A DNA stretch of 64,000 bases from Actinotignum schaalii (lineage in GTDB: Bacteria > Actinomycetota > Actinomycetes > Actinomycetales > Actinomycetaceae), in the NCBI RefSeq assembly GCF_000724605.1, contig NZ_CP008802.1, forward strand, positions 1,426,001-1,490,000. Reading direction: 5' to 3'. The position numbers were made by a program, and so were the translations under genes. Below the pieces are notes generated by a model that was given only the letters and a program-made list of their open reading frames with translations, did not search any database and was not told the origin of the DNA. Positions 1 to 64,000 of this stretch are shown piece after piece (the first letter of the stretch is position 1; the number at the start of each line of letters is the position of its first letter).

Positions 1-1
1 G

Positions 2-2062
2 CTCAACTCGCGTTCCTCGGATGGCATTATGGCCCGTAAGGTCGCCTTCTCGAAGGACGGCGGCCAGACCTACACTCCGATGCAGGTCGAATGGCAGCTG
101 CCCGACCCGCGCAATAACGCCTCGATTATCCGCGCGTTCCCGAACGCACCGGAAGGCAGCGCACAGGCGAAGATTTTGCTTTATTCTTCGTCGTCCGCGA
201 CCTCGCGTTCGAACGGCCTCGTGCGTATTTCGTACGACGACGGACGCACGTGGTCAGTTGGTAAGCAGTTCAAGCAAGGTGCCATGTCGTACTCCACGAT
301 GTGGGCCATGGATGATGGCCGATATGGCATCTTCTACGAGGGCGATAACAATGACATGCTCTATGCGCATTTCACCCTGGATTGGCTGAACTCCCTGCCT
401 GTTTCCGCGGTCCCCGCGGAGAACGCCAAGGTGTATCGCGGTAAGTCCACGATTCCGCTGTCGGTAACCAATATGGGCAGCGAGGATCTTGCTGGCGTGG
501 TAGCCACCCCCGGTGAGCTGCCCGCCGGTTGGGAAGCCGAAGCGGTGGAGCTGGGCACCCTCAAGGCCGGGGAAACCCGCGTTGTGCAGGTGCCGGTAGC
601 CATCGGTGCGAAGGTGCTGGCCGGTGACGGTAACCAGACCATTCCGTTCCTCATTACCTCCGGTGACAAGGTGGCGGCCAATGGCTTTGCCGAAGTCACC
701 CTCATCAACCGCGAATGCGAATCGCGACCGGTCTACGTGCCGGGCGTGAAGCTCGCTAACGAGGTGGCGGCGGAAACCGCCCGGGAGGATAACGGCACCG
801 ATAACCTCTTCGACGGGGACCTCAACACCATTTGGCACAGCCCGTGGAGCTCCACGATCACGCTGCCGCTGGATATTGATCTGGCCCTGCCCCAGGCTGA
901 GAATATCGGCCGAGTGGATGTACATCCGCGCAGCGCCGGCGGGGATAACGGTCGCATCCGTTCCGCGGAACTGTGGGCCGGTAAGGACGCCGCGAGCGCG
1001 GTGAAGATTGCCGAAGGCACCTTCGAGAATTCGCCGGAGCCGGCAACCTTCTTCGTGGACGCCAAGGACACCAAGTTCCTGCGCCTTCGCATTACCGGCA
1101 CCTACGGGCGCACCGCCGATTCCCTGGCCTCCGCCGCGGAAATCGCGGTGTACAAGATGACGGAAGTGTCCGATACCTGCGTGGAGCCGAGCCCCGAGCC
1201 CAGCCCCACGCCCGGTACCGAGGATCCGACGCCGGGCACTGAGCCGACGCCGGGTACTCCCGATCCGAGCCCCAAGCCGGATCCGACGCCCGATAAGCCG
1301 GCGCCGTCGCCCGATCCGACGCCCGGTACTCCGGACCCGAGCCCGACTCCCAGCCCGGAGCCGAGCGAACCGGAGGTTCCCGAATCCAACGGAAACTCCA
1401 ACTTCCTCTCGAACTCGTGGACATCCACAGTTGCTGATCTCGTCTTCTCCTATGGGCGCGCCGGCGACGAACTCCTCGTGGGCGATTGGACCGGAGATGG
1501 CCGCAAGTCCGTGGCGGTGCGCCGCGGCAACCAGTTCTTCGTGAAGAACTCCCTGGGCGGCGGCAATGCCGACACCGTCTTCTCCTACGGCAAGGCCGGA
1601 GACAAGGTCGCTGTAGGCGATTGGGATGGCGACGGCAAGTCCACCTTCGCGGTTATCCGCGGCAATAAGGTGTTCGTGAAGAACTCGCTGACCAGCGGCA
1701 ACGCCGATAGCGTTATCGCTTACGGCAAGGCCAGCGATACCCTCATCTCCGGCGATTGGGATGGCGACGGCGTCGCAACCTTCGCGGCGGTGCGCGGCAA
1801 CCAGTTCTTCGTGAAGAACTCCCTGGAATCCGGAAACGCGGACGCGGTCTTCAGCTTCGGCCGCGTGGGCGATGAGGTCATCGTCGGTGATTGGGATGGC
1901 GACGGCGTGGACACCGTTGGGGTGCGCCGCGGCAACGTCATCTACACCGCCGATGCGCAGGGCAATACCGTGATGAGCGTCGCCTACGGTAAGCCCGGCG
2001 ATCAGCTCATCATCGGTGACTGGGATGGCGACGGCATCGACACGCCTGGCGTGCGACGCTAA
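2..2062 (+). CDS. Secreted modular sialidase, C-terminal part (5' end outside window)
   Basis: The reading frame is open from the window edge, so the N-terminus (signal peptide, most of the propeller) is missing. The first ~120 codons are the end of a six-bladed sialidase domain: there are two Asp-box-like motifs (SKDGGQTY and SYDDGRTWS) and the typical end-of-domain segment with MWAMDDGRYGIFYE. A NEW3-like beta domain follows, then an F5/8 type C (discoidin-like) carbohydrate-binding domain (LFDGDLNTIWHS to FLRLRITG), a Pro/Thr/Glu-rich linker, and five 45-residue FG-GAP-like repeats with GDWDGDG signatures. No LPXTG is present, so the repeats probably hold the enzyme at the surface. Expected role: release of terminal sialic acid from host glycans. 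Family assignment is secure; the exact linkage specificity cannot be read. Confidence 0.88.
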   Translation, partial: LNSRSSDGIMARKVAFSKDGGQTYTPMQVEWQLPDPRNNASIIRAFPNAPEGSAQAKILLYSSSSATSRSNGLVRISYDDGRTWSVGKQFKQGAMSYSTMWAMDDGRYGIFYEGDNNDMLYAHFTLDWLNSLPVSAVPAENAKVYRGKSTIPLSVTNMGSEDLAGVVATPGELPAGWEAEAVELGTLKAGETRVVQVPVAIGAKVLAGDGNQTIPFLITSGDKVAANGFAEVTLINRECESRPVYVPGVKLANEVAAETAREDNGTDNLFDGDLNTIWHSPWSSTITLPLDIDLALPQAENIGRVDVHPRSAGGDNGRIRSAELWAGKDAASAVKIAEGTFENSPEPATFFVDAKDTKFLRLRITGTYGRTADSLASAAEIAVYKMTEVSDTCVEPSPEPSPTPGTEDPTPGTEPTPGTPDPSPKPDPTPDKPAPSPDPTPGTPDPSPTPSPEPSEPEVPESNGNSNFLSNSWTSTVADLVFSYGRAGDELLVGDWTGDGRKSVAVRRGNQFFVKNSLGGGNADTVFSYGKAGDKVAVGDWDGDGKSTFAVIRGNKVFVKNSLTSGNADSVIAYGKASDTLISGDWDGDGVATFAAVRGNQFFVKNSLESGNADAVFSFGRVGDEVIVGDWDGDGVDTVGVRRGNVIYTADAQGNTVMSVAYGKPGDQLIIGDWDGDGIDTPGVRR
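1442..2059 (+). repeat. Five tandem 135-bp repeats encoding FG-GAP-like units
   Basis: Units begin near 1442, 1577, 1712, 1847 and 1979, with a 45-codon period (the last is slightly shorter). Each encodes a V-F-S-Y-G start, a GDW(D/T)GDG acidic turn and an R-G-N-Q-F-F-V-K-N-S strand. DNA identity between units 1, 2, 3 and 4 is high in places, which allows unequal recombination. Confidence 0.85.
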
Positions 2063-2210
2063 GCGCTTCCCGCCTCGCGCAGAGGCACCTCATCTCATTG
2101 AGGCACCACCTCATCTCGCTGACATAGCGCCGCGGTGATGCAGCACCTTCGCATCAGGTAGCGCTTCGCGCCGAGAGGCACCTCGCGGTGCGAGAAGCGA
2201 GATACAAACC

Positions 2211-2248
2211 GGGGCCGGGTGGGCTGGATTTCCAGCTCACCCGGCCCC
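2211..2248. terminator. Bidirectional hairpin terminator between convergent sialidase genes
   Basis: An 18-bp stem with one G-T pair (arms 2211-2228 and 2231-2248) lies between the + strand sialidase and the - strand sialidase-like gene. There is no clear U tract, which is common for actinobacterial terminators. The 224-bp gap from 2063 to 2286 otherwise holds only short GAGGCACCTC-type repeats. Confidence 0.7.
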
Positions 2249-2286
2249 GTTGCGTGGCGTGCCGCGCGGGTACGTTCCCGGCTTAG

Positions 2287-3501
2287 TTAGCGCAGTTCAC
2301 TGCCAGGGATAAGGTCGAGGTACAGCGAGTTCTCGCGTTCAAAAACGACGGCGAGGCTATCCGAGAGCCACACCGCGTCCGAGTAACCGAATTCGCCCGG
2401 GCCCAGGGAGCGGAGCAGGCGTCCGGCGTCGTCGACAATAGCCCCGTTCTCCCGCGCGGTATCCGAATGCGGGTGGATGAGGACGGTGCCATCTCCGCAG
2501 GTGATGAGCTTGGCATTGCACCCCGGATCGGGGAGGCTGAGGGGCTGCGGCGCGGACCAGCTCAGGCCGTCGCTTGAGCGCGCCACCACTCGCCCGCCGC
2601 GGCCCTGGAGGCGAATATTCGCGATGACCTCGCCGCCGCTCACCTCGAGGGTAGTTTCGTCCAGGCCCGGGGTGCCGACCGGGCGGATCGGTTCGGAAAT
2701 CGCCACGATCCGGCCCGCGCGCACATGCACCACGTAGATCACGGCTTCCCCGCCGCGGTTCGTGACATACGGCAGGAGGGCGGTATCGCCCAGCAGCGGG
2801 GTGGAACCGGAGGTGGCGAAGAGGCCATCGCACCGCAGCTCGCTATAGAGCTGGTCATCCACCCGAGTATGGGTCAGGGAGTCGAGGCTGGTCCCCCAGG
2901 CAATCCAGGCTTCCAGGCGCGGCCCGGCAAAGCGCGAACCGAAGTAGCCGATTTCCTCGGAGGCGGCGTAGGCCAGGGTAATGCCGGCGTCGTTGCCATC
3001 AGAGTTCCCGGCATCGCTCCCGGCATCGCTCCCGGCGGCGGTTGGCGCTGCGGCATCCGCGCCGGCAGCACTGCGCACAGGCGCACCGGCCACGCAGGGA
3101 TCCCCGCACACCGCCGGCGTTCCCGGAACCGGGCGCGGCGCGGAAAAGTCGAGGTCCTGCGCGCGCAGCGGGGTGCCTGCGGCAGAAGCTCCCGAGTCCG
3201 CGGCGCTCGCCCCCGCCTCGGCGGAGAGCTCAGCGGTGATATAGCAAATCCGGTTGGGATTGGGCAGGTCGGCAGCCATGGCGCCGCCCAGGTTTTCCCA
3301 GTCAAAATCCCCGCTCGGATGCGGGCGTTCATCGAAGAAGACGGTCAGCTGGTTATCCCGATGCAGCACGGCCGGGATGCGGAAATCACGGTCGGCGGTA
3401 CGGGTGACGAGCGCGCGGGCCGAACGGCCAGCCGCGGCGCCAGCGCTGGGCGCGGTGGCCTGCGCACGACCATTGTGCGGGTCCTTATGTAGTGAAGTCA
3501 T
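2287..3501 (-). CDS. Sialidase-like protein without signal peptide
   Basis: A 404-residue protein. Near residue 40 it has a sialidase-type FRIPAV motif (the arginine that binds the sialic acid carboxylate), followed by FFDERPHPSGD. Near residue 320 there is one Asp box (SSDGLSWSAP). No signal peptide or membrane segment is seen, so a cytoplasmic exo-sialidase, or a sialidase-fold protein of unknown activity, is likely. An Ala/Gly/Asp-rich low-complexity stretch (about residues 100-175) interrupts the propeller. The start is the ATG at 3501 with GGATGG upstream. It is convergent with the secreted sialidase, so the pair may handle host glycans outside and imported sialosides inside; that is inference. 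Confidence 0.7.
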   Translation of the reverse strand: MTSLHKDPHNGRAQATAPSAGAAAGRSARALVTRTADRDFRIPAVLHRDNQLTVFFDERPHPSGDFDWENLGGAMAADLPNPNRICYITAELSAEAGASAADSGASAAGTPLRAQDLDFSAPRPVPGTPAVCGDPCVAGAPVRSAAGADAAAPTAAGSDAGSDAGNSDGNDAGITLAYAASEEIGYFGSRFAGPRLEAWIAWGTSLDSLTHTRVDDQLYSELRCDGLFATSGSTPLLGDTALLPYVTNRGGEAVIYVVHVRAGRIVAISEPIRPVGTPGLDETTLEVSGGEVIANIRLQGRGGRVVARSSDGLSWSAPQPLSLPDPGCNAKLITCGDGTVLIHPHSDTARENGAIVDDAGRLLRSLGPGEFGYSDAVWLSDSLAVVFERENSLYLDLIPGSELR

Positions 3502-3689
3502 GGCACCATCCTATGCGGTTGTCAGACTTAATGCCGCGGGCCGGGCGCCGGGCTGCTGGCGTGCACTTTTTCGCGGGATAACGGGGCTGGTGGGCGGTAG
3601 GCGCGGCGTCGTCGCCCTTCTTGACAAGGAAGCGCGAACCGGTGGTGCACACCACGTTTTGACAGGGCCGCCGCGCTGTGTAACATCCT

Positions 3690-3790
3690 GTGTGCAGCAA
3701 GCGAGGCCGGGAGGTACCACCCGCGTTTCGAGCTGTTCGCGTACAGCAACGATACCGATTCTTGACCTTTACTAGAGCTTGCACTGAAGA
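3690..3790 (-). promoter_or_regulatory. Possible T-box-like RNA element (weak candidate)
   Basis: Read on the - strand: a short hairpin (3732-3747, GCTGT/ACAGC arms, similar to a T-box stem III), then a GCGGGTGGTACC sequence with the TGGNACC core at 3713-3719, then CCCGG that can pair with the preceding CGGG. An AGTA sequence lies upstream at about 3770. No aminoacyl-tRNA synthetase or amino-acid gene lies downstream; the next - strand gene is the sialidase-like one. The 479-bp gap between 3501 and 3981 holds nothing else recognisable apart from the promoter of the acetyltransferase. Confidence 0.25.
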
Positions 3791-3980
3791 CTTTTCTTGT
3801 TTTACGCTGAGGTTCAGCGGCCCATGACCGCGTGACACCCCCGGTGTTTCGTCCAGTACGACGACGCCACCCCCAACCCAACCTAACAGCAGCGCATGTT
3901 TGCCTGATACATACCAAGCGCTGGCTAATTCCTGACCGAATTTCCCCTGTGGGACCGAGTTGCGGAGGACGACGACTCTC

Positions 3981-4541
3981 ATGACCACTCAACTGACTCG
4001 CCTGACACGGTGCACGCGTGAGGACATCCCCACCCTCGCCACCATCCGCCGCACCATCGAAGAAACTATGGCCGCCGCCGGCAACAGCCAATGGCCCCTA
4101 GGCTCGCTGCCGGTGTGGAAGATCGCCGAGCAGGTGGACGCCGGCGAATTCTGGGCTTTGCGCGCGGCTGACGGCACCATCACCGCCGCGGTGCGGGCCC
4201 TGCATTCCGACCCGCTCATCTGGTTCGACGATATGCCTGCCCTCTACCTGCACACCCTCATGTCCAATCCGGCCGCTGCGGCGAAGGGCGCCGGGCGGGC
4301 GATCCTGGCCGCAATGGCTCAGCTGGCCGTGACCTACGGCTACGACCGGGTGCGCCTGGATTGCGTGGGGCCGCTGCGCGGTTTTTACGCTCGCCAAGGA
4401 TTTGAGGACACCGGCATGACCCATTCTGGTAACCACTCGGCGGATATGGATGCGCATCTCATGGAGCGCATCCTGCTACCGGAGTTCACGCCGGTGGGGG
4501 AGTTTGGGGCTATGCTCGAAGCTGCTGCACCACTGGTGTAG
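3981..4541 (+). CDS. GNAT-family N-acetyltransferase
   Basis: A 186-residue protein. The acetyl-CoA-binding motif A is recognisable in the middle (LMSNPAAAAKGAGRAIL, a variant of V-x-x-x-x-R/Q-x-x-G-x-G/A). It is followed by the C-terminal Y-G-Y-D-R-V-R-L-D-C...FYARQGFEDTG pattern typical of the GNAT fold. GGAGGA at 3964-3969 favours the ATG at 3981 over an upstream TTG. The substrate is unknown. The gene stands alone just upstream of tRNA-Ser. Confidence 0.8.
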   Translation: MTTQLTRLTRCTREDIPTLATIRRTIEETMAAAGNSQWPLGSLPVWKIAEQVDAGEFWALRAADGTITAAVRALHSDPLIWFDDMPALYLHTLMSNPAAAAKGAGRAILAAMAQLAVTYGYDRVRLDCVGPLRGFYARQGFEDTGMTHSGNHSADMDAHLMERILLPEFTPVGEFGAMLEAAAPLV

Positions 4542-4598
4542 CAGCGCGCGAAACTACGCTAAACTAGCCTTTTGCAGCCCGCGTGGGCGGCGCTGCTT

Positions 4599-4686
4599 GG
4601 AGAGTTGTCAGAGCGGCCGAATGAGACGGTCTTGAAAACCGTTGTGCGGCGACCCCGCACCAAGGGTTCGAATCCCTTACTCTCCG
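4599..4686 (+). tRNA. tRNA-Ser (anticodon UGA)
   Basis: An 88-nt class II tRNA. The acceptor stem GGAGAGT pairs with ACTCTCC, and the discriminator is G at 4686. The anticodon stem ACGGT/ACCGT encloses the loop CTTGAAA with anticodon TGA at 4633-4635. The long variable arm and T-arm GGGTTCGAATCCC are present. CCA is not encoded. Confidence 0.97.
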
Positions 4687-4920
4687 CATGTGATCTAGCC
4701 CTCAGGTCAAGAAATTGGCTTGAGGACTTAGTTTTTCGTGGTAAGACGCGGAAAAATCGGGGTCTAGTAAGGCGTTAAACACTCTCCCCGTTACTGGTTC
4801 TTACCGGCCTTTAGGGGTACTTACGGGTACTCCGGGGGTGCTTTTGGGGGTACAAACCCAAGGGTGCGTGATTTGTACCCCCAAACCGGGGCGCGCGGCG
4901 AAAATAAAAGGGGCGTTTTG
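4687..4920. other. Intergenic region with a large inverted repeat downstream of tRNA-Ser
   Basis: This stretch holds iterated GGGTAC-type motifs (about 4813-4853) and a perfect 14-bp inverted repeat: TTTGGGGGTACAAA at 4843-4856 and its complement at 4872-4885, with a 15-nt spacer. It could be a protein-binding array such as the remains of an integration or replication site beside a tRNA, or a hairpin. No integrase gene or direct repeat of the tRNA 3' end was seen. Confidence 0.6.
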
Positions 4921-5118
4921 ATGAACAGCGCCTCTGTTCGGGGCTGCGGGATAGATTTACACGCTGATAGTATTGAGATGCCGGCGAAAAGAGGGTCAGG
5001 GATCCTCTTCCCCCACCGAGGGGATAGCTGGCTCCTACTTTTTACCTGCCCCCGGCTACCCAACACTGGCAGCGAGCGGCTCAACATGAGTCAAAATGTT
5101 CTTCAATATATGCCCTGA
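4921..5118 (+). CDS. Possible small hypothetical protein
   Basis: A 65-codon frame opens at an ATG preceded by AAAAGGGG at a good distance. The sequence (begins MNSASVRGCGIDLHADS) matches no family I know and has no clear codon bias. It may be a relic of an element that entered next to tRNA-Ser. Confidence 0.25.
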   Translation: MNSASVRGCGIDLHADSIEMPAKRGSGILFPHRGDSWLLLFTCPRLPNTGSERLNMSQNVLQYMP

Positions 5119-5197
5119 GCGATGGACAGCGGAACATTTTTCACGCGATGACGGCTCGATGTCGAGCGGAAGTTCTCGAACGGAAAGGCTTCTAACA

Positions 5198-5371
5198 ATG
5201 AGAACAGACGCAGAACTACTCGCCGAAATTGAAAGCGATGCGGGCATTGATCCCGAACGGCTTATTACGGATCCAGAGCTAGTAAAAATAGCTGCCGCGC
5301 AAATTCGAATCAAAGTCGCACAACGCGCGCTTGAGGGGGCAGTCACACATGCCCGAAAATGTACGAATTAG
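5198..5371 (+). CDS. Small hypothetical protein
   Basis: A 57-residue frame starts at an ATG with GGAAAGG upstream. The product is charged and predicted mostly helical (MRTDAELLAEIESDAGI followed by DPELVKIAAAQIRIKVAQRALEGAV). Regular helix periodicity suggests a real small protein, perhaps a DNA-binding accessory or an antitoxin-size protein. No family is recognised. Confidence 0.4.
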   Translation: MRTDAELLAEIESDAGIDPERLITDPELVKIAAAQIRIKVAQRALEGAVTHARKCTN

Positions 5372-5472
5372 CGGGCCAAACCCCGGCTTCTCCGGCAAGA
5401 ACACATCCAAGTCGCACCAAGTCTCGTTTCCACCACTCTCCGACGCGCCTTTAGCCTGCCTGTAGAGAAAGG

Positions 5473-5517
5473 CCCCGGTCATTTGTGCATTGCTAAAAGC
5501 TAGAGGCCTGACCGGGG
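5473..5517. terminator. Hairpin between small ORF and antitoxin locus
   Basis: Nine-bp perfect arms (CCCCGGTCA at 5473-5481 and TGACCGGGG at 5509-5517) with a 27-nt loop. It sits 3' to both the + strand small ORFs and the truncated - strand toxin, as a bidirectional terminator would. Confidence 0.45.
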
Positions 5518-5534
5518 GTCTATCACTAGTCAAT

Positions 5535-5600
5535 CTACTTGAACAGCGCCTTGGCGTCACGCTTGAACTGATTCGTACGAAAGACGCTAGTCAGCCTCAT
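5535..5600 (-). pseudogene. Truncated YafQ/RelE-like toxin fragment
   Basis: The ATG at 5600 overlaps the antitoxin stop region, as in DinJ-YafQ operons. The 21 codons read MRLTSVFRTNQFKRDAKALF-K, which resembles the start of YafQ-family mRNA interferases (R-T-x-Q-F-K-R-D). The frame then stops, and the next sequence is the hairpin at 5473-5517. The catalytic part is therefore missing, by deletion. Confidence 0.55.
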
Positions 5601-5841
5601 TGAGATCCGCCATCAGCTCAGCGACGCTACTAAACGATGCGCCGGTGCGGGACTCAACTTCAGCTCTCGCCACGGCACTGGCCGAGTTCCCGCGATGCGG
5701 CGTGAACGGAATGCCGTTGCTGGCAATCGACTGCCGCAAAAACATATTGATGGCAGTACTCATATCCAACCCAAGATCACGGAATAACTCCGCCGCCTGG
5801 GCCTTCGTTTCATCATCCGTCCGGAAAGATACATTTGCCAC
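5587..5841 (-). CDS. RelB/DinJ-family antitoxin
   Basis: An 84-residue protein starting VANVSFRTDDETKAQAAELF, followed by the family signature of a ribbon-helix-helix domain (LGLDMSTAINMFLRQSI, then NGIPF). GTG at 5841 is chosen because it gives the canonical N-terminus of DinJ proteins and has GGGGTGG upstream. In intact systems this protein binds YafQ and represses the operon. Here the toxin is a 21-codon fragment, so it is an orphan antitoxin. A palindrome at 5876-5887 is the likely operator. Confidence 0.85.
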   Translation of the reverse strand: MANVSFRTDDETKAQAAELFRDLGLDMSTAINMFLRQSIASNGIPFTPHRGNSASAVARAEVESRTGASFSSVAELMADLNEAD

Positions 5842-5875
5842 CACAACCACCCCACTACGCGCAATTAACATTACT

Positions 5876-5887
5876 CTGTATATACAG
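5876..5887. promoter_or_regulatory. Probable antitoxin operator (CTGTATATACAG)
   Basis: A perfect 12-bp palindrome about 35 bp upstream of the antitoxin start. Toxin-antitoxin operons of the RelB/DinJ family are autorepressed through such palindromes. The rest of the 313-bp gap up to tRNA-Arg contains no credible gene. Confidence 0.5.
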
Positions 5888-6105
5888 TAGCATTGATCGC
5901 GCAAGATCGTGGGAACTTTCTGGCTAAGTCCGGTTGAATGCGCCCACACAGCGAGCCAGCGCACCTGCCACCACTACCCAGCACCGACCGCAGATCCAGC
6001 CAGGCCAGATGTGAAACATAACGCACCTGGCCTGTAGATTTTGCTCTCGCCGGGGAACGCGGTAAACTCTTATCTGTCGCAAAACGAGGCGGGTTAATCG
6101 CTCGC

Positions 6106-6128
6106 CTCCTCAATTTTTTATTGAGGAG
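6106..6128. other. Short perfect hairpin upstream of tRNA-Arg
   Basis: Nine-bp arms CTCCTCAAT and ATTGAGGAG around a T-rich loop. A second stem, GAGGCG (6086-6091) with CGCCTC (6103-6108), overlaps it and could form instead. It may be a terminator for leftward or rightward transcription before the tRNA promoter. Confidence 0.4.
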
Positions 6129-6154
6129 CTTGCTGGTAGCCACCTCGTGACTGT

Positions 6155-6227
6155 GCGCTCGTAGCTCAGTGGATAGAGCATCTGACTACGGATCAGAAGG
6201 TCGGGGGTTCGAATCCCTTCGAGCGCG
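6155..6227 (+). tRNA. tRNA-Arg (anticodon ACG)
   Basis: A 73-nt cloverleaf: acceptor GCGCTCG/CGAGCGC, anticodon stem TCTGA/TCAGA with loop CTACGGA (anticodon ACG), T-arm GGGGGTTCGAATCCC. The discriminator is G at 6227. CCA is not encoded. Confidence 0.97.
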
Positions 6228-6363
6228 CGAAGCTCCTCCTCGGTGACCCAAATCCCGGTGGGGAGCAATTTCTTTTTCCACGCTCAAGCCCGGTGCCGCA
6301 AGCCCCGCCGCAAAACCACCTAAGGGTTAATAGACAAAAATAGTTGCTAATGACGGCGTGTCG

Positions 6364-7897
6364 TTAGCTCCCGATCCGGCCTTTACGGATGTTCAGACCG
6401 TCTTCCCACGGGCGCTCCATGTCGATATGGGTATCGATCTCGACGGGCTTATCGCTGGGCGTGCTAACGGGTTTCTTCCTCACGTGGGTCTTGTTTGACG
6501 CGAAATCAGACATCGGCTGAGTGTTGATCGACCTGGAATAAAGCCAATAATCAAGCGCGGTCAACAGGTGGGGCTGGGACCAGCCACGGTGGATGTGTAA
6601 GAACTCTTTCAACGGGGGTTAATAGACAAAAAGTGGGTCTAATGCCGGTGTGTCGTTGGCTTGGATCCGGCTTGGATCCGTACGAACCGGGTACACAAAC
6701 GAAGTGCGAGGGAGAGCACCGTTTGCCCCCGATTTCGTGTCTCTAACGCGCACTATGGCGCCTACACGGCCCAGAAAGCGCACTCTGACACCTCTACCCG
6801 CCCGTGACCGCGGCGCGTCACAGCCCGGACGAAACGAATTTCCGTCAAGGCATGTCACGCAACGCATGTCAAGGAAGCAAGCTTATTGAGGTGCTCGACC
6901 TCAATAAGGCCGACTTTTCGTTGCTACGACAGGGCAAACCCCGGATATAAGACCCACCATTTGTCTATTAGCCCTTCAACGGCGCGTTCACCCCTCCCTC
7001 AAGCCGGTTCGTCGTCGACTCAAGCACGCTGGACACGTCCAGGCTCGGATCAAGGAACGTAAAGAGCACGCCTTGTTTGACGTAACGGTCAAGAGAGCCC
7101 ACGATCTTACGAGTCGGGGTGTGGGTGTACCACCATTTCTTGTTTTTCCGCGCGAAAGAAGGAATATTCTCCAGGTGGGTTTCCTCCCGATAGGTCTTCT
7201 CTGCCAGCCACGTGTCGTAGAGGCCGTGGAAGGCGTGTAGCGAGTTTTGCCAGGCGATAGCACCCTCGCGGGTATCCACTTTGGTTAGGTCGAGAGCGAG
7301 CTTGTATAAGGCCTTATGAGCCTCGGTTTGCGGGCGGGTGGTGGTGACTTGGCGGATATTACGTTGCACGTGTACCAGGCAGCGTTGGATGCGTGTGGTG
7401 GGCCATTCCTGCTTTATCGCTGCCAGCGCGCCTGCTGCCCCGTCGGTAGTAGCCACGATAGGGGCGGGCAGACGGCGTAGGAGGGCGAGGTAGGCGGCTT
7501 TGGATTCACGGTCGCATAGTTGGTAGGCGATCACGCCTTCTCGCGTGTAAGCGATCAGTACGCACCAGTTGTAGGCGATATAGGTCCCGTCGATGAAGAC
7601 CTGGTCGTAGACCTGTCCGGTAGGTGTCCAGATGGGGTGGGTTTGCCAGCACCAGGCATGCTTGCGGTCCCAGGCGCGCGTGTCGCGCGGGCTGAGGCGT
7701 CGGGGCGCGGTTGTGGTGATGTAGGTGAGGAATTCACCGAATTCTTGGGCGTGTTTTTGCCGGTCATCGGTCGCGGTGAAACTGTATTTGCATTCCTTGC
7801 AATACCAACGCTGACGGCCGTTTGGGTGGTGGCCGTTTTTCTTCATGGGGGTATCGCATATAGGGCAACGGCGGGCGCGTGTGGAAAGGGTTTTCAC
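6364..7897 (-). pseudogene. IS1249-type (IS256 family) transposase, split by MITE insertion
   Basis: The 5' part (7897 to about 6975) encodes a zinc-ribbon start (C11, C14, C33, C36) and a DDE core: D103 in VFIDGTYI, D152 in ATTDGAAG and E300 in TNRLEGGVNAPLK. The frame then runs into the inserted element and stops. After removal of the MITE and one 8-bp target repeat the frame continues exactly as PLK-EFLHIHRGWSQPHL to a stop at 6364, giving about 388 residues. The start is GTG at 7897. The truncated protein keeps all three catalytic residues but lacks its last ~80 residues. Confidence 0.9.
6616..6974. mobile_element. 359-bp MITE with IS256/IS1249-type ends
   Basis: Terminal repeats GGGTTAATAGACAAAAAGTG (left) and, reverse complement of the right end, GGGCTAATAGACAAATGGTG. 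It is flanked by 8-bp target duplications TTCAACGG (6608-6615 and 6975-6982). Homology to the host IS continues inward: TGTCGTTGGC near the left end, and a TATTGAGG/CCTCAATA hairpin (about 6884-6910) near the right end, as in the full element. No transposase-like frame is present, so it is a non-autonomous derivative mobilised in trans by this IS family. Confidence 0.9.
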
Positions 7898-8031
7898 TCC
7901 ATGGGGATATCCCGGTGTTTGTCAAGCATGCAAGGCTATTGAGGTCGAAAAGCTCAATAACCCGGACTTTCCAGCGTCATAGCAAGGGAAAGTCCGGGTA
8001 TTAGCAACCATTTCTGTCTATTTACCCCCAC

Positions 8032-8476
8032 CTAACGCGAATGCTTCAGGAACGCCGGCAAATTGACCGGGTTGAAGCTGAAAACTCCCGGATGGGTAAT
8101 ATCCGCTTCCCAGGTCTGCGCCTTGCCCTCCGCGGTCCAACTAATAAGCGCGGTAGTGGCTTTGCGCTCCACATGAAAATCGACCACACTCTCCCACGGG
8201 TACCGCCGGAAACGCTCGCCGTCCGCCCGCGATATATGCGACAGCCCCGACTTCCCCTCCGGATTGATCACAATAAACTCGGCATCGGTCACCACCAGCA
8301 CCCGGATCACCGCCGCGTCAATCGCATTCCACAGGTTCGACACTAGGAGCTTGCCGATCCCCCCCCAGGAGACCGCGATACTTGCGCACCACCAGGTAGT
8401 TCGCGCCAGCCTCGATGCCGTGCTCGCGAAGAAACGCGAGAATATCTTCTTCCGTCACGCCCCGAATAACACCCAT
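8032..8476 (-). pseudogene. Hypothetical protein, frameshifted in a G8 tract (possible phase variation)
   Basis: Two overlapping frames join into one protein of about 147 residues if the eight-G tract (C8 on the + strand, 8359-8366) had seven. It would read MGVIRGVTEEDILAFLREHG, then YLVVRKYRGLLGG, then IGKLLVSNLWNAIDAAVIRV and a beta-rich C-terminal part (FIVINPEG, RYPWESVVDFHVER) resembling a small PH-like or GRAM-like domain. With eight Gs the first frame ends after DRQAPSVEPVECD. The ATG at 8476 has GAAGGG upstream. The stop codon lies inside the IS target duplication. It may be a sequencing error, a mutation or a switch. Confidence 0.55.
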
Positions 8477-8718
8477 GATCGTGCACCCTTCTCGCGAATA
8501 TCGCGACACCCGAGGCGACCCCTTTCCCCGCACCCTTGCGCGAAGTTTGTCACCTCAATAATTTGAGTTTATACCTTTTTACGACGACGCACACCCGCTT
8601 CACGCCTCCTTTTCGCACAGCACCGCCGATTCGCACCCAGCCCTACCCATCCCCTCCCCACGCCAGCCATCCACCCAGCTCGCACCACTTGAACATTGTC
8701 CTACCGCGATCACTTTAA
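8477..8718. other. Gene-free region upstream of LPXTG gene
   Basis: No supported gene in this part of the 303-bp gap. It is rich in CCC/CAC and carries one copy of the recurrent motif ACGACGACGC (8581-8590). Confidence 0.5.
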
Positions 8719-8745
8719 CTAACACTAAATTTCATTTAGGGTTAG
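8719..8745. promoter_or_regulatory. Inverted repeat in promoter of surface-protein gene
   Basis: CTAACACTAAAT and ATTTAGGGTTAG form 12-bp arms (11 of 12 match) with a 3-nt spacer, 34 bp upstream of the start codon. The TTAGG(G)TTAG half-site is reminiscent of DtxR-type iron boxes, but the spacing differs from the classic 19-bp box. It could also be another repressor's operator. Confidence 0.35.
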
Positions 8746-8779
8746 AAGCATAAGTAACCACAACTCTGGATAGGACATC

Positions 8780-11197
8780 ATGACAAAGATGCGCAAGCTC
8801 GCCGTCGGAACACTATCCGCCCTCACGGTCCTGGGATGCGGAATCGTAGCCCCGCTCGCCGTGGCGGACGTTCCCACCGCGGATAACCCCAGCCCGGCCA
8901 TCGTATCGGGCCTGGCAGTCGGTGATGGCAGCCTCATCACCCCGCAAGATAAGAACGGTAAAGACGCAAAATTCAGCGTAGGCATGCAACTGCGCGCCGC
9001 CGACGGCTCGGCTTCCAATAATTTCCCGATGCCGGGCGATCCGCAGCGCGATACGGGCAACCGCCTCAATTGCATGCGCAATAACCTCATCGACCTCACC
9101 AAGACCACCGAGCTCACCGCACGCATCCAGGTGCGTAATAACACCACCTCCCCGCTCTACGGACTCAGCTACCAGGTCGGATGGATGGACGGCGACGCCG
9201 CATACAACACCTCCGGCGCCCCGGTAGACGCTTCAGGTTTCGTCGTCGATGGCCCCAAACTCAAAGAAGCCATCACCACCTCCGGCGTATCCACCAAGGT
9301 CACCATCTGGCTCATCCTCCAAAACGGCACCCAAAAGACCCTCGATATGATGACCGATGCGGACTGGGATAACGTGGCAACGGTGTGGCTCCGCGGCACT
9401 CTCCCGGCTTCTACCGGCCCGGATGATGTGATCACCCTGGACGTCCCGCTCAAGTTCAATCAGGATGTTGCCACGGTCAAGGGTTTGATGCCGGTGGCCT
9501 CGCTCAAGAACCACACCCTCACCCTCTCGGGAACCGACTACGGCGAAGCCATGTCGAAGAAGCCGCAGGGTTATATGCGGATTATCCGCTTCCGTGGCTT
9601 CACCCCACTAACCGAGCTAGATAACGGCGCTGCCAGCCAGCACGGCACCACCGGCACGTTCGTGGCGGTGGAAAAATCCGATGCCGCTAATTACAGCGAC
9701 CTTTCCGGTCCCTTCACCCAGGTTCCCCTCGCCGTGCAGCAGGCCATGCCCACGGTGAAGCACCGGGATGTGGATGCCGCGAAGAAGGTGCCCTTCGCTG
9801 ATGGTTTCAACCTCCAGTACCAGACCACCTACACCAACGCGCTGAAATCGCAATGCGAGGGCTACGAGAGTATGATCTCGAAGATTTCGACGGCCACGGT
9901 GAATTCCTACCAGATCGACCTCATGCCGATTCGGGATGCGATTCGCGATAAGGGTTACTCGGTTGGGGCAACCGCTGACCAGATCATGCCGGTCTACGCC
10001 TACGGGATGTCCACCCAGCAGCCCAGTTTCGTGGACGCCCAGGGCAATCCCATCGCGATGAACGAGGGCGCTTATGCCCCGCTCGCCGCGGAGCTTTCCA
10101 ACGCGCATGTGCGCCTGGTCAAGGTTGTGGAGGCCAGCGACATCACGATTCCGCAGTACAGTGCTTACAATTCCCGCGCCCAGCTGAGCACGATCCGCGG
10201 TCTTGCGGAGCAGGCGGCGCAGACGGGCAACCTCGACCTGGCCACCCTCACGAGCGACCGCGATCCGCAAGCTCTCACCGACGCGAAGCAGGTCATCACC
10301 TATTCCACCGCGAATTACGATGCCCCGGATGGCACCGGTATTCCCACCCGCGTGATTATCGACGCCTCCCAGGTGGATACGGCCACGCCCGGCGTTTACC
10401 CGGTCACCTACAAGCGTGCCGTGAAAACGCAGGACGCCGCGGGTACCTGGGTGGAAGATATTGTGTCCACGACGGCGCAGGTCACCGTCACCGCGGTGAA
10501 CGCTGCTTACCAGCCGGCCTCCGCCACGCGCGAGAATCTGGATCCGGTCACCGTGAACGTGCCCGCTCCGAGGTTCACGGATGCGAACGGCGCTGCGGTC
10601 ACGCCCGCGCTCAGCGTGAACGGTGCTTACACCCTCAATGACGGCGCGACCCTGCCGAAGGGCTGGGATGTTGCGATTAATTCGAACGACGGCGCACTTA
10701 CCGTGACCATGGGGAAGGACGCTGCCACCGGAACTCACGAGCTGCCAATCAAGGTGACTTTTGCCGATGGGAGCAGCACCGTTCTGGCCGCGAAGCTGAG
10801 CTTCACCCAGAAGGCCGCGACGCTCACCCCGGGAACTCCGATCCCGCCGGAGCCCACGGTTGAGCCGACTGTTGATCCCACGGTGGAACCGACCACCGAG
10901 CCGACGGTAGACCCGACTGTTGATCCGACCACTGACCCAACGGTAGCGCCCACGGCCCAGCCAACAACTCCGGTCGCGCCCACAACCGCTCCGACTGCCG
11001 AACCGACCGTTGCGCCAACAGCCGCGCCGGCGGCTCCGAGCACCGCACCCGCGGCGGCTGAACCGACAGCGCCGAGCAAGCCCGCCCGCGTCGTCAAGAA
11101 GAAGCTGCCCGCCACCGGTGCGGAGAGTGCGTGGCTGCTGGCTGGAGCTCTCGCCCTGGTGGGAACCGGTCTGCTGGCACGGCGCCGGCATAGCTAA
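8780..11197 (+). CDS. LPXTG-anchored surface protein with Rib-like domain
   Basis: An 805-residue protein. It has a signal peptide (KMRKLAVGTLSALTVLGCGI to APLAVAD) and a long N-terminal region (about 30-490) that I cannot assign. A Rib/alpha-like beta domain (about 500-570) ends in TPGVYPVTYKR, and a second beta domain follows (about 575-680). Next come ~90 residues of PTVEPT/PTVDPT repeats as a wall-spanning stalk, then LPATG, a hydrophobic helix and an RRRHS tail. Sortase therefore anchors it to peptidoglycan; adhesion is the likely role. GGATAGGA lies upstream of the start. A strong hairpin follows the gene. Confidence 0.85.
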   Translation: MTKMRKLAVGTLSALTVLGCGIVAPLAVADVPTADNPSPAIVSGLAVGDGSLITPQDKNGKDAKFSVGMQLRAADGSASNNFPMPGDPQRDTGNRLNCMRNNLIDLTKTTELTARIQVRNNTTSPLYGLSYQVGWMDGDAAYNTSGAPVDASGFVVDGPKLKEAITTSGVSTKVTIWLILQNGTQKTLDMMTDADWDNVATVWLRGTLPASTGPDDVITLDVPLKFNQDVATVKGLMPVASLKNHTLTLSGTDYGEAMSKKPQGYMRIIRFRGFTPLTELDNGAASQHGTTGTFVAVEKSDAANYSDLSGPFTQVPLAVQQAMPTVKHRDVDAAKKVPFADGFNLQYQTTYTNALKSQCEGYESMISKISTATVNSYQIDLMPIRDAIRDKGYSVGATADQIMPVYAYGMSTQQPSFVDAQGNPIAMNEGAYAPLAAELSNAHVRLVKVVEASDITIPQYSAYNSRAQLSTIRGLAEQAAQTGNLDLATLTSDRDPQALTDAKQVITYSTANYDAPDGTGIPTRVIIDASQVDTATPGVYPVTYKRAVKTQDAAGTWVEDIVSTTAQVTVTAVNAAYQPASATRENLDPVTVNVPAPRFTDANGAAVTPALSVNGAYTLNDGATLPKGWDVAINSNDGALTVTMGKDAATGTHELPIKVTFADGSSTVLAAKLSFTQKAATLTPGTPIPPEPTVEPTVDPTVEPTTEPTVDPTVDPTTDPTVAPTAQPTTPVAPTTAPTAEPTVAPTAAPAAPSTAPAAAEPTAPSKPARVVKKKLPATGAESAWLLAGALALVGTGLLARRRHS

Positions 11198-11217
11198 GCA
11201 GCGCATAGCCAACTACA

Positions 11218-11262
11218 AACAGGTGTGGCCCGGAACCGCGAAGGTTCCGGGCCACACCTGTT
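11218..11262. terminator. Strong bidirectional terminator
   Basis: A perfect 20-bp stem (11218-11237 with 11243-11262) with a 5-nt GCGAA loop. It lies between the convergent surface-protein and ABC-permease genes. Confidence 0.85.
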
Positions 11263-11331
11263 GAGCAACACTTTTGACCAGGCAACATCCCTTGGCGGGC
11301 AAGCCCGCCGCCGGCTAGCTGCGCCGTCGTG

Positions 11332-12192
11332 CTATGCAGAAACCGCGGCGCGGGTGCGCGCGCCCTCGAGTTTGCCGCGCAAACCGTGCGGGGAAATCAA
11401 CCAGACCACCAGGAACATAATGCCCTGCGCCGTCACCACCGCGGCGCCGGAGGGTAGGTCGAGCCAGTAGGAGACGTACAGGCCCACCAGCGCGCACACG
11501 GCAGCGAAAACCGGCGCGAAAATCAGCATGACGCGGAAGCGGTTGGTGACCAGGTACGCCGTGGCGCCCGGCACGATCACCAGCGCGATAATGAGGATCG
11601 CGCCCACTGCCTGCATGGCTGTCACCACTGTGAGCGCCAGGCAGAACAGCAGAATCGCGCCGAGGCTGCGGGCGCGGATGCCGATGGCTTGCAGGTGGGT
11701 GGGGTCGAAAGCGTAGGCGGTCAGGTCGCGGCGCTTGAACAGCAAAATTGCGAGCGCGAGCGGGGCCAGGATCACCACCTGGATCATATCCGCGCGCGTG
11801 ACGCCCAGCAGGTCGCCGAAGATTACGTGGTTGAGGTCCACATTGGAAGGATTGAGTTTGATGAGGATCAAACCGATCGCGAAGAATAAAGTAAACACTG
11901 CTCCCATGGAGGCGTCTTCTTTGACTCGCGAGGTGGAGCGCAGCAGGAAAATGAGTGCCACCGCGATGAGGGCGGCGATAACCGCGCCCAGGGAGAAGGG
12001 CATTCCCAGCACGTAAGCGATGACCACGCCGGGCAGAATCGCGTGCGAGAGGGCGTCGCCCATAAGCGACCATCCGATGAGCACCAGCCAGCAGCTGATA
12101 ACCGCGCACACAATTGCCGCGGTGAGGGTGACCGTGGCTCCGCGCACCATAAACGGGTGCGTCCACATTTCAACGAAAAGTTCGTACCACAC
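11332..12192 (-). CDS. Metal ABC transporter permease (ZnuB/MntB family)
   Basis: A 286-residue integral membrane protein with about eight or nine hydrophobic segments, starting VWYELFVEMWTHPFMVRGAT. The family signature is visible: LMGDALSHAILPGVVIAYVL, then the AVGAILIIALVIVPGATAYL segment. The GTG start at 12192 overlaps the TAG stop of the ATPase gene (TAGTG) with AAAGGAGA upstream, so the two are translationally coupled. It forms the channel of the Mn/Zn(/Fe)-type importer with the two upstream genes. Confidence 0.9.
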   Translation of the reverse strand: MWYELFVEMWTHPFMVRGATVTLTAAIVCAVISCWLVLIGWSLMGDALSHAILPGVVIAYVLGMPFSLGAVIAALIAVALIFLLRSTSRVKEDASMGAVFTLFFAIGLILIKLNPSNVDLNHVIFGDLLGVTRADMIQVVILAPLALAILLFKRRDLTAYAFDPTHLQAIGIRARSLGAILLFCLALTVVTAMQAVGAILIIALVIVPGATAYLVTNRFRVMLIFAPVFAAVCALVGLYVSYWLDLPSGAAVVTAQGIMFLVVWLISPHGLRGKLEGARTRAAVSA

Positions 12193-13079
12193 TAGCGATT
12201 CTCCTTTACGTTGCGCAGCTGCGTGGCCGGGTCCGCGGCTGGAGCGGTGGCCGGGTTTGTGACCGAGTCCGGGTCCGGAGCGGTTGCCGAATCCGTGGCC
12301 GGATGTGTAGCCGGATCCGCGGCCGGGTCCGGTTCGCCGTGATCGGGGACGACGCCGAAAGCCTGCATGAGGTGCTCGGGCTTCATGGCCTCGGCCACCG
12401 GGCCGTGGAAAATGACGCGCCGGTTGAGGAGGAGCACTTCGGAGCACAGCTGGGGCAGGCCGGCCAGGTCGTGAGTGGCGACCAGGATGGTCACCCCGGA
12501 GGCCGCCAGTTTTTGGAGCAGCGCAATAATCATGGTTTCCGAGGGTTTATCCACCCCGGCGAAGGGTTCGTCCAGGAGCATGAGCTGGGCGCCCTGCGCG
12601 ATGGCACGCGCGATAAAAACGCGTTTGCGCTGCCCGCCGGACAGCGAGCCGATCTGGCGATCAGCGTAGGGAGTCATTTCGACCATGTCGAGGGCGTGGC
12701 GCACGGCCTCGCGGTCCTCGGCGCGGGCACGGCGGGTGGGGCCCATGAAGCCGTAGCGGCCCATGGTCACCACTTCCTGCACGCTGACCGGGAAAGCCCA
12801 GTCCACGCCTTCGTTTTGGGGGACGTAGCCGACCAGGCCGGCTTTGCGGGCTCGCGCGCCGCTCTGGCCGAGGATCGTAATATCCCCGCCGTGGCGCACC
12901 GATCCCATAATTGATTTCATGAGCGTTGATTTACCCGAGCCGTTTTGCCCCACGAGGGCGCAAATAACCCCCGGGGTCAGCCCGAAGCTCACCGAGGTGA
13001 GGGCCTGCACCGAGCCGTAGCGCGCGTGAACACCGCTCACCTCAAGAGCGTATTTCGGAGTTTCTACTGGTGTTGCCAC
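12192..13079 (-). CDS. Metal ABC transporter ATP-binding protein
   Basis: A 295-residue ATPase with Walker A GQNGSGKST, signature LSGGQRKRVFIARAI, Walker B LMLLDEPFAGVD and the H-loop (ATHDL). It closely follows the pattern of ATPases from manganese/zinc importers (VGYVPQNEGVDWAFPVSVQEVV). The last ~55 residues are an unusual DPAT/NPAT-rich acidic tail that the family lacks. The GTG start at 13079 has GGCGGAGAAA upstream. It energises the permease encoded next. Confidence 0.92.
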   Translation of the reverse strand: MATPVETPKYALEVSGVHARYGSVQALTSVSFGLTPGVICALVGQNGSGKSTLMKSIMGSVRHGGDITILGQSGARARKAGLVGYVPQNEGVDWAFPVSVQEVVTMGRYGFMGPTRRARAEDREAVRHALDMVEMTPYADRQIGSLSGGQRKRVFIARAIAQGAQLMLLDEPFAGVDKPSETMIIALLQKLAASGVTILVATHDLAGLPQLCSEVLLLNRRVIFHGPVAEAMKPEHLMQAFGVVPDHGEPDPAADPATHPATDSATAPDPDSVTNPATAPAADPATQLRNVKENR

Positions 13080-13190
13080 CGTTTCTCCGCCTTTCTGCGA
13101 TTATGCATGCTTGCGAGCTGCAGGTATGGCGACTACCGCCGCCGTGTTAGCAGCGTTCACCTGCAAGCAGTGTGTATATGCGAGCAGCGT

Positions 13191-14168
13191 TTACTTGCCG
13201 GCCGGTTTCGTGGGTTCTCCCGCGGCTTCACCCGCTTTGCCGGTCAGCCCGCGGGTAATGAGATCGGCGTCGTACCGAAGCAAATCGAGGTAGGTGGGCA
13301 CGGGGCCGTCCGCCTCGGAAAGCGAGTCGACGTACAGTAAGCCGGCCACCGGAACACCGGTGTCTTCGGCAACGGACGCCATTTTGTCGTCCACGGTGGA
13401 TTCGCAGAACAGCGCCCGCACCCCGGAGGTGCGCACGAAATTCTCGAGGTCGGCCTTCGCCTTGGGGGTTTGCGCGCCTTCGGCATTGACCGCCCACAGG
13501 TACTTTTCTTGTAGGCCGTGATCGCGCGTGAGGTAGGAGAATGCGCCTTCGCAGCTCACCAGCGCGCGCTGGGATTCGGGAATGGTGGCCAGGGCCGCGT
13601 CCATATCGCTGGCGATGGCATCCAGTTGTTTCTTGTAGTTTTCGCCGTTGGTGCGGTAATCCTCAGCGTGGGCGGGATCGACCTTCGCGAAAGCGGTGAC
13701 CATATTATCCACGTACAATTTGCCGTTCTTCGGGCTCATCCACGCGTGCGGATTCGGTTTGCCCTGGTAATCGCCTTCCGCGATGGCCACGGGTTCGATG
13801 CCGTCGGAGAGGTTAATGCGTTCCGCGGTGGAATTCTCCACGAATTTTTCGAACCAACGCTCCAGGCCCAGGCCGTTGTACAGGATAATATCGGCGCCTT
13901 CCGCGCGTTTAATATCGCCGGGCGAGGGTTGATAATCGTGAATTTCTTCGCCCGGGTTGGTGATCGAGGCGACCTCCATATGCTCACCGGCAATATTGCT
14001 CGCCATATCGGCCAGCACCGTGAAGGTGGTGAGCACTTGCGGTTTCTCGCTTCCCGCGCTTTTTTCCGGCGACGACGCAGCTCCGCAGGCCCCCAGCAGG
14101 GCAAGCATGCTCGCCAGCAGCGCGGCCAGGCCGGCCCGGACCGCACCCCGTTGATATCCCATTCCCAT
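13191..14168 (-). CDS. Metal ABC transporter substrate-binding lipoprotein (probably Mn2+)
   Basis: A 325-residue cluster A-I binding protein. The lipobox LGAC lies near residue 28. Metal-ligand motifs are visible: HDYQPSPGD, HAWMSP, CEGAFSYLTRDHG and the C-terminal D in the LLYVDSL region. It lacks the long His-rich loop of ZnuA, and EGAFSY with WAVNAEGAQTP resembles SitA/PsaA/MntA, so Mn is more likely than Zn. Of several in-frame ATGs, 14168 gives the best spacing to AGAAAGGGG. It is the first gene of the three-gene operon; the 111-bp gap before the ATPase shows no gene. The upstream palindrome suggests metal-responsive repression. Confidence 0.9.
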   Translation of the reverse strand: MGMGYQRGAVRAGLAALLASMLALLGACGAASSPEKSAGSEKPQVLTTFTVLADMASNIAGEHMEVASITNPGEEIHDYQPSPGDIKRAEGADIILYNGLGLERWFEKFVENSTAERINLSDGIEPVAIAEGDYQGKPNPHAWMSPKNGKLYVDNMVTAFAKVDPAHAEDYRTNGENYKKQLDAIASDMDAALATIPESQRALVSCEGAFSYLTRDHGLQEKYLWAVNAEGAQTPKAKADLENFVRTSGVRALFCESTVDDKMASVAEDTGVPVAGLLYVDSLSEADGPVPTYLDLLRYDADLITRGLTGKAGEAAGEPTKPAGK

Positions 14169-14243
14169 CACCATCCCCTTTCTGGCTATACTGGGCGTTG
14201 GTGCCCTAATAGGATGCACCTTGTGAGGAAGCCCAACGCTCGT

Positions 14244-14263
14244 AAGTAAGGGTACCCTTACTT
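14244..14263. promoter_or_regulatory. Probable metalloregulator operator (DtxR/MntR-like)
   Basis: A perfect 20-bp palindrome, AAGTAAGGGTACCCTTACTT, about 76 bp upstream of the metal-importer start. A TAAGG-N4-CCTTA core is compatible with DtxR/MntR/IdeR-family boxes, but the regulator is not in this window. Confidence 0.6.
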
Positions 14264-14441
14264 TTTGGTGACGGGGCCTAATCCTACGCGATTTCACCAC
14301 CGCGCGCGAGGGTTTTATCCCGTGGCTGGGACTTTCTCCCCGAGTATTCGCCACATTTTTTACTTAATATGACATCGCCCACCGCGCCGCCAAGCGTGAA
14401 CACCACATTTTGCTGTCGGAGGCCCCGGGTAGACTTCCCCC

Positions 14442-15503
14442 ATGGATGAGATGGACGCTATCGGTCGGGAAATTGACACCATCGCCGCTTCCCTCGGCGA
14501 TATTCCGGAAGCCGAACCCGGCGAACCGGGCTACATCATTAACACCTGGGAACGCGTGGTGACCGCGTGCCGGGCGGGAATGCGCCCGGTGGCATCCACA
14601 GAGGGGCTGCGCCTGGCCGTGGCTATCGGGCACAACCTGAAAACTGTGGAACTTTCCCCGGCGCGCGACGCTGAGGGGCGTTCGTATCTCAACCTGCGCT
14701 GCTCGGTGGGGCGGGCAGATTTCATCGATGTCACCGGCCTGGCCGGCTGGGTTTTTGAGACTTTTTCTCTGGGCGATGTGCGTATTGTCGGGGAGGATGT
14801 GGTCCTGCACCTGGCGTTGCGCATGGCGGGATTGCCTTTCTCGCGGCTCACCAGCATGGTGAAGTTCCTCGTCGTCGCCGCTATCGACGCCACCGCGGTG
14901 TTCGTGCGCGGTCTCGATAACGTTCCCCCCACGAAAGATGATCTTTTCGGGCCGGAAGCGGTAGCCGGCGCCGGGGATATTCTGGAGGATACGTTTTCCG
15001 CGCGCCCGGAAATGAATCCTTTTGTGGGCAATGCGCCCGGGGATACCGATCAGTTCACGGACCCGGCCGGGGTGGATGCTCGTTTCGATGAGCTGCTGGG
15101 CACGGCCGGAGTGTATCGCTGGAACGGCTTGGTTTCTGCGCTCGCTCCGCTGCTCGGGCAGCGCGATGCGGCGGAGGCTGAATACGGTTTCGGGGCTACC
15201 CTCCGGGTGGATGGGGCGCAGGTGCCGGTGGTGATGCTGCGCAATACCCTGATGAGCGGGGCGGATAGCGCGGCCGTGACCTTGCGGCTGGGCGATGCTA
15301 GCGCGGATGCGGTGCGGGAAGCGGCACGCCAGGCCGCGGCTCTCCCGCTCGGCGGGGTGGTCGTGCACGGCACGGATCTTTATTTCAGCCACGCTTTTGA
15401 AATTAGCGGGCAACGGCCCGGGTGGATTGCCAGCCAAATCGAAGGCGCGGCGCGGTGTGCCCGCGAGCTGAGCGGGCCGGCGGGGCCGGGCAGCACGCGC
15501 TAA
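14442..15503 (+). CDS. Hypothetical protein with two YbjN-like halves
   Basis: A 353-residue acidic protein without signal peptide. Each half ends in a beta-strand followed by an amphipathic helix with the pattern seen in YbjN proteins: VVLHLALRMAGLPFSRLTSM in the first half and YFSHAFEISGQRPGWIASQI in the second. YbjN proteins have a type III secretion chaperone-like fold and unknown biochemical role. Related-looking helices occur in the two genes at 16477-17626. It converges on the RraB/DUF3806-like gene with a 24-bp gap. Assignment rests on pattern only. Confidence 0.45.
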   Translation: MDEMDAIGREIDTIAASLGDIPEAEPGEPGYIINTWERVVTACRAGMRPVASTEGLRLAVAIGHNLKTVELSPARDAEGRSYLNLRCSVGRADFIDVTGLAGWVFETFSLGDVRIVGEDVVLHLALRMAGLPFSRLTSMVKFLVVAAIDATAVFVRGLDNVPPTKDDLFGPEAVAGAGDILEDTFSARPEMNPFVGNAPGDTDQFTDPAGVDARFDELLGTAGVYRWNGLVSALAPLLGQRDAAEAEYGFGATLRVDGAQVPVVMLRNTLMSGADSAAVTLRLGDASADAVREAARQAAALPLGGVVVHGTDLYFSHAFEISGQRPGWIASQIEGAARCARELSGPAGPGSTR

Positions 15504-15527
15504 CGGGCCAGCGCGGCGCAGTATTCG

Positions 15528-16319
15528 CTACTGCTCGGCCGCGGGCAGTTCTAGCACGGCTTCCTGGAGCCGCTCCCACAGGTCCGCTTCGGCGTCGTAC
15601 GCTTCGGCAACGATGGATTCGGGGAAGTAGGCGGTATCGCGTTCCAAGCCCAGCAGGCAGGGGTAGAAACCGCCGCATTGGCGGTAGGCCACCCAGGCAA
15701 GGGGAGTGTGGGCCACCAGCCGGTCCCCGATGAGCACCCCGAGCCCGGAGGCAAGGGCCTGCCGGGAGCGCTGGCCGCGCAATTCAGGCAGCAGCGCACA
15801 AATATCGCGCAGGTTCTGGGGCAATTCCCGCCCGCGCGGCACCAGTTTTTTCGCTTCTTCGCGCGCTTCGTGTAAATAATTCTCATCCCCGGGGGCGAGC
15901 CAGCCGATAGTCCCCTCCGGGTAGTAATCAGGATTATCGCATTCGCGCAGAGCCGGCAGCAGCGAAGCTTCCCAGCCCAGGTAACGCCCGTTGGTGGCGG
16001 CGGCAATGAGCTCCAGGTAGGAACGCGAATCGGCGATGACCCCGTTATCCACGGAAGTGGCGGACCACAAAGTGAGCATCCAGGAATCTTTGGACCGCCC
16101 GAATTGGGACAGTTGTGATTGCTGAACCCAACCGTTGCGTTGCAGGCGGGTGCGGGCGGCCACCGCGGCGCGGCGCGAAGAAAAACGGAGGCGATTGATC
16201 CACATGCGCGGGGCTGTCAGGCGCGCGGCCTCGGCGACCATGGCAAGCAGGGCCCGATCCAGGGCAGAAGCGTCCGCCTGGTTGTCACTCTCGGGGGCCA
16301 GATGTGCTCCATGCGCCAT
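15528..16319 (-). CDS. RraB-like / DUF3806-type protein
   Basis: A 263-residue protein. The first part (about 45-130) has the RraB pattern: F-S-S-R-R-A-A-V-A-A-R-T-R-L-Q-R-N-G-W, W-x-L-T-L, and the hallmark NGRYLGWEA (RraB proteins end with G-G-x-Y-D-G-W-E). The second part (about 170-255) resembles DUF3806 (LRDICALLPELRG, ALASGLGVLIGDRL, FPESIVAEAY). RraB inhibits RNase E in enterobacteria; in actinobacteria such fusions are uncharacterised. It is flanked by YbjN-like genes on both sides. Confidence 0.5.
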   Translation of the reverse strand: MAHGAHLAPESDNQADASALDRALLAMVAEAARLTAPRMWINRLRFSSRRAAVAARTRLQRNGWVQQSQLSQFGRSKDSWMLTLWSATSVDNGVIADSRSYLELIAAATNGRYLGWEASLLPALRECDNPDYYPEGTIGWLAPGDENYLHEAREEAKKLVPRGRELPQNLRDICALLPELRGQRSRQALASGLGVLIGDRLVAHTPLAWVAYRQCGGFYPCLLGLERDTAYFPESIVAEAYDAEADLWERLQEAVLELPAAEQ

Positions 16320-16476
16320 GGCTGCTGGTACCGTCCTTTGCTACTCGAGGGCCGCGGAAAAATCACGAGGATGCTCAGGGGGCCGTCCGCGGACAAGCGT
16401 GGACGGGATGATCTCTATTGTACGCGGCGCGCCCGGCCTGTGCCGCATTCTGCCGCCAACGTGGAATACTGGTGAG

Positions 16477-17172
16477 GTGGTATCACAGTTCACAACATGG
16501 GAGGACGCCGCCGCGGCCCTGCGCGATACTTATGCGGGTGCGCGGGCGGATGAGACTCCGGCTTTACGATTTGTCACTCACGGGGTGCCGGTTACCGCCT
16601 GGCCCGGGCAGTCCACCCGGCGCGATAGCCGCGCCGTCGTTCATCTTGCGGCACCGGTGCTCACCGGCGCGGAGCTGCGTAAGTACGACGGCGCCGCCGC
16701 ATCCGCGGCGCCTCGCACCCACGCGGGATCTCAGCCAGGCACGCAGCTTGAGGCGCAACCCAGCACGCAATCCGATGCACAATCTGATACGCAATCTGAC
16801 TCGGTGCTTTCCCGCAGTGCGGCGGCGGTGCTGGAGCATTTTGGTATTGATCCGACCGGCCCGGATCTGATCGCGGTGTTGCGGGCCGCGGATGCGCTGC
16901 CAATTGGCGGGATTCGCCTGCTGGGCGGGCGGGCGCATATTCATTACGCGGTGGCGCTGCCGGTTCCGGCCGAGCAGTTGGCGGCCTGCGCGGCTTTGGT
17001 GGCGGCGCAGGCCCGGGCGATGAGCGGCGCGGATGCGACTCATGCGGGCAGCGCGGATGCGGCTCGTCGGAACGATGCGAATGCCTCTCATGCGCACGAT
17101 GCGGATGCGGCATATCCGGCCGGCGCGGATGCTCTTTCGGACGCTACCCGGAAGGGGGAGGCTGATGTCTAG
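16477..17172 (+). CDS. Hypothetical YbjN-like protein with Gln/Ser/Thr linker and His/Asp-rich tail
   Basis: A 231-residue protein. A short N-terminal domain is followed by a low-complexity linker with TQSDAQSDTQSD-type repeats. A globular part (LEHFGIDPTGPDLIAVLRAA to YAVALPVPAEQLAACAALVA) follows, with the strand-helix end typical of YbjN proteins. The tail alternates Ala, Asp, His and Asn. The GTG at 16477 is chosen because it follows GGTGAG and begins the conserved part. The stop overlaps the next gene's start by 8 bp. Confidence 0.5.
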   Translation: MVSQFTTWEDAAAALRDTYAGARADETPALRFVTHGVPVTAWPGQSTRRDSRAVVHLAAPVLTGAELRKYDGAAASAAPRTHAGSQPGTQLEAQPSTQSDAQSDTQSDSVLSRSAAAVLEHFGIDPTGPDLIAVLRAADALPIGGIRLLGGRAHIHYAVALPVPAEQLAACAALVAAQARAMSGADATHAGSADAARRNDANASHAHDADAAYPAGADALSDATRKGEADV

Positions 17173-17626
17173 GAAGTCGGAGCGCGAGGCTTCTGATTCT
17201 CGTGATGTGACGACGACGGCGGGCCTGTATGAGGTGCTGGTGGCTGATTATCATGCGCAGCCGCTGCCGGATGGGGTGCATTACCGTTTTGAGGTGGTGT
17301 GGCGTTCGGAGTCAGATAAGCAGGAGATGATCGCGAGTTACGCGAATGTTCCCGGCTTGGGTGATGTGCTGTATGTGGCGGCGTCGCTGGTGGAGTCGCC
17401 GACGGAGGCTCGTACTCGCGATATTTTGGAGCGGATTGGCGAGTTTTTGGATGGCGACGCGGTGATGTCGGGTGGTCACCTCCAGTTGCGGATTTGTTTG
17501 CCGATGGCCGGGCTCACGATTGAGATGTTGCGGGCGCGCTTGCGTAATCTTGCCGGTGCTGCGACGTCTATTCGCCGGGATTTTGCCGACGACGACGAAA
17601 CTGGCACATTGACCTTCGGCTACTGA
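17165..17626 (+). CDS. YbjN-like protein
   Basis: A 153-residue protein. A central beta region (YRFEVVWRSESDKQEMIASY, VLYVAASLVE) leads to a C-terminal strand plus helix, LQLRICLPMAGLTIEMLRAR, which matches the YbjN consensus (LPhxGLTxExLxxxL). The ATG at 17165 has GGGGGAGG upstream and overlaps the preceding gene, so translation is coupled. Cytoplasmic; function unknown. Confidence 0.55.
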   Translation: MSRKSEREASDSRDVTTTAGLYEVLVADYHAQPLPDGVHYRFEVVWRSESDKQEMIASYANVPGLGDVLYVAASLVESPTEARTRDILERIGEFLDGDAVMSGGHLQLRICLPMAGLTIEMLRARLRNLAGAATSIRRDFADDDETGTLTFGY

Positions 17627-17703
17627 GGTGCATCCCGGGCCGGACTCGCGGGTTGGGGCCGCGCGGGCATGGGCAGTATGCGCGTGATTGCGCGATGCGG
17701 ATG

Positions 17704-20505
17704 TTAATGGCTCTGGCTTGAGCGGCGCGGGCGGGCTCGTTTGGTTGGGCTAGCGGTGGCGCCGTTTTCTGGCCAGGGGTGGCGCGGGTAGCGCCCGCGC
17801 ATTTCTGCCCTGACTTGGGCGTAGGGGCCGGCCCAGAAGCTTTCGAGGTCGTCGGTGATGGCGACGGGCCGGGCGGCCGGGGAGAGTAGTTCGAGGGTGA
17901 CGGGGATGCGCCCGCCAGCTAGGCGCGGGGTGCGAGCCCAGCCGAAGGCTTCTTGGACGCGCAGGCGAACGGTGGGCCGGCCGCCTTCATAGTGGATGGT
18001 GCGTTGTTCTCCGGTGGGGATGGTGAGGCTGGCGGGGGCGAGTTCGTCCAGGTGGGTGGCTTCCGGCCAGGGCAGGAGGCGTTCAATATTTCCGGCCCCG
18101 AGGTTTCCCCAGGTGCCGCCCCGGGCGAGGGCGGCGAGTTCGGGCCCGGCTAGTTCGTCGATGCGTTGGCGTAGTGCGGATTCTTCCATATCCGGCCAGG
18201 GTTCCCCTAGGACGGTGTGGAGGAAGGCGAGGCGTTCACGCAGGGCTTGGGCTCCGGCGGTGAATTCCAGCGGGAGGGTTCCGGAGCTGGCGGCGGTGCT
18301 CACCCACGCGGCGGCGGCGCCGCGCGGGAGGCGCTCTACATCCCGGCCGGCGAGTTCGATGGCTCCTAGCCGGGTGGTTTCCCGGGCCCGCAGGCGGCCT
18401 TTCCGATAGCTGATTGCGGTGCCGGTGGTGATGAGGCCGCGGCCGGCGTCGCGGGCGAGTTCTTCGTCGGCGGGTACGGCGGCGCGAATAAGTGCATCCG
18501 CCCGGCCCTGGCTGGCGCTCACTTCTGCGACCGCGAGCCAGGGCGTTCCAAGGAGCGGGGAGCCTTGCGGGAGTACCGCTCCGCTGCCGTTGGCCAGGAG
18601 GTAGCGCCCCGAAGTGCTATCCACCGCGCGGGCCAGCAGATCCGGGTACGCCCAGGCGGTCACGAGGGCGAGGGCGTCGTCACTGCGGGCAGCGCGGCTG
18701 GTTTTCCCGGAGCCAGCTGGGCCGGTTGTACCGGAACCTGCGGTAGCGGTTTTCCCGCGGATGGGTGCGCTGCTGCCAGATTGCCCACTGCCACTCTGCC
18801 CGCTCTTACTCTTCTCACTGCCGACTGCCGCCGCATCACCCAGGGCGCGACGGGCTAGTTTCTCAAGGCGCTGGGCTTGCCGAGCCCAGGCCGGTGAGAC
18901 CGCGGTGGGCCAGCGTGCTAGATCGGCCCCGGGGAGCCGGGGTGATTCCGCGAGCGCGGCAACGATCTGGGCGGCTGTGCTCGCCCCTAACCGCGGGGTG
19001 GTTTCCAGCAGACTACGCCCCAGGCGGGTGCTGACCGGGAGCGGGGCGAGGGTGCGGGCCAGGTCTGTGACCTGCCAGGCCCGCTCAGCGCCGGTACTCT
19101 CACCGGTGACGGCGCTCCCGTGCGTTTCAGTTCCGAGCATTCCACCATCGGCCGCATCATCCCAGGCGCCGTGTTCTGCCACCACGCAGCCGAGGGCGGT
19201 GAGGGTGCGCATGCCGGCCGCCACGGCCGGCTGCGGGGGCGGGTCGAGGAGGGCGAGCCCGCGGCCTTCCGGGGCACCCCATACAGCTGCTTGCAGCAGA
19301 AAATCGGTGAGATCCGCGGTGTAGATTTCCGGGGTGGAGCGTTCGGCGAGGCGGGCCCAGGTAGCTTCGCTCATGACCCGATACACGGTTCCGGGGCCTA
19401 AACGCCCGGCGCGCCCGCCGCGTTGGATACCGGCGGCTTGGGATTCCAGCACCGTGACGAGCCCGCTGATGCCACTGGCGTAATCGGTACGCGGTTCCCG
19501 AGAAAGCCCACTATCGACCACGATCCGCACCCCGGGCACGGTGAGGGAGGATTCCGCGATAGCGGTGGTGACAATAATGCTGCGGGTTCCGGTGACTTCG
19601 CGGAGCGCGGCATCCTGCTGGGCACCGGTCAGGGAGCCGTGCAGGGGCGCCACCCGGGCGGGCAGATGCCCGAGCAGGCCAACCACGTGCTCCACTTCCC
19701 GCACCCCGGGCAGGAACACCAAAATATCGCCGAGCTCCACCTCCCGAAAAGCCCGTTCCACCACCCGGGCTACGTGCGCTAGGAATTCCCGGCGTACCCC
19801 GAGCGCGCCGTCTCGCGAAATTGTGCCCAGGGGTTCTTCCCCGCGCCCGGGTGGTGCGTAGCGCAGGGTGAGGGGATGGAGCACGCCTGGAATATCCACG
19901 ATCCGCGGGGTTTCCTTGGGCGCTGCGGCCCCCGCTTCCAGCACAGCCGCGGTGCGCTGAGATTCCACGGTGGCGGACATGGCTACCAGCAAAAGATCGG
20001 GGCGGAAAGCGGCGCGGGCTTCCAGGGCGAGGGCGAGAGCCAGATCGGCATCGAGGTGCCGTTCGTGTACTTCGTCAAAAATGAGCGCGCCAATACCGCG
20101 CAATTCCGGGTCCCTTTGCAGGCGACGCACCGCGATACCGGGGGTGATCATTTCGATGCGAGTTTCCCGGCTCACCTGGGAATCCCCGCGCACGCTATAC
20201 CCGGCGGTGGCACCTACCGGTTCCCCGAACAGTTCGGCCAGGCGCCGCGCCGCAGCCCGCGCAGCCACCCGGCGCGGCTGAATCACGAGGACCCGCCCGG
20301 GCCGAGTACTGCCCGCATCGTTTTCTCCACGCACGCCTTCCGCGAGCGCCCGGGCCACCAGCGGCGGAATGAGCGTGGTTTTCCCGGTTCCCGGCGGGGC
20401 GCTCACCACCGCGAGTGGCAGCGCGGCGCGCACCTCATCGAGGTGGGCTGCTACCGGCAGCGAAGGCGGGGCAGCAAGCAGACGAGCGCAGGGATCCGAG
20501 GTCAT
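17704..20505 (-). CDS. hrpB: ATP-dependent helicase HrpB (DEAH family)
   Basis: A 933-residue protein with all superfamily 2 DEAH motifs: Walker A SAPPGTGKTT near residue 35, PRRVAARAAARR (Ia), FDEVHERHLDADL (II, the HrpB signature), MSATVE (III) and the Q-R-G-G-R-A-G-R-like motif VI (QRGGRAGRLGPG). HrpB-specific C-terminal domains follow, with a Gly/Ser-rich insertion around residues 560-600. The internal ATG at 20505 has GGGAG upstream. The last gene of a - strand series after the two-component genes, but probably independent. Its biological role in bacteria is poorly known. Confidence 0.93.
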   Translation of the reverse strand: MTSDPCARLLAAPPSLPVAAHLDEVRAALPLAVVSAPPGTGKTTLIPPLVARALAEGVRGENDAGSTRPGRVLVIQPRRVAARAAARRLAELFGEPVGATAGYSVRGDSQVSRETRIEMITPGIAVRRLQRDPELRGIGALIFDEVHERHLDADLALALALEARAAFRPDLLLVAMSATVESQRTAAVLEAGAAAPKETPRIVDIPGVLHPLTLRYAPPGRGEEPLGTISRDGALGVRREFLAHVARVVERAFREVELGDILVFLPGVREVEHVVGLLGHLPARVAPLHGSLTGAQQDAALREVTGTRSIIVTTAIAESSLTVPGVRIVVDSGLSREPRTDYASGISGLVTVLESQAAGIQRGGRAGRLGPGTVYRVMSEATWARLAERSTPEIYTADLTDFLLQAAVWGAPEGRGLALLDPPPQPAVAAGMRTLTALGCVVAEHGAWDDAADGGMLGTETHGSAVTGESTGAERAWQVTDLARTLAPLPVSTRLGRSLLETTPRLGASTAAQIVAALAESPRLPGADLARWPTAVSPAWARQAQRLEKLARRALGDAAAVGSEKSKSGQSGSGQSGSSAPIRGKTATAGSGTTGPAGSGKTSRAARSDDALALVTAWAYPDLLARAVDSTSGRYLLANGSGAVLPQGSPLLGTPWLAVAEVSASQGRADALIRAAVPADEELARDAGRGLITTGTAISYRKGRLRARETTRLGAIELAGRDVERLPRGAAAAWVSTAASSGTLPLEFTAGAQALRERLAFLHTVLGEPWPDMEESALRQRIDELAGPELAALARGGTWGNLGAGNIERLLPWPEATHLDELAPASLTIPTGEQRTIHYEGGRPTVRLRVQEAFGWARTPRLAGGRIPVTLELLSPAARPVAITDDLESFWAGPYAQVRAEMRGRYPRHPWPENGATASPTKRARPRRSSQSH

Positions 20506-20539
20506 GCTCCCATTCTCCCACGGGCCTCCGACACGATTT

Positions 20540-21298
20540 TCAGCCCGCACGCGAGGTTTCCGTCAGATAGGCCAGCACCGCCCGCACCCGGCGGTTTTCC
20601 TCCCCGGGCTGCATCCCCAGCTTGAGGAAAATATTTGCCACGTGTTTGGAGACGGTCGCCCCGGTGAGGTAGAGCTCAGCGGCGATCGCTGAATTGGCAT
20701 AACCACGCGCCATGAGCTCGAGGATTTCACGTTCGCGGGAGGTGAGCTCGGTGAGAAGTGACGGCGTCGTCGCCATTAATTGGGCCGCAACATCCGGATC
20801 CACGACCACGCCGCCCACCCCCACAATTTCCAGGGACCGCACGAAATCCGCCACCCGCGCCACGCGATCTTTGAGCAAATACCCCAGGCCGCCGGGCGCA
20901 TCGTCCTCGTTCCCGGAGGCGTGCGTTGCCGCGGCGCCGTTCCCGCCGGCACTCGCACCGGCGCTTATCCCCGCCCCGCTCGACCCCGCCGCCGGGTGGA
21001 AAAGTTCGCGCGCGTAGGCGGGCGCCACGTATTGGGAAAGCACCATAATGCCCAGGGACGGGAATTCGCGGCGCAGGTCCACGGCGGCGCGCAGGCCGTC
21101 GTCGCTCATGGTGGGTGGCATGCGCACATCGGTAATGACCAGGTCGGGGGCTTCCCCGCGGGCGGCGGCCGCGCGCACCGTCTCGCTCAGCTCCGGCGCC
21201 GTGGCGGCGGTGGCCGCAATCGTGTGCCCGCGCCGCTCCAGCAGCCCGCACAGTCCCTCGCGAAATAGCGCGGAATCATCAGCAACGACCAGACGCAT
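20540..21298 (-). CDS. NarL/LuxR-family response regulator
   Basis: A 252-residue protein. The receiver domain has acidic residues D7/D8, phospho-acceptor D57 (VITDVRMPP) and K in YLLKDRV. It is followed by a LuxR-type HTH (LTSREREILELMARGYANSA to SKHVANIFLKLGM). A Gly/Ala/Ser-rich insertion of about 33 residues (about 104-137) sits in the receiver between beta 4 and the KDRV strand, which is unusual. Encoded 13 bp after the kinase gene; it likely controls the divergent ABC exporter. GGAGGGGAC precedes the start. Confidence 0.93.
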   Translation of the reverse strand: MRLVVADDSALFREGLCGLLERRGHTIAATAATAPELSETVRAAAARGEAPDLVITDVRMPPTMSDDGLRAAVDLRREFPSLGIMVLSQYVAPAYARELFHPAAGSSGAGISAGASAGGNGAAATHASGNEDDAPGGLGYLLKDRVARVADFVRSLEIVGVGGVVVDPDVAAQLMATTPSLLTELTSREREILELMARGYANSAIAAELYLTGATVSKHVANIFLKLGMQPGEENRRVRAVLAYLTETSRAG

Positions 21299-21311
21299 CC
21301 GTCCCCTCCGT

Positions 21312-22304
21312 TCATATATTTTCGCTTAGCGGCGCCACCCCGGCCCCGCTCCCCCATTCCCCGCGGTGGAGCAGCAGCGGGATGCGCGCGCGAATTTCCG
21401 TGGGCCCGCCCACCGGGCTGGAAATGCGCAGGCTGCCGCCGAAAGCCGCGAGCCGCTCGCCGATCCCGCGCAGGCCGCTACCCGGAATCACGCCGCCCGG
21501 GCCGGTGTCGGTGATGCTGAGGTGGAGGTCGTCGTCGGCGATGAGCAGCACGGTCGCGGTGGCGGCGGGCGCGTGTTTGGCCACGTTCGTCAGCGCTTCG
21601 GCCACCGTGAAATACGCGGCGGCGATCACGCCTTCGGGGATCTCGGGCAGCGGGCGCGGCACCCGCAGGGTGGCGGGCACCGGCGCGGAGACCACCAGGT
21701 CACGCACCGCCGCCTCCAGCCCCAGGTCAGAGAGTACTTTCGGGTGGATTCCGGCCACGGTGCGCCGCAGCGAGGTGAGGGCGAGTTCCGCGCGGTCCTG
21801 CGCGGATGCCATGCGTTCGCGCGCAGCCGCCAGATCCGCCGAGCTCACCGCACCGTTCGCGTCACCTTCCAGCAGAAACGCCGCCTCACCCACATCCATC
21901 GAGGTCGCGACCAGGTACTGTTGCGCGCCGTCGTGCAGATCGCGTTCGATGCGGCGCCGTTCAATTTCAAAAGCCGCGGCAATAGAGCGTTGCGCGTGCA
22001 CCACGTCGCGATGATCGGATGGTCGCGCCATCCAGGTCGACGACGCCGGGGCCACGTCCGCGAGCGCCCTCCCGTTTCCGCGCCACACTATCCATGCGGC
22101 CCCGCCCAGGGCCAGCAGGCCGGCCAGCCCGCTGATGATCGGAATCGGGCTGAATCCGCCGAGTAGCGAGAGCCCCGCCACCGCCACGAATACCAGGGCG
22201 ATGGTGCCGAGGGCGCCCGCGAGCACCCCGCGCATCGTGGCGCGGCGGAGTTGTTCGGCCACCACTCGGGTGTTATCCACGTGCATGGCGCTCTGCGTTG
22301 TCAT
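21312..22304 (-). CDS. Sensor histidine kinase (HisKA_3/NarX-like)
   Basis: A 330-residue kinase. Two transmembrane helices near the N-terminus (about 27-75) have almost no extracellular loop between them, as in intramembrane-sensing kinases. The phospho-acceptor box is ERRRIERDLHDGAQQY (H124). The ATP-binding part shows N-box EALTNVAKHAPA and G-box DTGPGGVIPGSGLRGI. It partners with the response regulator encoded just downstream. Divergent from an ABC exporter, which suggests envelope-stress or peptide-antibiotic sensing of the Lia/Bce kind (inference). Confidence 0.92.
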   Translation of the reverse strand: MTTQSAMHVDNTRVVAEQLRRATMRGVLAGALGTIALVFVAVAGLSLLGGFSPIPIISGLAGLLALGGAAWIVWRGNGRALADVAPASSTWMARPSDHRDVVHAQRSIAAAFEIERRRIERDLHDGAQQYLVATSMDVGEAAFLLEGDANGAVSSADLAAARERMASAQDRAELALTSLRRTVAGIHPKVLSDLGLEAAVRDLVVSAPVPATLRVPRPLPEIPEGVIAAAYFTVAEALTNVAKHAPAATATVLLIADDDLHLSITDTGPGGVIPGSGLRGIGERLAAFGGSLRISSPVGGPTEIRARIPLLLHRGEWGSGAGVAPLSENI

Positions 22305-22428
22305 ACCGCCATGGTAGCCGGGCACCGCCCGCCGCCACGCGCAAATCCGGGAATGGTAGACCTAGCTCTACCATAAGTGTGGAGTACGAGCCCTGCCGCC
22401 GCCGGCCAATCGGAAGTTGACTAGAGCC

Positions 22429-23151
22429 ATGAACACAGCACAGAATCTCGCCCCGGATTTGGTGGCGAATAATCTCACGAAGAATTTTGGGAACGTGGCA
22501 GCGCTGCGCCAGGTCTCGCTACGCATTCCGGGCGGGCAGTCGGTGGCGATTATGGGGCCTTCCGGTTCGGGTAAGTCCACGCTGCTGCACTGCCTGGCCG
22601 GGATTATCACGCCCACCACCGGCACGGTGCTGCTGGGCAACGAGCCGATTTCGGATATGTCCGACGGGCAGCGTTCGAAAATGCGCCTGGAGAATTTCGG
22701 TTTTGTTTTCCAGGATGGTCAGCTGGTTCCCGAGCTTCCGGCCCGGGAAAATGTGGCGGTGCCGCTACTGCTCCAGGGCAAGCCCCGGCGGGAGGCGCTG
22801 GCCGCGGCGGATATGTGGCTGGCGCGCCTCTGGGTGGAACCCGAACGCCACCGCCGCCCGGGCGAAATGTCTGGAGGGCAGCTCCAGCGCGTGGCCATTG
22901 CACGGGCTTTGGCGGGCCAGCCGGCGGTGGTTTTCGCTGATGAACCCACCGGTGCCCTCGATCAGGCCACCGGCCATGAGGTCACCCAGATCCTCACCAC
23001 CGCAGCGAAAATGAGCGGGGCCACCCTCATTATTGTTACCCACGACCCGAACGTGGCCGCCTGGTGCGAACGCCTCGTGGAGATTCGCGACGGCGTTATT
23101 CACGCCGATTCGGCTAACTCCACCACCGCGGACGGGGGCGAACTGCAATGA
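22429..23151 (+). CDS. ABC transporter ATP-binding protein (MacB/LolD/BceA type)
   Basis: A 240-residue ATPase. Walker A GPSGSGKST (about residue 43), Q-loop, signature MSGGQLQRVAIARAL, Walker B VVFADEPTGALD, H-loop IVTHD. The MEX-type LxxG-Q-x-x-A-I-M-G-P-S-G-S-G-K pattern places it with mechanotransmission ATPases that work with FtsX-like permeases. The ATG at 22429 is preferred over an in-frame TTG 12 bp upstream. Its stop overlaps the permease start (ATGA). Confidence 0.93.
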   Translation: MNTAQNLAPDLVANNLTKNFGNVAALRQVSLRIPGGQSVAIMGPSGSGKSTLLHCLAGIITPTTGTVLLGNEPISDMSDGQRSKMRLENFGFVFQDGQLVPELPARENVAVPLLLQGKPRREALAAADMWLARLWVEPERHRRPGEMSGGQLQRVAIARALAGQPAVVFADEPTGALDQATGHEVTQILTTAAKMSGATLIIVTHDPNVAAWCERLVEIRDGVIHADSANSTTADGGELQ

Positions 23152-24539
23152 AAGTCCTCTCCTTCGCGCCCCGCCTCACCCTGGCGCGGCTGCGCGCCCG
23201 CACCGGGAACGCCTGGCTAGATATTCTCGCGGTCCTCAGCTTTACGCTGGCGGCCACCATGGCGCTCACCATCGCCGGCGGCATCTTCATGTTCTATAAC
23301 TGGAATTTCCACCCGAGCCTGGCCATGGCCGCCCACCTCAACGCCCTAAGCGAGACCATGGGTGCCGGCCTGACGGAAATGTACCTTGGCCTGGCACTTT
23401 TCGCCGGGGCGCTCCTGGTTATCCCCATTTCTTCCCTGGCTTCCGGGGCCGCGCGGCTGGGCGCCCAGGATCGCTCCCAGCGCCTGGCCTCCCTGCGCCT
23501 GGTTGGCACCACCCGCAGCCAGACGATTGCGATCTCGCTGTGCGAAACGGTGGTGCAGTGGTTGCTGGGCACCGCGCTGGGCACGGTGCTCTACCTGGTG
23601 ACCCTGCCGGGTTGGCGTGCACTGAGTTTCCTTGGGCTCCCGATTAACCCAAGCCAGATGCTGCTGCCGGTTCCCTTCATTGCCGCGGTTATTGCGCTGC
23701 TCTTCGTGGTGACTCTGGTATCGGCGCTCGGCGGGCTGATGCGGGTGTCGATTTCACCCCTGGGGGTGGCGCGCCGCGAAACTCCGCGTGCGCTGCGGGC
23801 CTGGCGCCTGGGGGTGCTCGTCGTCGCCGGAATTATGTATGTGGTGGTGGCTAATGCGCGTGGTGGTTCTACGCCCATCGTGCAAATCGTCATGATGGCG
23901 GGCGTGCTGCTGGTCTTCCTGTTCGCGCTTTCGGTGGCGGCTTCCTTTATTATTCAGGCGCTGGCCTATCCGCTCACGCGTTCGCGCCGAGCGTCGCTGC
24001 TCATGGCGGCGCGGCGGATTCTCAACGATCCGCGCGCGGTGTGGCGCAGTGTTTCCACGCTCGCGTTGCTGTGTTTCATTGGTGGCTACACCTCCACGCT
24101 TCCTGAGCGCAGCGGTTCGGATTCGGTGGCGATTCGCTTGGTCTCTGCCGATATCGGCACGGGCGTCATGGTCACCCTCGGTTTCGGTTTCGCGGTGGTG
24201 GCGCTGTCCAGCCTCACGAATCACGCCTCCCTCGTTTTTGAATCGGCGCAGCAGACGCAGTCCTTGCGTTTCCTCGGTTTCCCCACGGCGGTTTTCACGC
24301 GGATTCGGATCCTGCAAACTTTTATTCCCTTGGTAGTAACGACGGCGCTGACCACCGCGCTCGGGGTTGGTATGTCTCTTATGACGAATTACTCGTGGGG
24401 TGCCCGCTTGGATACCGCTGCTTTCACGAAACTCGGGATCATTACGGTTATTGGTTTGGCCATGTGCCTGGTGAGCATTCTGGTGGTCACGCCGCTGGAA
24501 ACTCGGGTGGTGCTGGCGCGCGGGCGCGCTAATGATTAG
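23148..24539 (+). CDS. FtsX-like ABC permease
   Basis: A 463-residue membrane protein with about eight or more hydrophobic helices, including a first helix after RTGNAWLDILAVLSFTLA and paired helices in each FtsX half. RLGAQDRSQRLASLRLVGTT is the coupling segment typical of FtsX/MacB permeases. The large extracellular domain of Bce-type permeases is not evident. Start ATG 23148 overlaps the ATPase gene. With the ATPase it probably forms an exporter or signalling complex controlled by the divergent two-component system. Confidence 0.9.
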   Translation: MKVLSFAPRLTLARLRARTGNAWLDILAVLSFTLAATMALTIAGGIFMFYNWNFHPSLAMAAHLNALSETMGAGLTEMYLGLALFAGALLVIPISSLASGAARLGAQDRSQRLASLRLVGTTRSQTIAISLCETVVQWLLGTALGTVLYLVTLPGWRALSFLGLPINPSQMLLPVPFIAAVIALLFVVTLVSALGGLMRVSISPLGVARRETPRALRAWRLGVLVVAGIMYVVVANARGGSTPIVQIVMMAGVLLVFLFALSVAASFIIQALAYPLTRSRRASLLMAARRILNDPRAVWRSVSTLALLCFIGGYTSTLPERSGSDSVAIRLVSADIGTGVMVTLGFGFAVVALSSLTNHASLVFESAQQTQSLRFLGFPTAVFTRIRILQTFIPLVVTTALTTALGVGMSLMTNYSWGARLDTAAFTKLGIITVIGLAMCLVSILVVTPLETRVVLARGRAND

Positions 24540-24774
24540 GGATCTGGCAGGTGAATGACGCGGGTGGGTGATGCGGGCGGCGGGTGAATCAGAAGGGGCT
24601 GGAACGCGAACGATGAGGGAGCAGCACGCGAATGATTGAGAAACAATTCAGGAATTAAGCGTGGACGCTCCGGGTATAAAGACCCGCTGGCAGCCCGGGC
24701 TCGGTGGCAGAATGGATGATGTTCAGGTCACAATTCTCAGTGCGGAGGGCTCGCTTCGCGGGAAGGAAATTCCG

Positions 24775-25350
24775 ATGTCAGAAATTCGTGCGGCTCAGCA
24801 GGAAACGCCGGCGGATGCGCCCCGCCCGCGCTGTCTCGTAGCTTTCTTCTCGCGTGCCGGCCTGAATTTCTGGGACGGCGAGGTACGTAACCTCGAGATC
24901 GGGAACACCAAGGTGCTGGCGGAAAAAATCGCGGCGCGCCTGGGTGCGGATACTTTTGAGATTGTCCCCGCGCATCCCTATCCTGCGGATCCGAATGAGA
25001 CGCACGCCCAGTCCACCCGTGAACTTGCGGAGGGCATTTACCCGGAGCTTGCGGCCCCGGCGCCCAGCGCGAGCGGGTACGATGTTGTGCTTGTCGGTTT
25101 CCCTGTGTGGTGCGAGCAGGTCCCCCCGGTGGTGCAGACCTACCTGAAGTCCGCCGGGCTCACGGACCAGCTGGTGCTACCGTTCACCACCTGGTCTGGC
25201 TCTCCGAAGGTAGAAATCGAATCGACGTTCACGAATCTGGCCCCGGAAGCAACCACCGGCGTGCCCTTCTCCGTGCGCGGTGAGAATATCCACGAGGCAG
25301 CCACGGATAGCGCGCTGGAGGAATGGCTCGCCTCCGCGAATTTGCTCTAG
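24775..25350 (+). CDS. Flavodoxin-like protein
   Basis: A 191-residue protein with the flavodoxin_4-type start CLVAFFSRAGLNFWDG (phosphate-binding loop), GNTKVLAEKIAARLGADTFE, YDVVLVGFPVWCEQVPPVVQ and TTWSGSP (flavin-contact loop). It binds FMN and likely acts as an NAD(P)H-dependent oxidoreductase or electron carrier in the cytoplasm. The ATG at 24775 follows GGAAGGAA. The 235-bp gap upstream (24540-24774) shows no other gene. Confidence 0.88.
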   Translation: MSEIRAAQQETPADAPRPRCLVAFFSRAGLNFWDGEVRNLEIGNTKVLAEKIAARLGADTFEIVPAHPYPADPNETHAQSTRELAEGIYPELAAPAPSASGYDVVLVGFPVWCEQVPPVVQTYLKSAGLTDQLVLPFTTWSGSPKVEIESTFTNLAPEATTGVPFSVRGENIHEAATDSALEEWLASANLL

Positions 25351-26018
25351 ATCATTCCAAGCTCACGAAGAACGATGAGCGCCTGGTCCGGGTGGGTCCG
25401 CACAACCGCCCGGGCCTGTATTTTCTCCCATTCTGCTTGTTTACTTTCCAGGATGTGTTTCGTTTGAGGGTCGCACGAAACACCCAGCTCTGAAATAAGG
25501 AAGAGTAATACTTCTTCCAAACTGGGGCGGAAGCGTTTTCCACCCACCGGAAAATGAAGTTCCGATAGCGTGGGCGTCTGGGAAGAATCGATAACTCTTT
25601 TTCGGGCGCGCCGCGAGGTAGTTCCTCCCTCGAGCATGACGTGCGTCCACGCGTCACGATGCGCATGAATTTGCAGATGGGCCAGCGGAATATCTTTCGA
25701 GCGCGGGTTACGGTTATAATCCCAGCGCACAAGCGGCTCACTGGTGGTTTTATTGAGGTGCAGCGAGAAGCTGGACCGCTCAACGGTCAGGAATTTCTCG
25801 GGAGACTTCACGAAGAGTTCATACGTAATTCCGAGATAGAGCATTCGCTTGACGCACATGGGATCGCGAAGCTTGAGGTAACCGCGGAGGATACGACCAC
25901 CCTTACGGGGCGCGCGAACATTAGTAATGTGAACAGCAAAGGATTCGTCGAATAGTCTCCCTGTAGCTGTTATGTTCTGCGCGAAATCCGCAACTTTCTC
26001 ATCAAGCGAGCCCGTCAC
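25347..26018 (-). CDS. Uncharacterised protein of a two-gene module
   Basis: A 223-residue protein, start GTG 26018 preceded by GAGGAGG. The middle part is beta-rich and basic (VRAPRKGGRILRGYLKLRD, SFSLHLNKTTSEPLVRWDY). It then carries HLQIHAHRDAWTHVMLEGG, with three His residues that could be catalytic or metal-binding, and LHFPVGGKRFRPSLEEVLLF, a segment I associate with actinobacterial proteins of unknown function often encoded next to small regulators. The start overlaps the upstream 76-residue gene by 17 bp, a toxin-antitoxin-like layout. Function unknown. Confidence 0.6.
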   Translation of the reverse strand: MTGSLDEKVADFAQNITATGRLFDESFAVHITNVRAPRKGGRILRGYLKLRDPMCVKRMLYLGITYELFVKSPEKFLTVERSSFSLHLNKTTSEPLVRWDYNRNPRSKDIPLAHLQIHAHRDAWTHVMLEGGTTSRRARKRVIDSSQTPTLSELHFPVGGKRFRPSLEEVLLFLISELGVSCDPQTKHILESKQAEWEKIQARAVVRTHPDQALIVLRELGMI

Positions 26019-26232
26019 GGCTTTCCTCCTCGAGATCATCGAGGAAAAGTTCCTCACACCATTGGAGGGTTTCAAACTCGTCACGGTATTCAGCTTCGCG
26101 CCGGTTGAGCGTATATTCAGCCATCCGTTCTTCAAACTCTTCGCGCGAGATCCTCAGCTCGGAGAGAATGGCATCCATGCGGGCGCGCACCTGCTCGAGA
26201 CTTGTGTACGTGGGGCCATAGATGATCGACAT
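26002..26232 (-). CDS. Small protein upstream of the 223-residue gene
   Basis: A 76-residue protein, highly charged and helical (YTSLEQVRARMDAILSELRI, then SREEFEERMAEYTLNRREAE). It ends DDLEEESRDGLA. The RBS of the next gene lies inside its last codons, so the two are cotranslated. Size, helix content and coupling fit an antitoxin or regulator, but no family is recognised. Confidence 0.6.
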   Translation of the reverse strand: MSIIYGPTYTSLEQVRARMDAILSELRISREEFEERMAEYTLNRREAEYRDEFETLQWCEELFLDDLEEESRDGLA

Positions 26233-26321
26233 AGCCACAGCCTAGCCGAAGATCGCAGCCCTGCCCAGACCAATTTTTCGGCAATTTTACGCGGGAATCA
26301 CACACCCGCGATGAGCTGCTT

Positions 26322-26660
26322 CTATTCCGGTTTCTGGGCTTTTTTCACCCGGTGAACATACCCCAAGGCATAGCAAGTGGCGAGGATAATCACCGCGAAA
26401 CGCGTCCACGAGGAGTTGTTGATCGCTACCACGGCAAGGCATACGCCCATATAGAGCCCGGCGTGCAAAACTTCTCCCCAGTTTTCCTTATACCGGCGGG
26501 AGAAACTCCACAGCGCGAGACCGCCAAGCGCCACAACTTCGGAGATGATTTCAAAATCAAAACGTCCGATGCGGTAAAAATCCTCTGCGAAAAACGAGAA
26601 GAGCATGCCCCACATCAGCTCCGGGACAATTCTCGCCAAGGCCGGTACTGGATCCCACAT
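26322..26660 (-). CDS. Small membrane protein
   Basis: A 112-residue protein with three or four hydrophobic stretches (VPELMWGMLFSFFAEDFY, VVALGGLALWSFS, LYMGVCLAVVAIN, FAVIILATCYALGYV) and a basic C-terminal end (HRVKKAQKPE). No known family. It begins 17 bp after the ddh stop on the same strand, so it may be cotranscribed. Confidence 0.65.
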   Translation of the reverse strand: MWDPVPALARIVPELMWGMLFSFFAEDFYRIGRFDFEIISEVVALGGLALWSFSRRYKENWGEVLHAGLYMGVCLAVVAINNSSWTRFAVIILATCYALGYVHRVKKAQKPE

Positions 26661-26677
26661 AATTACCGGAACCCGCC

Positions 26678-27670
26678 CTACAGCAAATCCGCGCGTAGCT
26701 GCGCCGCGTTGGCCGGATGGAGCAAAGCCGGCGGAACGTCGAAGAGGGTAACCGCGCCGCGTTCCCCGCGTGTATGCATCCGCGCCACCGCGCGGGCGCA
26801 GGCCACCAGCACCGAACCGGTGAATTCCGGATTGGAATCCAGCGCGAGGTTGAAATGCAGGGCATGCGAGGTCCCCGGCGAGGTAGTCCCGTGGCGGATC
26901 ACGTCACCGCCGTGCGCCATCCCGGTGTGTTCCGCGGCGAACTCCTCCTCGGAGATCACGTGGACTTCAGTTTCGTACTCGGCAAAGTAATTCGGCATCG
27001 TCACGATGGCCTGGCGCACCGCCTCCGGATCCGCACCGCTCTCCAAGACCACGTAAACGATCCGGCGATGCTTATCGCCCGCGCTGAGCTGGCCTTCTGT
27101 TTGCCCGGCCAGGGCCGCGGCCCGCACCTGCTCCTTGGGAACGGTGTACTGCACCGCGTTTTTCACGCCCGGCACCCGCCGCACCGCATCCGAATGTCCC
27201 TGGGACAGCCCCGGCCCCCAGAAAGTTTCCGAGTGCCCGGCCGGCAAAACCGCCTCGGCCAGCAGCCGCTGAAGCGAAAATAGGCCCGGATCCCAACCGG
27301 CGGAAATGAGAGCGAGGGTGCCGGCCGCGCGGGCGGCGTCGTCGACCTGTTCGAAATGCGCAGGAATCCGCGCGTGTGTATCAAAAGAATCCACCACGTT
27401 AAAACCGGAGGCGACCAGCGGCGTTTGCGTATCGAGGTCCGATTTTGAGCCGCCGCAGTTGATAACGACGTCGATTTTGCCGGTCCAGCGGGCGCGCAGC
27501 TGCGGATCGGTGAGTTCGGCGGCGGGGAATGCCGGGCCGGAGGCGGTCATAACGCCTTCGCGGCGGGTGAAGACCCCCACCAGCTCCAGGTCGGGGGCGA
27601 GGCTGAGGGCCTGTTCCACCCCGCGGCCCAGGTTGCCGTAGCCGTTGATCGCGATGCGCGCGTGTGTCAT
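26678..27670 (-). CDS. ddh: meso-diaminopimelate D-dehydrogenase
   Basis: A 330-residue protein starting ARIAINGYGNLGRGVEQAL (NADP-binding Rossmann motif). It continues GVFTRREG, VVINCGGSKSDLDTQTP, NVVDSFDTHARIPAHFEQVD, LISAGWDPGLFSLQRL and WGPGLSQGHSDAVRR, all strongly conserved in Ddh. It makes meso-DAP directly from tetrahydrodipicolinate with ammonia and NADPH, a one-step branch of lysine/peptidoglycan synthesis found in corynebacteria and some Actinomycetaceae. The ATG overlaps the stop of the broken TetR gene (ATGA). Confidence 0.95.
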   Translation of the reverse strand: MTHARIAINGYGNLGRGVEQALSLAPDLELVGVFTRREGVMTASGPAFPAAELTDPQLRARWTGKIDVVINCGGSKSDLDTQTPLVASGFNVVDSFDTHARIPAHFEQVDDAARAAGTLALISAGWDPGLFSLQRLLAEAVLPAGHSETFWGPGLSQGHSDAVRRVPGVKNAVQYTVPKEQVRAAALAGQTEGQLSAGDKHRRIVYVVLESGADPEAVRQAIVTMPNYFAEYETEVHVISEEEFAAEHTGMAHGGDVIRHGTTSPGTSHALHFNLALDSNPEFTGSVLVACARAVARMHTRGERGAVTLFDVPPALLHPANAAQLRADLL

Positions 27671-28302
27671 GCCTGTGGTTCTTTCTCGAGTTCGTCATCT
27701 GTATGCCCGGCGGACATAGCAAGAATAGTGTGGCGGGCAATCCGGCACACGTCCTCGAGCGACGCGCCGGTTTCCACCTGGCGAAATGCGTCGGAAATGA
27801 GGGCGCGGCTGAATGAGGTCCAAATATCGGGATGCGCGATGCCGGTATCTTTCCAACACATTTTGAGGGCGTCGGTGAAGAAAGTGTGGGCTTTATCCAC
27901 GCCCATCTTGGTATGCGCCGTGGCCTTCTCCGAACCTTTCCCGCGTGCCGCACGCATGAGACCCATGAGCCATTTATGCGAGTCGCGCTGGCCGGACTGG
28001 CGGATGCAGGCCACCACCAACTACGCGAGGCGTTCGCGCGGTTCGGCATTCATATCCACCTGGCCCATCACCTTGGCGCGCCACTTGGGCACATTGCGTT
28101 CGAGCACCAGCAAGCGCAGGTCTTCAACCGATCCGACATAGCGGTAAATGGAGTTGCGCGCGATACCCGCAGCCGCAGCCACCGCCCCGGCCGAGAGCGG
28201 TTTGCCCGGCTCGTCTTTGAGAATCTTTTCCGCCGCATCCACGAGCCGGGCTATCATCATTTCCCGATGCTCGCGGACCGTTGGTGCAGAAATCTTTGGC
28301 AT
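27667..28302 (-). pseudogene. TetR-family regulator interrupted by an in-frame amber stop
   Basis: The N-terminal HTH is intact (LVDAAEKILKDEPGKPLSAG, VAAAAGIARNSIYRYVGS). The frame then meets TAG (28021-28023) after RERLA. It continues without shift as LVVACIRQSGQRDSHKWLMG to a C-terminal ligand-binding part ending LEKEPQA at 27667. Together that is about 211 codons, normal for TetR regulators with the RERLxxYVxACI pattern. The stop frees the HTH from its dimerisation domain, so repression is probably lost unless TAG is read through. The ATG at 28302 follows GGAGGAG. Its last codons overlap ddh. Confidence 0.8.
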
Positions 28303-28517
28303 ATCTCCTCCCAGCATCGCCCCCTATTGTTGCGGACTCAATCGATGAGCGCAACGGTTTAAACACGCCCGGGTTTGCCCGCACGCAGCGTTCGCGCCCT
28401 CGCCGCCAGCCCGAATGCACCGCGCTCCCGCACACGCCCACCGGCTCGATGCGAAATCCGGCGCGAGGCGCTACACTTTGTCGGTACTGCTGAGGTGACC
28501 GAGAGAGGCGATCCGGC

Positions 28518-30074
28518 GTGGCTGATAAAAACGCGCGTAACTCCATCCCTACTACAGAAACCCCTTCCCCTTCCCCCCATATCCCCTCATTGCAGAGCAT
28601 CGGATTTGATCGGGAAAAATACATTAAGCTCCAGTCCCAGAAAATCAGGGAACGCCGCGAAAAGATTGGCGGGAAGCTCTACCTGGAAATGGGCGGGAAA
28701 CTTTTCGATGATTTCCACGCCTCGCGCGTGCTGCCCGGTTTCACCCCGGATAACAAAATTGCGATGCTGGCCGAATTGAAGGACGAGCTGGAGATCGTCG
28801 TTGCCGCTAACGCGCGGGATCTCAAGGCAAAGCACCGCGCTGACCTGGGTATTTCTTATGAGGATGAGGTGCTGCGCCTCGTGGATGTATTCCGCGAAGC
28901 CGGTTTCATGGTCAATTCCGTGGTGCTCACCCAGTACGAGGAAGATAACCACGAGGCGCGCGATTTCCGCCGCCGTCTTATTAAATTGGGTCTCAATGTG
29001 GCGCGCCATCGCCGCATCCCGGGCTACCCGTCCAATACCGCGCTCATCGTATCCGAGGATGGCTTCGGGAAGAACGAATACGTGGAAACGCAGCGCGATC
29101 TTATTGTGGTGACGGCGCCGGGCCCGGGTTCCGGCAAGCTCGCCACCTGCCTTTCGCAGCTGTACCACGATCACCAGCGTTCCATCACCTCTAATTACGC
29201 GAAGTTTGAGACCTTCCCGGTGTGGAATATTCCGCTGGATCACCCGGTCAACCTTGCTTACGAAGCGGCAACGGCCGATCTGGACGACGTCAATATGATC
29301 GACCCCTTCCACCTGGTCGCCTACGGCGTGCAAACAATTAATTACAATCGCGACGTCGAGGTGTTCCCGCTGCTCAGCCTGCTACTGCGCGAACTTTCCG
29401 GGGAAACGCCGTACAAATCCCCCACGGATATGGGCGTTAACATGGTGGGATATTGTATTTCCGACGACGACGTTTGCCGCGAAGCCGCTCGCCAGGAAGT
29501 TATTCGCCGGTATTACCGCGCGCTTGTCGATGAGAAGCGCAGCGAATCTGAGCCGGTATGTTCCGAACGCATCGCCCTTATTATGGCCAAGCTCGGGGTG
29601 ACCGGCACCGACCGGCCGGTGGTGCCCCCGGCGCTGCGCAAGGCCGAGGCCACGGGTGGGCCGGCCGCCGCGCTCCAACTTCCCGATGGCACGATCGTGA
29701 CCGGAAAAACTTCGGAACTGCTGGGCTGTTCCGCCGCTGTTTTGCTTAATGCTCTCAAGGTGCTGGCTGGGATTGATGATTCGGTCAAGCTGCTGGCCCC
29801 GGAGGCCATCACCCCGATCCAGACCCTCAAGACGGAGCACCTGGGTTCGCGCAATCCGCGCCTGCATACCGATGAAGTGCTTATCGCGCTCTCGGTTTCG
29901 GCGGCCTCGGATCCCACCGCGGCGGCAGCGCTGAGCAAGCTGAAGGATCTGCAGAATTGCGATGTGCATACCACAACGATCCTCGGCTCCGTGGACGATG
30001 GTATTTTCCGTTCCCTGGGCGTGAATGTCACCAGCGAACCGCATTACCAGCGTAAAACGCTGTATCGGAAGTAG
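28518..30074 (+). CDS. DUF1846 family protein
   Basis: A 518-residue protein with the DUF1846 pattern from the start: [80 protein letters not shown] and [17 protein letters not shown]. Length and motifs are full, so the gene is complete. PGPGSGK is a phosphate-binding-type loop; the family has a known fold but no established reaction. The start is the GTG at 28518, after GAGAGG. A hairpin at 30107-30140 follows. Confidence 0.92.
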
Positions 30075-30106
30075 CCGAGCGGGCGAGTTGGCCCACGTGG
30101 CGCGGC

Positions 30107-30140
30107 GGGCAGCCCGGGTGTTCGTATTCCCGGGTAGCCC
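30107..30140. terminator. Probable bidirectional terminator
   Basis: Twelve-nt arms (30107-30118 and 30129-30140, 10 matches, both with CCCGGG) around a 10-nt loop. It is placed between convergent genes. Confidence 0.5.
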
Positions 30141-30171
30141 GGCGAGCCGCTGAGGATAAGGCGCGGCGGCG

Positions 30172-31260
30172 CTAGCTGCGGTAATGCACCGTGAAGCTGG
30201 CGCCGTCACCCATATCTACCAGGTCCCCATCTTCCAGGCCGACCGCATGATCAGCTTCGATGCGGCGCAGCGGGCCGTCCCCGTGCTTGAGGTAGGTGCC
30301 GTTATTGGAATGGCAATCCCGCAAGAATGCGCCGCTGGCCTCTACCAGAACCTCGCAGTGGGTGCGGGAGATTTCCTGGCGCGGGGAGGGAACCGGGAGG
30401 AGTTGGGTAGCTGCCGGATCGGAGCCCGCGGCCGCGGCATCGAGGAGCGGGCGGCGACCCATAATAATATTTTTGACAGCCGGGCTCACCCCGCCCAGCA
30501 GCACCGTCTCCCCGAACGAGAAACGTAATTCGACCGCCGGGAGCGGGGCGGGAATACCGGAGGAAGGATAGGGCTCGGTGGTATGCACCGGGTAGGCTTC
30601 GGTGGCCGCGGCGTAGCTGGGTACCGGGGCGCTCTCCGCCACCGGTGCCGCTGGAGCAGCCGGCGGTAGCGGTGCCGCTGGCGGAAGGGGCGGTGCCGGA
30701 GGTTCCGGAGCCACCGGGCGCTCAACCGCAGCCACCGGCCGGCCGTTGAGAACCGAGCTGAGGCTAATGCGAGCGCCGCCGGCGCGGGCCATACCGCGCT
30801 CCAAAGGAAGGGCCGGGCCAGATGCGGTAGCTGCGCCGTCGTTCCCGGGGGTACCGGCGCCCCAAGCTGCGCCGTCGTTCCCACCGAATGCCGCGCTTTC
30901 CGCACCCACAGCACCCGCAGCACCCGCAGCGCCAACGTTCCCCACGGTCACCGTGGTGTCCTGGGTGGTGGCGGCTTCTTGCCAGGTGAGGGCGTTACTG
31001 CCGTCCGCGACCGCGCGGCCGGTGACGTCGCGAACAATGAGGCCGTGCGCGGCTACCCGCAGCAGCGGGCCGTCGGCGTAGAACAGCGCAAAATCCGCGC
31101 CCAGCGCGGACCACAGATGCGTGAGAAGAGTGGGGAAATCATGGCCCGCGCGTACCGTTTCCCACACCGCGGCCGGATCGGCAGGTAGGGCGGGCGTGAA
31201 CACCGCCAGGCCGGGCACGCAGGCCAGCAGCCCATCACCGGGATAAGAATAGGACGGCAT
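30172..31260 (-). CDS. FHA-domain protein
   Basis: A 362-residue protein. An N-terminal domain (YSYPGDGLLACVPGLAVFTP onward) of unknown function is followed by an Ala/Pro/Gly-rich linker, and by a C-terminal FHA domain with the phosphothreonine-binding core I-S-R-T-H-C-E and DCHSNNGTYL. It probably binds phosphorylated partners of a Ser/Thr kinase, none of which is in this window. ATG 31260 follows GAGGAGG. Divergently transcribed from the DUF1444-like gene, 96 bp away. Confidence 0.85.
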   Translation of the reverse strand: MPSYSYPGDGLLACVPGLAVFTPALPADPAAVWETVRAGHDFPTLLTHLWSALGADFALFYADGPLLRVAAHGLIVRDVTGRAVADGSNALTWQEAATTQDTTVTVGNVGAAGAAGAVGAESAAFGGNDGAAWGAGTPGNDGAATASGPALPLERGMARAGGARISLSSVLNGRPVAAVERPVAPEPPAPPLPPAAPLPPAAPAAPVAESAPVPSYAAATEAYPVHTTEPYPSSGIPAPLPAVELRFSFGETVLLGGVSPAVKNIIMGRRPLLDAAAAGSDPAATQLLPVPSPRQEISRTHCEVLVEASGAFLRDCHSNNGTYLKHGDGPLRRIEADHAVGLEDGDLVDMGDGASFTVHYRS

Positions 31261-31356
31261 GGCTCCTCCTCGACCTGGTTCCATGAGTCACATCTCTGCT
31301 TGCAAGGATACCGCGCCCGGCGAGCGGCCTGCGCCACTTTCTGCCAGAATAGAGGT

Positions 31357-32805
31357 ATGTCGCTCATGAATTGGGCCCTCGAGGTCGCCACCGCTCATCC
31401 CGAACTCGCCGGCGCGCTGGTCAATGCCGACGGGCCCTGGCTGGATGTCCTGCTCCCGGACGGACGCACCTTCCGCTTCCGCCCCTTTGAGATGATCGAT
31501 CCGGATGCTCCTGAAGAGCGCCGGCGCGCACTTCTCAACCGCCTCATCACTATTGGCGTATCCGGAGCCACCACCCCGCAGGTCACCGAGGGGGCGGCCG
31601 GGTCCGCCCAGCCGGGGGCGGCGTCGTCGCCCCATAACGGTGCGGCAACCGGAACCGGTGCGGCCACGGGAAGCAGCGCACCCGAGATGCCCGGTACCCC
31701 TCCGGGCCGCGGCCAAAAGAACCTGTCCTGGCGGGAAATCTTCGCGCAATTCTTCGGGACCATGGATCCGAGCGACCCGGGGTTCCCGCACCGCGATCCC
31801 GCGCTCGATGAGCTCGCGGAGGAGCAGGACGATGCCGAGGGGCCGATTATGCCGATTGTGCGCGCCGCGGATTATTTCACGCGCGTCAACCGGCGTGAAG
31901 ATGATTCCTTTATCTACCTGCCGCTCACGGATTTCGTAGGGGTGGGGCTGGCGCGCGATACCCCGGATAACATCATTCCGCTGTATTTCTCGGATCTGGA
32001 TTTGATTCCGGGAACGGATGATGTGGGTCCGCTATTCGGGCACGCCGTGGAATCGCTGCGCGGCCTGAATGCGCAATCGGGCTACGCGGCTCTGGAGCTG
32101 GTGGTCATGATGTACGCGGGCGCGCGGGTGCTGGCTTTCACCGAGCCGAATAATTACCAGAGTTCGTGGTTTGCGGATGTGGATTTGGTCCAGCAGGTGG
32201 CGTACTCGATCAGCAAGCAATATAACGGTGCGCTGCCGCTTTTCGTGCCGGCTTCGCGTTCGCGCCTGTTTGTGGTGCTGGCTGATGATCCGGAGCTTCC
32301 CGCGCTCTTCAACCGTTTGCTCCAGGATTACGATATCGACGACGCTATCTACCCGCTCCCCCACACCGTGGCCGCGGACGGCTGGATGGAATGGATTCCT
32401 ATGCCGGATCACCCGGCCTACGCGCCGCTGGCGAATCTGCGGGCCACCTTCCGCGGGCGCATGTACGATCACCAGCAGGAATTCCTCTCGCGCTGGCCGG
32501 AGAAAATGGGCCACGTGGCGCTCTACGAAGTGCATGACCTGGACGAAGGCGCGGTGAGCCTCACGCAGTGGCGCCGCTCGGATCACTACGGGTCCATCCC
32601 GGCGGTCGCGGATTTCATTAACTATCTTGACGATGCCGATCCGGAGGCCGCCAATATCACGATTCGCCTGGATGTGGCTCGCGATGTGTGGCCCGAGGGC
32701 TTCCAGCCGCTCGAAAATGTGTGGCCGCCACGCTACGAGGTGTCCGGATTCCCCGATCCGGAAACCTTCCAGAAGCTGAGCGAGGCGGCGCACCGCGCGT
32801 TCTAG
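31357..32805 (+). CDS. DUF1444/YtpQ-like protein
   Basis: A 482-residue acidic protein without signal peptide. The central part has an order of segments resembling DUF1444: FIYLPLTDFVGVGLARDTPD, then SSWFADVDLVQQVAYSISKQ, then LFVPASRSRLFVVLADDP. A Gly/Ala/Pro-rich stretch (about 85-125) separates an N-terminal domain. The last ~100 residues (HVALYEVHDLDEGAVSLTQW) are unassigned. Its role is unknown; sharing a divergent promoter with the FHA gene hints at a common process. Confidence 0.5.
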   Translation: MSLMNWALEVATAHPELAGALVNADGPWLDVLLPDGRTFRFRPFEMIDPDAPEERRRALLNRLITIGVSGATTPQVTEGAAGSAQPGAASSPHNGAATGTGAATGSSAPEMPGTPPGRGQKNLSWREIFAQFFGTMDPSDPGFPHRDPALDELAEEQDDAEGPIMPIVRAADYFTRVNRREDDSFIYLPLTDFVGVGLARDTPDNIIPLYFSDLDLIPGTDDVGPLFGHAVESLRGLNAQSGYAALELVVMMYAGARVLAFTEPNNYQSSWFADVDLVQQVAYSISKQYNGALPLFVPASRSRLFVVLADDPELPALFNRLLQDYDIDDAIYPLPHTVAADGWMEWIPMPDHPAYAPLANLRATFRGRMYDHQQEFLSRWPEKMGHVALYEVHDLDEGAVSLTQWRRSDHYGSIPAVADFINYLDDADPEAANITIRLDVARDVWPEGFQPLENVWPPRYEVSGFPDPETFQKLSEAAHRAF

Positions 32806-32930
32806 GCGCGGGCGCGGCGGGCGCTCGCTCAGGGTGCCGGACCGCGCGGGGCCGTTTACGTGTGCGCGCGGAACGTGCGCCGCGCTGAACGCGCTGCGCC
32901 TTTACGCGCCGCCCGCTACGCGCGGGACGC

Positions 32931-34196
32931 TTACGCCCGCCCCCACTGCCCGCGGTAGAAGCGCCCGAGCGTTTCTTCTTTGCAGGCCGCGTAATCGCCG
33001 GATTCGATGGCCGCGCGGATGGTGTCCACGAGGTGCACGGTGAAGTACTCGTTGTGGATGGTGGCGAGCGTAGCCGCCAGCGCCTCCTTCGCTTTGAAAA
33101 GGTGATTGAGGTAGGCGCGCGAATAGTTCTGGCAGGTGTAGCACTCACAATCGGGCACCAGCGGCCCGAAATCGGTGCGGAACTGGGCGCGGGTCACGTT
33201 GAAACGCCCGTCCGGGGAGTAAATCGCGGCATTGCGCGCCACCCGGGAGGGATTGACGCAATCGAAAGTATCCGCGCCAGCTTCGATAGCGGCAAAGAAA
33301 TCATCCGGCTCGGAAATCCCGAGGAGGTGGCGGGCTTTTGTTTCGGGCAGCTCCTCGCTCACCCAGGCGCAGATAGTTCCGAGCTTCTCCTTTTCCAGCG
33401 CCCCGCCGATCCCGAAACCGTCGAATTCCTGCCCGTCCACGCACATGGCGCCGAGGTCACGCGCGGCTTTCCGGCGCAGATCCTCGTATTGCGCGCCCTG
33501 GATCACGCCGAAGAGCTGCTGGTAGGGCTTGCCGGCGCGCTCGATAGTGAGGCGGCGGTGTTCGGCCAGGCAGCGCTCGGCCCAGCGGCGGGTGCGTTCC
33601 AGGCTTTTCTCCTGGTAGGCCCGGGAGTTGAGGAGGGTGGTGAGCTCGTCGAAAGCGAACATAATATCGGCGCCGAGCTGGTGCTGAATCCCCATGGACA
33701 CCTCCGGGGTGAACCGGTGGCGCGAGCCGTTGAGGTGGGAACGGAACCATACGCCGTCGTCGTCCACATTCGCGAGGCGCTCTTTATCGCGCGCGAGTTC
33801 GGTATCCGCGCGCCCGGCGTTTTTCCCGGCGTACTCGTTGCTGAGCACCTTTTTGAAGCCGGAACCAAGCGAGAGCACCTGGAACCCGCCCGAATCCGTG
33901 TAGGTGGGGCCGTTCCAGTTCATGAAGGCGGATAGGCCGCCGGCGGCATCCAGGATCTCCGGGCCGGGTTGCAGGTAGAGGTGGTAGGCGTTCGCGAGCA
34001 CGGCCTGCGCGCCGATACCGCGCACCTGCTCGGGCGTGAGCGTTTTGACGGTCGCTTTCGTTCCGACGGGAATGAACGCCGGGGTCGCGATATCGCCGTG
34101 CGGGGTATGAATCACGCCGGTGCGTCCCAGCGGCCGCCCGGTAAGGTCCCCCACGCGCGCGTCCAGGCGCGTCCCGATCGTAAATCCTGTTGTCAC
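32931..34196 (-). CDS. tgt: tRNA-guanine transglycosylase
   Basis: A 421-residue enzyme that swaps guanine-34 for preQ1 or queuine in GUN-anticodon tRNAs. Motifs: YTDSGGFQVLSLG (first catalytic Asp), LFGVIQGAQYEDLR, DTFDCVNPSRVARNA (nucleophilic Asp) and the zinc site CECYTCQNYSRAYLNHLF (three Cys and a His). The start is GTG 34196 with GAAAGGTGAG upstream. Next on the same strand is a queuosine-precursor transporter. No preQ1 biosynthesis genes are seen, consistent with salvage. Confidence 0.96.
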   Translation of the reverse strand: MTTGFTIGTRLDARVGDLTGRPLGRTGVIHTPHGDIATPAFIPVGTKATVKTLTPEQVRGIGAQAVLANAYHLYLQPGPEILDAAGGLSAFMNWNGPTYTDSGGFQVLSLGSGFKKVLSNEYAGKNAGRADTELARDKERLANVDDDGVWFRSHLNGSRHRFTPEVSMGIQHQLGADIMFAFDELTTLLNSRAYQEKSLERTRRWAERCLAEHRRLTIERAGKPYQQLFGVIQGAQYEDLRRKAARDLGAMCVDGQEFDGFGIGGALEKEKLGTICAWVSEELPETKARHLLGISEPDDFFAAIEAGADTFDCVNPSRVARNAAIYSPDGRFNVTRAQFRTDFGPLVPDCECYTCQNYSRAYLNHLFKAKEALAATLATIHNEYFTVHLVDTIRAAIESGDYAACKEETLGRFYRGQWGRA

Positions 34197-34312
34197 GCTC
34201 TCACCTTTCTATTGCGGTGCGGATGTTGTGTGCGGCACGCGCGTGTGCCCGGGCGCTGTGCCGCGCGCTCGCGGTGTTTTTCGTTACGACGACGCCGCCA
34301 CCGGCCTGCTGC

Positions 34313-35158
34313 CTATCGTAAGCCTTCGTGGCGTTTCACCACACCAACCACGGCGTAGGTCAGCGGGAGGAATACCACTTCGATGCCGACTTTATAGAGC
34401 CAGCCCACCAGGGAGAGATTGACGATGGACCAGAATTCCACATTGCCGGCCGCGATATCCGCGCCCCAGGCCACGAAGCAGAAAATAATGGTATCCAGCA
34501 ATTCGCCCACGATGGTGGAGGAAATGAGGCGCACCCACAGGGCGCGTTCCCCGAAGCGACGCTTAATCCACACCAGCACGTAGGAGTTGGAGAGCTGGCC
34601 GAAGAGGAATCCGAAAACGGAGGCCGCCACGAAGCGCGGCACCACGCCGAGCACCGCTTCGAAAGCTTCCTGGTTGGCGTAATCCGGGGCAGGCGGGGCG
34701 ATCTGCACAAGCCAGAAACAGCAGGAGGCGAGGATTTGCACCCCGAAAGCGAGGATGATCGTGCGGGAGGCGACTTTGAAACCGTAGACCTCAGAAAGAA
34801 GGTCACCGATGATGTAGGTGAGCGGGAAGAGCATCGCGCCGCCGTCGAAATAAAGATCAAGACCACCAATATTCAGGGTGATGAGCTTCGTGGCGCCGAT
34901 ATTGGAAATGAGGAGGAAGGAGACGAAGAAAACCGCCACGTACACGAAGAGGTGGGAGCGGGCGACATCGGCGAAGCGGGCGGCGGTGCCGGTGACGTTC
35001 GGGGTGGTGGAGGAGCCGGTGGCGTTCGGGGTGGCGTCGGTGCCCGGGGTGACGTTATTCGGGGTGACCAGGCCGTCCGCGAGCGCGGGGGCAGGAGTGG
35101 TGGGGTGTGATTCCGGGTGCGTGCTGGCGCCGTGCGGCGCGGTGGACTGCGAGCTCAT
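34313..35158 (-). CDS. Queuosine precursor transporter (VUT/YhhQ family)
   Basis: A 281-residue protein. A Thr/Pro/Ala-rich cytoplasmic N-terminus (~70 residues) precedes about six transmembrane helices. Family motifs: LLISNIGATKLI, FPLTYIIGDLLSEVYGF, FLFGQLSNSYVLVWIKRRF and SSTIVGELLDTIIFCFVAW. It imports preQ0/preQ1 or queuine for the adjacent Tgt. A TATAAT box lies about 75 bp upstream. I saw no preQ1 riboswitch in the leader. Confidence 0.92.
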   Translation of the reverse strand: MSSQSTAPHGASTHPESHPTTPAPALADGLVTPNNVTPGTDATPNATGSSTTPNVTGTAARFADVARSHLFVYVAVFFVSFLLISNIGATKLITLNIGGLDLYFDGGAMLFPLTYIIGDLLSEVYGFKVASRTIILAFGVQILASCCFWLVQIAPPAPDYANQEAFEAVLGVVPRFVAASVFGFLFGQLSNSYVLVWIKRRFGERALWVRLISSTIVGELLDTIIFCFVAWGADIAAGNVEFWSIVNLSLVGWLYKVGIEVVFLPLTYAVVGVVKRHEGLR

Positions 35159-35299
35159 CGTGACCTTTCCATGCGTGTTGAGAAAATATGCTTATGGTGT
35201 CCGGCTCTGCCACCGCACGGACGGTCATGATTATAGCGGGATGTGCGCACGTGGGTATGCATGGTTGCCCGGTATGAGAGTTAGCTGCAAGAAACCGCG

Positions 35300-36343
35300 T
35301 TATTCATCTTCCAACTGGAAGATTTCCCGATATCTTTTCAGGAATACATTCACATTGCTGGAATAATTCGGGTATGCGAGTGGGAGGCGTTCCGGATTAT
35401 CTGAATACACCAGAACACCATCGGAGAGACCTGCTGTTGCAGCTCCCTTCCTGCTGTTTTCCTCCTCAAGCTCGTTATATGCCGCCAGTGCCTTGCGCGG
35501 ATCCTCATTATCAAAATGTCGAACAGCAACTTCCTGTCTCTCACGCTCAAATATCAGGAGATATAAACCGGGATCCTCGTGCCCTTCTGTTAACTGAACA
35601 ACATCATCGGTCACGAGTTCAAGATCATCCACGATGCTCTTACTAACGCTAGAATCGTGGAGCTTTTCCCGAATTTCCTCAATACTTTGAGGAACAGCGT
35701 GATCGAGCAAAACGCCTTCGCTCAGTGCAAAACCGGCGGAGACCAGCCGGAAAAACTCCAATCGCTTCACGCCGATTTCCGACATGGCTCTCGGCGCGGG
35801 GTCTTTATAATTCTCGCCGTATACGTTGCTTGCCGCCTCAATGGCGGTCGCCCAGGCGTGCTGAAGCTCTGTGCGGAGCTGAACTTCAACGCGGTAGCTC
35901 AGGCCCTTTTCTCTGCCTTCGTTCTGGGCAAGTAGGTGGATAGAGCGGTATCCGCTCGGAGGTGCGTCAACGTAAACGTAGTCTTTTACCTTTCGGACCG
36001 ATATCGCATCGGTTATAAGCTCTCGCGCTGCGTCAAGCTCACTCATCCCCGGAAGAATGATCCGGCATCCACCGATATCATCCATCGCCCCGGCGTCGTA
36101 GTTTTTACCCGGCCGCAGAATCTTGCTCTCGATAGACTCCATTCGTTTGAGACGGAATGTTGCGAGGGCACCGCTCAAAGATCGACACACCATCCGCGCT
36201 GAATCAAATACTCCCCACGTTGGCTCGAGATGCTGCTTTCGCCATTGCTGGATAGTCGCCCGCGCCGCTGCGGCCTCTTTCTCATCCTCCGAACCGAGGA
36301 GTTTAGACGCCTTTTTTGCAGCGCTACGTGTCACCGGATCCAT
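35300..36343 (-). CDS. RelA/SpoT-domain nucleotidyltransferase, toxSAS-like
   Basis: A 347-residue protein. The synthetase core occupies about residues 40-215: DIGGCRIILPG (catalytic Asp region), PPSGYRSIHLL (G-loop tyrosine that stacks the acceptor guanine) and EVQLRTELQHAWATAIE. There is no HD hydrolase domain and no TGS/ACT. The C-terminal ~130 residues are a separate, unassigned domain. Toxic small alarmone synthetases pyrophosphorylate tRNA CCA ends or make (pp)pApp. The divergent neighbour is a Panacea-type antitoxin candidate. ATG 36343 has GGGGGAAA upstream and is preferred to the ATG six codons before. Confidence 0.8.
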   Translation of the reverse strand: MDPVTRSAAKKASKLLGSEDEKEAAAARATIQQWRKQHLEPTWGVFDSARMVCRSLSGALATFRLKRMESIESKILRPGKNYDAGAMDDIGGCRIILPGMSELDAARELITDAISVRKVKDYVYVDAPPSGYRSIHLLAQNEGREKGLSYRVEVQLRTELQHAWATAIEAASNVYGENYKDPAPRAMSEIGVKRLEFFRLVSAGFALSEGVLLDHAVPQSIEEIREKLHDSSVSKSIVDDLELVTDDVVQLTEGHEDPGLYLLIFERERQEVAVRHFDNEDPRKALAAYNELEEENSRKGAATAGLSDGVLVYSDNPERLPLAYPNYSSNVNVFLKRYREIFQLEDE

Positions 36344-36396
36344 AGTGCCAATTTCCCCCATGTTCACTAGACTACAGGGTGGAAGGAGGGCACTCG

Positions 36397-36831
36397 ATGG
36401 CATCTATTACACATGTGGCCGGATATATTTTGCAGCGCTGCGGGGATATGACCACCATGAAAATGCAGAAGCTCGCTTTTTACAGTCAAGCTCACTGCCT
36501 CGCCACGCGCGGGTATCCTCTTTTCCCGGAGGATTTCCAGGCGTGGCGAGGTGGTCCGGTTAGCCCCGCGCTCTTCAACCAGCACCGCGGAAAGTTCATT
36601 ATCCGCAAGGGCGAACTTGATAGCACAATCACGGCCGATGAAGCGCAGGTCGTGAACGAGGTAGTAGACCGCCTCGCTCAGCTCAGCGGCAATCAGCTTT
36701 CGGCTCGCACCCACAGCGAGGATCCGTGGAAGAATATGCGGGAAGGGCTTTCACCCATAGAATTTGGAGATCGCCTCATTTCCAAGGAGTCGTTGCAAAG
36801 CTACTACACTCAGCACCCGGTCCTCGGGTAA
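36397..36831 (+). CDS. Panacea/SocA-like (DUF4065) antitoxin candidate
   Basis: A 144-residue protein with the Panacea pattern: VAGYILQRCGDMTTMKMQKL, AFYSQAHCLATRGYPLFPED and FQAWRGGPVSPALFNQHRG. Panacea domains are known to neutralise several toxin families, including toxSAS enzymes, by direct binding, and SocA is a member. GGAAGGAGGG gives an ideal RBS for ATG 36397. It is divergent from the RelA/SpoT gene, with only 53 bp between start codons, so the promoters must overlap. A terminator follows. Confidence 0.85.
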   Translation: MASITHVAGYILQRCGDMTTMKMQKLAFYSQAHCLATRGYPLFPEDFQAWRGGPVSPALFNQHRGKFIIRKGELDSTITADEAQVVNEVVDRLAQLSGNQLSARTHSEDPWKNMREGLSPIEFGDRLISKESLQSYYTQHPVLG

Positions 36832-36837
36832 TGCATT

Positions 36838-36869
36838 CCCCTCGCCAAGGAATTGGTGAGGGGATTTTT
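36838..36869 (+). terminator. Rho-independent terminator after Panacea gene
   Basis: Stem CCCCTCGCC (36838-36846) with GGTGAGGGG (36855-36863), one G-T pair, followed by ATTTTTC. Confidence 0.8.
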
Positions 36870-36891
36870 CTGCGATCTTTGTGATATAGCA

Positions 36892-38142
36892 TCACTGCAC
36901 TAGAGGTCCCATGGTGCTCAGGGGAAGAACGTGAACACCGCTTGGCAACGTGAATGCGGTGCGGCCGCCGGTCACCACCGCGAGGAAATCGGGGGCTTTC
37001 ACCATACGGGCATCGCGCAGCCGGAGTAGATTGCGCTCCCCCGCGCTCACGGCGCGATCCGATTCGCCGAGTTTCACTTCGAGGCCGGCCCAGTGTCCAT
37101 CGCTGAACTCCAGCAGAATGTCTACTTCCAGGCCGCTCTCATCGCGATAACCGAAACAGGTGGAGCCGATCTGCTCCGCGTAGGTGCGAATGTCACGCAC
37201 CGCCATCGATTCAAAGATCTGGCCGAAATATTCGGGGTCATTCGCGAGCTCTTCCGGATTTGTTTGCAAGGCCGCGAGCGCCAGGGATGGATCGCAGAAA
37301 TGCAGTTTCGCCTGTTTTCGGAGTCGGGTTTTTGAGCGCAAAGACCCGCTCCAGGGCGGGAGTTCCTCAACGATGAAAATCCGGGTGAGCGCATCAAGGT
37401 AGCTTCGTACGCTTTGCGGGGAGAGTTCGCCGCCGTCCGCGGAAATATCTTGAGAGAGGGTGGTTGCCGCGGTTTCGCTCGCGATATTGCGGGCGAGGGA
37501 ACGCAGCAGGCGCCGCACCCGTTCCGGGTCGAAGCGGGCGTCTACCTGCGCGAGATCCGCATGCGCGATATTGTCCACGTAGTTCTGGACGAATCGAATA
37601 AAGGCCGGATTGCGCGAGGAGACAAGGAAGGGCCAGCCGCCCCGCACCGCTTCGGTCGCGAGTTCGGGGTAACTGAGAGCCCCGGGTACGTGGCGCACGT
37701 TTGTGGTGGTACGTAGCTCGTTCAGGGTGATGCGGTCTTCCCGCGGATATGCTTCGCCCAGGGCCATGGGGCGCATGCGCACCCGGGAAAGCCGCCCGGC
37801 TCCGGTGTGGCGGGTGATTGAATCGGCCGGGGTGGCCGAGCCCGATAAAATGAACTGCCCCGGGGCGCGCCGCACGTCGATTTCGTGGCGGATCTCGTTC
37901 CAGAGAATCGGGGCGAGCTGCCATTCGTCAACGAGCCGGGGAACATCGCCTTCCAGAACTCCCTGGGGATTGAGTTCCGCGAGGCGCTGGTTGGATGCCT
38001 GGTCCACGCGGAATTCTGATTTAGCGTGGAATATACCCGTTTCCGTTTTGCCGCAGCCGCGCGCGCCTTCAATCACCACGCCACCCATGATTGCCAGGTC
38101 TTGTTGCAGCGTTGTATCAACCGCGCGCCGAATATAAGCCAT
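36892..38142 (-). CDS. AAA ATPase with DUF4143 domain
   Basis: A 416-residue protein. It starts YIRRAVDTTLQQDLAIMGGV, then has Walker A EGARGCGKTETG, Walker B-like PRLVDEWQLAP and the sensor FILSGSATP. The C-terminal DUF4143 part has a PD-(D/E)XK-like core, LEVDILLEFSDGHWAGLEVK (D, then E-x-K). Such ATPases are common accessory genes of unclear role, often seen as anti-phage or regulatory genes. Four 23-bp repeats lie immediately upstream of the start and are probably its operator. Confidence 0.88.
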   Translation of the reverse strand: MAYIRRAVDTTLQQDLAIMGGVVIEGARGCGKTETGIFHAKSEFRVDQASNQRLAELNPQGVLEGDVPRLVDEWQLAPILWNEIRHEIDVRRAPGQFILSGSATPADSITRHTGAGRLSRVRMRPMALGEAYPREDRITLNELRTTTNVRHVPGALSYPELATEAVRGGWPFLVSSRNPAFIRFVQNYVDNIAHADLAQVDARFDPERVRRLLRSLARNIASETAATTLSQDISADGGELSPQSVRSYLDALTRIFIVEELPPWSGSLRSKTRLRKQAKLHFCDPSLALAALQTNPEELANDPEYFGQIFESMAVRDIRTYAEQIGSTCFGYRDESGLEVDILLEFSDGHWAGLEVKLGESDRAVSAGERNLLRLRDARMVKAPDFLAVVTGGRTAFTLPSGVHVLPLSTMGPLVQ

Positions 38143-38171
38143 GCTGTGAGACTAGCCGTTTCGCGTGACAT

Positions 38172-38254
38172 TGTCACTATTGCGGGAGTTTGGATATCAC
38201 TTTTGCGGACTTAGTGATATCACTATTGCGGGCTTTTCATTATCAGTCTTGCGG
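38172..38254. repeat. Four 23-bp tandem direct repeats in promoter of the DUF4143 ATPase
   Basis: TGTCACTATTGCGG (38172), TATCACTTTTGCGG (38195), TATCACTATTGCGG (38218) and TATCAGTCTTGCGG (38241), exactly 23 bp apart. They start 30 bp upstream of the ATPase gene. Repeat 3 lies in a palindrome, AGTGATATCACT (38213-38224). The arrangement fits cooperative binding of a repressor, possibly the ATPase itself. The rest of 38143-38431 holds no gene. Confidence 0.85.
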
Positions 38255-38565
38255 ATTCGCGGTTGTAGTTTTTTTGCAGTTTCGCAGCTTTTGCTTTTAC
38301 GGGGCCGGGCTTTTCCTCACTAGGTGCCGGGCTTTTCCTCACAGCTCATAGCAAGCCCAGCTCCCGGGCCCGCCGGCTATACTTTTCGGCAGGAGCTCGT
38401 GACATACCGGGCACAAGGAAAGATTGGATCAATGAGCGCTTTTGAACCGTACCCGCAACGGGGGCAGCAACAGAACCAGCAGTATCCACTTCCGGGACAG
38501 CCGTATCAAGGGCCGGGACAGCCGTACCCCACCGCTCCGGAGGCGTATCCCACAGCCCCGCCCGC

Positions 38566-38665
38566 GTATTACTACCAAGAGCCGCAATTCCGCAGGGTCA
38601 ACAAGATCGTTTACGTACTCCTTGCTTTCTTCCTTGGTGGATTCGGCGTGCATCGCTTCCTGCGC
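38566..38665 (+). repeat. Left 100-bp direct repeat (long target duplication)
   Basis: Starts GTATTACTACCAAGAGCC and ends CATCGCTTCCTGCGC. It appears identical to 40367-40466 base for base on inspection. It directly abuts the IS left end (CTGAGTCGTGC). Confidence 0.92.
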
Positions 38666-40366
38666 CTGAGTCGTGCAACTTTTTGAGTTTTGAGATTTTC
38701 TCGAGTGTTTTGCCTGGTCAGGGGCTTGTGGTTGGTGGTTTTGGGTCACTAAAAGGGTGGTGGTGTTTTAGCTAGACTAAGGCCATGGCGCCTTTCCTAC
38801 GTAAAGTGAGAACCGCCTCGGGTGCCACGGCCGTGCAGATCGTGGAAAAACAAGGCCGGGTAAACCGGGTCATCAAACACCTCGGCTCAGCACACGACGA
38901 GGCCACACTGGCAGCATTACTCGAGAAAGGCCGCCAAGAACTCTCCCCGGGCCAGTTAAAACTCGACTTATTCGATAGTGGTAGCCCTGGTAGCCCGCGC
39001 GCTTCTACCCTGGCTAAACGATCAACACTACTGTGGCAAGTCCTCCAGGACGCCTACCGGGTAGTGGGCTTCGACCAGGCTATCAGAGACAACGTATTCG
39101 AGCAGTTGGTTTTAGCCAGAATTGTTGAACCGGCCTCGAAAGCCGACACAATCCGTATCCTCGACGAGCTCGGCGTCGAGCACGCGAGTTTGCGTACCAT
39201 ATTCACTACCCTGCGTCGCTGCGCGGATAAAGACTACCGCTCCCAACTCGCCCAGGCGTGTTTCCAGCACGCCACAAAATCCGGGGATCTATCACTGGTG
39301 TTGTATGACGTGACTACCCTGTATTTCGAGGCTGAACGCGAGGACGAGGACGGGGACGCGAATGAGGGATTACGGAAAGTCGGGTACTCGAAAGAAAGAC
39401 GTGTTGACCCTCAAATCGTGGTGGGTTTGCTGGTAGACCGTGGCGGGTTTCCTTTGGAGATCGGTTGTTTTGAGGGTAACAAAGCTGAAACTAAAACCAT
39501 TCTCCCAGTCGTGAAAGGCTTTCAAGCCCGTCACGGGTTAGATAGTTTCGTGGTGGTAGCAGACGCGGGAATGCTCAGCGCCAACAACCTCAAGGAATTA
39601 GACGCAGCCGGGTTCAGGTTCATAGTCGGGGCCAGGCAAACCAAAGCACCCTACGATCTGGAATCCCATTTCCACTGGCATGGCGCGTCTTTTACTGACG
39701 GGCAGATTATCGACACGGTCACGCCCAGGCATGCCAATACGAAAGTCAATGACAAGTTGAAGGAAGGCGAGCCTGTGTGGGATGAGACTATGGTCAAGTC
39801 CTGGCGGGCTATCTGGCAGTACTCCGCAAGGGCGAGCCCGCAGGGATGGGCTCACCCTGGAAGCCCAACGCCGGCGTGCTATGGAAGCGATAGAAGGCGT
39901 TAAGCCCGCGCGTAAACCCAGGTTCGTGAAAACCACTCGTAACGGTTGTAGTTTCGATGAGGTGGCCTTTGAACGCGCCCGGAGGCTAGAAGGATTGAAA
40001 GGCTATGTCACTAATATCCCGGCCATGGTGGCTCCGGCAACGCAAATCATTGATTCCTACCACGAATTGTGGCATGTAGAACAGTCTTTCCGTATGTCTA
40101 AATCGGATTTACGAGCCAGGCCGATATTCCACCGGAAGCGTGACGCAATTGAAGCGCACCTGACCGTGGTGATGGGTGCTTTGGCTATCTCCCGTTATCT
40201 CTACCAGAAAACCGGGGTCACGACTAAAAAACTCGTACGCCTGCTACGCCCGATCCAGGAACAAACCATCCTTTATCAAGGCCATGAAATCCGTTCCAGT
40301 GATCCCGTCCCGCCCCAAGCCCAAGAAATCCTAGACAGTCTGGGTCACTAAAGTTGCACGACTCAG
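38666..40366 (+). mobile_element. IS1634/IS1549-type insertion sequence (1701 bp)
   Basis: Perfect 17-bp terminal inverted repeats, CTGAGTCGTGCAACTTT (38666-38682 and, inverted, 40350-40366), bound one transposase gene. The insertion is flanked by 100-bp direct repeats of the target gene. Long, variable target duplications are known for IS1634 and IS1549 of this family. The transposase frame is broken by a single-base shift, so this copy may be inactive now. Confidence 0.92.
38785..40351 (+). pseudogene. IS1634-family transposase with +1 frameshift
   Basis: The first frame (38785-39903) runs to VKSWRAIWQYSARASPQGWA. The conserved continuation (RARRDGLTLEAQRRRAMEA, then GLKGYVTNIPA and ELWHVEQSFRMSKSDLRARP) is in the +1 frame to 40351. 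Removing one G near 39830 (AGGGCGA to AGGCGA) restores WQYSARRARRDGLTL. Catalytic residues are visible: D in VLYDVTTLYFE, D in VVADAGMLS and E in HVEQSFRMSK. The full length would be about 521 residues. A sequencing error or a real inactivating mutation are both possible. Confidence 0.85.
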
Positions 40367-40466
40367 GTATTACTACCAAGAGCCGCAATTCCGCAGGGTC
40401 AACAAGATCGTTTACGTACTCCTTGCTTTCTTCCTTGGTGGATTCGGCGTGCATCGCTTCCTGCGC
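40367..40466 (+). repeat. Right 100-bp direct repeat (long target duplication)
   Basis: Copy of 38566-38665. It abuts the IS right end and is followed by the remainder of the TM2 gene. Confidence 0.92.
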
Positions 40467-40633
40467 GGCCAGGTAGGTATCGGAATCTGCATGATTCTGT
40501 TTAACTGGCTCACTATCGGAATTTGGGCGCTGGTGGAGTTCATTATCGGCTGCGTCAAACTCAGCAAGTACCCCGGCGACGATTTCATCTTCACCCAGAG
40601 CGGGGATTGGATTTACTAAGAAAGGGGTAGCTC

Positions 40634-41254
40634 GTGGACACGATTCGTCTCACCTTTGACGCGGAGAATGACATCGTCACCCTGGAAACGCCTGACACCA
40701 CCCTGGAAGCTGATTTCCCACCTCGCGATAAATATGACTTCGAACCGGGTGCAAAAGTATCCGTCATTGTCTCTGCCATGATGCACGCCCTGTCCCTGGA
40801 TCCTAATACCAGCAATGAGGAAAAGGACTTGTGGTGGCGCCTGGATGTTAACCCCGAGGACATTCTCAACCACTACAAGAAGGAGAGTGACTGGGATACC
40901 ACGTTCTCCTTTACCTTCGTTGGCAAAAACCCCCACGAGAAACGGGACGGGTGCATCCAACACGTATATATCGATGACGGGAGCGGCAATATTCGGGCCT
41001 TCGCGGAAAGTTCTCCTGAAGATAAGTGGAACGATGATTACGATACCATCGGCTACACGAATCGGAATTCCTATTTCTGCCCCGATTCAGAACTGGGATT
41101 CACCATGAAAGAAAGCCTCAAACTGGGGTACAAAGCCATCGATTACTGGATGGTTCGCCCCACTACCGGGCCGGATAGCGGCCAGTGGAAGCTGGAGTTC
41201 CGCCTACCCACCGTTTGGAAACGTCCGCCGCTACAACCATTGGGCTGGCATTAG
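40634..41254 (+). CDS. Hypothetical acidic protein downstream of TM2 gene
   Basis: A 206-residue protein, start GTG 40634 after AAAGGGG, 14 bp from the TM2 stop, so originally cotranscribed. Very acidic and aromatic (WWRLDVNPEDILNHYKKESD, RNSYFCPDSELGFTMKESLK). No signal peptide, no recognised family. Its expression may now depend on a promoter in or near the IS. Confidence 0.6.
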   Translation: MDTIRLTFDAENDIVTLETPDTTLEADFPPRDKYDFEPGAKVSVIVSAMMHALSLDPNTSNEEKDLWWRLDVNPEDILNHYKKESDWDTTFSFTFVGKNPHEKRDGCIQHVYIDDGSGNIRAFAESSPEDKWNDDYDTIGYTNRNSYFCPDSELGFTMKESLKLGYKAIDYWMVRPTTGPDSGQWKLEFRLPTVWKRPPLQPLGWH

Positions 41255-42021
41255 TACACCAACCGCAGCGTGGGGGTGTCGCCGTCGCGGCCCTGGGCGA
41301 TGGCAATGGACTCATCAGCGGCGGTGCCCAGAGTTTGCCCTGGCATGAGGGTTGCGCCGTCGGAAATAATATATCCGGCGGTGTTCGCGAGCAGTTCGTA
41401 CACGGCTTCGCGCGGGCGGTGACTGTCCTTCACCTCGAGGTCGAGGTGCCCGAACAGCGGCAGGCCCACGGTGCGCCCGGACACTACCTCGCCGGCGCGC
41501 ATCGGAACGTAAATCCACAGGAGGAACGGGTCTGCGGCGTCGATCCGATAACCGGTCACCACATCGGCGGGGTAGATGATGCCCAGCTCGGGGCGCGCCA
41601 CGCCCACCGCGGCTTCCTCGCCCATGAGCGAGTGGATCACGGCCGTGTACACGCGGTGCAGCGTGTGCATGGAGGTACGACGACGCGCCGCGAACTCGTC
41701 GCTCACCGGGTCGGGCATGTCCTCCCCGGCGCGCGCCATATCGGAGAAAAACGTCATCATAATGTGGAAAGCGTGCGGCGGGGTGGCGCCCTCCAGCGCG
41801 GCCGGCCCCGAGACGGGCGTGAGCAACACCGTCACGCCGCTAGCCAGAAAATTGAACACCTGCCCGCCGGGGAGCTCATCCAGGTGGACATCGAGGGCCT
41901 GGCCGTCCACTTCCACGCGTTCCAGCGCCGCGCGCACGTCAATCGGCGCACTAAAAAGGGCGACGGCGCCCAGGTGGTCAGGGGCAACGGGATGAATAGC
42001 GGACACCGGAACTTGAGCCAT
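41251..42021 (-). CDS. DUF4261-domain protein
   Basis: A 256-residue protein. The C-terminal segment REAVYELLANTAGYIISDGA, followed by TLMPGQTLG, matches the DUF4261 ending (ISDG-x-T-x-G). The N-terminus has a beta-rich repeat-like domain (VALFSAPIDVRAALERVEVD). ATG 42021 is chosen to begin MAQVPVSAIH. It converges on the preceding gene with a 4-bp overlap. Function unknown. Confidence 0.65.
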   Translation of the reverse strand: MAQVPVSAIHPVAPDHLGAVALFSAPIDVRAALERVEVDGQALDVHLDELPGGQVFNFLASGVTVLLTPVSGPAALEGATPPHAFHIMMTFFSDMARAGEDMPDPVSDEFAARRRTSMHTLHRVYTAVIHSLMGEEAAVGVARPELGIIYPADVVTGYRIDAADPFLLWIYVPMRAGEVVSGRTVGLPLFGHLDLEVKDSHRPREAVYELLANTAGYIISDGATLMPGQTLGTAADESIAIAQGRDGDTPTLRLVY

Positions 42022-42194
42022 GTGCCCTATCGTAGCGGCTTGGCCAAGGTGGGCGCGATGCGGGAGTCCTCCCCGGGACAAATGGGGGTTCTCGCTTCGC
42101 ACGCGACCCGGTGCGGCTTCACGAGAATACGGTCTTCCCTCCCCACGCGAGGCCCGCTACACTGGAAACGAAAGAAACGAAAAGGAGGTGTGAC

Positions 42195-42647
42195 GTGACC
42201 ACTGTTTCACATGATGACAAAATCGCGCAGATTGATCCGGAGATCATGGATCGAATCCGCCGGCTTCTCGCTAAGTCACGCAGGGTTGGATTGACCTTTG
42301 ACGGCGTCACTATCGAAATTCCGCCGCTGCTGCGCGCGCAGATTTCGATGGCTGTGCAGGAGGAACCGGATGGAGATAGGGAAATCTCCACTCAGGAAGC
42401 TGCCGATCTGTTGAATATAACTCGCCCAACCGTAGTGAAGCTATGCGAAGAAGGCACAATACCGTTCCGAAAAATCACCACCCATCGCCGGCTTTGGCTC
42501 TCCGATGTTCTGAACTATCGCGAAAAGCAGCGGCATCAAACTCGCGAAGCTCTCGATGCTCTCATGGCAGATTCCTATGCCATGGGCGATTACGACGAAG
42601 ACCCCGAAGTTATCGCCCAGGCAATTCGCGATATGGGCGCCGAGTAG
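42195..42647 (+). CDS. Excisionase-family (HTH_17) DNA-binding protein, antitoxin-like
   Basis: A 150-residue protein. A MerR/excisionase-type winged helix: STQEAADLLNITRPTVVKLC, then EEGTIPFRKITTHRRLWLSD. It is preceded by an N-terminal arm and followed by a helical tail ending MGDYDEDPEVIAQAIRDMGA. This layout is typical of antitoxins of PIN-domain toxins, but no PIN gene follows; the next gene is convergent 42 bp away. GTG 42195 has AAAGGAGGTG. Confidence 0.8.
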   Translation: MTTVSHDDKIAQIDPEIMDRIRRLLAKSRRVGLTFDGVTIEIPPLLRAQISMAVQEEPDGDREISTQEAADLLNITRPTVVKLCEEGTIPFRKITTHRRLWLSDVLNYREKQRHQTREALDALMADSYAMGDYDEDPEVIAQAIRDMGAE

Positions 42648-42689
42648 CGGATACGCACAAAAGAAGAGTGACCTTCTTTCAGGCGTCGA

Positions 42690-43841
42690 TTATCTCAGGC
42701 GCAGCTGGATAACCTGCGATTCACCACCGTCACCGAAGTTGTCCGCAGTAGCGATATCTGCGGCAGAATCCGCAGCGGAATCGAGATGCAGCCAGGAGTT
42801 AATCCATTCCGGTTTGAGCCCCAAAGCTTCGGACATCTTAAAAGCCAGGGCTTTCTTGCCGAATACTCGCTCCGCCGCTTGCCTGAACAAGGAAGGCTTT
42901 TCCGGAGGGACAATCACCGGCTCGCGCTTACGCCAGCCGGCGTTAGCCAGCTGAATCTGCAGACTCCGGAAACGGTGCTGCGTAATGATCCCAAGGCGAT
43001 GGGCACGCACGGCAGCGGCTGCTACACTGATTCCGTATTCTCGCCTGATATCTAGCAAGCTACGTAGCGGCGTCGTTTCATTAATACGTGCCCGGGCCAC
43101 GGATTCCGGAAGCAATAGCGCCCCCGCAAAATCGTAGGCACGGCGTTCTTGCGGAGCGCGAGTGGAAGGGATCGGCTGAGTAAGGCCCTGATCGAATAGA
43201 AGGTGCCCCAGTTCGTGAGCGAGCGTAAGGCGCTGGCGCGCACCTTCTGTACGGTGCACAATACTGATCGCAGGGCGAGTATTTTCCCTGCTAGGCAAGG
43301 AAATCGCGAGGTGCCCAGCGTCTTCCGCGCCATCAAGAAGCGGGTACACAACAGCAACCCCCAGAAGCCCGAGGATATGGGTGACATTTCGAATCGGCTC
43401 CGTGGCACTGAGCCCAAGAACCTTACGAGTCTGTTCAGCGACCTTTTCCACACCCAAGCCCGCAGCAAGCAAATCAGTACTGGGAAAATCGAGGTACCCA
43501 GATTCTCGTGAAACTACATCCCAAGCGCGGTTTACTTCTCGCGCGAGCTGATTGACCTTGCGCTCAGCGGTTACTGTGGCGGTACTAGATTTACGGAAAG
43601 TCGCGGTTGCGTTAACGAACTTTAAATCGTCCACCGCGAAGAAAGACAGCGGCACGTGGAAGCTCTGCGCTGCCCGCACCGCAATTTCCTCGGAGAGTGG
43701 CTTTTCTTTCCGTAGCACCTTGGAGATAAAGGGTTGGCTCATGCCCAGGAGGTCACTGAGGTTCTGCTGATTCACTCCAGTGATGTCTTTTAGAGCCCGA
43801 AGCCTCTCAGCTCGAACCCAGCCGTCTACTGTTGACTGCAC
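42690..43841 (-). CDS. XRE HTH plus ImmA/IrrE metallopeptidase
   Basis: A 383-residue protein. The N-terminal XRE-type helix-turn-helix reads LSDLLGMSQPFISKVLRKEK. The ImmA/IrrE peptidase domain has HELGH at 209-213 and a downstream E in RRAYDFAGALLLP (gluzincin ligands). The C-terminal ~100 residues are unassigned. Such proteins derepress mobile or defence genes by cleaving a repressor, or act as antitoxins. It is divergent from the restriction cassette across a 160-bp promoter region. The GTG start at 43841 has a weak RBS. Confidence 0.85.
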   Translation of the reverse strand: MQSTVDGWVRAERLRALKDITGVNQQNLSDLLGMSQPFISKVLRKEKPLSEEIAVRAAQSFHVPLSFFAVDDLKFVNATATFRKSSTATVTAERKVNQLAREVNRAWDVVSRESGYLDFPSTDLLAAGLGVEKVAEQTRKVLGLSATEPIRNVTHILGLLGVAVVYPLLDGAEDAGHLAISLPSRENTRPAISIVHRTEGARQRLTLAHELGHLLFDQGLTQPIPSTRAPQERRAYDFAGALLLPESVARARINETTPLRSLLDIRREYGISVAAAAVRAHRLGIITQHRFRSLQIQLANAGWRKREPVIVPPEKPSLFRQAAERVFGKKALAFKMSEALGLKPEWINSWLHLDSAADSAADIATADNFGDGGESQVIQLRLR

Positions 43842-44001
43842 CCTAATTCTCCGTTTGCCGGATTACCGCTTGACTGCTTCCATAGTAGTCGTGGCTCGAC
43901 TCCCCAAAATTTCTGTCGCAAGCCCCCTCTAAGATAGGAACGTACCGCCCGAGCCGCAGCACCCGCGCCGCGCCCGGGCCCGTCCGCGAAAGGAGCCGGC
44001 C

Positions 44002-46755
44002 GTGGCCATCACTCTCCAAAGTATTGAGGAGAACGTCAAGAAACTCACCTCCCGTGCGCCCTTCACCCGCGATTTCTTCTTCGACCTCCTCCTCGCGTAC
44101 GGCATCTCCAAATCCAGCGTCACCCGCCTGCGTTCTACCACCGCCAGCTCGCTCAACGTCGCGGCGAACCCGGATCGCGATATCGTGTGGAAAAACAAGA
44201 TCTACCTGGCCGAAACCAGCAATGACCTCATAGCCACCGCACAGGAAATGAAAACCAGTGATGCAGCGCTCCGTTTCAATACCCGCTTCGTCATCGCCAC
44301 GAATTACGAATCCCTCGCCGCGATTGACACCAAAACCGGCGATTCCCTCAGCATCCCCCTCGCCAAACTCGCCAGCGATTTCACCTTCTTCCTCCCCTGG
44401 GCAAACATGGAGAAACAGCACTTCTCCTCGGATACCCACGCGGACCGCCGCGCCGCCGAACACATGAGCAAGGTGTACGACGAACTCCTCGCCGCCAACC
44501 CCAACCTCTTCCACGGGAGCAAATCTCCCCACAGCCTCAACATCTTCTTCACCCGCCTCCTCTTCTGCTTCTTCGCGGAGGATACCGGCATCTTCGCAAA
44601 AGGCCAGTTCACCAGCGCGGTCGGCTCGCACACCCAACGCGACGGCTCCGACACCGCCGCATTCCTCACCGCACTTTTCCACGCGCTGGACACCCCAAAC
44701 CCCGCGGATAAACCCGTCTATTTGCAGAGCTTCCCCTACGTCAACGGTCGCCTTTTCCGCATTAATAACGACGACGCCGCCTCTTTGACAGTCCCCCAAT
44801 TCACCAAGCATGCGCGCGATTCGCTCCTGGAGCTCGGCACCCTGGATTGGTCAGAAATCAACCCGGATATTTTCGGCTCCATGTTCCAAGCGGTGGTAGA
44901 TAAGGACCAGCGCGCTAACCTGGGCCAGCACTACACCTCAGTCCCCAATATCCTCAAAACCATCAAGCCGCTCTTCCTGGATGAGCTCTGGAACGAATAT
45001 GACAAGGCCTGCGAATCGGTACCGCGGCTCAAGAAACTCCTCACAAGAATTTCAAAAATCAAGCTTTTCGATCCAGCCAGCGGCAGCGGCAACTTTTTAG
45101 TTATCGCATATAAGGAATTACGCAAGCTCGAACACGCGATCCTGGACCGCATCGATTCTCTTTCCTCGGCGGGCCGCTGGGGCCTGCTCGGCATGGGCGA
45201 AGAAGAAAAGCTCGGCGCCGCCACCCTGGGCTTCGGTTCCTCGGTGATCAATATCGAGAACTTCTACGGCATCGAAATTGACGACATCTCCGTGGAGATG
45301 GCCATCCTTTCGCTCTGGATCGCCAAACACCAGATGAACCAGGAGTTCAAAGCCAAGTTCGGCCTGGATATTCCCCTCATCCCGCTCAAGGAAACCGGGC
45401 ACATCGTGCACGGCAATGCTACCCGCCTCGACTGGAACGAGGTCTGCCCCAACAACGGCACCGACGAAATTTATTTAATCGGAAACCCACCTTATGTAGG
45501 ATCCAAAAAACAGACCGCCGAACAGAAAGAGGACTACCCCTTCGTCTTCCAAGATCGGAAGTTCTCCAAGAACCTCGACTACATCGCCCTATGGTTTGTG
45601 AAGGGTGCTGACTATATTCGCGGCACTAATGCGAAGCTGTCCTTCGTAACAACCAACTCGATTACCCAGGGTGAGCAAGTCGGACTTCTCCATCCCCACG
45701 TGTTCACCGGCGGTATTGAAATCGGGTACGCCTACACATCTTTCAAGTGGAGCAACAACGCTTCCAATAATGCCGGGGTAACCGTTGCCGTCATTAGCCT
45801 GCGCAACGAATCGGTGGATTCCAAGCACCTGTACACCGGCGATATCAAGACCGAAGTACAGAACATTAATTCCTACCTCGTCAATGGGAACAACGTTGTT
45901 GTTGATAAAAGATCCCGGGGTCCCATATCAGCAGAGCTTCCCTTGATGGTCTTCGGGTCAATGCCACGAGACGGTGGAAATCTCGTCCTTTCTCCCGAAG
46001 AGGCCGAAACTCTCGTTGCTCAGCATCCCGAGACTTCCGATTCCATTAAGTACTTTATCGGAGCGGATGAGTACATCAACGGCAAAGACCGCTACTGCCT
46101 ATGGCTAACCGAAGAAACATATGCCGATTTAGTTGGCATTCCCGCCGTAAAACGACGCGTAGAAAACATCCGCAACTTCCGAAATCGCAGCTCTAACCCA
46201 TCGACTCGAAAATTTGCTGATACCCCTTGGCGTTTTGTGGAGATTCGCTATAAGCCCACGGATTCCATTATCGTGCCAAGCGTATCTTCGGAGCGCCGCG
46301 ATTACGTCCCTATCGGGTATCTGGGTCCCGATACCGTCATCTCGAACGCATCCTTTGCCATCTACGATGCCGAGCCGTGGTTGTTTGCGTTGCTGACCTC
46401 GAAGATGCACATGGCTTGGCTACGCGCTGTTGGCGGCCAGCTCGAAACCCGGCTACGTTACTCGAATACCTTGGTCTATAACACTTTCCCCGTGCCAGAG
46501 TTGTCGGCGTCGTCGAAAGAAGAACTCACGAAACGCGCGCTACGCGTACTCGATGTACGCGAATACCACTGCGAAAAGACTCTCGCGGAACTTTACGATC
46601 CGGACCTCATGCCACGCAACCTGCGCGAAGCGCACGAAAAAATTGACGAAGCGGTCGATAGACTTTACAAGAGCACCCCGTTCGCATCCGATGAGGAACG
46701 CCTCGCGGTGCTGTTCGCCAAGTATCAGCAGATGATCGAAGCAGAAGGGAAATAG
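44002..46755 (+). CDS. MmeI-like DNA methyltransferase with degenerate nuclease domain
   Basis: A 917-residue protein. The N-terminal ~150 residues align by pattern with the nuclease part of MmeI-type (type IIL) enzymes: D60-IVWKNKIYLA-E71-T-S, where active enzymes have D-x(9-10)-E-x-K. The Lys is Ser73, so this domain is probably dead. A helical spacer follows (FTRLLFCFFAEDTGIF), then the gamma-class N6-adenine methyltransferase: motif I FDPASGSGNFL (~356) and motif IV NPPY (~495-498). A target-recognition region occupies about 600-820. GTG 44002 follows AAAGGAGCC. The helicase gene starts 2 bp after its stop. Confidence 0.88.
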   Translation: MAITLQSIEENVKKLTSRAPFTRDFFFDLLLAYGISKSSVTRLRSTTASSLNVAANPDRDIVWKNKIYLAETSNDLIATAQEMKTSDAALRFNTRFVIATNYESLAAIDTKTGDSLSIPLAKLASDFTFFLPWANMEKQHFSSDTHADRRAAEHMSKVYDELLAANPNLFHGSKSPHSLNIFFTRLLFCFFAEDTGIFAKGQFTSAVGSHTQRDGSDTAAFLTALFHALDTPNPADKPVYLQSFPYVNGRLFRINNDDAASLTVPQFTKHARDSLLELGTLDWSEINPDIFGSMFQAVVDKDQRANLGQHYTSVPNILKTIKPLFLDELWNEYDKACESVPRLKKLLTRISKIKLFDPASGSGNFLVIAYKELRKLEHAILDRIDSLSSAGRWGLLGMGEEEKLGAATLGFGSSVINIENFYGIEIDDISVEMAILSLWIAKHQMNQEFKAKFGLDIPLIPLKETGHIVHGNATRLDWNEVCPNNGTDEIYLIGNPPYVGSKKQTAEQKEDYPFVFQDRKFSKNLDYIALWFVKGADYIRGTNAKLSFVTTNSITQGEQVGLLHPHVFTGGIEIGYAYTSFKWSNNASNNAGVTVAVISLRNESVDSKHLYTGDIKTEVQNINSYLVNGNNVVVDKRSRGPISAELPLMVFGSMPRDGGNLVLSPEEAETLVAQHPETSDSIKYFIGADEYINGKDRYCLWLTEETYADLVGIPAVKRRVENIRNFRNRSSNPSTRKFADTPWRFVEIRYKPTDSIIVPSVSSERRDYVPIGYLGPDTVISNASFAIYDAEPWLFALLTSKMHMAWLRAVGGQLETRLRYSNTLVYNTFPVPELSASSKEELTKRALRVLDVREYHCEKTLAELYDPDLMPRNLREAHEKIDEAVDRLYKSTPFASDEERLAVLFAKYQQMIEAEGK

Positions 46756-46757
46756 CC

Positions 46758-48932
46758 GTGGCCACCGAAAACGTTGTGGACGTGACCTATGCGCAAACCG
46801 GGAAATCGGTTGCCACCGATGAGCTCGGGATGCGGGAAATGCAGGCTCGTGCCTATGAACAGCGCACCTCCCAGTACCTGCTCATCAAGGCACCGCCCGC
46901 TTCCGGGAAATCGCGTGCGCTCATGTTTATCGCGCTCGATAAGCTCTTCAACCAGGGTCGGCGCAAGGTAATCGTGGCGGTACCCGAACGCTCCATCGGC
47001 GCATCCTTCGCGCCCACCGACCTCACCACCTACGGCTTCTTCGCGGACTGGGACGTCAAACCCGCCAACAACCTGTGCACACCCGGCAGCAACGAATCAA
47101 AAGTCGCCGCATTCCTGCGTTTCCTGGAAGGGCCGGATGCCACGCTTGTCTGCACGCACGCCACCCTGCGTTTCGCCTTTGAACAGGCCAAACCCGAGGA
47201 TTTCAACGGCTGCGTGATCGCGATTGACGAATTCCATCACGTCTCAGCAGACCTGGACAATAACCGGCTCGGCTCCGTGCTGCACGCCATTATGGAGCAG
47301 TCCGACGCGCATATCATCGCCATGACCGGCTCCTACTTCCGCGGGGACTCCGTGCCCGTGCTGGACCCCAAAGACGAAGCGAAATTCACACCCGTCACCT
47401 TCAACTATTACGACCAGCTCAACGGCTACCAGTACCTGAAAACGCTCGGGATTGGCCACCACTTCTACCAGGGCCGTTACACCGACGCCATCGCAGAAGT
47501 GCTGGATCTCGACAAGAAAACCATTCTGCATATCCCCTCCGTGAACTCCGGGGAATCCACCAAAGACAAGTACGAAGAAGTCGGGAAGATCCTCGATATT
47601 ATTGGCGAGGTGCTTTCGCCCGAAGAAGTTGCGCAGGTAGAGCCGCGTTTCCCCGGGGACGACTGCATGATCTTCGTGCGGCGGCGTGACACCGGTGCCG
47701 TGCTGCGCGTGGCCGACCTTGTGGACGATAGCGATGAGAAAGCGCGCGCTAAGACACTGGTGTATTTGACCGATGTGGCCGCGAAGAATCGCGACGCTGC
47801 TGACATCATCATCGCGCTCGGGATGGCGAAAGAAGGTTTCGACTGGCCTTTCGCGGAACACGCCCTCACAGTTGGTTACCGTGCCTCGCATACCGAACTC
47901 ATCCAGATCATCGGGCGCGTCACCCGCGATAGTCCCGGGAAAAGCCACGCGCAATTCACGAACCTGCTAGCTGAACCGGATGCCACCCAAAACGAAGTGA
48001 CGCTCTCCGTCAACAACGTGCTGAAAGGCATCACCGCGGCGCTGCTCATGGAACAGGTGCTTGCCCCGAACTACAACTTCCGAGCCAAGCGCAACACCGA
48101 CGAAACCCCGGATCCCGGCACCCTGGAAGTCAAGGGACTGGTGGAACCGTCTACCAAGCGCGCTAAGGAGATTATCGCCACCGGTATCGATGACCTGAAA
48201 GCCAATATTTTGCAAGATGACCAGGTAGCGCGGGCCGCGGCCGGTGCAGCGGAACCCGAAGTCATTAACAAAGTGCTTATCCCGCGCATCATTCGCCAAA
48301 CCTACCCGGACATCACTGAGAAAGAAGTCGAGCAAATCCGCCAGCATGTGGTGGTCTCCTCCGTGATCAAATCTGGCGAAGTGCGAACCGTGGGCGACCG
48401 GCGTTTCGTGGAAGCGGGAAACAAGTTCGTGGATATTGATGAGATCAACATCGACCTCATCGAATCCATCAACCCCTTCCAGAAGGCCTTCGAAGTGATG
48501 TCCAAGCAGGTCTCCAGCCCGGTACTGCGCATCATCCAAGATGCCATCGCCGCCACCCGCATCACCCTGAAGCCGGAAGAAGCATTGGAGATGTGGCCCG
48601 CAGTCACCGACTGGGTCAAGGTCAATGGCCGCCGCCCGGACGTCCGCAGCGACGACCCCACCGAGAAACTGTATGCCGAAGGTCTGCTCATCCTGCAACG
48701 CGAAAAAGCAAAGCATGATGCTGAGAAAGCGGCGGCTGAAGCGGCCGTTGAAGCTGCGGTTGGGGTGGAAGCTGACGGAGATAGCGCCGGTGAAACGGAA
48801 GCTGCGAATGATGCAACTGCAGCTGAGCAGAGCGAATCCGCGGCAGTTCGCAGCGGCGGCAAGCATGCCGAAGATGTGCCGGTGCCGGCCCGTACCGCGA
48901 GCGCCGAGGCTTCCCAGGGAGACAAGAACTAA
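46758..48932 (+). CDS. DEAD/DEAH-box helicase of restriction cassette
   Basis: A 724-residue superfamily 2 helicase: Walker A KAPPASGKS (about 44-52), Walker B/motif II IAIDEFHHVS (D157), motif III MTGSYF and motif VI QIIGRVTRDSPG. The region from 430 to 650 is unique. The last ~70 residues are Ala/Glu-rich low complexity. Presumed role: ATP-driven translocation on DNA from the methyltransferase recognition site, delivering the GIY-YIG nuclease (inference). Start GTG 46758; the stop TAA overlaps the next ATG (TAATG). Confidence 0.88.
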   Translation: MATENVVDVTYAQTGKSVATDELGMREMQARAYEQRTSQYLLIKAPPASGKSRALMFIALDKLFNQGRRKVIVAVPERSIGASFAPTDLTTYGFFADWDVKPANNLCTPGSNESKVAAFLRFLEGPDATLVCTHATLRFAFEQAKPEDFNGCVIAIDEFHHVSADLDNNRLGSVLHAIMEQSDAHIIAMTGSYFRGDSVPVLDPKDEAKFTPVTFNYYDQLNGYQYLKTLGIGHHFYQGRYTDAIAEVLDLDKKTILHIPSVNSGESTKDKYEEVGKILDIIGEVLSPEEVAQVEPRFPGDDCMIFVRRRDTGAVLRVADLVDDSDEKARAKTLVYLTDVAAKNRDAADIIIALGMAKEGFDWPFAEHALTVGYRASHTELIQIIGRVTRDSPGKSHAQFTNLLAEPDATQNEVTLSVNNVLKGITAALLMEQVLAPNYNFRAKRNTDETPDPGTLEVKGLVEPSTKRAKEIIATGIDDLKANILQDDQVARAAAGAAEPEVINKVLIPRIIRQTYPDITEKEVEQIRQHVVVSSVIKSGEVRTVGDRRFVEAGNKFVDIDEINIDLIESINPFQKAFEVMSKQVSSPVLRIIQDAIAATRITLKPEEALEMWPAVTDWVKVNGRRPDVRSDDPTEKLYAEGLLILQREKAKHDAEKAAAEAAVEAAVGVEADGDSAGETEAANDATAAEQSESAAVRSGGKHAEDVPVPARTASAEASQGDKN

Positions 48933-50200
48933 TGGCTGATTTCGATTTTGAAGCAGAATTCGCGAAGATCCTCGCCTCCGATACCGAAGGGCTACTTGAC
49001 GCGCCTCCGGCCCCGCGGCGTTTCACCAGCGAAGACCGGCTAGAACGCGCCTTCCTGGAAATCGTGGACTTCCGGGCCAAAGAAGGGCGCGAACCAGATC
49101 CGCACACCCGAGCTATCGGGGAGCGCAAGCTCGGGGCACGCCTGGAAGGAATCCGTGCCGATCCCGAAAAGCTCGAAAAGCTCAAGGACCTCGACACTGA
49201 ATTCGGGCTACTCGCCCGCGAAGAAGCCCCGCAGAGCATTGATGACGTTCTGGCCTCCGATGAGTTCAACCTCCTGGACGACGGATACGGCATCACCGAT
49301 GTGTCCCGGCTCCCCGCTGCGCCACCGCGTACCATCGCCACGCCGGATTACGTGGCCAAACGCGTGAAAGCAAAAGAATTTGAAAAGTTTGAGCCGCTTT
49401 TCAAGGCGAAGCATGCACAGCTATCGGCCGGGATCGTAGAGCAGAAACCTTATAAGAGTCTAGATACCGGTATCAACGCGATTCGTGAGGGCCTGTACTT
49501 CGTACTTAACGGAGTCATGGGATATGTCGCTTTCCAAGGAGACGACGAAAAACACCTTACCGGCGGCGAAATCCGGACCCGGCAGCGGCTACGCGTCATT
49601 TTCGAAAACGGGACCGAATCCGATCTCTTCCGCCAATCCCTTGCGGGACGCATGGGAGAAGAAGACGGCCGGATCATCACCCAACCCGCCGATGTTGCTT
49701 ACGATCTTGCCTACGCAGAACCCTCGGCAGATGTTGAAGCGTCTGGTGAAATTATCAGCGAAGCTTCTTCGGACGAAACTCCAACCGGGTGGATCTATGT
49801 GCTGCGTTCACTCTCCACAGATCCGCAAATCTCCAGCCTGCGCAACCTCCACAAGATTGGGTTCTCGCGCGGGCCGGTAGAAAAGCGCATCGCCGGCGCG
49901 GAACAATCACCCACCTACCTCATGGCGCCCGTCGAAATCGTGGACACGTACGTGACTTACGATGTGAACGCCGCGAAACTGGAGCATCTGCTCCACCAGA
50001 TCTTCGCGGACGTAAAAGTATCCCTCTCGCAAATTGATAGCGAGGGCAAAAACTACGACCCGAGCGAATGGTTCATCGTCCCGCGCGAAGCCATCGCCAC
50101 CGCCGTCGAGCTCATTCAAAACGGGGAAAATACCAAGTATCGCTATGACAAGGGGAGCGAGAGTTTTATACGTCTAGCTATCGACCGAGCCCCCTCATAA
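48932..50200 (+). CDS. GIY-YIG nuclease of restriction cassette
   Basis: A 422-residue protein. A charged helical N-terminal half (~1-230, probable protein-interaction region) precedes the C-terminal T5orf172/MUG113-type GIY-YIG domain. That domain has GWIYVLRSLS (GIY strand), NLHKIGFSRG (YIG strand, with the conserved Arg after it) and KLEHLLHQIF (metal-binding Glu). The domain is the only intact nuclease seen in the cassette. The ATG overlaps the helicase stop. The stop codon itself is part of a strong AAGGAG RBS for a tiny downstream ORF. Confidence 0.85.
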   Translation: MADFDFEAEFAKILASDTEGLLDAPPAPRRFTSEDRLERAFLEIVDFRAKEGREPDPHTRAIGERKLGARLEGIRADPEKLEKLKDLDTEFGLLAREEAPQSIDDVLASDEFNLLDDGYGITDVSRLPAAPPRTIATPDYVAKRVKAKEFEKFEPLFKAKHAQLSAGIVEQKPYKSLDTGINAIREGLYFVLNGVMGYVAFQGDDEKHLTGGEIRTRQRLRVIFENGTESDLFRQSLAGRMGEEDGRIITQPADVAYDLAYAEPSADVEASGEIISEASSDETPTGWIYVLRSLSTDPQISSLRNLHKIGFSRGPVEKRIAGAEQSPTYLMAPVEIVDTYVTYDVNAAKLEHLLHQIFADVKVSLSQIDSEGKNYDPSEWFIVPREAIATAVELIQNGENTKYRYDKGSESFIRLAIDRAPS

Positions 50201-50214
50201 GGAGCCTAACCAAA

Positions 50215-50316
50215 ATGGAATTCCTTTCTATTTTTCATTTGAACGTTCACTTCGGAACTGTTTTTCATATCGTTGCAAATAACAGCACGGCACTCAAACA
50301 ACCAACCGCCCAATAA
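50215..50316 (+). CDS. Candidate 33-residue peptide between nuclease and RloC-like genes
   Basis: ATG 50215 is preceded by AAGGAG (50199-50204) at a 10-nt distance. The product is a 33-residue peptide beginning MEFLSIFHLNVHFGTVFHIV, hydrophobic in its first two thirds. It fills the gap between two defence genes. It could be a leader peptide or a small regulator, or chance. Too short for family assignment. Confidence 0.3.
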   Translation: MEFLSIFHLNVHFGTVFHIVANNSTALKQPTAQ

Positions 50317-50350
50317 ACGATCCGCACCCCATCTGTAGGCTAGGAGAATC

Positions 50351-52597
50351 GTGATTAAAAACATCAACCTTGAAGGTTTCCCCTGTTTCGCCGTTGATGC
50401 CGGACTCAACAACCTCGAAGCTATTAACCATATCTATGGACCAAACGGCTCGGGCAAAACAACAATAAGTGAGTTTTTGACGACTTTATCGCCCGAAGGT
50501 AACCAAGCAGTCCACTGGGAAGGCGATCCTGATACAATTCGCGTATATAATAGGAGTTACGCTCGATCCGTCTTTGCGAAACCAGAAGGTGAAGAACCTG
50601 GTGTATTTCTTCTCGGCGAAAACAGCGCCGAAACCCTCAAGAAAATTGACGCCCTCACGGCAAAGCAAAATAAAATAAACGAAAAATTAGCGAATTATAA
50701 AGCCGACCACACCAACACCGCTGAAGAATTAGAGACCGAAAAGAAGGCTCTGCAAGAAACAATTTGGGAACGGCTCGATGCAATCCCCGATGTTTTAAGG
50801 CAAAAAATGCCGAAAACAAAAGGAAATAAAAGGAAATGCCTCGAAGAAGCTCTGCGTGTAGCGTCCGAACCTTATAACCCTCAAGACGGGACCTTTGACA
50901 GTCTCGAAAAAATGGCAAACGACCTAAACCAAATGGGAGAAACTGAGAGTGCCATTAGCGCCTTCCCGAGCCCTCCCTCAGCCTTTCGGAATGCACAAGG
51001 CTTCTATTCACTGCTCAGTAAACCGATCGTCGGGAGCGCTGACGTTCCACTATCTGCATTGGTTAATTCCCTCTCAAATTCCGATTGGGTTAGGGAGGGA
51101 ATTGCCTATCTTAATGATCAACATAATATCAACAACGTTTGCCCATTCTGCCAACAAGAAGTTTCAGAAGAATTAAAATCTAAGATTGAGAGCGTATTCG
51201 ACGCCACTTACCGAAACGCTATCGCCGCCATTCAAAGCTTCAAGCAAATTTTAGATTCCGCACATCAGGAAATTACAGCTTACGAAAGGGAACATGTTGG
51301 AAAACTGGCTCGTTTCGCACCGGTCGATCACGTTACTTTAGTTTTCGAGAATATAAAAAGCGCAATACGCCAATTGCAAAGCAGCCTCACACAAAAACTT
51401 GCAAGCCCTTCAACGCCAATCGCCCCAGCAATGATCACTGATAAATACGATGCTCTGGATCGACTCGTAACTGAGGCTAATCTCGATATTAGTAGTTTAA
51501 ATGACCGGTGGCAGAATTCGGAAAAAGAATGGGAAAGAATCCAAACGCAATCCTGGAAATTCTTCGTGAATGAACGCCTCAAGGATCTAATCGACTCATT
51601 TAATCATTCGGAGGGAAGACTAAATAAAAAGCTTGCAGGACTCTCCGAGAAGATTAATAGATTAGACTCCGATCTTACCGAGATAAGCAACAATTTAAAG
51701 GATCTTCACTCGCGTTCAACCTCAAGTCAGCGCACAATCGAACTAATAAACAGTCTCCTCGAGGACGCACGTTTCCGGAGTTTTAAACTCTGTTCTGCTT
51801 CCGGAAATTCGGATGGCTACAAGTTAGTCCGACCGAACGGCAATCTGGTTGATATTGAATCATTAAGCGAAGGGGAGCGAACCTTCATCACATTCTTGTA
51901 TTTCTACCACTCCCTATTTTCCGTTAAGCAGGATGACGAAACGGACCACATAGTTGCCGTAATCGATGACCCCATTTCAAGCCTCGACTCTGAGATTATG
52001 TTCGTCGTTTCCTGGCTCATTAGACGACTTATCGAACAAGTTAAAGAAGGAACGCACGACCGCGTGAAGCAGCTTATTATCCTCACACATAATAGACGCT
52101 TTCATAATGAGCTTTGTGTACAATATAGAAATCAAAATCCAAAAAATGTAGCTTTTTATCGAATTCGTAAACTTTCACCCAGCCCAAATCTTATTCAGGG
52201 ACCCGAGAAAAGGAATCCTATCCGCAACTCTTACCAGGAGCTCTGGGACGAAGTGGCAATTGCAAAGTCTAGTCCACATTGCGGAAAACCCTGGCTCCCC
52301 AACGTTCTTCGCAGGATTCTAGAGACGTACTTTGTAGATCTTGTTGGCCTGCAGAACCTAAATTACCTTGGAGAAGATCTCCCGCTCGAAGAACAGGTAA
52401 TGCATAAGGCCCTTATTGCCTGGACTAACACTGGGTCACATTCCATTATAGAGGCAGACGACTATCTACCCGAATCGGAAAATACCGATCTTTGGTTAGA
52501 GCTTTTTAAGAATGTTTTTTACAAAGAGGGGAATGGCGCGCACAAGTATCACTACAACATGATGATGGCAGGAACGGAGAATAATGGTAAATCCTAA
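50351..52597 (+). CDS. RloC/PrrC-like AAA ATPase, candidate anticodon nuclease
   Basis: A 748-residue AAA_13-type protein. Walker A YGPNGSGKTT (30-38), a long coiled coil with a zinc-hook CPFC (264-267) at its centre, ABC signature LSEGERTF (~506) and Walker B VIDDPISSLDSE (~540). After the ATPase domain: LTHNRRFHNE, then LRRILETYF (R654, E658) and TGSHSI (H697). This is reminiscent of the R-x3-E...H triad of the PrrC/RloC tRNA nucleases. GTG 50351 has TAGGAGAATC. The gene is visibly AT-richer than its neighbours, suggesting separate acquisition. RloC proteins often accompany restriction systems and act when restriction fails. Confidence 0.75.
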   Translation: MIKNINLEGFPCFAVDAGLNNLEAINHIYGPNGSGKTTISEFLTTLSPEGNQAVHWEGDPDTIRVYNRSYARSVFAKPEGEEPGVFLLGENSAETLKKIDALTAKQNKINEKLANYKADHTNTAEELETEKKALQETIWERLDAIPDVLRQKMPKTKGNKRKCLEEALRVASEPYNPQDGTFDSLEKMANDLNQMGETESAISAFPSPPSAFRNAQGFYSLLSKPIVGSADVPLSALVNSLSNSDWVREGIAYLNDQHNINNVCPFCQQEVSEELKSKIESVFDATYRNAIAAIQSFKQILDSAHQEITAYEREHVGKLARFAPVDHVTLVFENIKSAIRQLQSSLTQKLASPSTPIAPAMITDKYDALDRLVTEANLDISSLNDRWQNSEKEWERIQTQSWKFFVNERLKDLIDSFNHSEGRLNKKLAGLSEKINRLDSDLTEISNNLKDLHSRSTSSQRTIELINSLLEDARFRSFKLCSASGNSDGYKLVRPNGNLVDIESLSEGERTFITFLYFYHSLFSVKQDDETDHIVAVIDDPISSLDSEIMFVVSWLIRRLIEQVKEGTHDRVKQLIILTHNRRFHNELCVQYRNQNPKNVAFYRIRKLSPSPNLIQGPEKRNPIRNSYQELWDEVAIAKSSPHCGKPWLPNVLRRILETYFVDLVGLQNLNYLGEDLPLEEQVMHKALIAWTNTGSHSIIEADDYLPESENTDLWLELFKNVFYKEGNGAHKYHYNMMMAGTENNGKS

Positions 52598-52622
52598 GTT
52601 CGCCTCCAAAGAACGCGTTAAA

Positions 52623-52712
52623 ATGAAAGTTGTCATATACGGCTCAACGGCGCTCTTCCTCGCCCTTAGACAGGTCCAGTTCGTGCGCTGTACCGGCCTG
52701 GATCAGGGCTGA
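52623..52712 (+). pseudogene. Short gene fragment
   Basis: A 29-codon frame beginning MKVVIYGSTALFLALRQVQF, which looks like the hydrophobic first strand of a larger protein cut off by the IS-end remnant at 52725-52750. No strong RBS. The parent family is not identified. Confidence 0.25.
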
Positions 52713-52724
52713 CGACGGACTGCC

Positions 52725-52750
52725 ATTAGCAACTATTTTTCTATTAACCC
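52725..52750. mobile_element. Solitary IS256/IS1249-type terminal repeat
   Basis: ATTAGCAACTATTTTT plus CTATTAACCC is the reverse complement of the left end of the IS at 6324, apart from a 2-bp gap. About 15 bp further inward (GCTGACGACGG) also resemble that IS. The other end is missing. It marks an old, mostly deleted insertion between the defence island and the sugar operon. Confidence 0.65.
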
Positions 52751-52772
52751 GAGGGCCATAGCAAAGAATAAC

Positions 52773-52816
52773 CGTGGCGGGGCCTGCCCGGTAGTACCCG
52801 AACAAGCCCCGCCACG
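52773..52816 (-). terminator. Terminator of the PTS/GH1 operon
   Basis: Perfect 11-bp arms, CGTGGCGGGGC (52773-52783) and its complement (52806-52816), with a 22-nt loop, 68 bp beyond the EIIC stop. Confidence 0.7.
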
Positions 52817-52883
52817 TACGGGAGATACAACAACCACTCTTCCGAACAATCCGTACGGGAATGTCCAGGAAAGCCGGAATAGC

Positions 52884-53987
52884 TTAGTTAGCTGCCTTCA
52901 CCTCCTCTTCCTCCGCGATCTTCAAGTCGGCCTCGAAACGCAGGAACAGCGTGCAGATGAAGGCAACGAGGAAACCGGCCAAGCAGGAAATAACGAACAG
53001 AACGAAGCCGTTACCGAAGAACACCGGCAGCGTGGCAAGCGACGGAATCGCGAAGCCGCCAGCCTGTGCACCCGAAATACCAGCAATAGCGCCGCCCACG
53101 CCACCGCCAATACACACGGCAATCATGGGAGTCTTCCGCGGAAGATTCACGCCGAACAACGCCGGCTCGGTAATTCCGAACAATGCCGAAATCACCGAAG
53201 AAGCACACACCGTGCGAGTCTTTCCGTTCTTCGAGCGCAGCAACACCGCCAAGGCGGCACCAGCCTGCGCGAAAATCGACGGACCGAACAGAGCCAACAC
53301 CGTATCGTGCCCCAGCGCAGCAACATTATTCATCGACACCAGCATGATGCCCCAGTGCAGACCGAAAATAACCAGGAGCTGGAAACATGCACCCAGAACC
53401 AAACCCGCGGCAGCCGGCGAAAGATCGTATAGGAACTCGTACCCGGCCGCCAGGCCGTTACTAATCAGAGTGCCGATAGGCCCGAAAGCCATCAGCGTAA
53501 CCAGCCCAACCAGAATCACCGAAATGAACGGGGTGAGGAACCCGCGAATCACCTCCGGAAAGATCCTGTCCAGGCCCTTCTCAACAAAGGCCAGCAAGCC
53601 GACCGTCATGAGAATCGTGATGACGCTGGAATGGTAGATCGCGCTAAAGACCGGGATCCCCAGGAAGTACATCGTTGTGCCGGATTCCAGCGTCTGGTTC
53701 AAATCCGGATACAGAAGCACACCCGCGATCACCACAGCCGTATATGGGTTAGCTCCGAACTTCTTAGCCGACGTAAATGCCAACAAGACCGGCAAGAAAT
53801 AGAAAACGGCGTCGCCCATAGCAGCAAGAATCCGGTACGTATCCGAGGCGTCACTCAACCACCCTGCCGCCACACAAATAGCTAAAATACCTTTGAGAAT
53901 CCCCGCGGCAGTCAGCAGATTAATGACGGGCAAGAAAATCGCCGCAACAGCGTCAATGATTTTATCGAAGGTCTTTTTCTCACTCAT
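52884..53987 (-). CDS. PTS glucose/beta-glucoside-type EIIC, stand-alone
   Basis: A 367-residue membrane protein of the PTS EIIC glucose superfamily: AVAAIFLPVINLLTAAGILK, FGANPYTAVVIAG, HSSVITILMTVG, GLHWGIMLVSMNN and the substrate-binding ITEPALFGVNLP. EIIB and EIIA domains, which BglP-type proteins usually carry fused, are absent and are not encoded nearby, so phosphoryl donors must come from elsewhere. Last gene of the - strand operon; it imports a beta-glucoside-like sugar (inference from the GH1 neighbour). Confidence 0.9.
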   Translation of the reverse strand: MSEKKTFDKIIDAVAAIFLPVINLLTAAGILKGILAICVAAGWLSDASDTYRILAAMGDAVFYFLPVLLAFTSAKKFGANPYTAVVIAGVLLYPDLNQTLESGTTMYFLGIPVFSAIYHSSVITILMTVGLLAFVEKGLDRIFPEVIRGFLTPFISVILVGLVTLMAFGPIGTLISNGLAAGYEFLYDLSPAAAGLVLGACFQLLVIFGLHWGIMLVSMNNVAALGHDTVLALFGPSIFAQAGAALAVLLRSKNGKTRTVCASSVISALFGITEPALFGVNLPRKTPMIAVCIGGGVGGAIAGISGAQAGGFAIPSLATLPVFFGNGFVLFVISCLAGFLVAFICTLFLRFEADLKIAEEEEVKAAN

Positions 53988-54014
53988 GGCTGTCCTCCTT
54001 TCGGTAGCCTGTGA

Positions 54015-55133
54015 TTAATCAATCTCGCCCCGTGCCCACCGCACCAGGAATTCCCTCAGCTCATCGAAAGCAGGGCTCCGGCCCGCCCGAACATAGAAGC
54101 CCGAATTAGCTACCCCAAGAAGCAGCGATTCTTCGCTGGTCAGGCCAAGGGAGCGCCCGGTGAGGAACCCGGAGTTGAAATTATCCCCGCCGCCCGTGGT
54201 GAGCGTAGGATCGGCGCAATACGGCCCATCCACAGCCACATCCTCGCGGGCATTGCTAAGAACCGCGCCATCCACCGGATGAATAACAATCTCGCTAATT
54301 CCGACCTTTTCCCGCAGGAACCGCGCAAGCTCGTGAAGATCCGCGAAGTCATCCTTCGCTGCCCCGTAGCGGCTAGCAACCTCGTAGGCTTCCTTCTTAT
54401 TGAGGCCGAGCGTGGTATCGAAAAACTCCTCGTACTTACGGATCGTTGCCATAACGCCGAGGATGTCCTCTGTTGTGCGCTTGGTCGGATCAGAAAGATC
54501 GAAGAACATCATCCGCCGCTCGCGGTTCGTCATCTTGGGAAGAACTTCCTCAGCAATCCCGTCCCAGATACTGCCGACGTTAATCAGCAAGGTCCAATCG
54601 GCGAAAGCTACAAGGTCCGCGCGGTCAAAGACCTCCACCAGGTGCTCAAGCGTCGTCGCCTCAAGAAGATTCTCCCAGCTCACCATCTTGAGCGGCTCCA
54701 GCTGGCTGGAGATCACTTTGCCGTCGGTAAATTCCAGCGCGTCAGAAACCCCAGGATCGGAGAAGGAAATAACCTCCTCGGCCATATTCGCAAAATCCTG
54801 GAAAACGGGATTAACTCCGCCCAGACCCAGCGCGCCCATATACGTCACCCGATTACCCAGGGTCGCCAACGAATTCGCCAGAATCGTGGCCACTCCCCCG
54901 AGTTTGGTAGTAACAGGCACCATCTCAATATTCATGCTTAGTCCGGCGGCATCAATAAATTTTTGCCCGTATGCAGTGAGCGTTTCGACGCGCTGGTACT
55001 CATCCGGCCCGAGCCGTTTATCAACAACATGGGTAATACGGTCAATGAAACCGTCGTATCCAACTGGAATATTGGCATGAGGCGTCTTTGCCTCTAATTT
55101 CTTTGCCAGATCAATGATCGCTTCGTTGCTCAT
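54015..55133 (-). CDS. PfkB-family carbohydrate kinase
   Basis: A 372-residue protein. The ribokinase fold is visible: substrate side LGGVATILANSLATLGNRVT with MGALG, and the C-terminal anion hole/catalytic signature LTTGGGDNFNSGFLTG, where the catalytic Asp is in GGD (family usual GAGD). The N-terminus NIPVGYDGFIDRITHVVDKR is unlike ribokinase or FruK, so the substrate is uncertain. It sits between EIIC and GH1 genes; it probably phosphorylates the aglycone or a released sugar. AAGGTGAG precedes ATG 55133. Confidence 0.85.
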   Translation of the reverse strand: MSNEAIIDLAKKLEAKTPHANIPVGYDGFIDRITHVVDKRLGPDEYQRVETLTAYGQKFIDAAGLSMNIEMVPVTTKLGGVATILANSLATLGNRVTYMGALGLGGVNPVFQDFANMAEEVISFSDPGVSDALEFTDGKVISSQLEPLKMVSWENLLEATTLEHLVEVFDRADLVAFADWTLLINVGSIWDGIAEEVLPKMTNRERRMMFFDLSDPTKRTTEDILGVMATIRKYEEFFDTTLGLNKKEAYEVASRYGAAKDDFADLHELARFLREKVGISEIVIHPVDGAVLSNAREDVAVDGPYCADPTLTTGGGDNFNSGFLTGRSLGLTSEESLLLGVANSGFYVRAGRSPAFDELREFLVRWARGEID

Positions 55134-55151
55134 CATCTCACCTTTCTTGTG

Positions 55152-56633
<1,482 letters not shown>

Positions 56634-57356
56634 CTATTTACCCGCCGGCGGGTTAATACCAAGAACAACCGGTGTGGAGCGATAACCAACGCCAATACGG
56701 TCAATGCCCAGATCAATAAGCTCAAGGAAATGCTCGCGAGTGCGAATGCATCCGGCTCCCTTGACGGCGATCTTGCCCTCAGCGGCCTCGATCATGGTTT
56801 TCACGACTTCAACCGTCGCGCCCTTGTTTTCAGCGCCGGTGAAGAACCCGGTGGAGGTCTTGATAAAGTCTGCGCCGGCGCGGATTGCTGCCTTCGTTCC
56901 CTCAGCAACCTGGTCCAAATTCAGGGAGTCCGTTTCAATAATGACCTTGACCTTGGTATTCCACTTATGGGCCGCGGCGACGACAGGTTCAAGATCCTTG
57001 ACAACATCATCGAGACGGCCGGTGCGCAACCATCCGTAGTTGGCAACAATATCCAGATCCTCAATATCCCACTTCGAGCAGTAGTGCTCGGTGAGCATTT
57101 CCTTTGCCTCGGTTGTGGCGAGCCCGAAGGGGAAGTCTGCCACCACGCACAGGCCGGTATCGGTTCCCTCGACCATGGGAGCCACAATCGGAAGGGATGC
57201 CGGGTTGATGCAGATCGTCTTGCACCCGAAATCGATGCCTTCCTGGGTGTATTTGCGAATATCATCATCGGTGAATTCGGGTTTGAGCACGGACTGATCA
57301 ATGTAGCGTGCCAATTCAGCCTGGGTCATATCTGCGGCTTTGCGTGCGGGAATCAT
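56634..57356 (-). CDS. deoC: Deoxyribose-phosphate aldolase family protein
   Basis: A 240-residue TIM-barrel aldolase: ARYIDQSVLKPEFTDDDI at the start, CINPASLP, VVADFPFGLATTEAK, DLDIVANYGWL (catalytic Asp), VKVIIETDSL, FIKTSTGF (Schiff-base Lys) and VKGAGCIRT (second Lys). This is the full DERA triad. First gene of the operon, so its substrate may be an intermediate of this pathway rather than nucleoside deoxyribose. RBS AAGGAAAA before ATG 57356. The promoter carries a GTACCGTAC motif shared with the regulator's operator. Confidence 0.9.
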   Translation of the reverse strand: MIPARKAADMTQAELARYIDQSVLKPEFTDDDIRKYTQEGIDFGCKTICINPASLPIVAPMVEGTDTGLCVVADFPFGLATTEAKEMLTEHYCSKWDIEDLDIVANYGWLRTGRLDDVVKDLEPVVAAAHKWNTKVKVIIETDSLNLDQVAEGTKAAIRAGADFIKTSTGFFTGAENKGATVEVVKTMIEAAEGKIAVKGAGCIRTREHFLELIDLGIDRIGVGYRSTPVVLGINPPAGK

Positions 57357-57403
57357 TATTTTCCTTTCAGTAGTAACAGGTATTGAACTGCATTGTTCTA
57401 TAC

Positions 57404-57412
57404 GTACCGTAC
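57404..57412. promoter_or_regulatory. GntR half-site GTACCGTAC in deoC promoter
   Basis: The core GTACCGTAC, 48 bp upstream of deoC, is identical to the centre of the palindrome at 57472-57492. It places the whole catabolic operon under the same regulator. Confidence 0.5.
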
Positions 57413-57471
57413 TTTTATGTTTTAAAATAGCCCCGAAAGCATCGCCTGTCTACGAAATTCGCGGTAATGTT

Positions 57472-57492
57472 AGCTTTGTACCGTACAAAGCT
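57472..57492. promoter_or_regulatory. GntR operator (21-bp palindrome)
   Basis: AGCTTTGTAC-C-GTACAAAGCT: perfect 10-bp arms around one base, 9 bp upstream of the regulator's start codon and touching its RBS (AGGAG). Consistent with autorepression. Confidence 0.75.
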
Positions 57493-57501
57493 AGGAGACC
57501 G

Positions 57502-58284
57502 TTGGATACCCTCACTGCCATGGCCAGCCAGCCGCTGAATACCGAGTCCGATCACCCGCTGTACCGGCAATTACAGGAACGGATCGTGCAGCTGATCGCC
57601 ACCGGTTTCCTCACCGAGGGAACCGCGTTGCCGACCGAGCAATCCTTGTGCGAGTCCTTTGGCCTTTCGCGAGCCACGGTACGTAAATGCTTCGAAGGTT
57701 TAGTGAAATCGGGGCGCGTGATCCGCAAACGCGGTAAGGGGACGTTCGTATCCAAGGGCAACGATAGGCCCGGCTTGGATACCGCCCTCAATTTTTCCGC
57801 TGAGATGGCTGGTTTCGGTAAGGCGCCGTCGTCCCACGTGGTGAGTTTCCAGCAAGTGGAAGCACCCGACTGGGTCGGCGAGCTGCTCGAATTACAGGAG
57901 AGCAACGCGGTTTGGCAAATCGAACGCGTGCGCCTGGCCGATGATATTCCGCTGCTCCTCACCACCGCCTATATTCCGGTGGAGCTCTGCCCGGAATTGA
58001 GTGAAGAGGAGCTCGAGCATTCGCTTTATTCTGCAATTGCGCGCCACTCTGGAACGCTTCCGGAACGTGCGGACGAGGTGTATGAGGCGACGACGCTGAA
58101 CGCCATCCAAGCCAAGCAACTTCAGGTACCCGCTGGTTCCCCGGCTTTGAGAATTCTCCGCCATTCCATCGATTCGCAGGGGCGAGTCTTCGAACTTTCT
58201 GTCATTATTGCGCGCGCTGATCGCTATAAGCTCGCGGTGACAACCACGAGCCGAGGCGCTCGCCTGCGGAAAAATATCACGTGA
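57502..58284 (+). CDS. GntR/HutC-family transcriptional regulator (UTRA)
   Basis: A 260-residue protein. The winged helix HPLYRQLQERIVQLIATGFL, TEGTALPTEQSLCESFGLSR, ATVRKCFEGLVKSGRVIRKR and GKGTF is followed by a UTRA effector domain (AVWQIERVRLADDIPLLLTT, AYIPVELCPEL). The effector is probably a phosphorylated sugar made by the divergent operon. The start is TTG 57502, spaced 5 nt from AGGAG; ATG 57520 is an alternative. Confidence 0.92.
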   Translation: MDTLTAMASQPLNTESDHPLYRQLQERIVQLIATGFLTEGTALPTEQSLCESFGLSRATVRKCFEGLVKSGRVIRKRGKGTFVSKGNDRPGLDTALNFSAEMAGFGKAPSSHVVSFQQVEAPDWVGELLELQESNAVWQIERVRLADDIPLLLTTAYIPVELCPELSEEELEHSLYSAIARHSGTLPERADEVYEATTLNAIQAKQLQVPAGSPALRILRHSIDSQGRVFELSVIIARADRYKLAVTTTSRGARLRKNIT

Positions 58285-58360
58285 GAACACCGCGGATTAT
58301 TGTCGCGACAGCAACGGAACTTAACATAACCAAGAGCCCTATCACCCTGCGGAGAATAAA

Positions 58361-58388
58361 GAGGGGCGACGCTTGCGCGCCGCCCCTC
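58361..58388 (+). terminator. Terminator after GntR gene
   Basis: Eight-bp arms GAGGGGCG (58361-58368) and CGCCCCTC (58381-58388), extendable with inner GC pairs. The rest of the 379-bp gap from 58285 to 58663 contains no supported gene; an AT-rich stretch about 58470-58520 is the probable promoter of the next operon. Confidence 0.6.
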
Positions 58389-58663
58389 AACGGCCGGATC
58401 AAACAACCCGCTCACCTCAGGTTGAGTGATACACATGCCGTGGTGTGCACGCCAATATGGCGACACAGGTCCGTTAATGTAACAACGAGTGAGTACTTGT
58501 ATAAGTCTAAACGCATGCGCAACAATGCTTGCGGTTTTTGAGACACCCTCAGCCGTGCCATTACTCACATTCAACGGCAATTCAACGAAATCCAGCCATT
58601 CCTACCCGCCCGCGTTACCCGTAAACTTGATAGTCAGAACCGCACACCGGAGGTGACTAAGCA

Positions 58664-58924
58664 ATGCTGCTTCCCACTAAAGGAATAACTCCTGACCAAG
58701 CCTTACTCACCGTCGGAGCTCGCATCATCGAACTTTTAGATTCACCCGCAACTGTTTCCGCGCTCTGGGAGAAATTGTCGAAGGACTCGAAGAATGCGGA
58801 ACCCCAGCGCGGTACCAACATCAGCTTCTCTTGGTTTTCCCTTGCGTTGTCCATGCTTTTTGCCATCAACGCGCTCTCCTGGAACGAATCGGGAAAGTTG
58901 GTGATACACCGTGTTCCTGCATAA
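58664..58924 (+). CDS. ABC-three component system middle component
   Basis: An 86-residue protein: LPTKGITPDQALLTVGARII, ELLDSPATVSALWEKLSKDS, then FSWFSLALSMLFAINALSWN and ESGKLVIHRV. This fits the small winged-helix-like middle component (type MC6) that links DUF2326 ATPases to effectors in ABC-3C systems. GGAGGTGA gives a strong RBS. The GTG of the ATPase gene overlaps its end by 14 bp. Confidence 0.75.
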   Translation: MLLPTKGITPDQALLTVGARIIELLDSPATVSALWEKLSKDSKNAEPQRGTNISFSWFSLALSMLFAINALSWNESGKLVIHRVPA

Positions 58925-60671
58925 CCTGGGCTCTTCAGACGAACGATTCAAGCAACTAAACTTTCATGGTGGCTTGAATATTGTGCTCGCGGATAAGACA
59001 GCTGAATCCACCTCGGGTGATAGCCGAAACGGTGCGGGGAAAACAAGCTTTATCCGAATACTGCGCTATCTCCTCGGAGGCACTCTGGATCAGAGTCTCA
59101 AGATTCCGCAGCTATCCCAGCACTCCTTCTGGGCGAACCTCGGATTGGATAGCGCCACAAAAACAACCCGTATTGAAAGGCCGGTATCACCGCAAACAAA
59201 AGTCTTCATTGACGGATCCTCCATCGCTGTTGCCGAGTGGAGGCGTGAGCTCGCGAAGCTATGCAGCCTTCCTACGGATGCCAAATATCCAACGGTGGGC
59301 CAGCTCTTCGGGCAGTTAGCTCGGGATTACTTCGCCGACCCCCTCAAAACATACCGCGTGGAATCTGATTGGGAATCCGGAATCCGTATCGGCTTCTTTC
59401 TGGGCTTTTCACCCGAACTGCTCGGCAAAGCCAGTGCCATAGTGGCTTTGGAAAAGAATCGGCGTGCCCTTCAAAAGGCCATGTCCGATGGTGCCTTCGA
59501 AAACATAAATCTCAGCGAATCAGAACTCCGCGCTGATCTAGCGCAGGCGCGCGAAAAGCGCTCTCGGCTGGAATCTCATCTCTCAGTCTTCCGGGTAGAT
59601 GAGCAGTATGCTGACCACCAGCAAGAAGCCAACCGGCTTTCGCATGCAATCAGGGATCTCAACGACGAAGGGCTCTCCCTTGAGCATCGAAAGCGGGATA
59701 TCGAACTCACGATAGCGGAAGAACATCCTCCTGTTGCCGAAGCTGTACGACTGAAACAGCTCGAAAAGATGTATGCCGAAATCGGTATTACCCTGCCGGA
59801 GGCCACGACCCGCCGTTTCAGTGACGTCGTTGCTTTCCACGCTTCCGTGATCCGCAACAGGAAGTTGTACCTGGAGTCAGAGCTGCGAGGCGTGAATCGG
59901 CGTCTCGAAGAAATAAACTCTGAGCGCCACACCCTCGACCAGGAACGTGCACGTGTCATGAAACTCTTGCAGGATTCTATGGCACTAGAAACATTCCGGC
60001 ATGCCCAGCACGAACTCACCGAGGTGGATAGCCTTGTCTCCAACCTGGAACAAAAGTTGGAGTTCGTGCAGTCTGTGACCAAAACGAAGCTCCATATACG
60101 CGCTATGGAAGCCGAGGCGGAAGCCGAGGCGGAAGCCGAGGCGGAAGCCGAGGCGGAAGCCGAGGCGGAAGCCGAGGCGGAAGCCGGCCTGAGAACCGAA
60201 ATCGAGGATCTCGGGCCTCGCCTCGAAGCAGCCTTGGTTCTTTTCCAGAAGCTCGGCGAAGAAATCTACACTGACCGAAAGGTATCCCTCCTCATTGAGG
60301 TAACAAACAAAGGCACCCTGAGAGTTATCCCGAAGATTGACGGTGATGCCTCAGCGGGAATCCAAGGGGTCAAAACCTTCCTGCTTGATATGGTCTGCGT
60401 GGTTACGGCGATCCCACTCGGGCGCGCCCCGCGAATCTTGGTGCACGATAGTCAGCTATTTGATTCCATGGATGATCGCCAGGTTGCTTCCTGCCTCAAT
60501 ATCGGCGCGCGGCTGGCGGATAAAATAGGATTCCAATATATCGTGACGCTCAATTCCGACCGGCTCACCGCTGCCGAAAACGAGGGATTTGAGCGCCGCA
60601 ACTACGCCATTGACCCGATCCTGACGGACGCCGGGGAAACGGGCGGGCTCTTCGGGTTCCGTTTCGACTAA
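58911..60671 (+). CDS. DUF2326 ABC-3C ATPase
   Basis: A 586-residue SMC-like protein. Walker A GDSRNGAGKTS (37-47), long coiled coil (~180-430), and a C-terminal DUF2326 lobe: FLLDMVCVVTAIPLGRAPRI, HDSQLFDSMDDRQVASCL and FQYIVTLNSDRL. In ABC-3C systems this ATPase works with a middle component and an effector-bearing third protein; no such third gene is encoded here. The coiled coil contains an (EA)n stretch at residues 401-424 encoded by a perfect 12-bp repeat. GTG start 58911. Confidence 0.85.
   Translation: MFLHNLGSSDERFKQLNFHGGLNIVLADKTAESTSGDSRNGAGKTSFIRILRYLLGGTLDQSLKIPQLSQHSFWANLGLDSATKTTRIERPVSPQTKVFIDGSSIAVAEWRRELAKLCSLPTDAKYPTVGQLFGQLARDYFADPLKTYRVESDWESGIRIGFFLGFSPELLGKASAIVALEKNRRALQKAMSDGAFENINLSESELRADLAQAREKRSRLESHLSVFRVDEQYADHQQEANRLSHAIRDLNDEGLSLEHRKRDIELTIAEEHPPVAEAVRLKQLEKMYAEIGITLPEATTRRFSDVVAFHASVIRNRKLYLESELRGVNRRLEEINSERHTLDQERARVMKLLQDSMALETFRHAQHELTEVDSLVSNLEQKLEFVQSVTKTKLHIRAMEAEAEAEAEAEAEAEAEAEAEAEAEAGLRTEIEDLGPRLEAALVLFQKLGEEIYTDRKVSLLIEVTNKGTLRVIPKIDGDASAGIQGVKTFLLDMVCVVTAIPLGRAPRILVHDSQLFDSMDDRQVASCLNIGARLADKIGFQYIVTLNSDRLTAAENEGFERRNYAIDPILTDAGETGGLFGFRFD
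60111..60182 (+). repeat. Six perfect 12-bp tandem repeats (GCCGAGGCGGAA)
   Basis: Unit GCCGAGGCGGAA repeated six times without a mismatch, each encoding A-E-A-E. Gain or loss of units keeps the frame and changes the coiled coil by four residues, about one helical turn. Confidence 0.95.
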
Positions 60672-60747
60672 AGTGCCGTTCTCCTATTAGGGAGGCGCCC
60701 GCTGAAACTCAATTCCCGCACCCGCCGCTCTCACCCGGCCCTCGCGC

Positions 60748-61446
60748 TCACGCCCCTTCGCCCTCGCGTTCGCGCTGCTGCGGCGCTCGCAAATCCAGGA
60801 AATGTGGGCCGCGCGCATCCAGCTCCTCCATATAGGCCGCACCCCATTGCATCCACGGGTCCTTGGAGAGATGGTCATTGGTGAAACGCAGATCGTCGGA
60901 AACTTCGGTGGCGCAAAAATCTGGAATTTTCAGGTCCACCACCGGCGCGCGCCGCTCCACTTCCGCGATAATGAGCCCCGCGTTTTGCCCGCCAAAAGCA
61001 TCGAATTCCCAGCCGTCCTCATCGATCCACAGCGAAAATCTATTCTTGAGAACCAAATCCACCGAGCGCCGCAGAATCTGCACGGCCACATCGGTATCAA
61101 TTTCCATTTCCTTCTCGTAGCGTTCCGCACTGACGACCGGCGATTTCACCGCCACCGAGGCGCTTGCCGGGCATCCCGCCCCCAGCATCCGCGCGAGCGC
61201 ACGCCGTTCGTAACCACCGCGGAAGTCGGCGGCGTCGTCGAACTCATCAAAAGGTACGAAAGCATCGGGGAAACGTACCCGCACCCGCACCGCGTAACCG
61301 TCCTGCGCGAAGGTGTAAGCCTGGATGATGACCTGGGTGGAGGCGTGCTCGGCGACGTCGTCGGGGAGTTCGCGCACCAGGAATTTGCGTTCGAATTCGA
61401 AATCGGCGTCCGCGTCGACGCCAGGGCCGTGGCCGGGTTCCATCAT
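60748..61446 (-). CDS. CYTH-domain protein
   Basis: A 232-residue protein. FEFERKFLV near residue 15 is the E-x-E-x-K entry strand of CYTH triphosphate tunnel enzymes. Later segments EKEMEIDTDVAVQIL, KNRFSLWIDEDGWEFDAFGG and LIIAEVERRAP (E-x-E near the end) supply the metal-binding acidic residues. Expected: inorganic triphosphatase or related phosphotransfer. ATG 61446 after GGAAG is chosen because the region before it overlaps the ilvA promoter. Divergent from ilvA. Confidence 0.8.
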   Translation of the reverse strand: MMEPGHGPGVDADADFEFERKFLVRELPDDVAEHASTQVIIQAYTFAQDGYAVRVRVRFPDAFVPFDEFDDAADFRGGYERRALARMLGAGCPASASVAVKSPVVSAERYEKEMEIDTDVAVQILRRSVDLVLKNRFSLWIDEDGWEFDAFGGQNAGLIIAEVERRAPVVDLKIPDFCATEVSDDLRFTNDHLSKDPWMQWGAAYMEELDARGPHFLDLRAPQQREREGEGA

Positions 61447-61522
61447 GCTTCCATCGTAGACGCGCGCACCCACGTGGTGAAACAGCCACGCCATCGCGCC
61501 CGCATCCCGGCACAATAGGAGG

Positions 61523-62848
61523 ATGACTGAATTACCTTCACCTGAGCTCATCGCCGCAGCCGCCCGCACCCTCGCGGGCACGGTGCGCCGCACCCCGCTG
61601 CAGCTATCCGAGCGCCTCAGCGCCGCCCTCGGCCGGCCCGTTTACCTCAAACGCGAGGATACGCAGGTCGGGCGCAGCTATAAAGTCCGCGGGGCATACA
61701 ACGCGATTCACGCGCTCGGGGAGAAGGAACGCGCCGCCGGGGTGGTGTGCGCATCGGCCGGTAATCACGCCCAGGGCGTGGCTTACGCCTGCAATCACCT
61801 GCGGATTCACGGCAAGATTTTCCTGCCCGCCACCACGCCGCGCCAGAAACGCGAACGGATTCGCGATATCGGGGGCGCGTGGGTGGAACAAATTATTGGC
61901 GGGCCTACGTTCGACGCCGCAGCCGGCGCCGCCCTGGCGTACGCCTCTGAGCACGGTGCGACCTTCGTGCATCCTTTCGACGCCGCCCCGATTATCGCCG
62001 GGCAGGGCACCGTGATCGCCGAAGCTTTCGAGCAGTGCGTGGAGCAAAGCGGGCTCGAGCCCGAGGCGGTGCTGGTGCCGGTGGGCGGCGGCGGGCTGCT
62101 GGCCGGCACCGCGATCTGGGTGAAAAATACGCATCCGCACACCCGGGTGATCGGGGTGGAGCCCACCGGCGCCGCGTCTATGCAGGCCGCGCTGGCCGCG
62201 GGCGGGCCGGTCACGCTGGACTCCGTCGATAATTTCGCGGACGGCACCGCGGTGGCGCGCGTGGGGGACCTCACCTACGCCGCGGCGCGCGACCTGGTGG
62301 ACGGCTTCGTCACCGTGCCCGAAGGCGCGCTGTGTACCGAAATGCTTGAGCTTTACCAGGTGGATGGGATTATTGCCGAACCGTCCGGCGCGCTCGCCCC
62401 GGCCGCGGTGGGGCGCCTGAACACCCTGGTCGAAACCCGTGTTAGTGGGAACGACGACGCCGCTCTCTCTGGCAGCAGCGCCACTCCCGCCACCACGCCG
62501 CGCCCGCTCATCGCGGTAATTTCCGGTGGGAATAATGACGTCTCCCGCTACGCCGATATTTTGGAACGCTCCATGGTCTACGAGGGGCTGCGCCACTACT
62601 TCCTCGTGACCTTCGCCCAGAAACCCGGGGCGCTCAAGGAATTCCTCGACCGCGTGCTCGTGGCCGACGAAGACATCGTCTACTTCGAATACACGAAGAA
62701 AACCAACCGCGAAACCGGCCCGGCGCTGGTGGGCATCGATATTCAACACCCGGAAAACCTGGCTGACCTGTTGGATCGCATGGACCGCTCCGGGATTGAT
62801 ATTCACAAGGTCGAACCCGGCTCCCCCGAATTCCGCTTCTTTATCTAG
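61523..62848 (+). CDS. ilvA: Threonine ammonia-lyase
   Basis: A 441-residue PLP enzyme making 2-oxobutanoate from threonine for isoleucine synthesis. PLP lysine K54 in GRSYKVRGAYNAI, SAGNHAQGVAYAC (substrate loop), glycine loop VGGGGLLAG, and ISGGNNDVSRY. The C-terminal ACT-like part (YFLVTFAQKPGALKEFLDRV) is the short regulatory form. An inserted Ala/Ser/Thr segment (about 307-328, with GNDDAALSGSSA) between the PLP domain and the SGGN strand is unusual and contains the recurrent DNA motif ACGACGACGC. Confidence 0.93.
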   Translation: MTELPSPELIAAAARTLAGTVRRTPLQLSERLSAALGRPVYLKREDTQVGRSYKVRGAYNAIHALGEKERAAGVVCASAGNHAQGVAYACNHLRIHGKIFLPATTPRQKRERIRDIGGAWVEQIIGGPTFDAAAGAALAYASEHGATFVHPFDAAPIIAGQGTVIAEAFEQCVEQSGLEPEAVLVPVGGGGLLAGTAIWVKNTHPHTRVIGVEPTGAASMQAALAAGGPVTLDSVDNFADGTAVARVGDLTYAAARDLVDGFVTVPEGALCTEMLELYQVDGIIAEPSGALAPAAVGRLNTLVETRVSGNDDAALSGSSATPATTPRPLIAVISGGNNDVSRYADILERSMVYEGLRHYFLVTFAQKPGALKEFLDRVLVADEDIVYFEYTKKTNRETGPALVGIDIQHPENLADLLDRMDRSGIDIHKVEPGSPEFRFFI

Positions 62849-63043
62849 GGCGTGGCGCGTGGCCGGTGCCGATTCCGCGAGCGGTTTCTGTGCCGGCGCC
62901 GTGGCCACCGCGCCCGCGCCGTGGCCGGCCCGCCCGCGCTGCCAGATGGCGCGCGGGCCGGCGCTGCGTCGTCGTACTTAAAAGCCGCGCGCAAGAAGCG
63001 GGTACAATACCGGCCAGACGCCACCCTCCGCGAAAGGACCCCC

Positions 63044-63718
63044 ATGGCATTCCGTAGCGCCGCCGCGCGCATTTTCCGCGCCTGCTCCCGCTGGACGTTT
63101 GTGCACGAACCCATCGCGCCGAAAACGATCCTCATCGGCGCCCCGCATTCCTCTAATTGGGATGGTATTTACGATATTGTCGCGTTTTGGAGCTACGGGC
63201 GCTCCATGAAATTCCTGGTCAAAAATTCGCTGGTGCAGGCCCCGGTGCTGGGGGCGATCGTGCGCGCGGTCGGTGGAATTTCGGTGGACCGCAACCACCC
63301 CAGCGGAATCGTGGGGTCGCTGCTGGAGCAGGCCGAACGCAGCGAGGAATTCTGCGTGGCGCTCGCCCCGGAAGGCACCCGGAAGGACGTTCAGTACTGG
63401 AAATCCGGTTTTTACCGCATGGGCCTGGCCGGACGCCTGCCCATCACCCTCGGCTTTATCGATTCGCGCACCAAAACTTACGGATGGTGGAAGCACCTGT
63501 ATCTTTCCGGCGACGTCGAGGCGGATATGGATATTCTGCGCGAGTTTTACCGTGATTTTGTGGGGAAGAATGGCGTCAAGCGCTCGGTGCCGCGTTTGCG
63601 CGCTGAGGACGACGCCGCCGCCCGCGCCCACCTCCTCGACGGTATCGACTTGGAAGAAGCGCGCGCTTTTGCGATTCGCATGAATCGGGAAACCGGCGGG
63701 GTGGGGATTACCGAATAG
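63044..63718 (+). CDS. Acyltransferase of the PlsC family
   Basis: A 224-residue protein. The catalytic H-x4-D (HSSNWD, H35-D40) is early, followed by KNSLVQAPVLGAIVRAVGGI, SVDRNHPSG and the substrate-binding ALAPEGTRKDV with K-S-G-F-Y. No obvious long membrane helix. It matches the short actinobacterial 1-acyl-glycerol-3-phosphate acyltransferase group, so a role in phospholipid or glycolipid acylation is likely. ATG 63044 follows GAAAGGA. Confidence 0.85.
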   Translation: MAFRSAAARIFRACSRWTFVHEPIAPKTILIGAPHSSNWDGIYDIVAFWSYGRSMKFLVKNSLVQAPVLGAIVRAVGGISVDRNHPSGIVGSLLEQAERSEEFCVALAPEGTRKDVQYWKSGFYRMGLAGRLPITLGFIDSRTKTYGWWKHLYLSGDVEADMDILREFYRDFVGKNGVKRSVPRLRAEDDAAARAHLLDGIDLEEARAFAIRMNRETGGVGITE

Positions 63719-63823
63719 CCGCCGCGCGCCCGACCACAGTGGCACGGCGTGAGCACCCAGCGCGCCCGTGCGAACGAGCCGCTCGCCCGGGCTACCGCTT
63801 TAACGCGCCCCGCGCCACCGGCG

Positions 63824-64000
63824 CTACCGCTCCCGGTGCACCGCCTCAAGCAGCGCATTAATCACGGTGTGCGGATCGCGACCCAGCGCATCGTGCTGGT
63901 AATCATCGCTGACCAGCGCGGTCAGGCCGCGGATGCGCCCGGCGGTTTCCAGGGAGAGATCAGCCGGCACGTACATATCCTCGCGGAAAATCCACGCGGC
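63824..64000 (-). CDS. C-terminal end of an unidentified gene (cut by window edge)
   Basis: The frame is open to the window edge and ends at 63824. The 58 visible residues (FREDMYVPADLSLETAGRIR, then TALVSDDYQHDALGRDPHTV and INALLEAVHRER) have typical coding composition. Too little is visible to name a family. Confidence 0.6.
   Translation of the reverse strand, partial: AAWIFREDMYVPADLSLETAGRIRGLTALVSDDYQHDALGRDPHTVINALLEAVHRER

Follow-up and report, generated by a model that had tools for sequence, protein, structure and literature searches.

Within a 64,000-nucleotide stretch of the Actinotignum schaalii genome (the window), we found a compact three-gene unit that is the dnmA(yeeA)-yeeB-yeeC cluster of Bacillus subtilis, an already published arrangement rather than a new one. 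It encodes an MmeI-like methyltransferase (MT), an SF2 helicase (HEL) and a GIY-YIG protein (GIY), together referred to as the trio. Its best explanation, to which we give a probability of about two in three, would be a restriction system in which one strand is methylated, the helicase communicates between opposed unmodified sites and the GIY-YIG protein cuts. The initial annotation had proposed a split, helicase-dependent system with a GIY-YIG cutter, of a composition unlike any characterised restriction type. The gene composition and intact motifs that it read hold, whereas the novelty does not: the composition matches dnmA-yeeB-yeeC as described in the accessible text of two papers (PMC7261158, PMC9973331).

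The TAG stop of MT (46753-46755) is followed by a 2-bp gap and then the GTG of HEL, and the TAA of HEL shares one A with the ATG of GIY (TAATG overlap). These three same-strand open reading frames bear out the three-gene unit with 2-bp spacing and the single tight MT-HEL-GIY operon first read here (Table 1), an arrangement that is seen in several phyla. A promoter and terminator scan at the locus scored below the shuffled mean.

Table 1 Features of the trio locus (window coordinates).
Feature	Position	Strand	Details
MT, MmeI-like DNA methyltransferase, DnmA/YeeA family	44002..46755	+	917 aa, GTG start, TAG stop
HEL, SF2 DEAD/ResIII-type helicase, YeeB family	46758..48932	+	724 aa, GTG start, TAA stop
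GIY, GIY-YIG (T5orf172/MUG113) nuclease, YeeC family	48932..50200	+	422 aa, ATG start
Nuclease-site remnant of MT (probable)	44155..44193, codons 52-64	+	N52 (D70), V62 (E80), K64 (K82); MmeI residues in brackets
Target recognition domain (TRD), variable part of MT	45886..46503, codons 629-834	+	Identity comparison

MT carries all five Pfam domains of its family (MmeI_N, MmeI_hel, MmeI_Mtase, MmeI_TRD and MmeI_C), corresponding to a degenerate PD-(D/E)XK N-terminal domain (residues 1-164), a helical connector, the methyltransferase, the TRD and C-terminal helices. MmeI (5hr4, E 1e-177) was its single match among PDB sequences at E <= 0.01. The methylase motifs FDPASGSGNFL and NPPY are both intact as first reported, with D357, P358, G361, G363 and N495-Y498 identical in 70/70 sequences, and specificity toward N6-adenine is predicted by homology. 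Residues 11-914 are best matched by the PADLOC type IIG restriction enzyme-methyltransferase model (970 bits), a label given although the nuclease site looks dead.

A strict D-E-K triad was present in 19/19 stand-alone relatives versus 0/83 trio-side sequences, a contrast which adds to published work and leaves the earlier description of MT as nuclease-dead standing as a prediction. The nuclease residues of MmeI are D70, E80 and K82, according to the accessible text of PMC4833311, and fall on MT N52, V62 and K64 in an hhalign alignment made with the stand-alone relatives (probability 92.8, E 4e-7). In MT both acids were probably lost and Lys64 kept, position 64 being K in 80/83 trio-side sequences and R in the other three. 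The D60...E71-T-S73 layout without a catalytic Lys, as initially annotated, is thus contradicted by this alignment and is probably out of register. The exact register is not certain: counter to 52/62/64, a structure model predicts strands at 60-63 and 67-71, and of the same 83 sequences 77 have an acidic residue at position 60 and 62 have Glu at position 71. The common residues given for position 73 do not include Lys, which leaves the triad incomplete under either register. We rejected E82-M-K84, which resembles the E-M-K of MmeI, as a catalytic site: it sits in a predicted helix, and is shared with four other Actinotignum trio copies and none of eight other trio-side rows. Foldseek returned nothing from the PDB at E <= 0.001 for either structure model, and retention of the nuclease fold by the N-terminal domain is weakly supported.

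The second and third proteins also agree with the first reading, which placed an SF2 helicase second and intact GIY-YIG motifs in the third gene; both are confirmed by Pfam and by motif conservation. HEL matches DEAD and ResIII, plus Helicase_C below cut-off, with no nuclease domain matched, and its GKS (50-52), DEFH (157-160), TGS (190-192) and Q383/G386/R387/R390 motifs are kept in 69-70 of 70 sequences; among PDB sequences nothing matched it at E <= 0.01. GIY matches T5orf172 and MUG113, has KIG as its second motif, and retains selected GIY-YIG motif residues in 71/71 sequences, while its two PDB sequence matches are both at chance level. Its GIY-YIG residues include Y289, R319 and E351. 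The PF01541 model missed the window gene, which T5orf172/MUG113 detect, and gave two matches elsewhere in the genome. Apparent HEL-GIY fusions at three loci (L153, L123, L175) were set aside, two having the HEL tail in another frame and the third a broken methylase.

Membership of the published cluster follows from an MmeI-like methylase without a nuclease motif, an SF2 helicase as first downstream gene and a T5orf172/GIY-YIG protein as second. The B. subtilis cluster and its Vibrio crassostreae homologues share these proteins and this order, as far as published descriptions allow them to be likened; by the same descriptive comparison, the trio differs from the B. subtilis cluster in that its examined motifs are intact and a solitary second methylase is present. 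Morgan 2009, as cited in the accessible text of PMC7261158, noted MmeI homologues lacking the nuclease motif and flanked by yeeB/yeeC-like genes, and suggested a Type I-like system for such clusters. That text also reports that DnmA produces m6A at GACGAG in B. subtilis (PMC7261158). B. subtilis served as a control with matches to the MmeI families. Papers on Zymomonas and E. coli that share key words with the trio concern other systems in their accessible text, and no biochemistry of the whole DnmA-YeeB-YeeC trio was found in the literature searched.

Type I and Type III systems, like the trio, combine a methylase and specificity function with an SF2 motor. The trio differs from both: it has no separate S subunit, its motor and nuclease are separate proteins, and the nuclease is GIY-YIG rather than PD-(D/E)XK. 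In place of the HsdS and nuclease-motor HsdR of Type I, the TRD lies within the methylase and HEL has no nuclease match; in place of the Mod and motor-PD-(D/E)XK Res chain of Type III, the nuclease is a GIY-YIG protein of its own. The type IIL enzyme MmeI (5hr4) has the five domains, methylase motifs and TRD layout in common with MT, but MT lacks the D-E-K triad and has two added operon partners. Type ISP enzymes (LlaGI, LlaBIII), as described in the accessible text of PMC3874165, resemble the trio in their gamma methylase with TRD, asymmetric site and motor domain; they are, however, one chain with an Mrr-like nuclease, whereas here these functions are spread over three open reading frames, with GIY-YIG as the nuclease.

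The trio recurs well outside this genome, as the neighbourhood survey called for at the outset revealed. Across 213 genomes of Actinomycetaceae, 49 held methylase relatives at E <= 1e-30, and the 39 loci with flanks comprised 11 trios, five solitary paralogues (at least 8 kb of downstream DNA in four, 1.7 kb in L042), one detached half of a broken methylase and 22 distant relatives without HEL or GIY (at least 5.3 kb downstream in 21, 0.5 kb in L093). A wider scan of a genome collection, with a methylase-only query built from this clade, yielded 112 confirmed relatives, of which the best 80 were taken; eight loci were set aside (three solitary paralogues, one of them also shortened, and five contig ends). 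HEL and GIY lay downstream of MT, on its strand and in this order, in 72/72 loci with enough flank among these best 80 of 112. The gene association is beyond chance. By span cut-offs, all three genes were single-frame in 62/72 loci, with failures in MT (8, some being contig edges), HEL (4) and GIY (2).

Mobile and viral sequences carry the cluster as well. All five plasmid regions viewed (Klebsiella, Ligilactobacillus, Vibrio, Bosea and Niallia, spanning gammaproteobacteria, alphaproteobacteria and Bacillota) contained the trio, and among 72,556 plasmid records 295 had methylase relatives, stand-alone kinds included, and 263 had helicase relatives. On viral contigs, six of seven loci had HEL, five of those with GIY too. 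Most of the Klebsiella version was found in 3 of 5,426 E. coli genomes. A helicase search of 396 genomes of the phylum, scoring two candidates per genome in the rows listed, returned this genome alone at E <= 1e-20, which is no measure of rarity because other scans give many relatives in the phylum.

We compared the window with four relatives and obtained dN/dS ratios of 0.14-0.22 for the methylase, 0.02-0.05 for the helicase and 0.13-0.19 for the nuclease, by which all three trio genes are under purifying selection. Given this selection, the motif conservation and the partners present in 72/72 loci, most copies are probably functional and not relics. In a quick, unrooted tree restricted to the connector and methylase columns, a single branch (SH-aLRT 100) sets the 19 stand-alone proteins apart from the trio side, with a program warning of long branches meeting at this split, and the solitary Actinotignum methylases nest with trio copies of the same genus. 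The tree being unrooted, it fits nuclease loss and gain alike, and replacement of single-chain type IIL cleavage, as initially annotated, is one of two possible directions.

These ratios bear directly on the proposal that only the methylase is still active, regulating gene expression as an orphan, with helicase and nuclease as leftovers. It was put forward for B. subtilis DnmA and is backed by the genetics in the accessible text of both papers: loss of dnmA caused no growth defect and left plasmid transformation near-identical (PMC7261158), while deleting the genes singly affected neither killing by three phages nor their plating, the DnmA motif was not depleted in phages, and the authors termed the conserved cluster a relic (PMC9973331). 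The partnerless second methylase of this genome and of four of five genus relatives is in keeping with it. The low dN/dS of helicase and nuclease, the retention of selected HEL and GIY motif residues in 69-71 of 70-71 sequences, and the fact that neither HEL nor GIY fails intactness oftener than MT all argue the other way, and we regard this explanation as unlikely for the trio. The same source reports that V. crassostreae dnmA and yeeB deletions raise sensitivity to some phages, and that several stretches present in Vibrio are missing from the YeeB and YeeC of B. subtilis (PMC9973331). The B. subtilis result may thus not speak for intact copies. Moreover, natural transformation imports single strands and therefore probes a cutter of duplex DNA poorly.

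The trio is most economically read as a split, helicase-dependent system. By analogy with MmeI and DnmA, the TRD of MT would read a short asymmetric site and one adenine would be methylated, on one strand, with the N-terminal domain perhaps serving as a non-cutting platform of nuclease fold. At unmodified foreign sites MT may then recruit or license the SF2 helicase, which, as in Type ISP and Type III systems, would move along DNA and report between two oppositely oriented unmodified sites, and the GIY-YIG protein, whose motif residues are seen in the alignment, would cut. An opposed-site requirement is expected: when only one strand is methylated, replication yields one unmodified daughter, whose sites all share one orientation. 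Type III enzymes require two head-to-head sites. Type ISP enzymes likewise need such a pair and reach it via translocation, according to the accessible text of PMC3874165; the presence of a helicase suggests that the trio follows similar two-site logic and leaves the cut to GIY-YIG. We counted gene order, the 72/72 partners, the five plasmid trios, the triad split, motif conservation, dN/dS, TRD divergence and the V. crassostreae deletions for this explanation, and the B. subtilis null phenotypes, the Foldseek blanks, the solitary paralogues and the uncertain register against it.

Two further roles were weighed against this restriction model. MT is weakly related to the PglX and DrmMI models, a kinship that could point to non-cutting exclusion of BREX type, with methylation marking self, the helicase blocking phage replication and GIY-YIG as an accessory; this appears very unlikely, as no other BREX/DISARM core model (PglZ, BrxC, DrmA, DrmB) matched among the seven proteins scanned and the nuclease residues are conserved. 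Alongside the trio in the window lie RloC-like and RmrA-like genes with matches to defence models, as might suit an abortive system in which the GIY-YIG nuclease attacks host DNA once methylation falls. We hold this to be highly improbable: dnmA loss is harmless to B. subtilis growth in the accessible text of PMC7261158, and three relatives that have more than 6 kb of downstream DNA show no RloC-like gene next to the trio (a fourth covers 0.6 kb).

The TRD is the diverging part of MT between strains, which fits a specificity module: it is 65-69% identical to those of four other Actinotignum trio copies, against 88-100% for other domains; the exception is L106, whose C-terminal part has a broken frame and stands at 67%. 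Specificity residues were read by eye from the MmeI alignment with residues published in the accessible text of PMC4833311. E815 and R817 point to C at position 6, A783 and R819 to a purine at position 4, and M654 in place of K645 to a preference for A at position 2. Nothing is read at positions 1 and 3; with low confidence, we predict 5'-NANRAC with the fifth-position adenine methylated.

The solitary second methylase of this genome (G000:C1:39019-41763) is 72% identical to MT, and it has R-x-D, by eye, as its position-6 pair, so it likely recognises another motif. Its TRD is 58 and 65% identical to those of two other solitary copies, the rest being 97-100% identical. Such copies without adjoining partners occur in this genome and four of five genus relatives (one with 1.7 kb downstream), with no methylase match at E <= 1e-30 in the fifth relative, G002, and suggest that the methylase can exist without partners alongside. 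The N-terminal TRD half (TRD-N) of the A. schaalii AS1054 trio is 90% identical to that of an A. timonense solitary copy, whereas its identity is 52-65% to the other copies in trios and no more than 51% to the non-Actinotignum methylases compared. Trio monophyly was rejected for TRD-C (p-AU 0.0008) and unrejected for TRD-N (p 0.19) and residues 488-628 (p 0.31). Outside the genus, the best matches of 8/10 TRD-C are at 84-91% identity, so import from elsewhere fits too. Exchange of TRD halves between trio and solitary loci is therefore suggested by these identities, not proved. A bolder version would make the trio an ATP-dependent restriction type of its own, as yet unclassified, with its Actinotignum specificity rewired by such exchange with the solitary nuclease-free methylase elsewhere in the chromosome; this seems distinctly unlikely. 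If true, the solitary methylase could pre-methylate the genome at a new site, and the restriction module would take up that specificity afterwards.

Taken together, the trio is an intact copy of a widespread, published cluster, a gene set thought to act against foreign DNA. The best-studied copy of this cluster, in B. subtilis, was called a relic, yet relatives of the methylase and of the helicase are widespread on plasmids. The least ordinary and most original lead is the solitary second methylase, together with the apparent shuffling of TRDs. The one-strand methylation model predicts that opposed sites are restricted and same-orientation sites spared, and a solved mechanism would give restriction biology a GIY-YIG, helicase-linked class.

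Following the trio is a gene whose product carries a Walker A motif (GPNGSGKT), a mid-protein CPFC pair and, towards its C-terminal end, R654xxxE/SH696, features that we take to resemble those of RloC-type anticodon nucleases. GC content is 43-48% across the kilobases covering this gene. No RloC-like gene adjoins the trio in three relatives, each examined over more than 6 kb of downstream DNA; at locus L178, a relative of the gene comes after the trio. On the upstream side, the two genes encoding the RmrA-like and HTH_17 proteins are likewise found ahead of the trio at loci L104-L106. The coding sequence of the transposase-like gene may be divided between two frames that overlap.

Features accompanying the trio and its methylase family (window positions unless a contig is named)
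Feature	Position	Strand	Remark
Transposase-like gene	38785-40351	+	DDE_Tnp_1 match in first part
HTH_17 protein	42111-42647	+	Upstream of trio
RmrA-like HTH/M78 protein	42690-43841	-	Upstream of trio
AAA_13/PDC-S06 protein, 748 aa	50351-52597	+	RloC-like; follows trio
Second methylase of trio-methylase family, without partners	G000:C1:39019-41763 (own genome)	-	Locus L034

The solitary second methylase, flanked at L034 by TetR-like and thioesterase-like genes (labels from ORFs read by eye), is also present in four relatives. At L109 its reading frame is broken early, and in genome G003 it is spread across two contigs. In G611:C1, one methylase gene is broken near motif I, its halves (L088 and L087) lying ~48 kb apart, and two serine-recombinase-like ORFs, recognised by eye, are close to one edge. 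A mobile element may here use the conserved methylase motif as its target.
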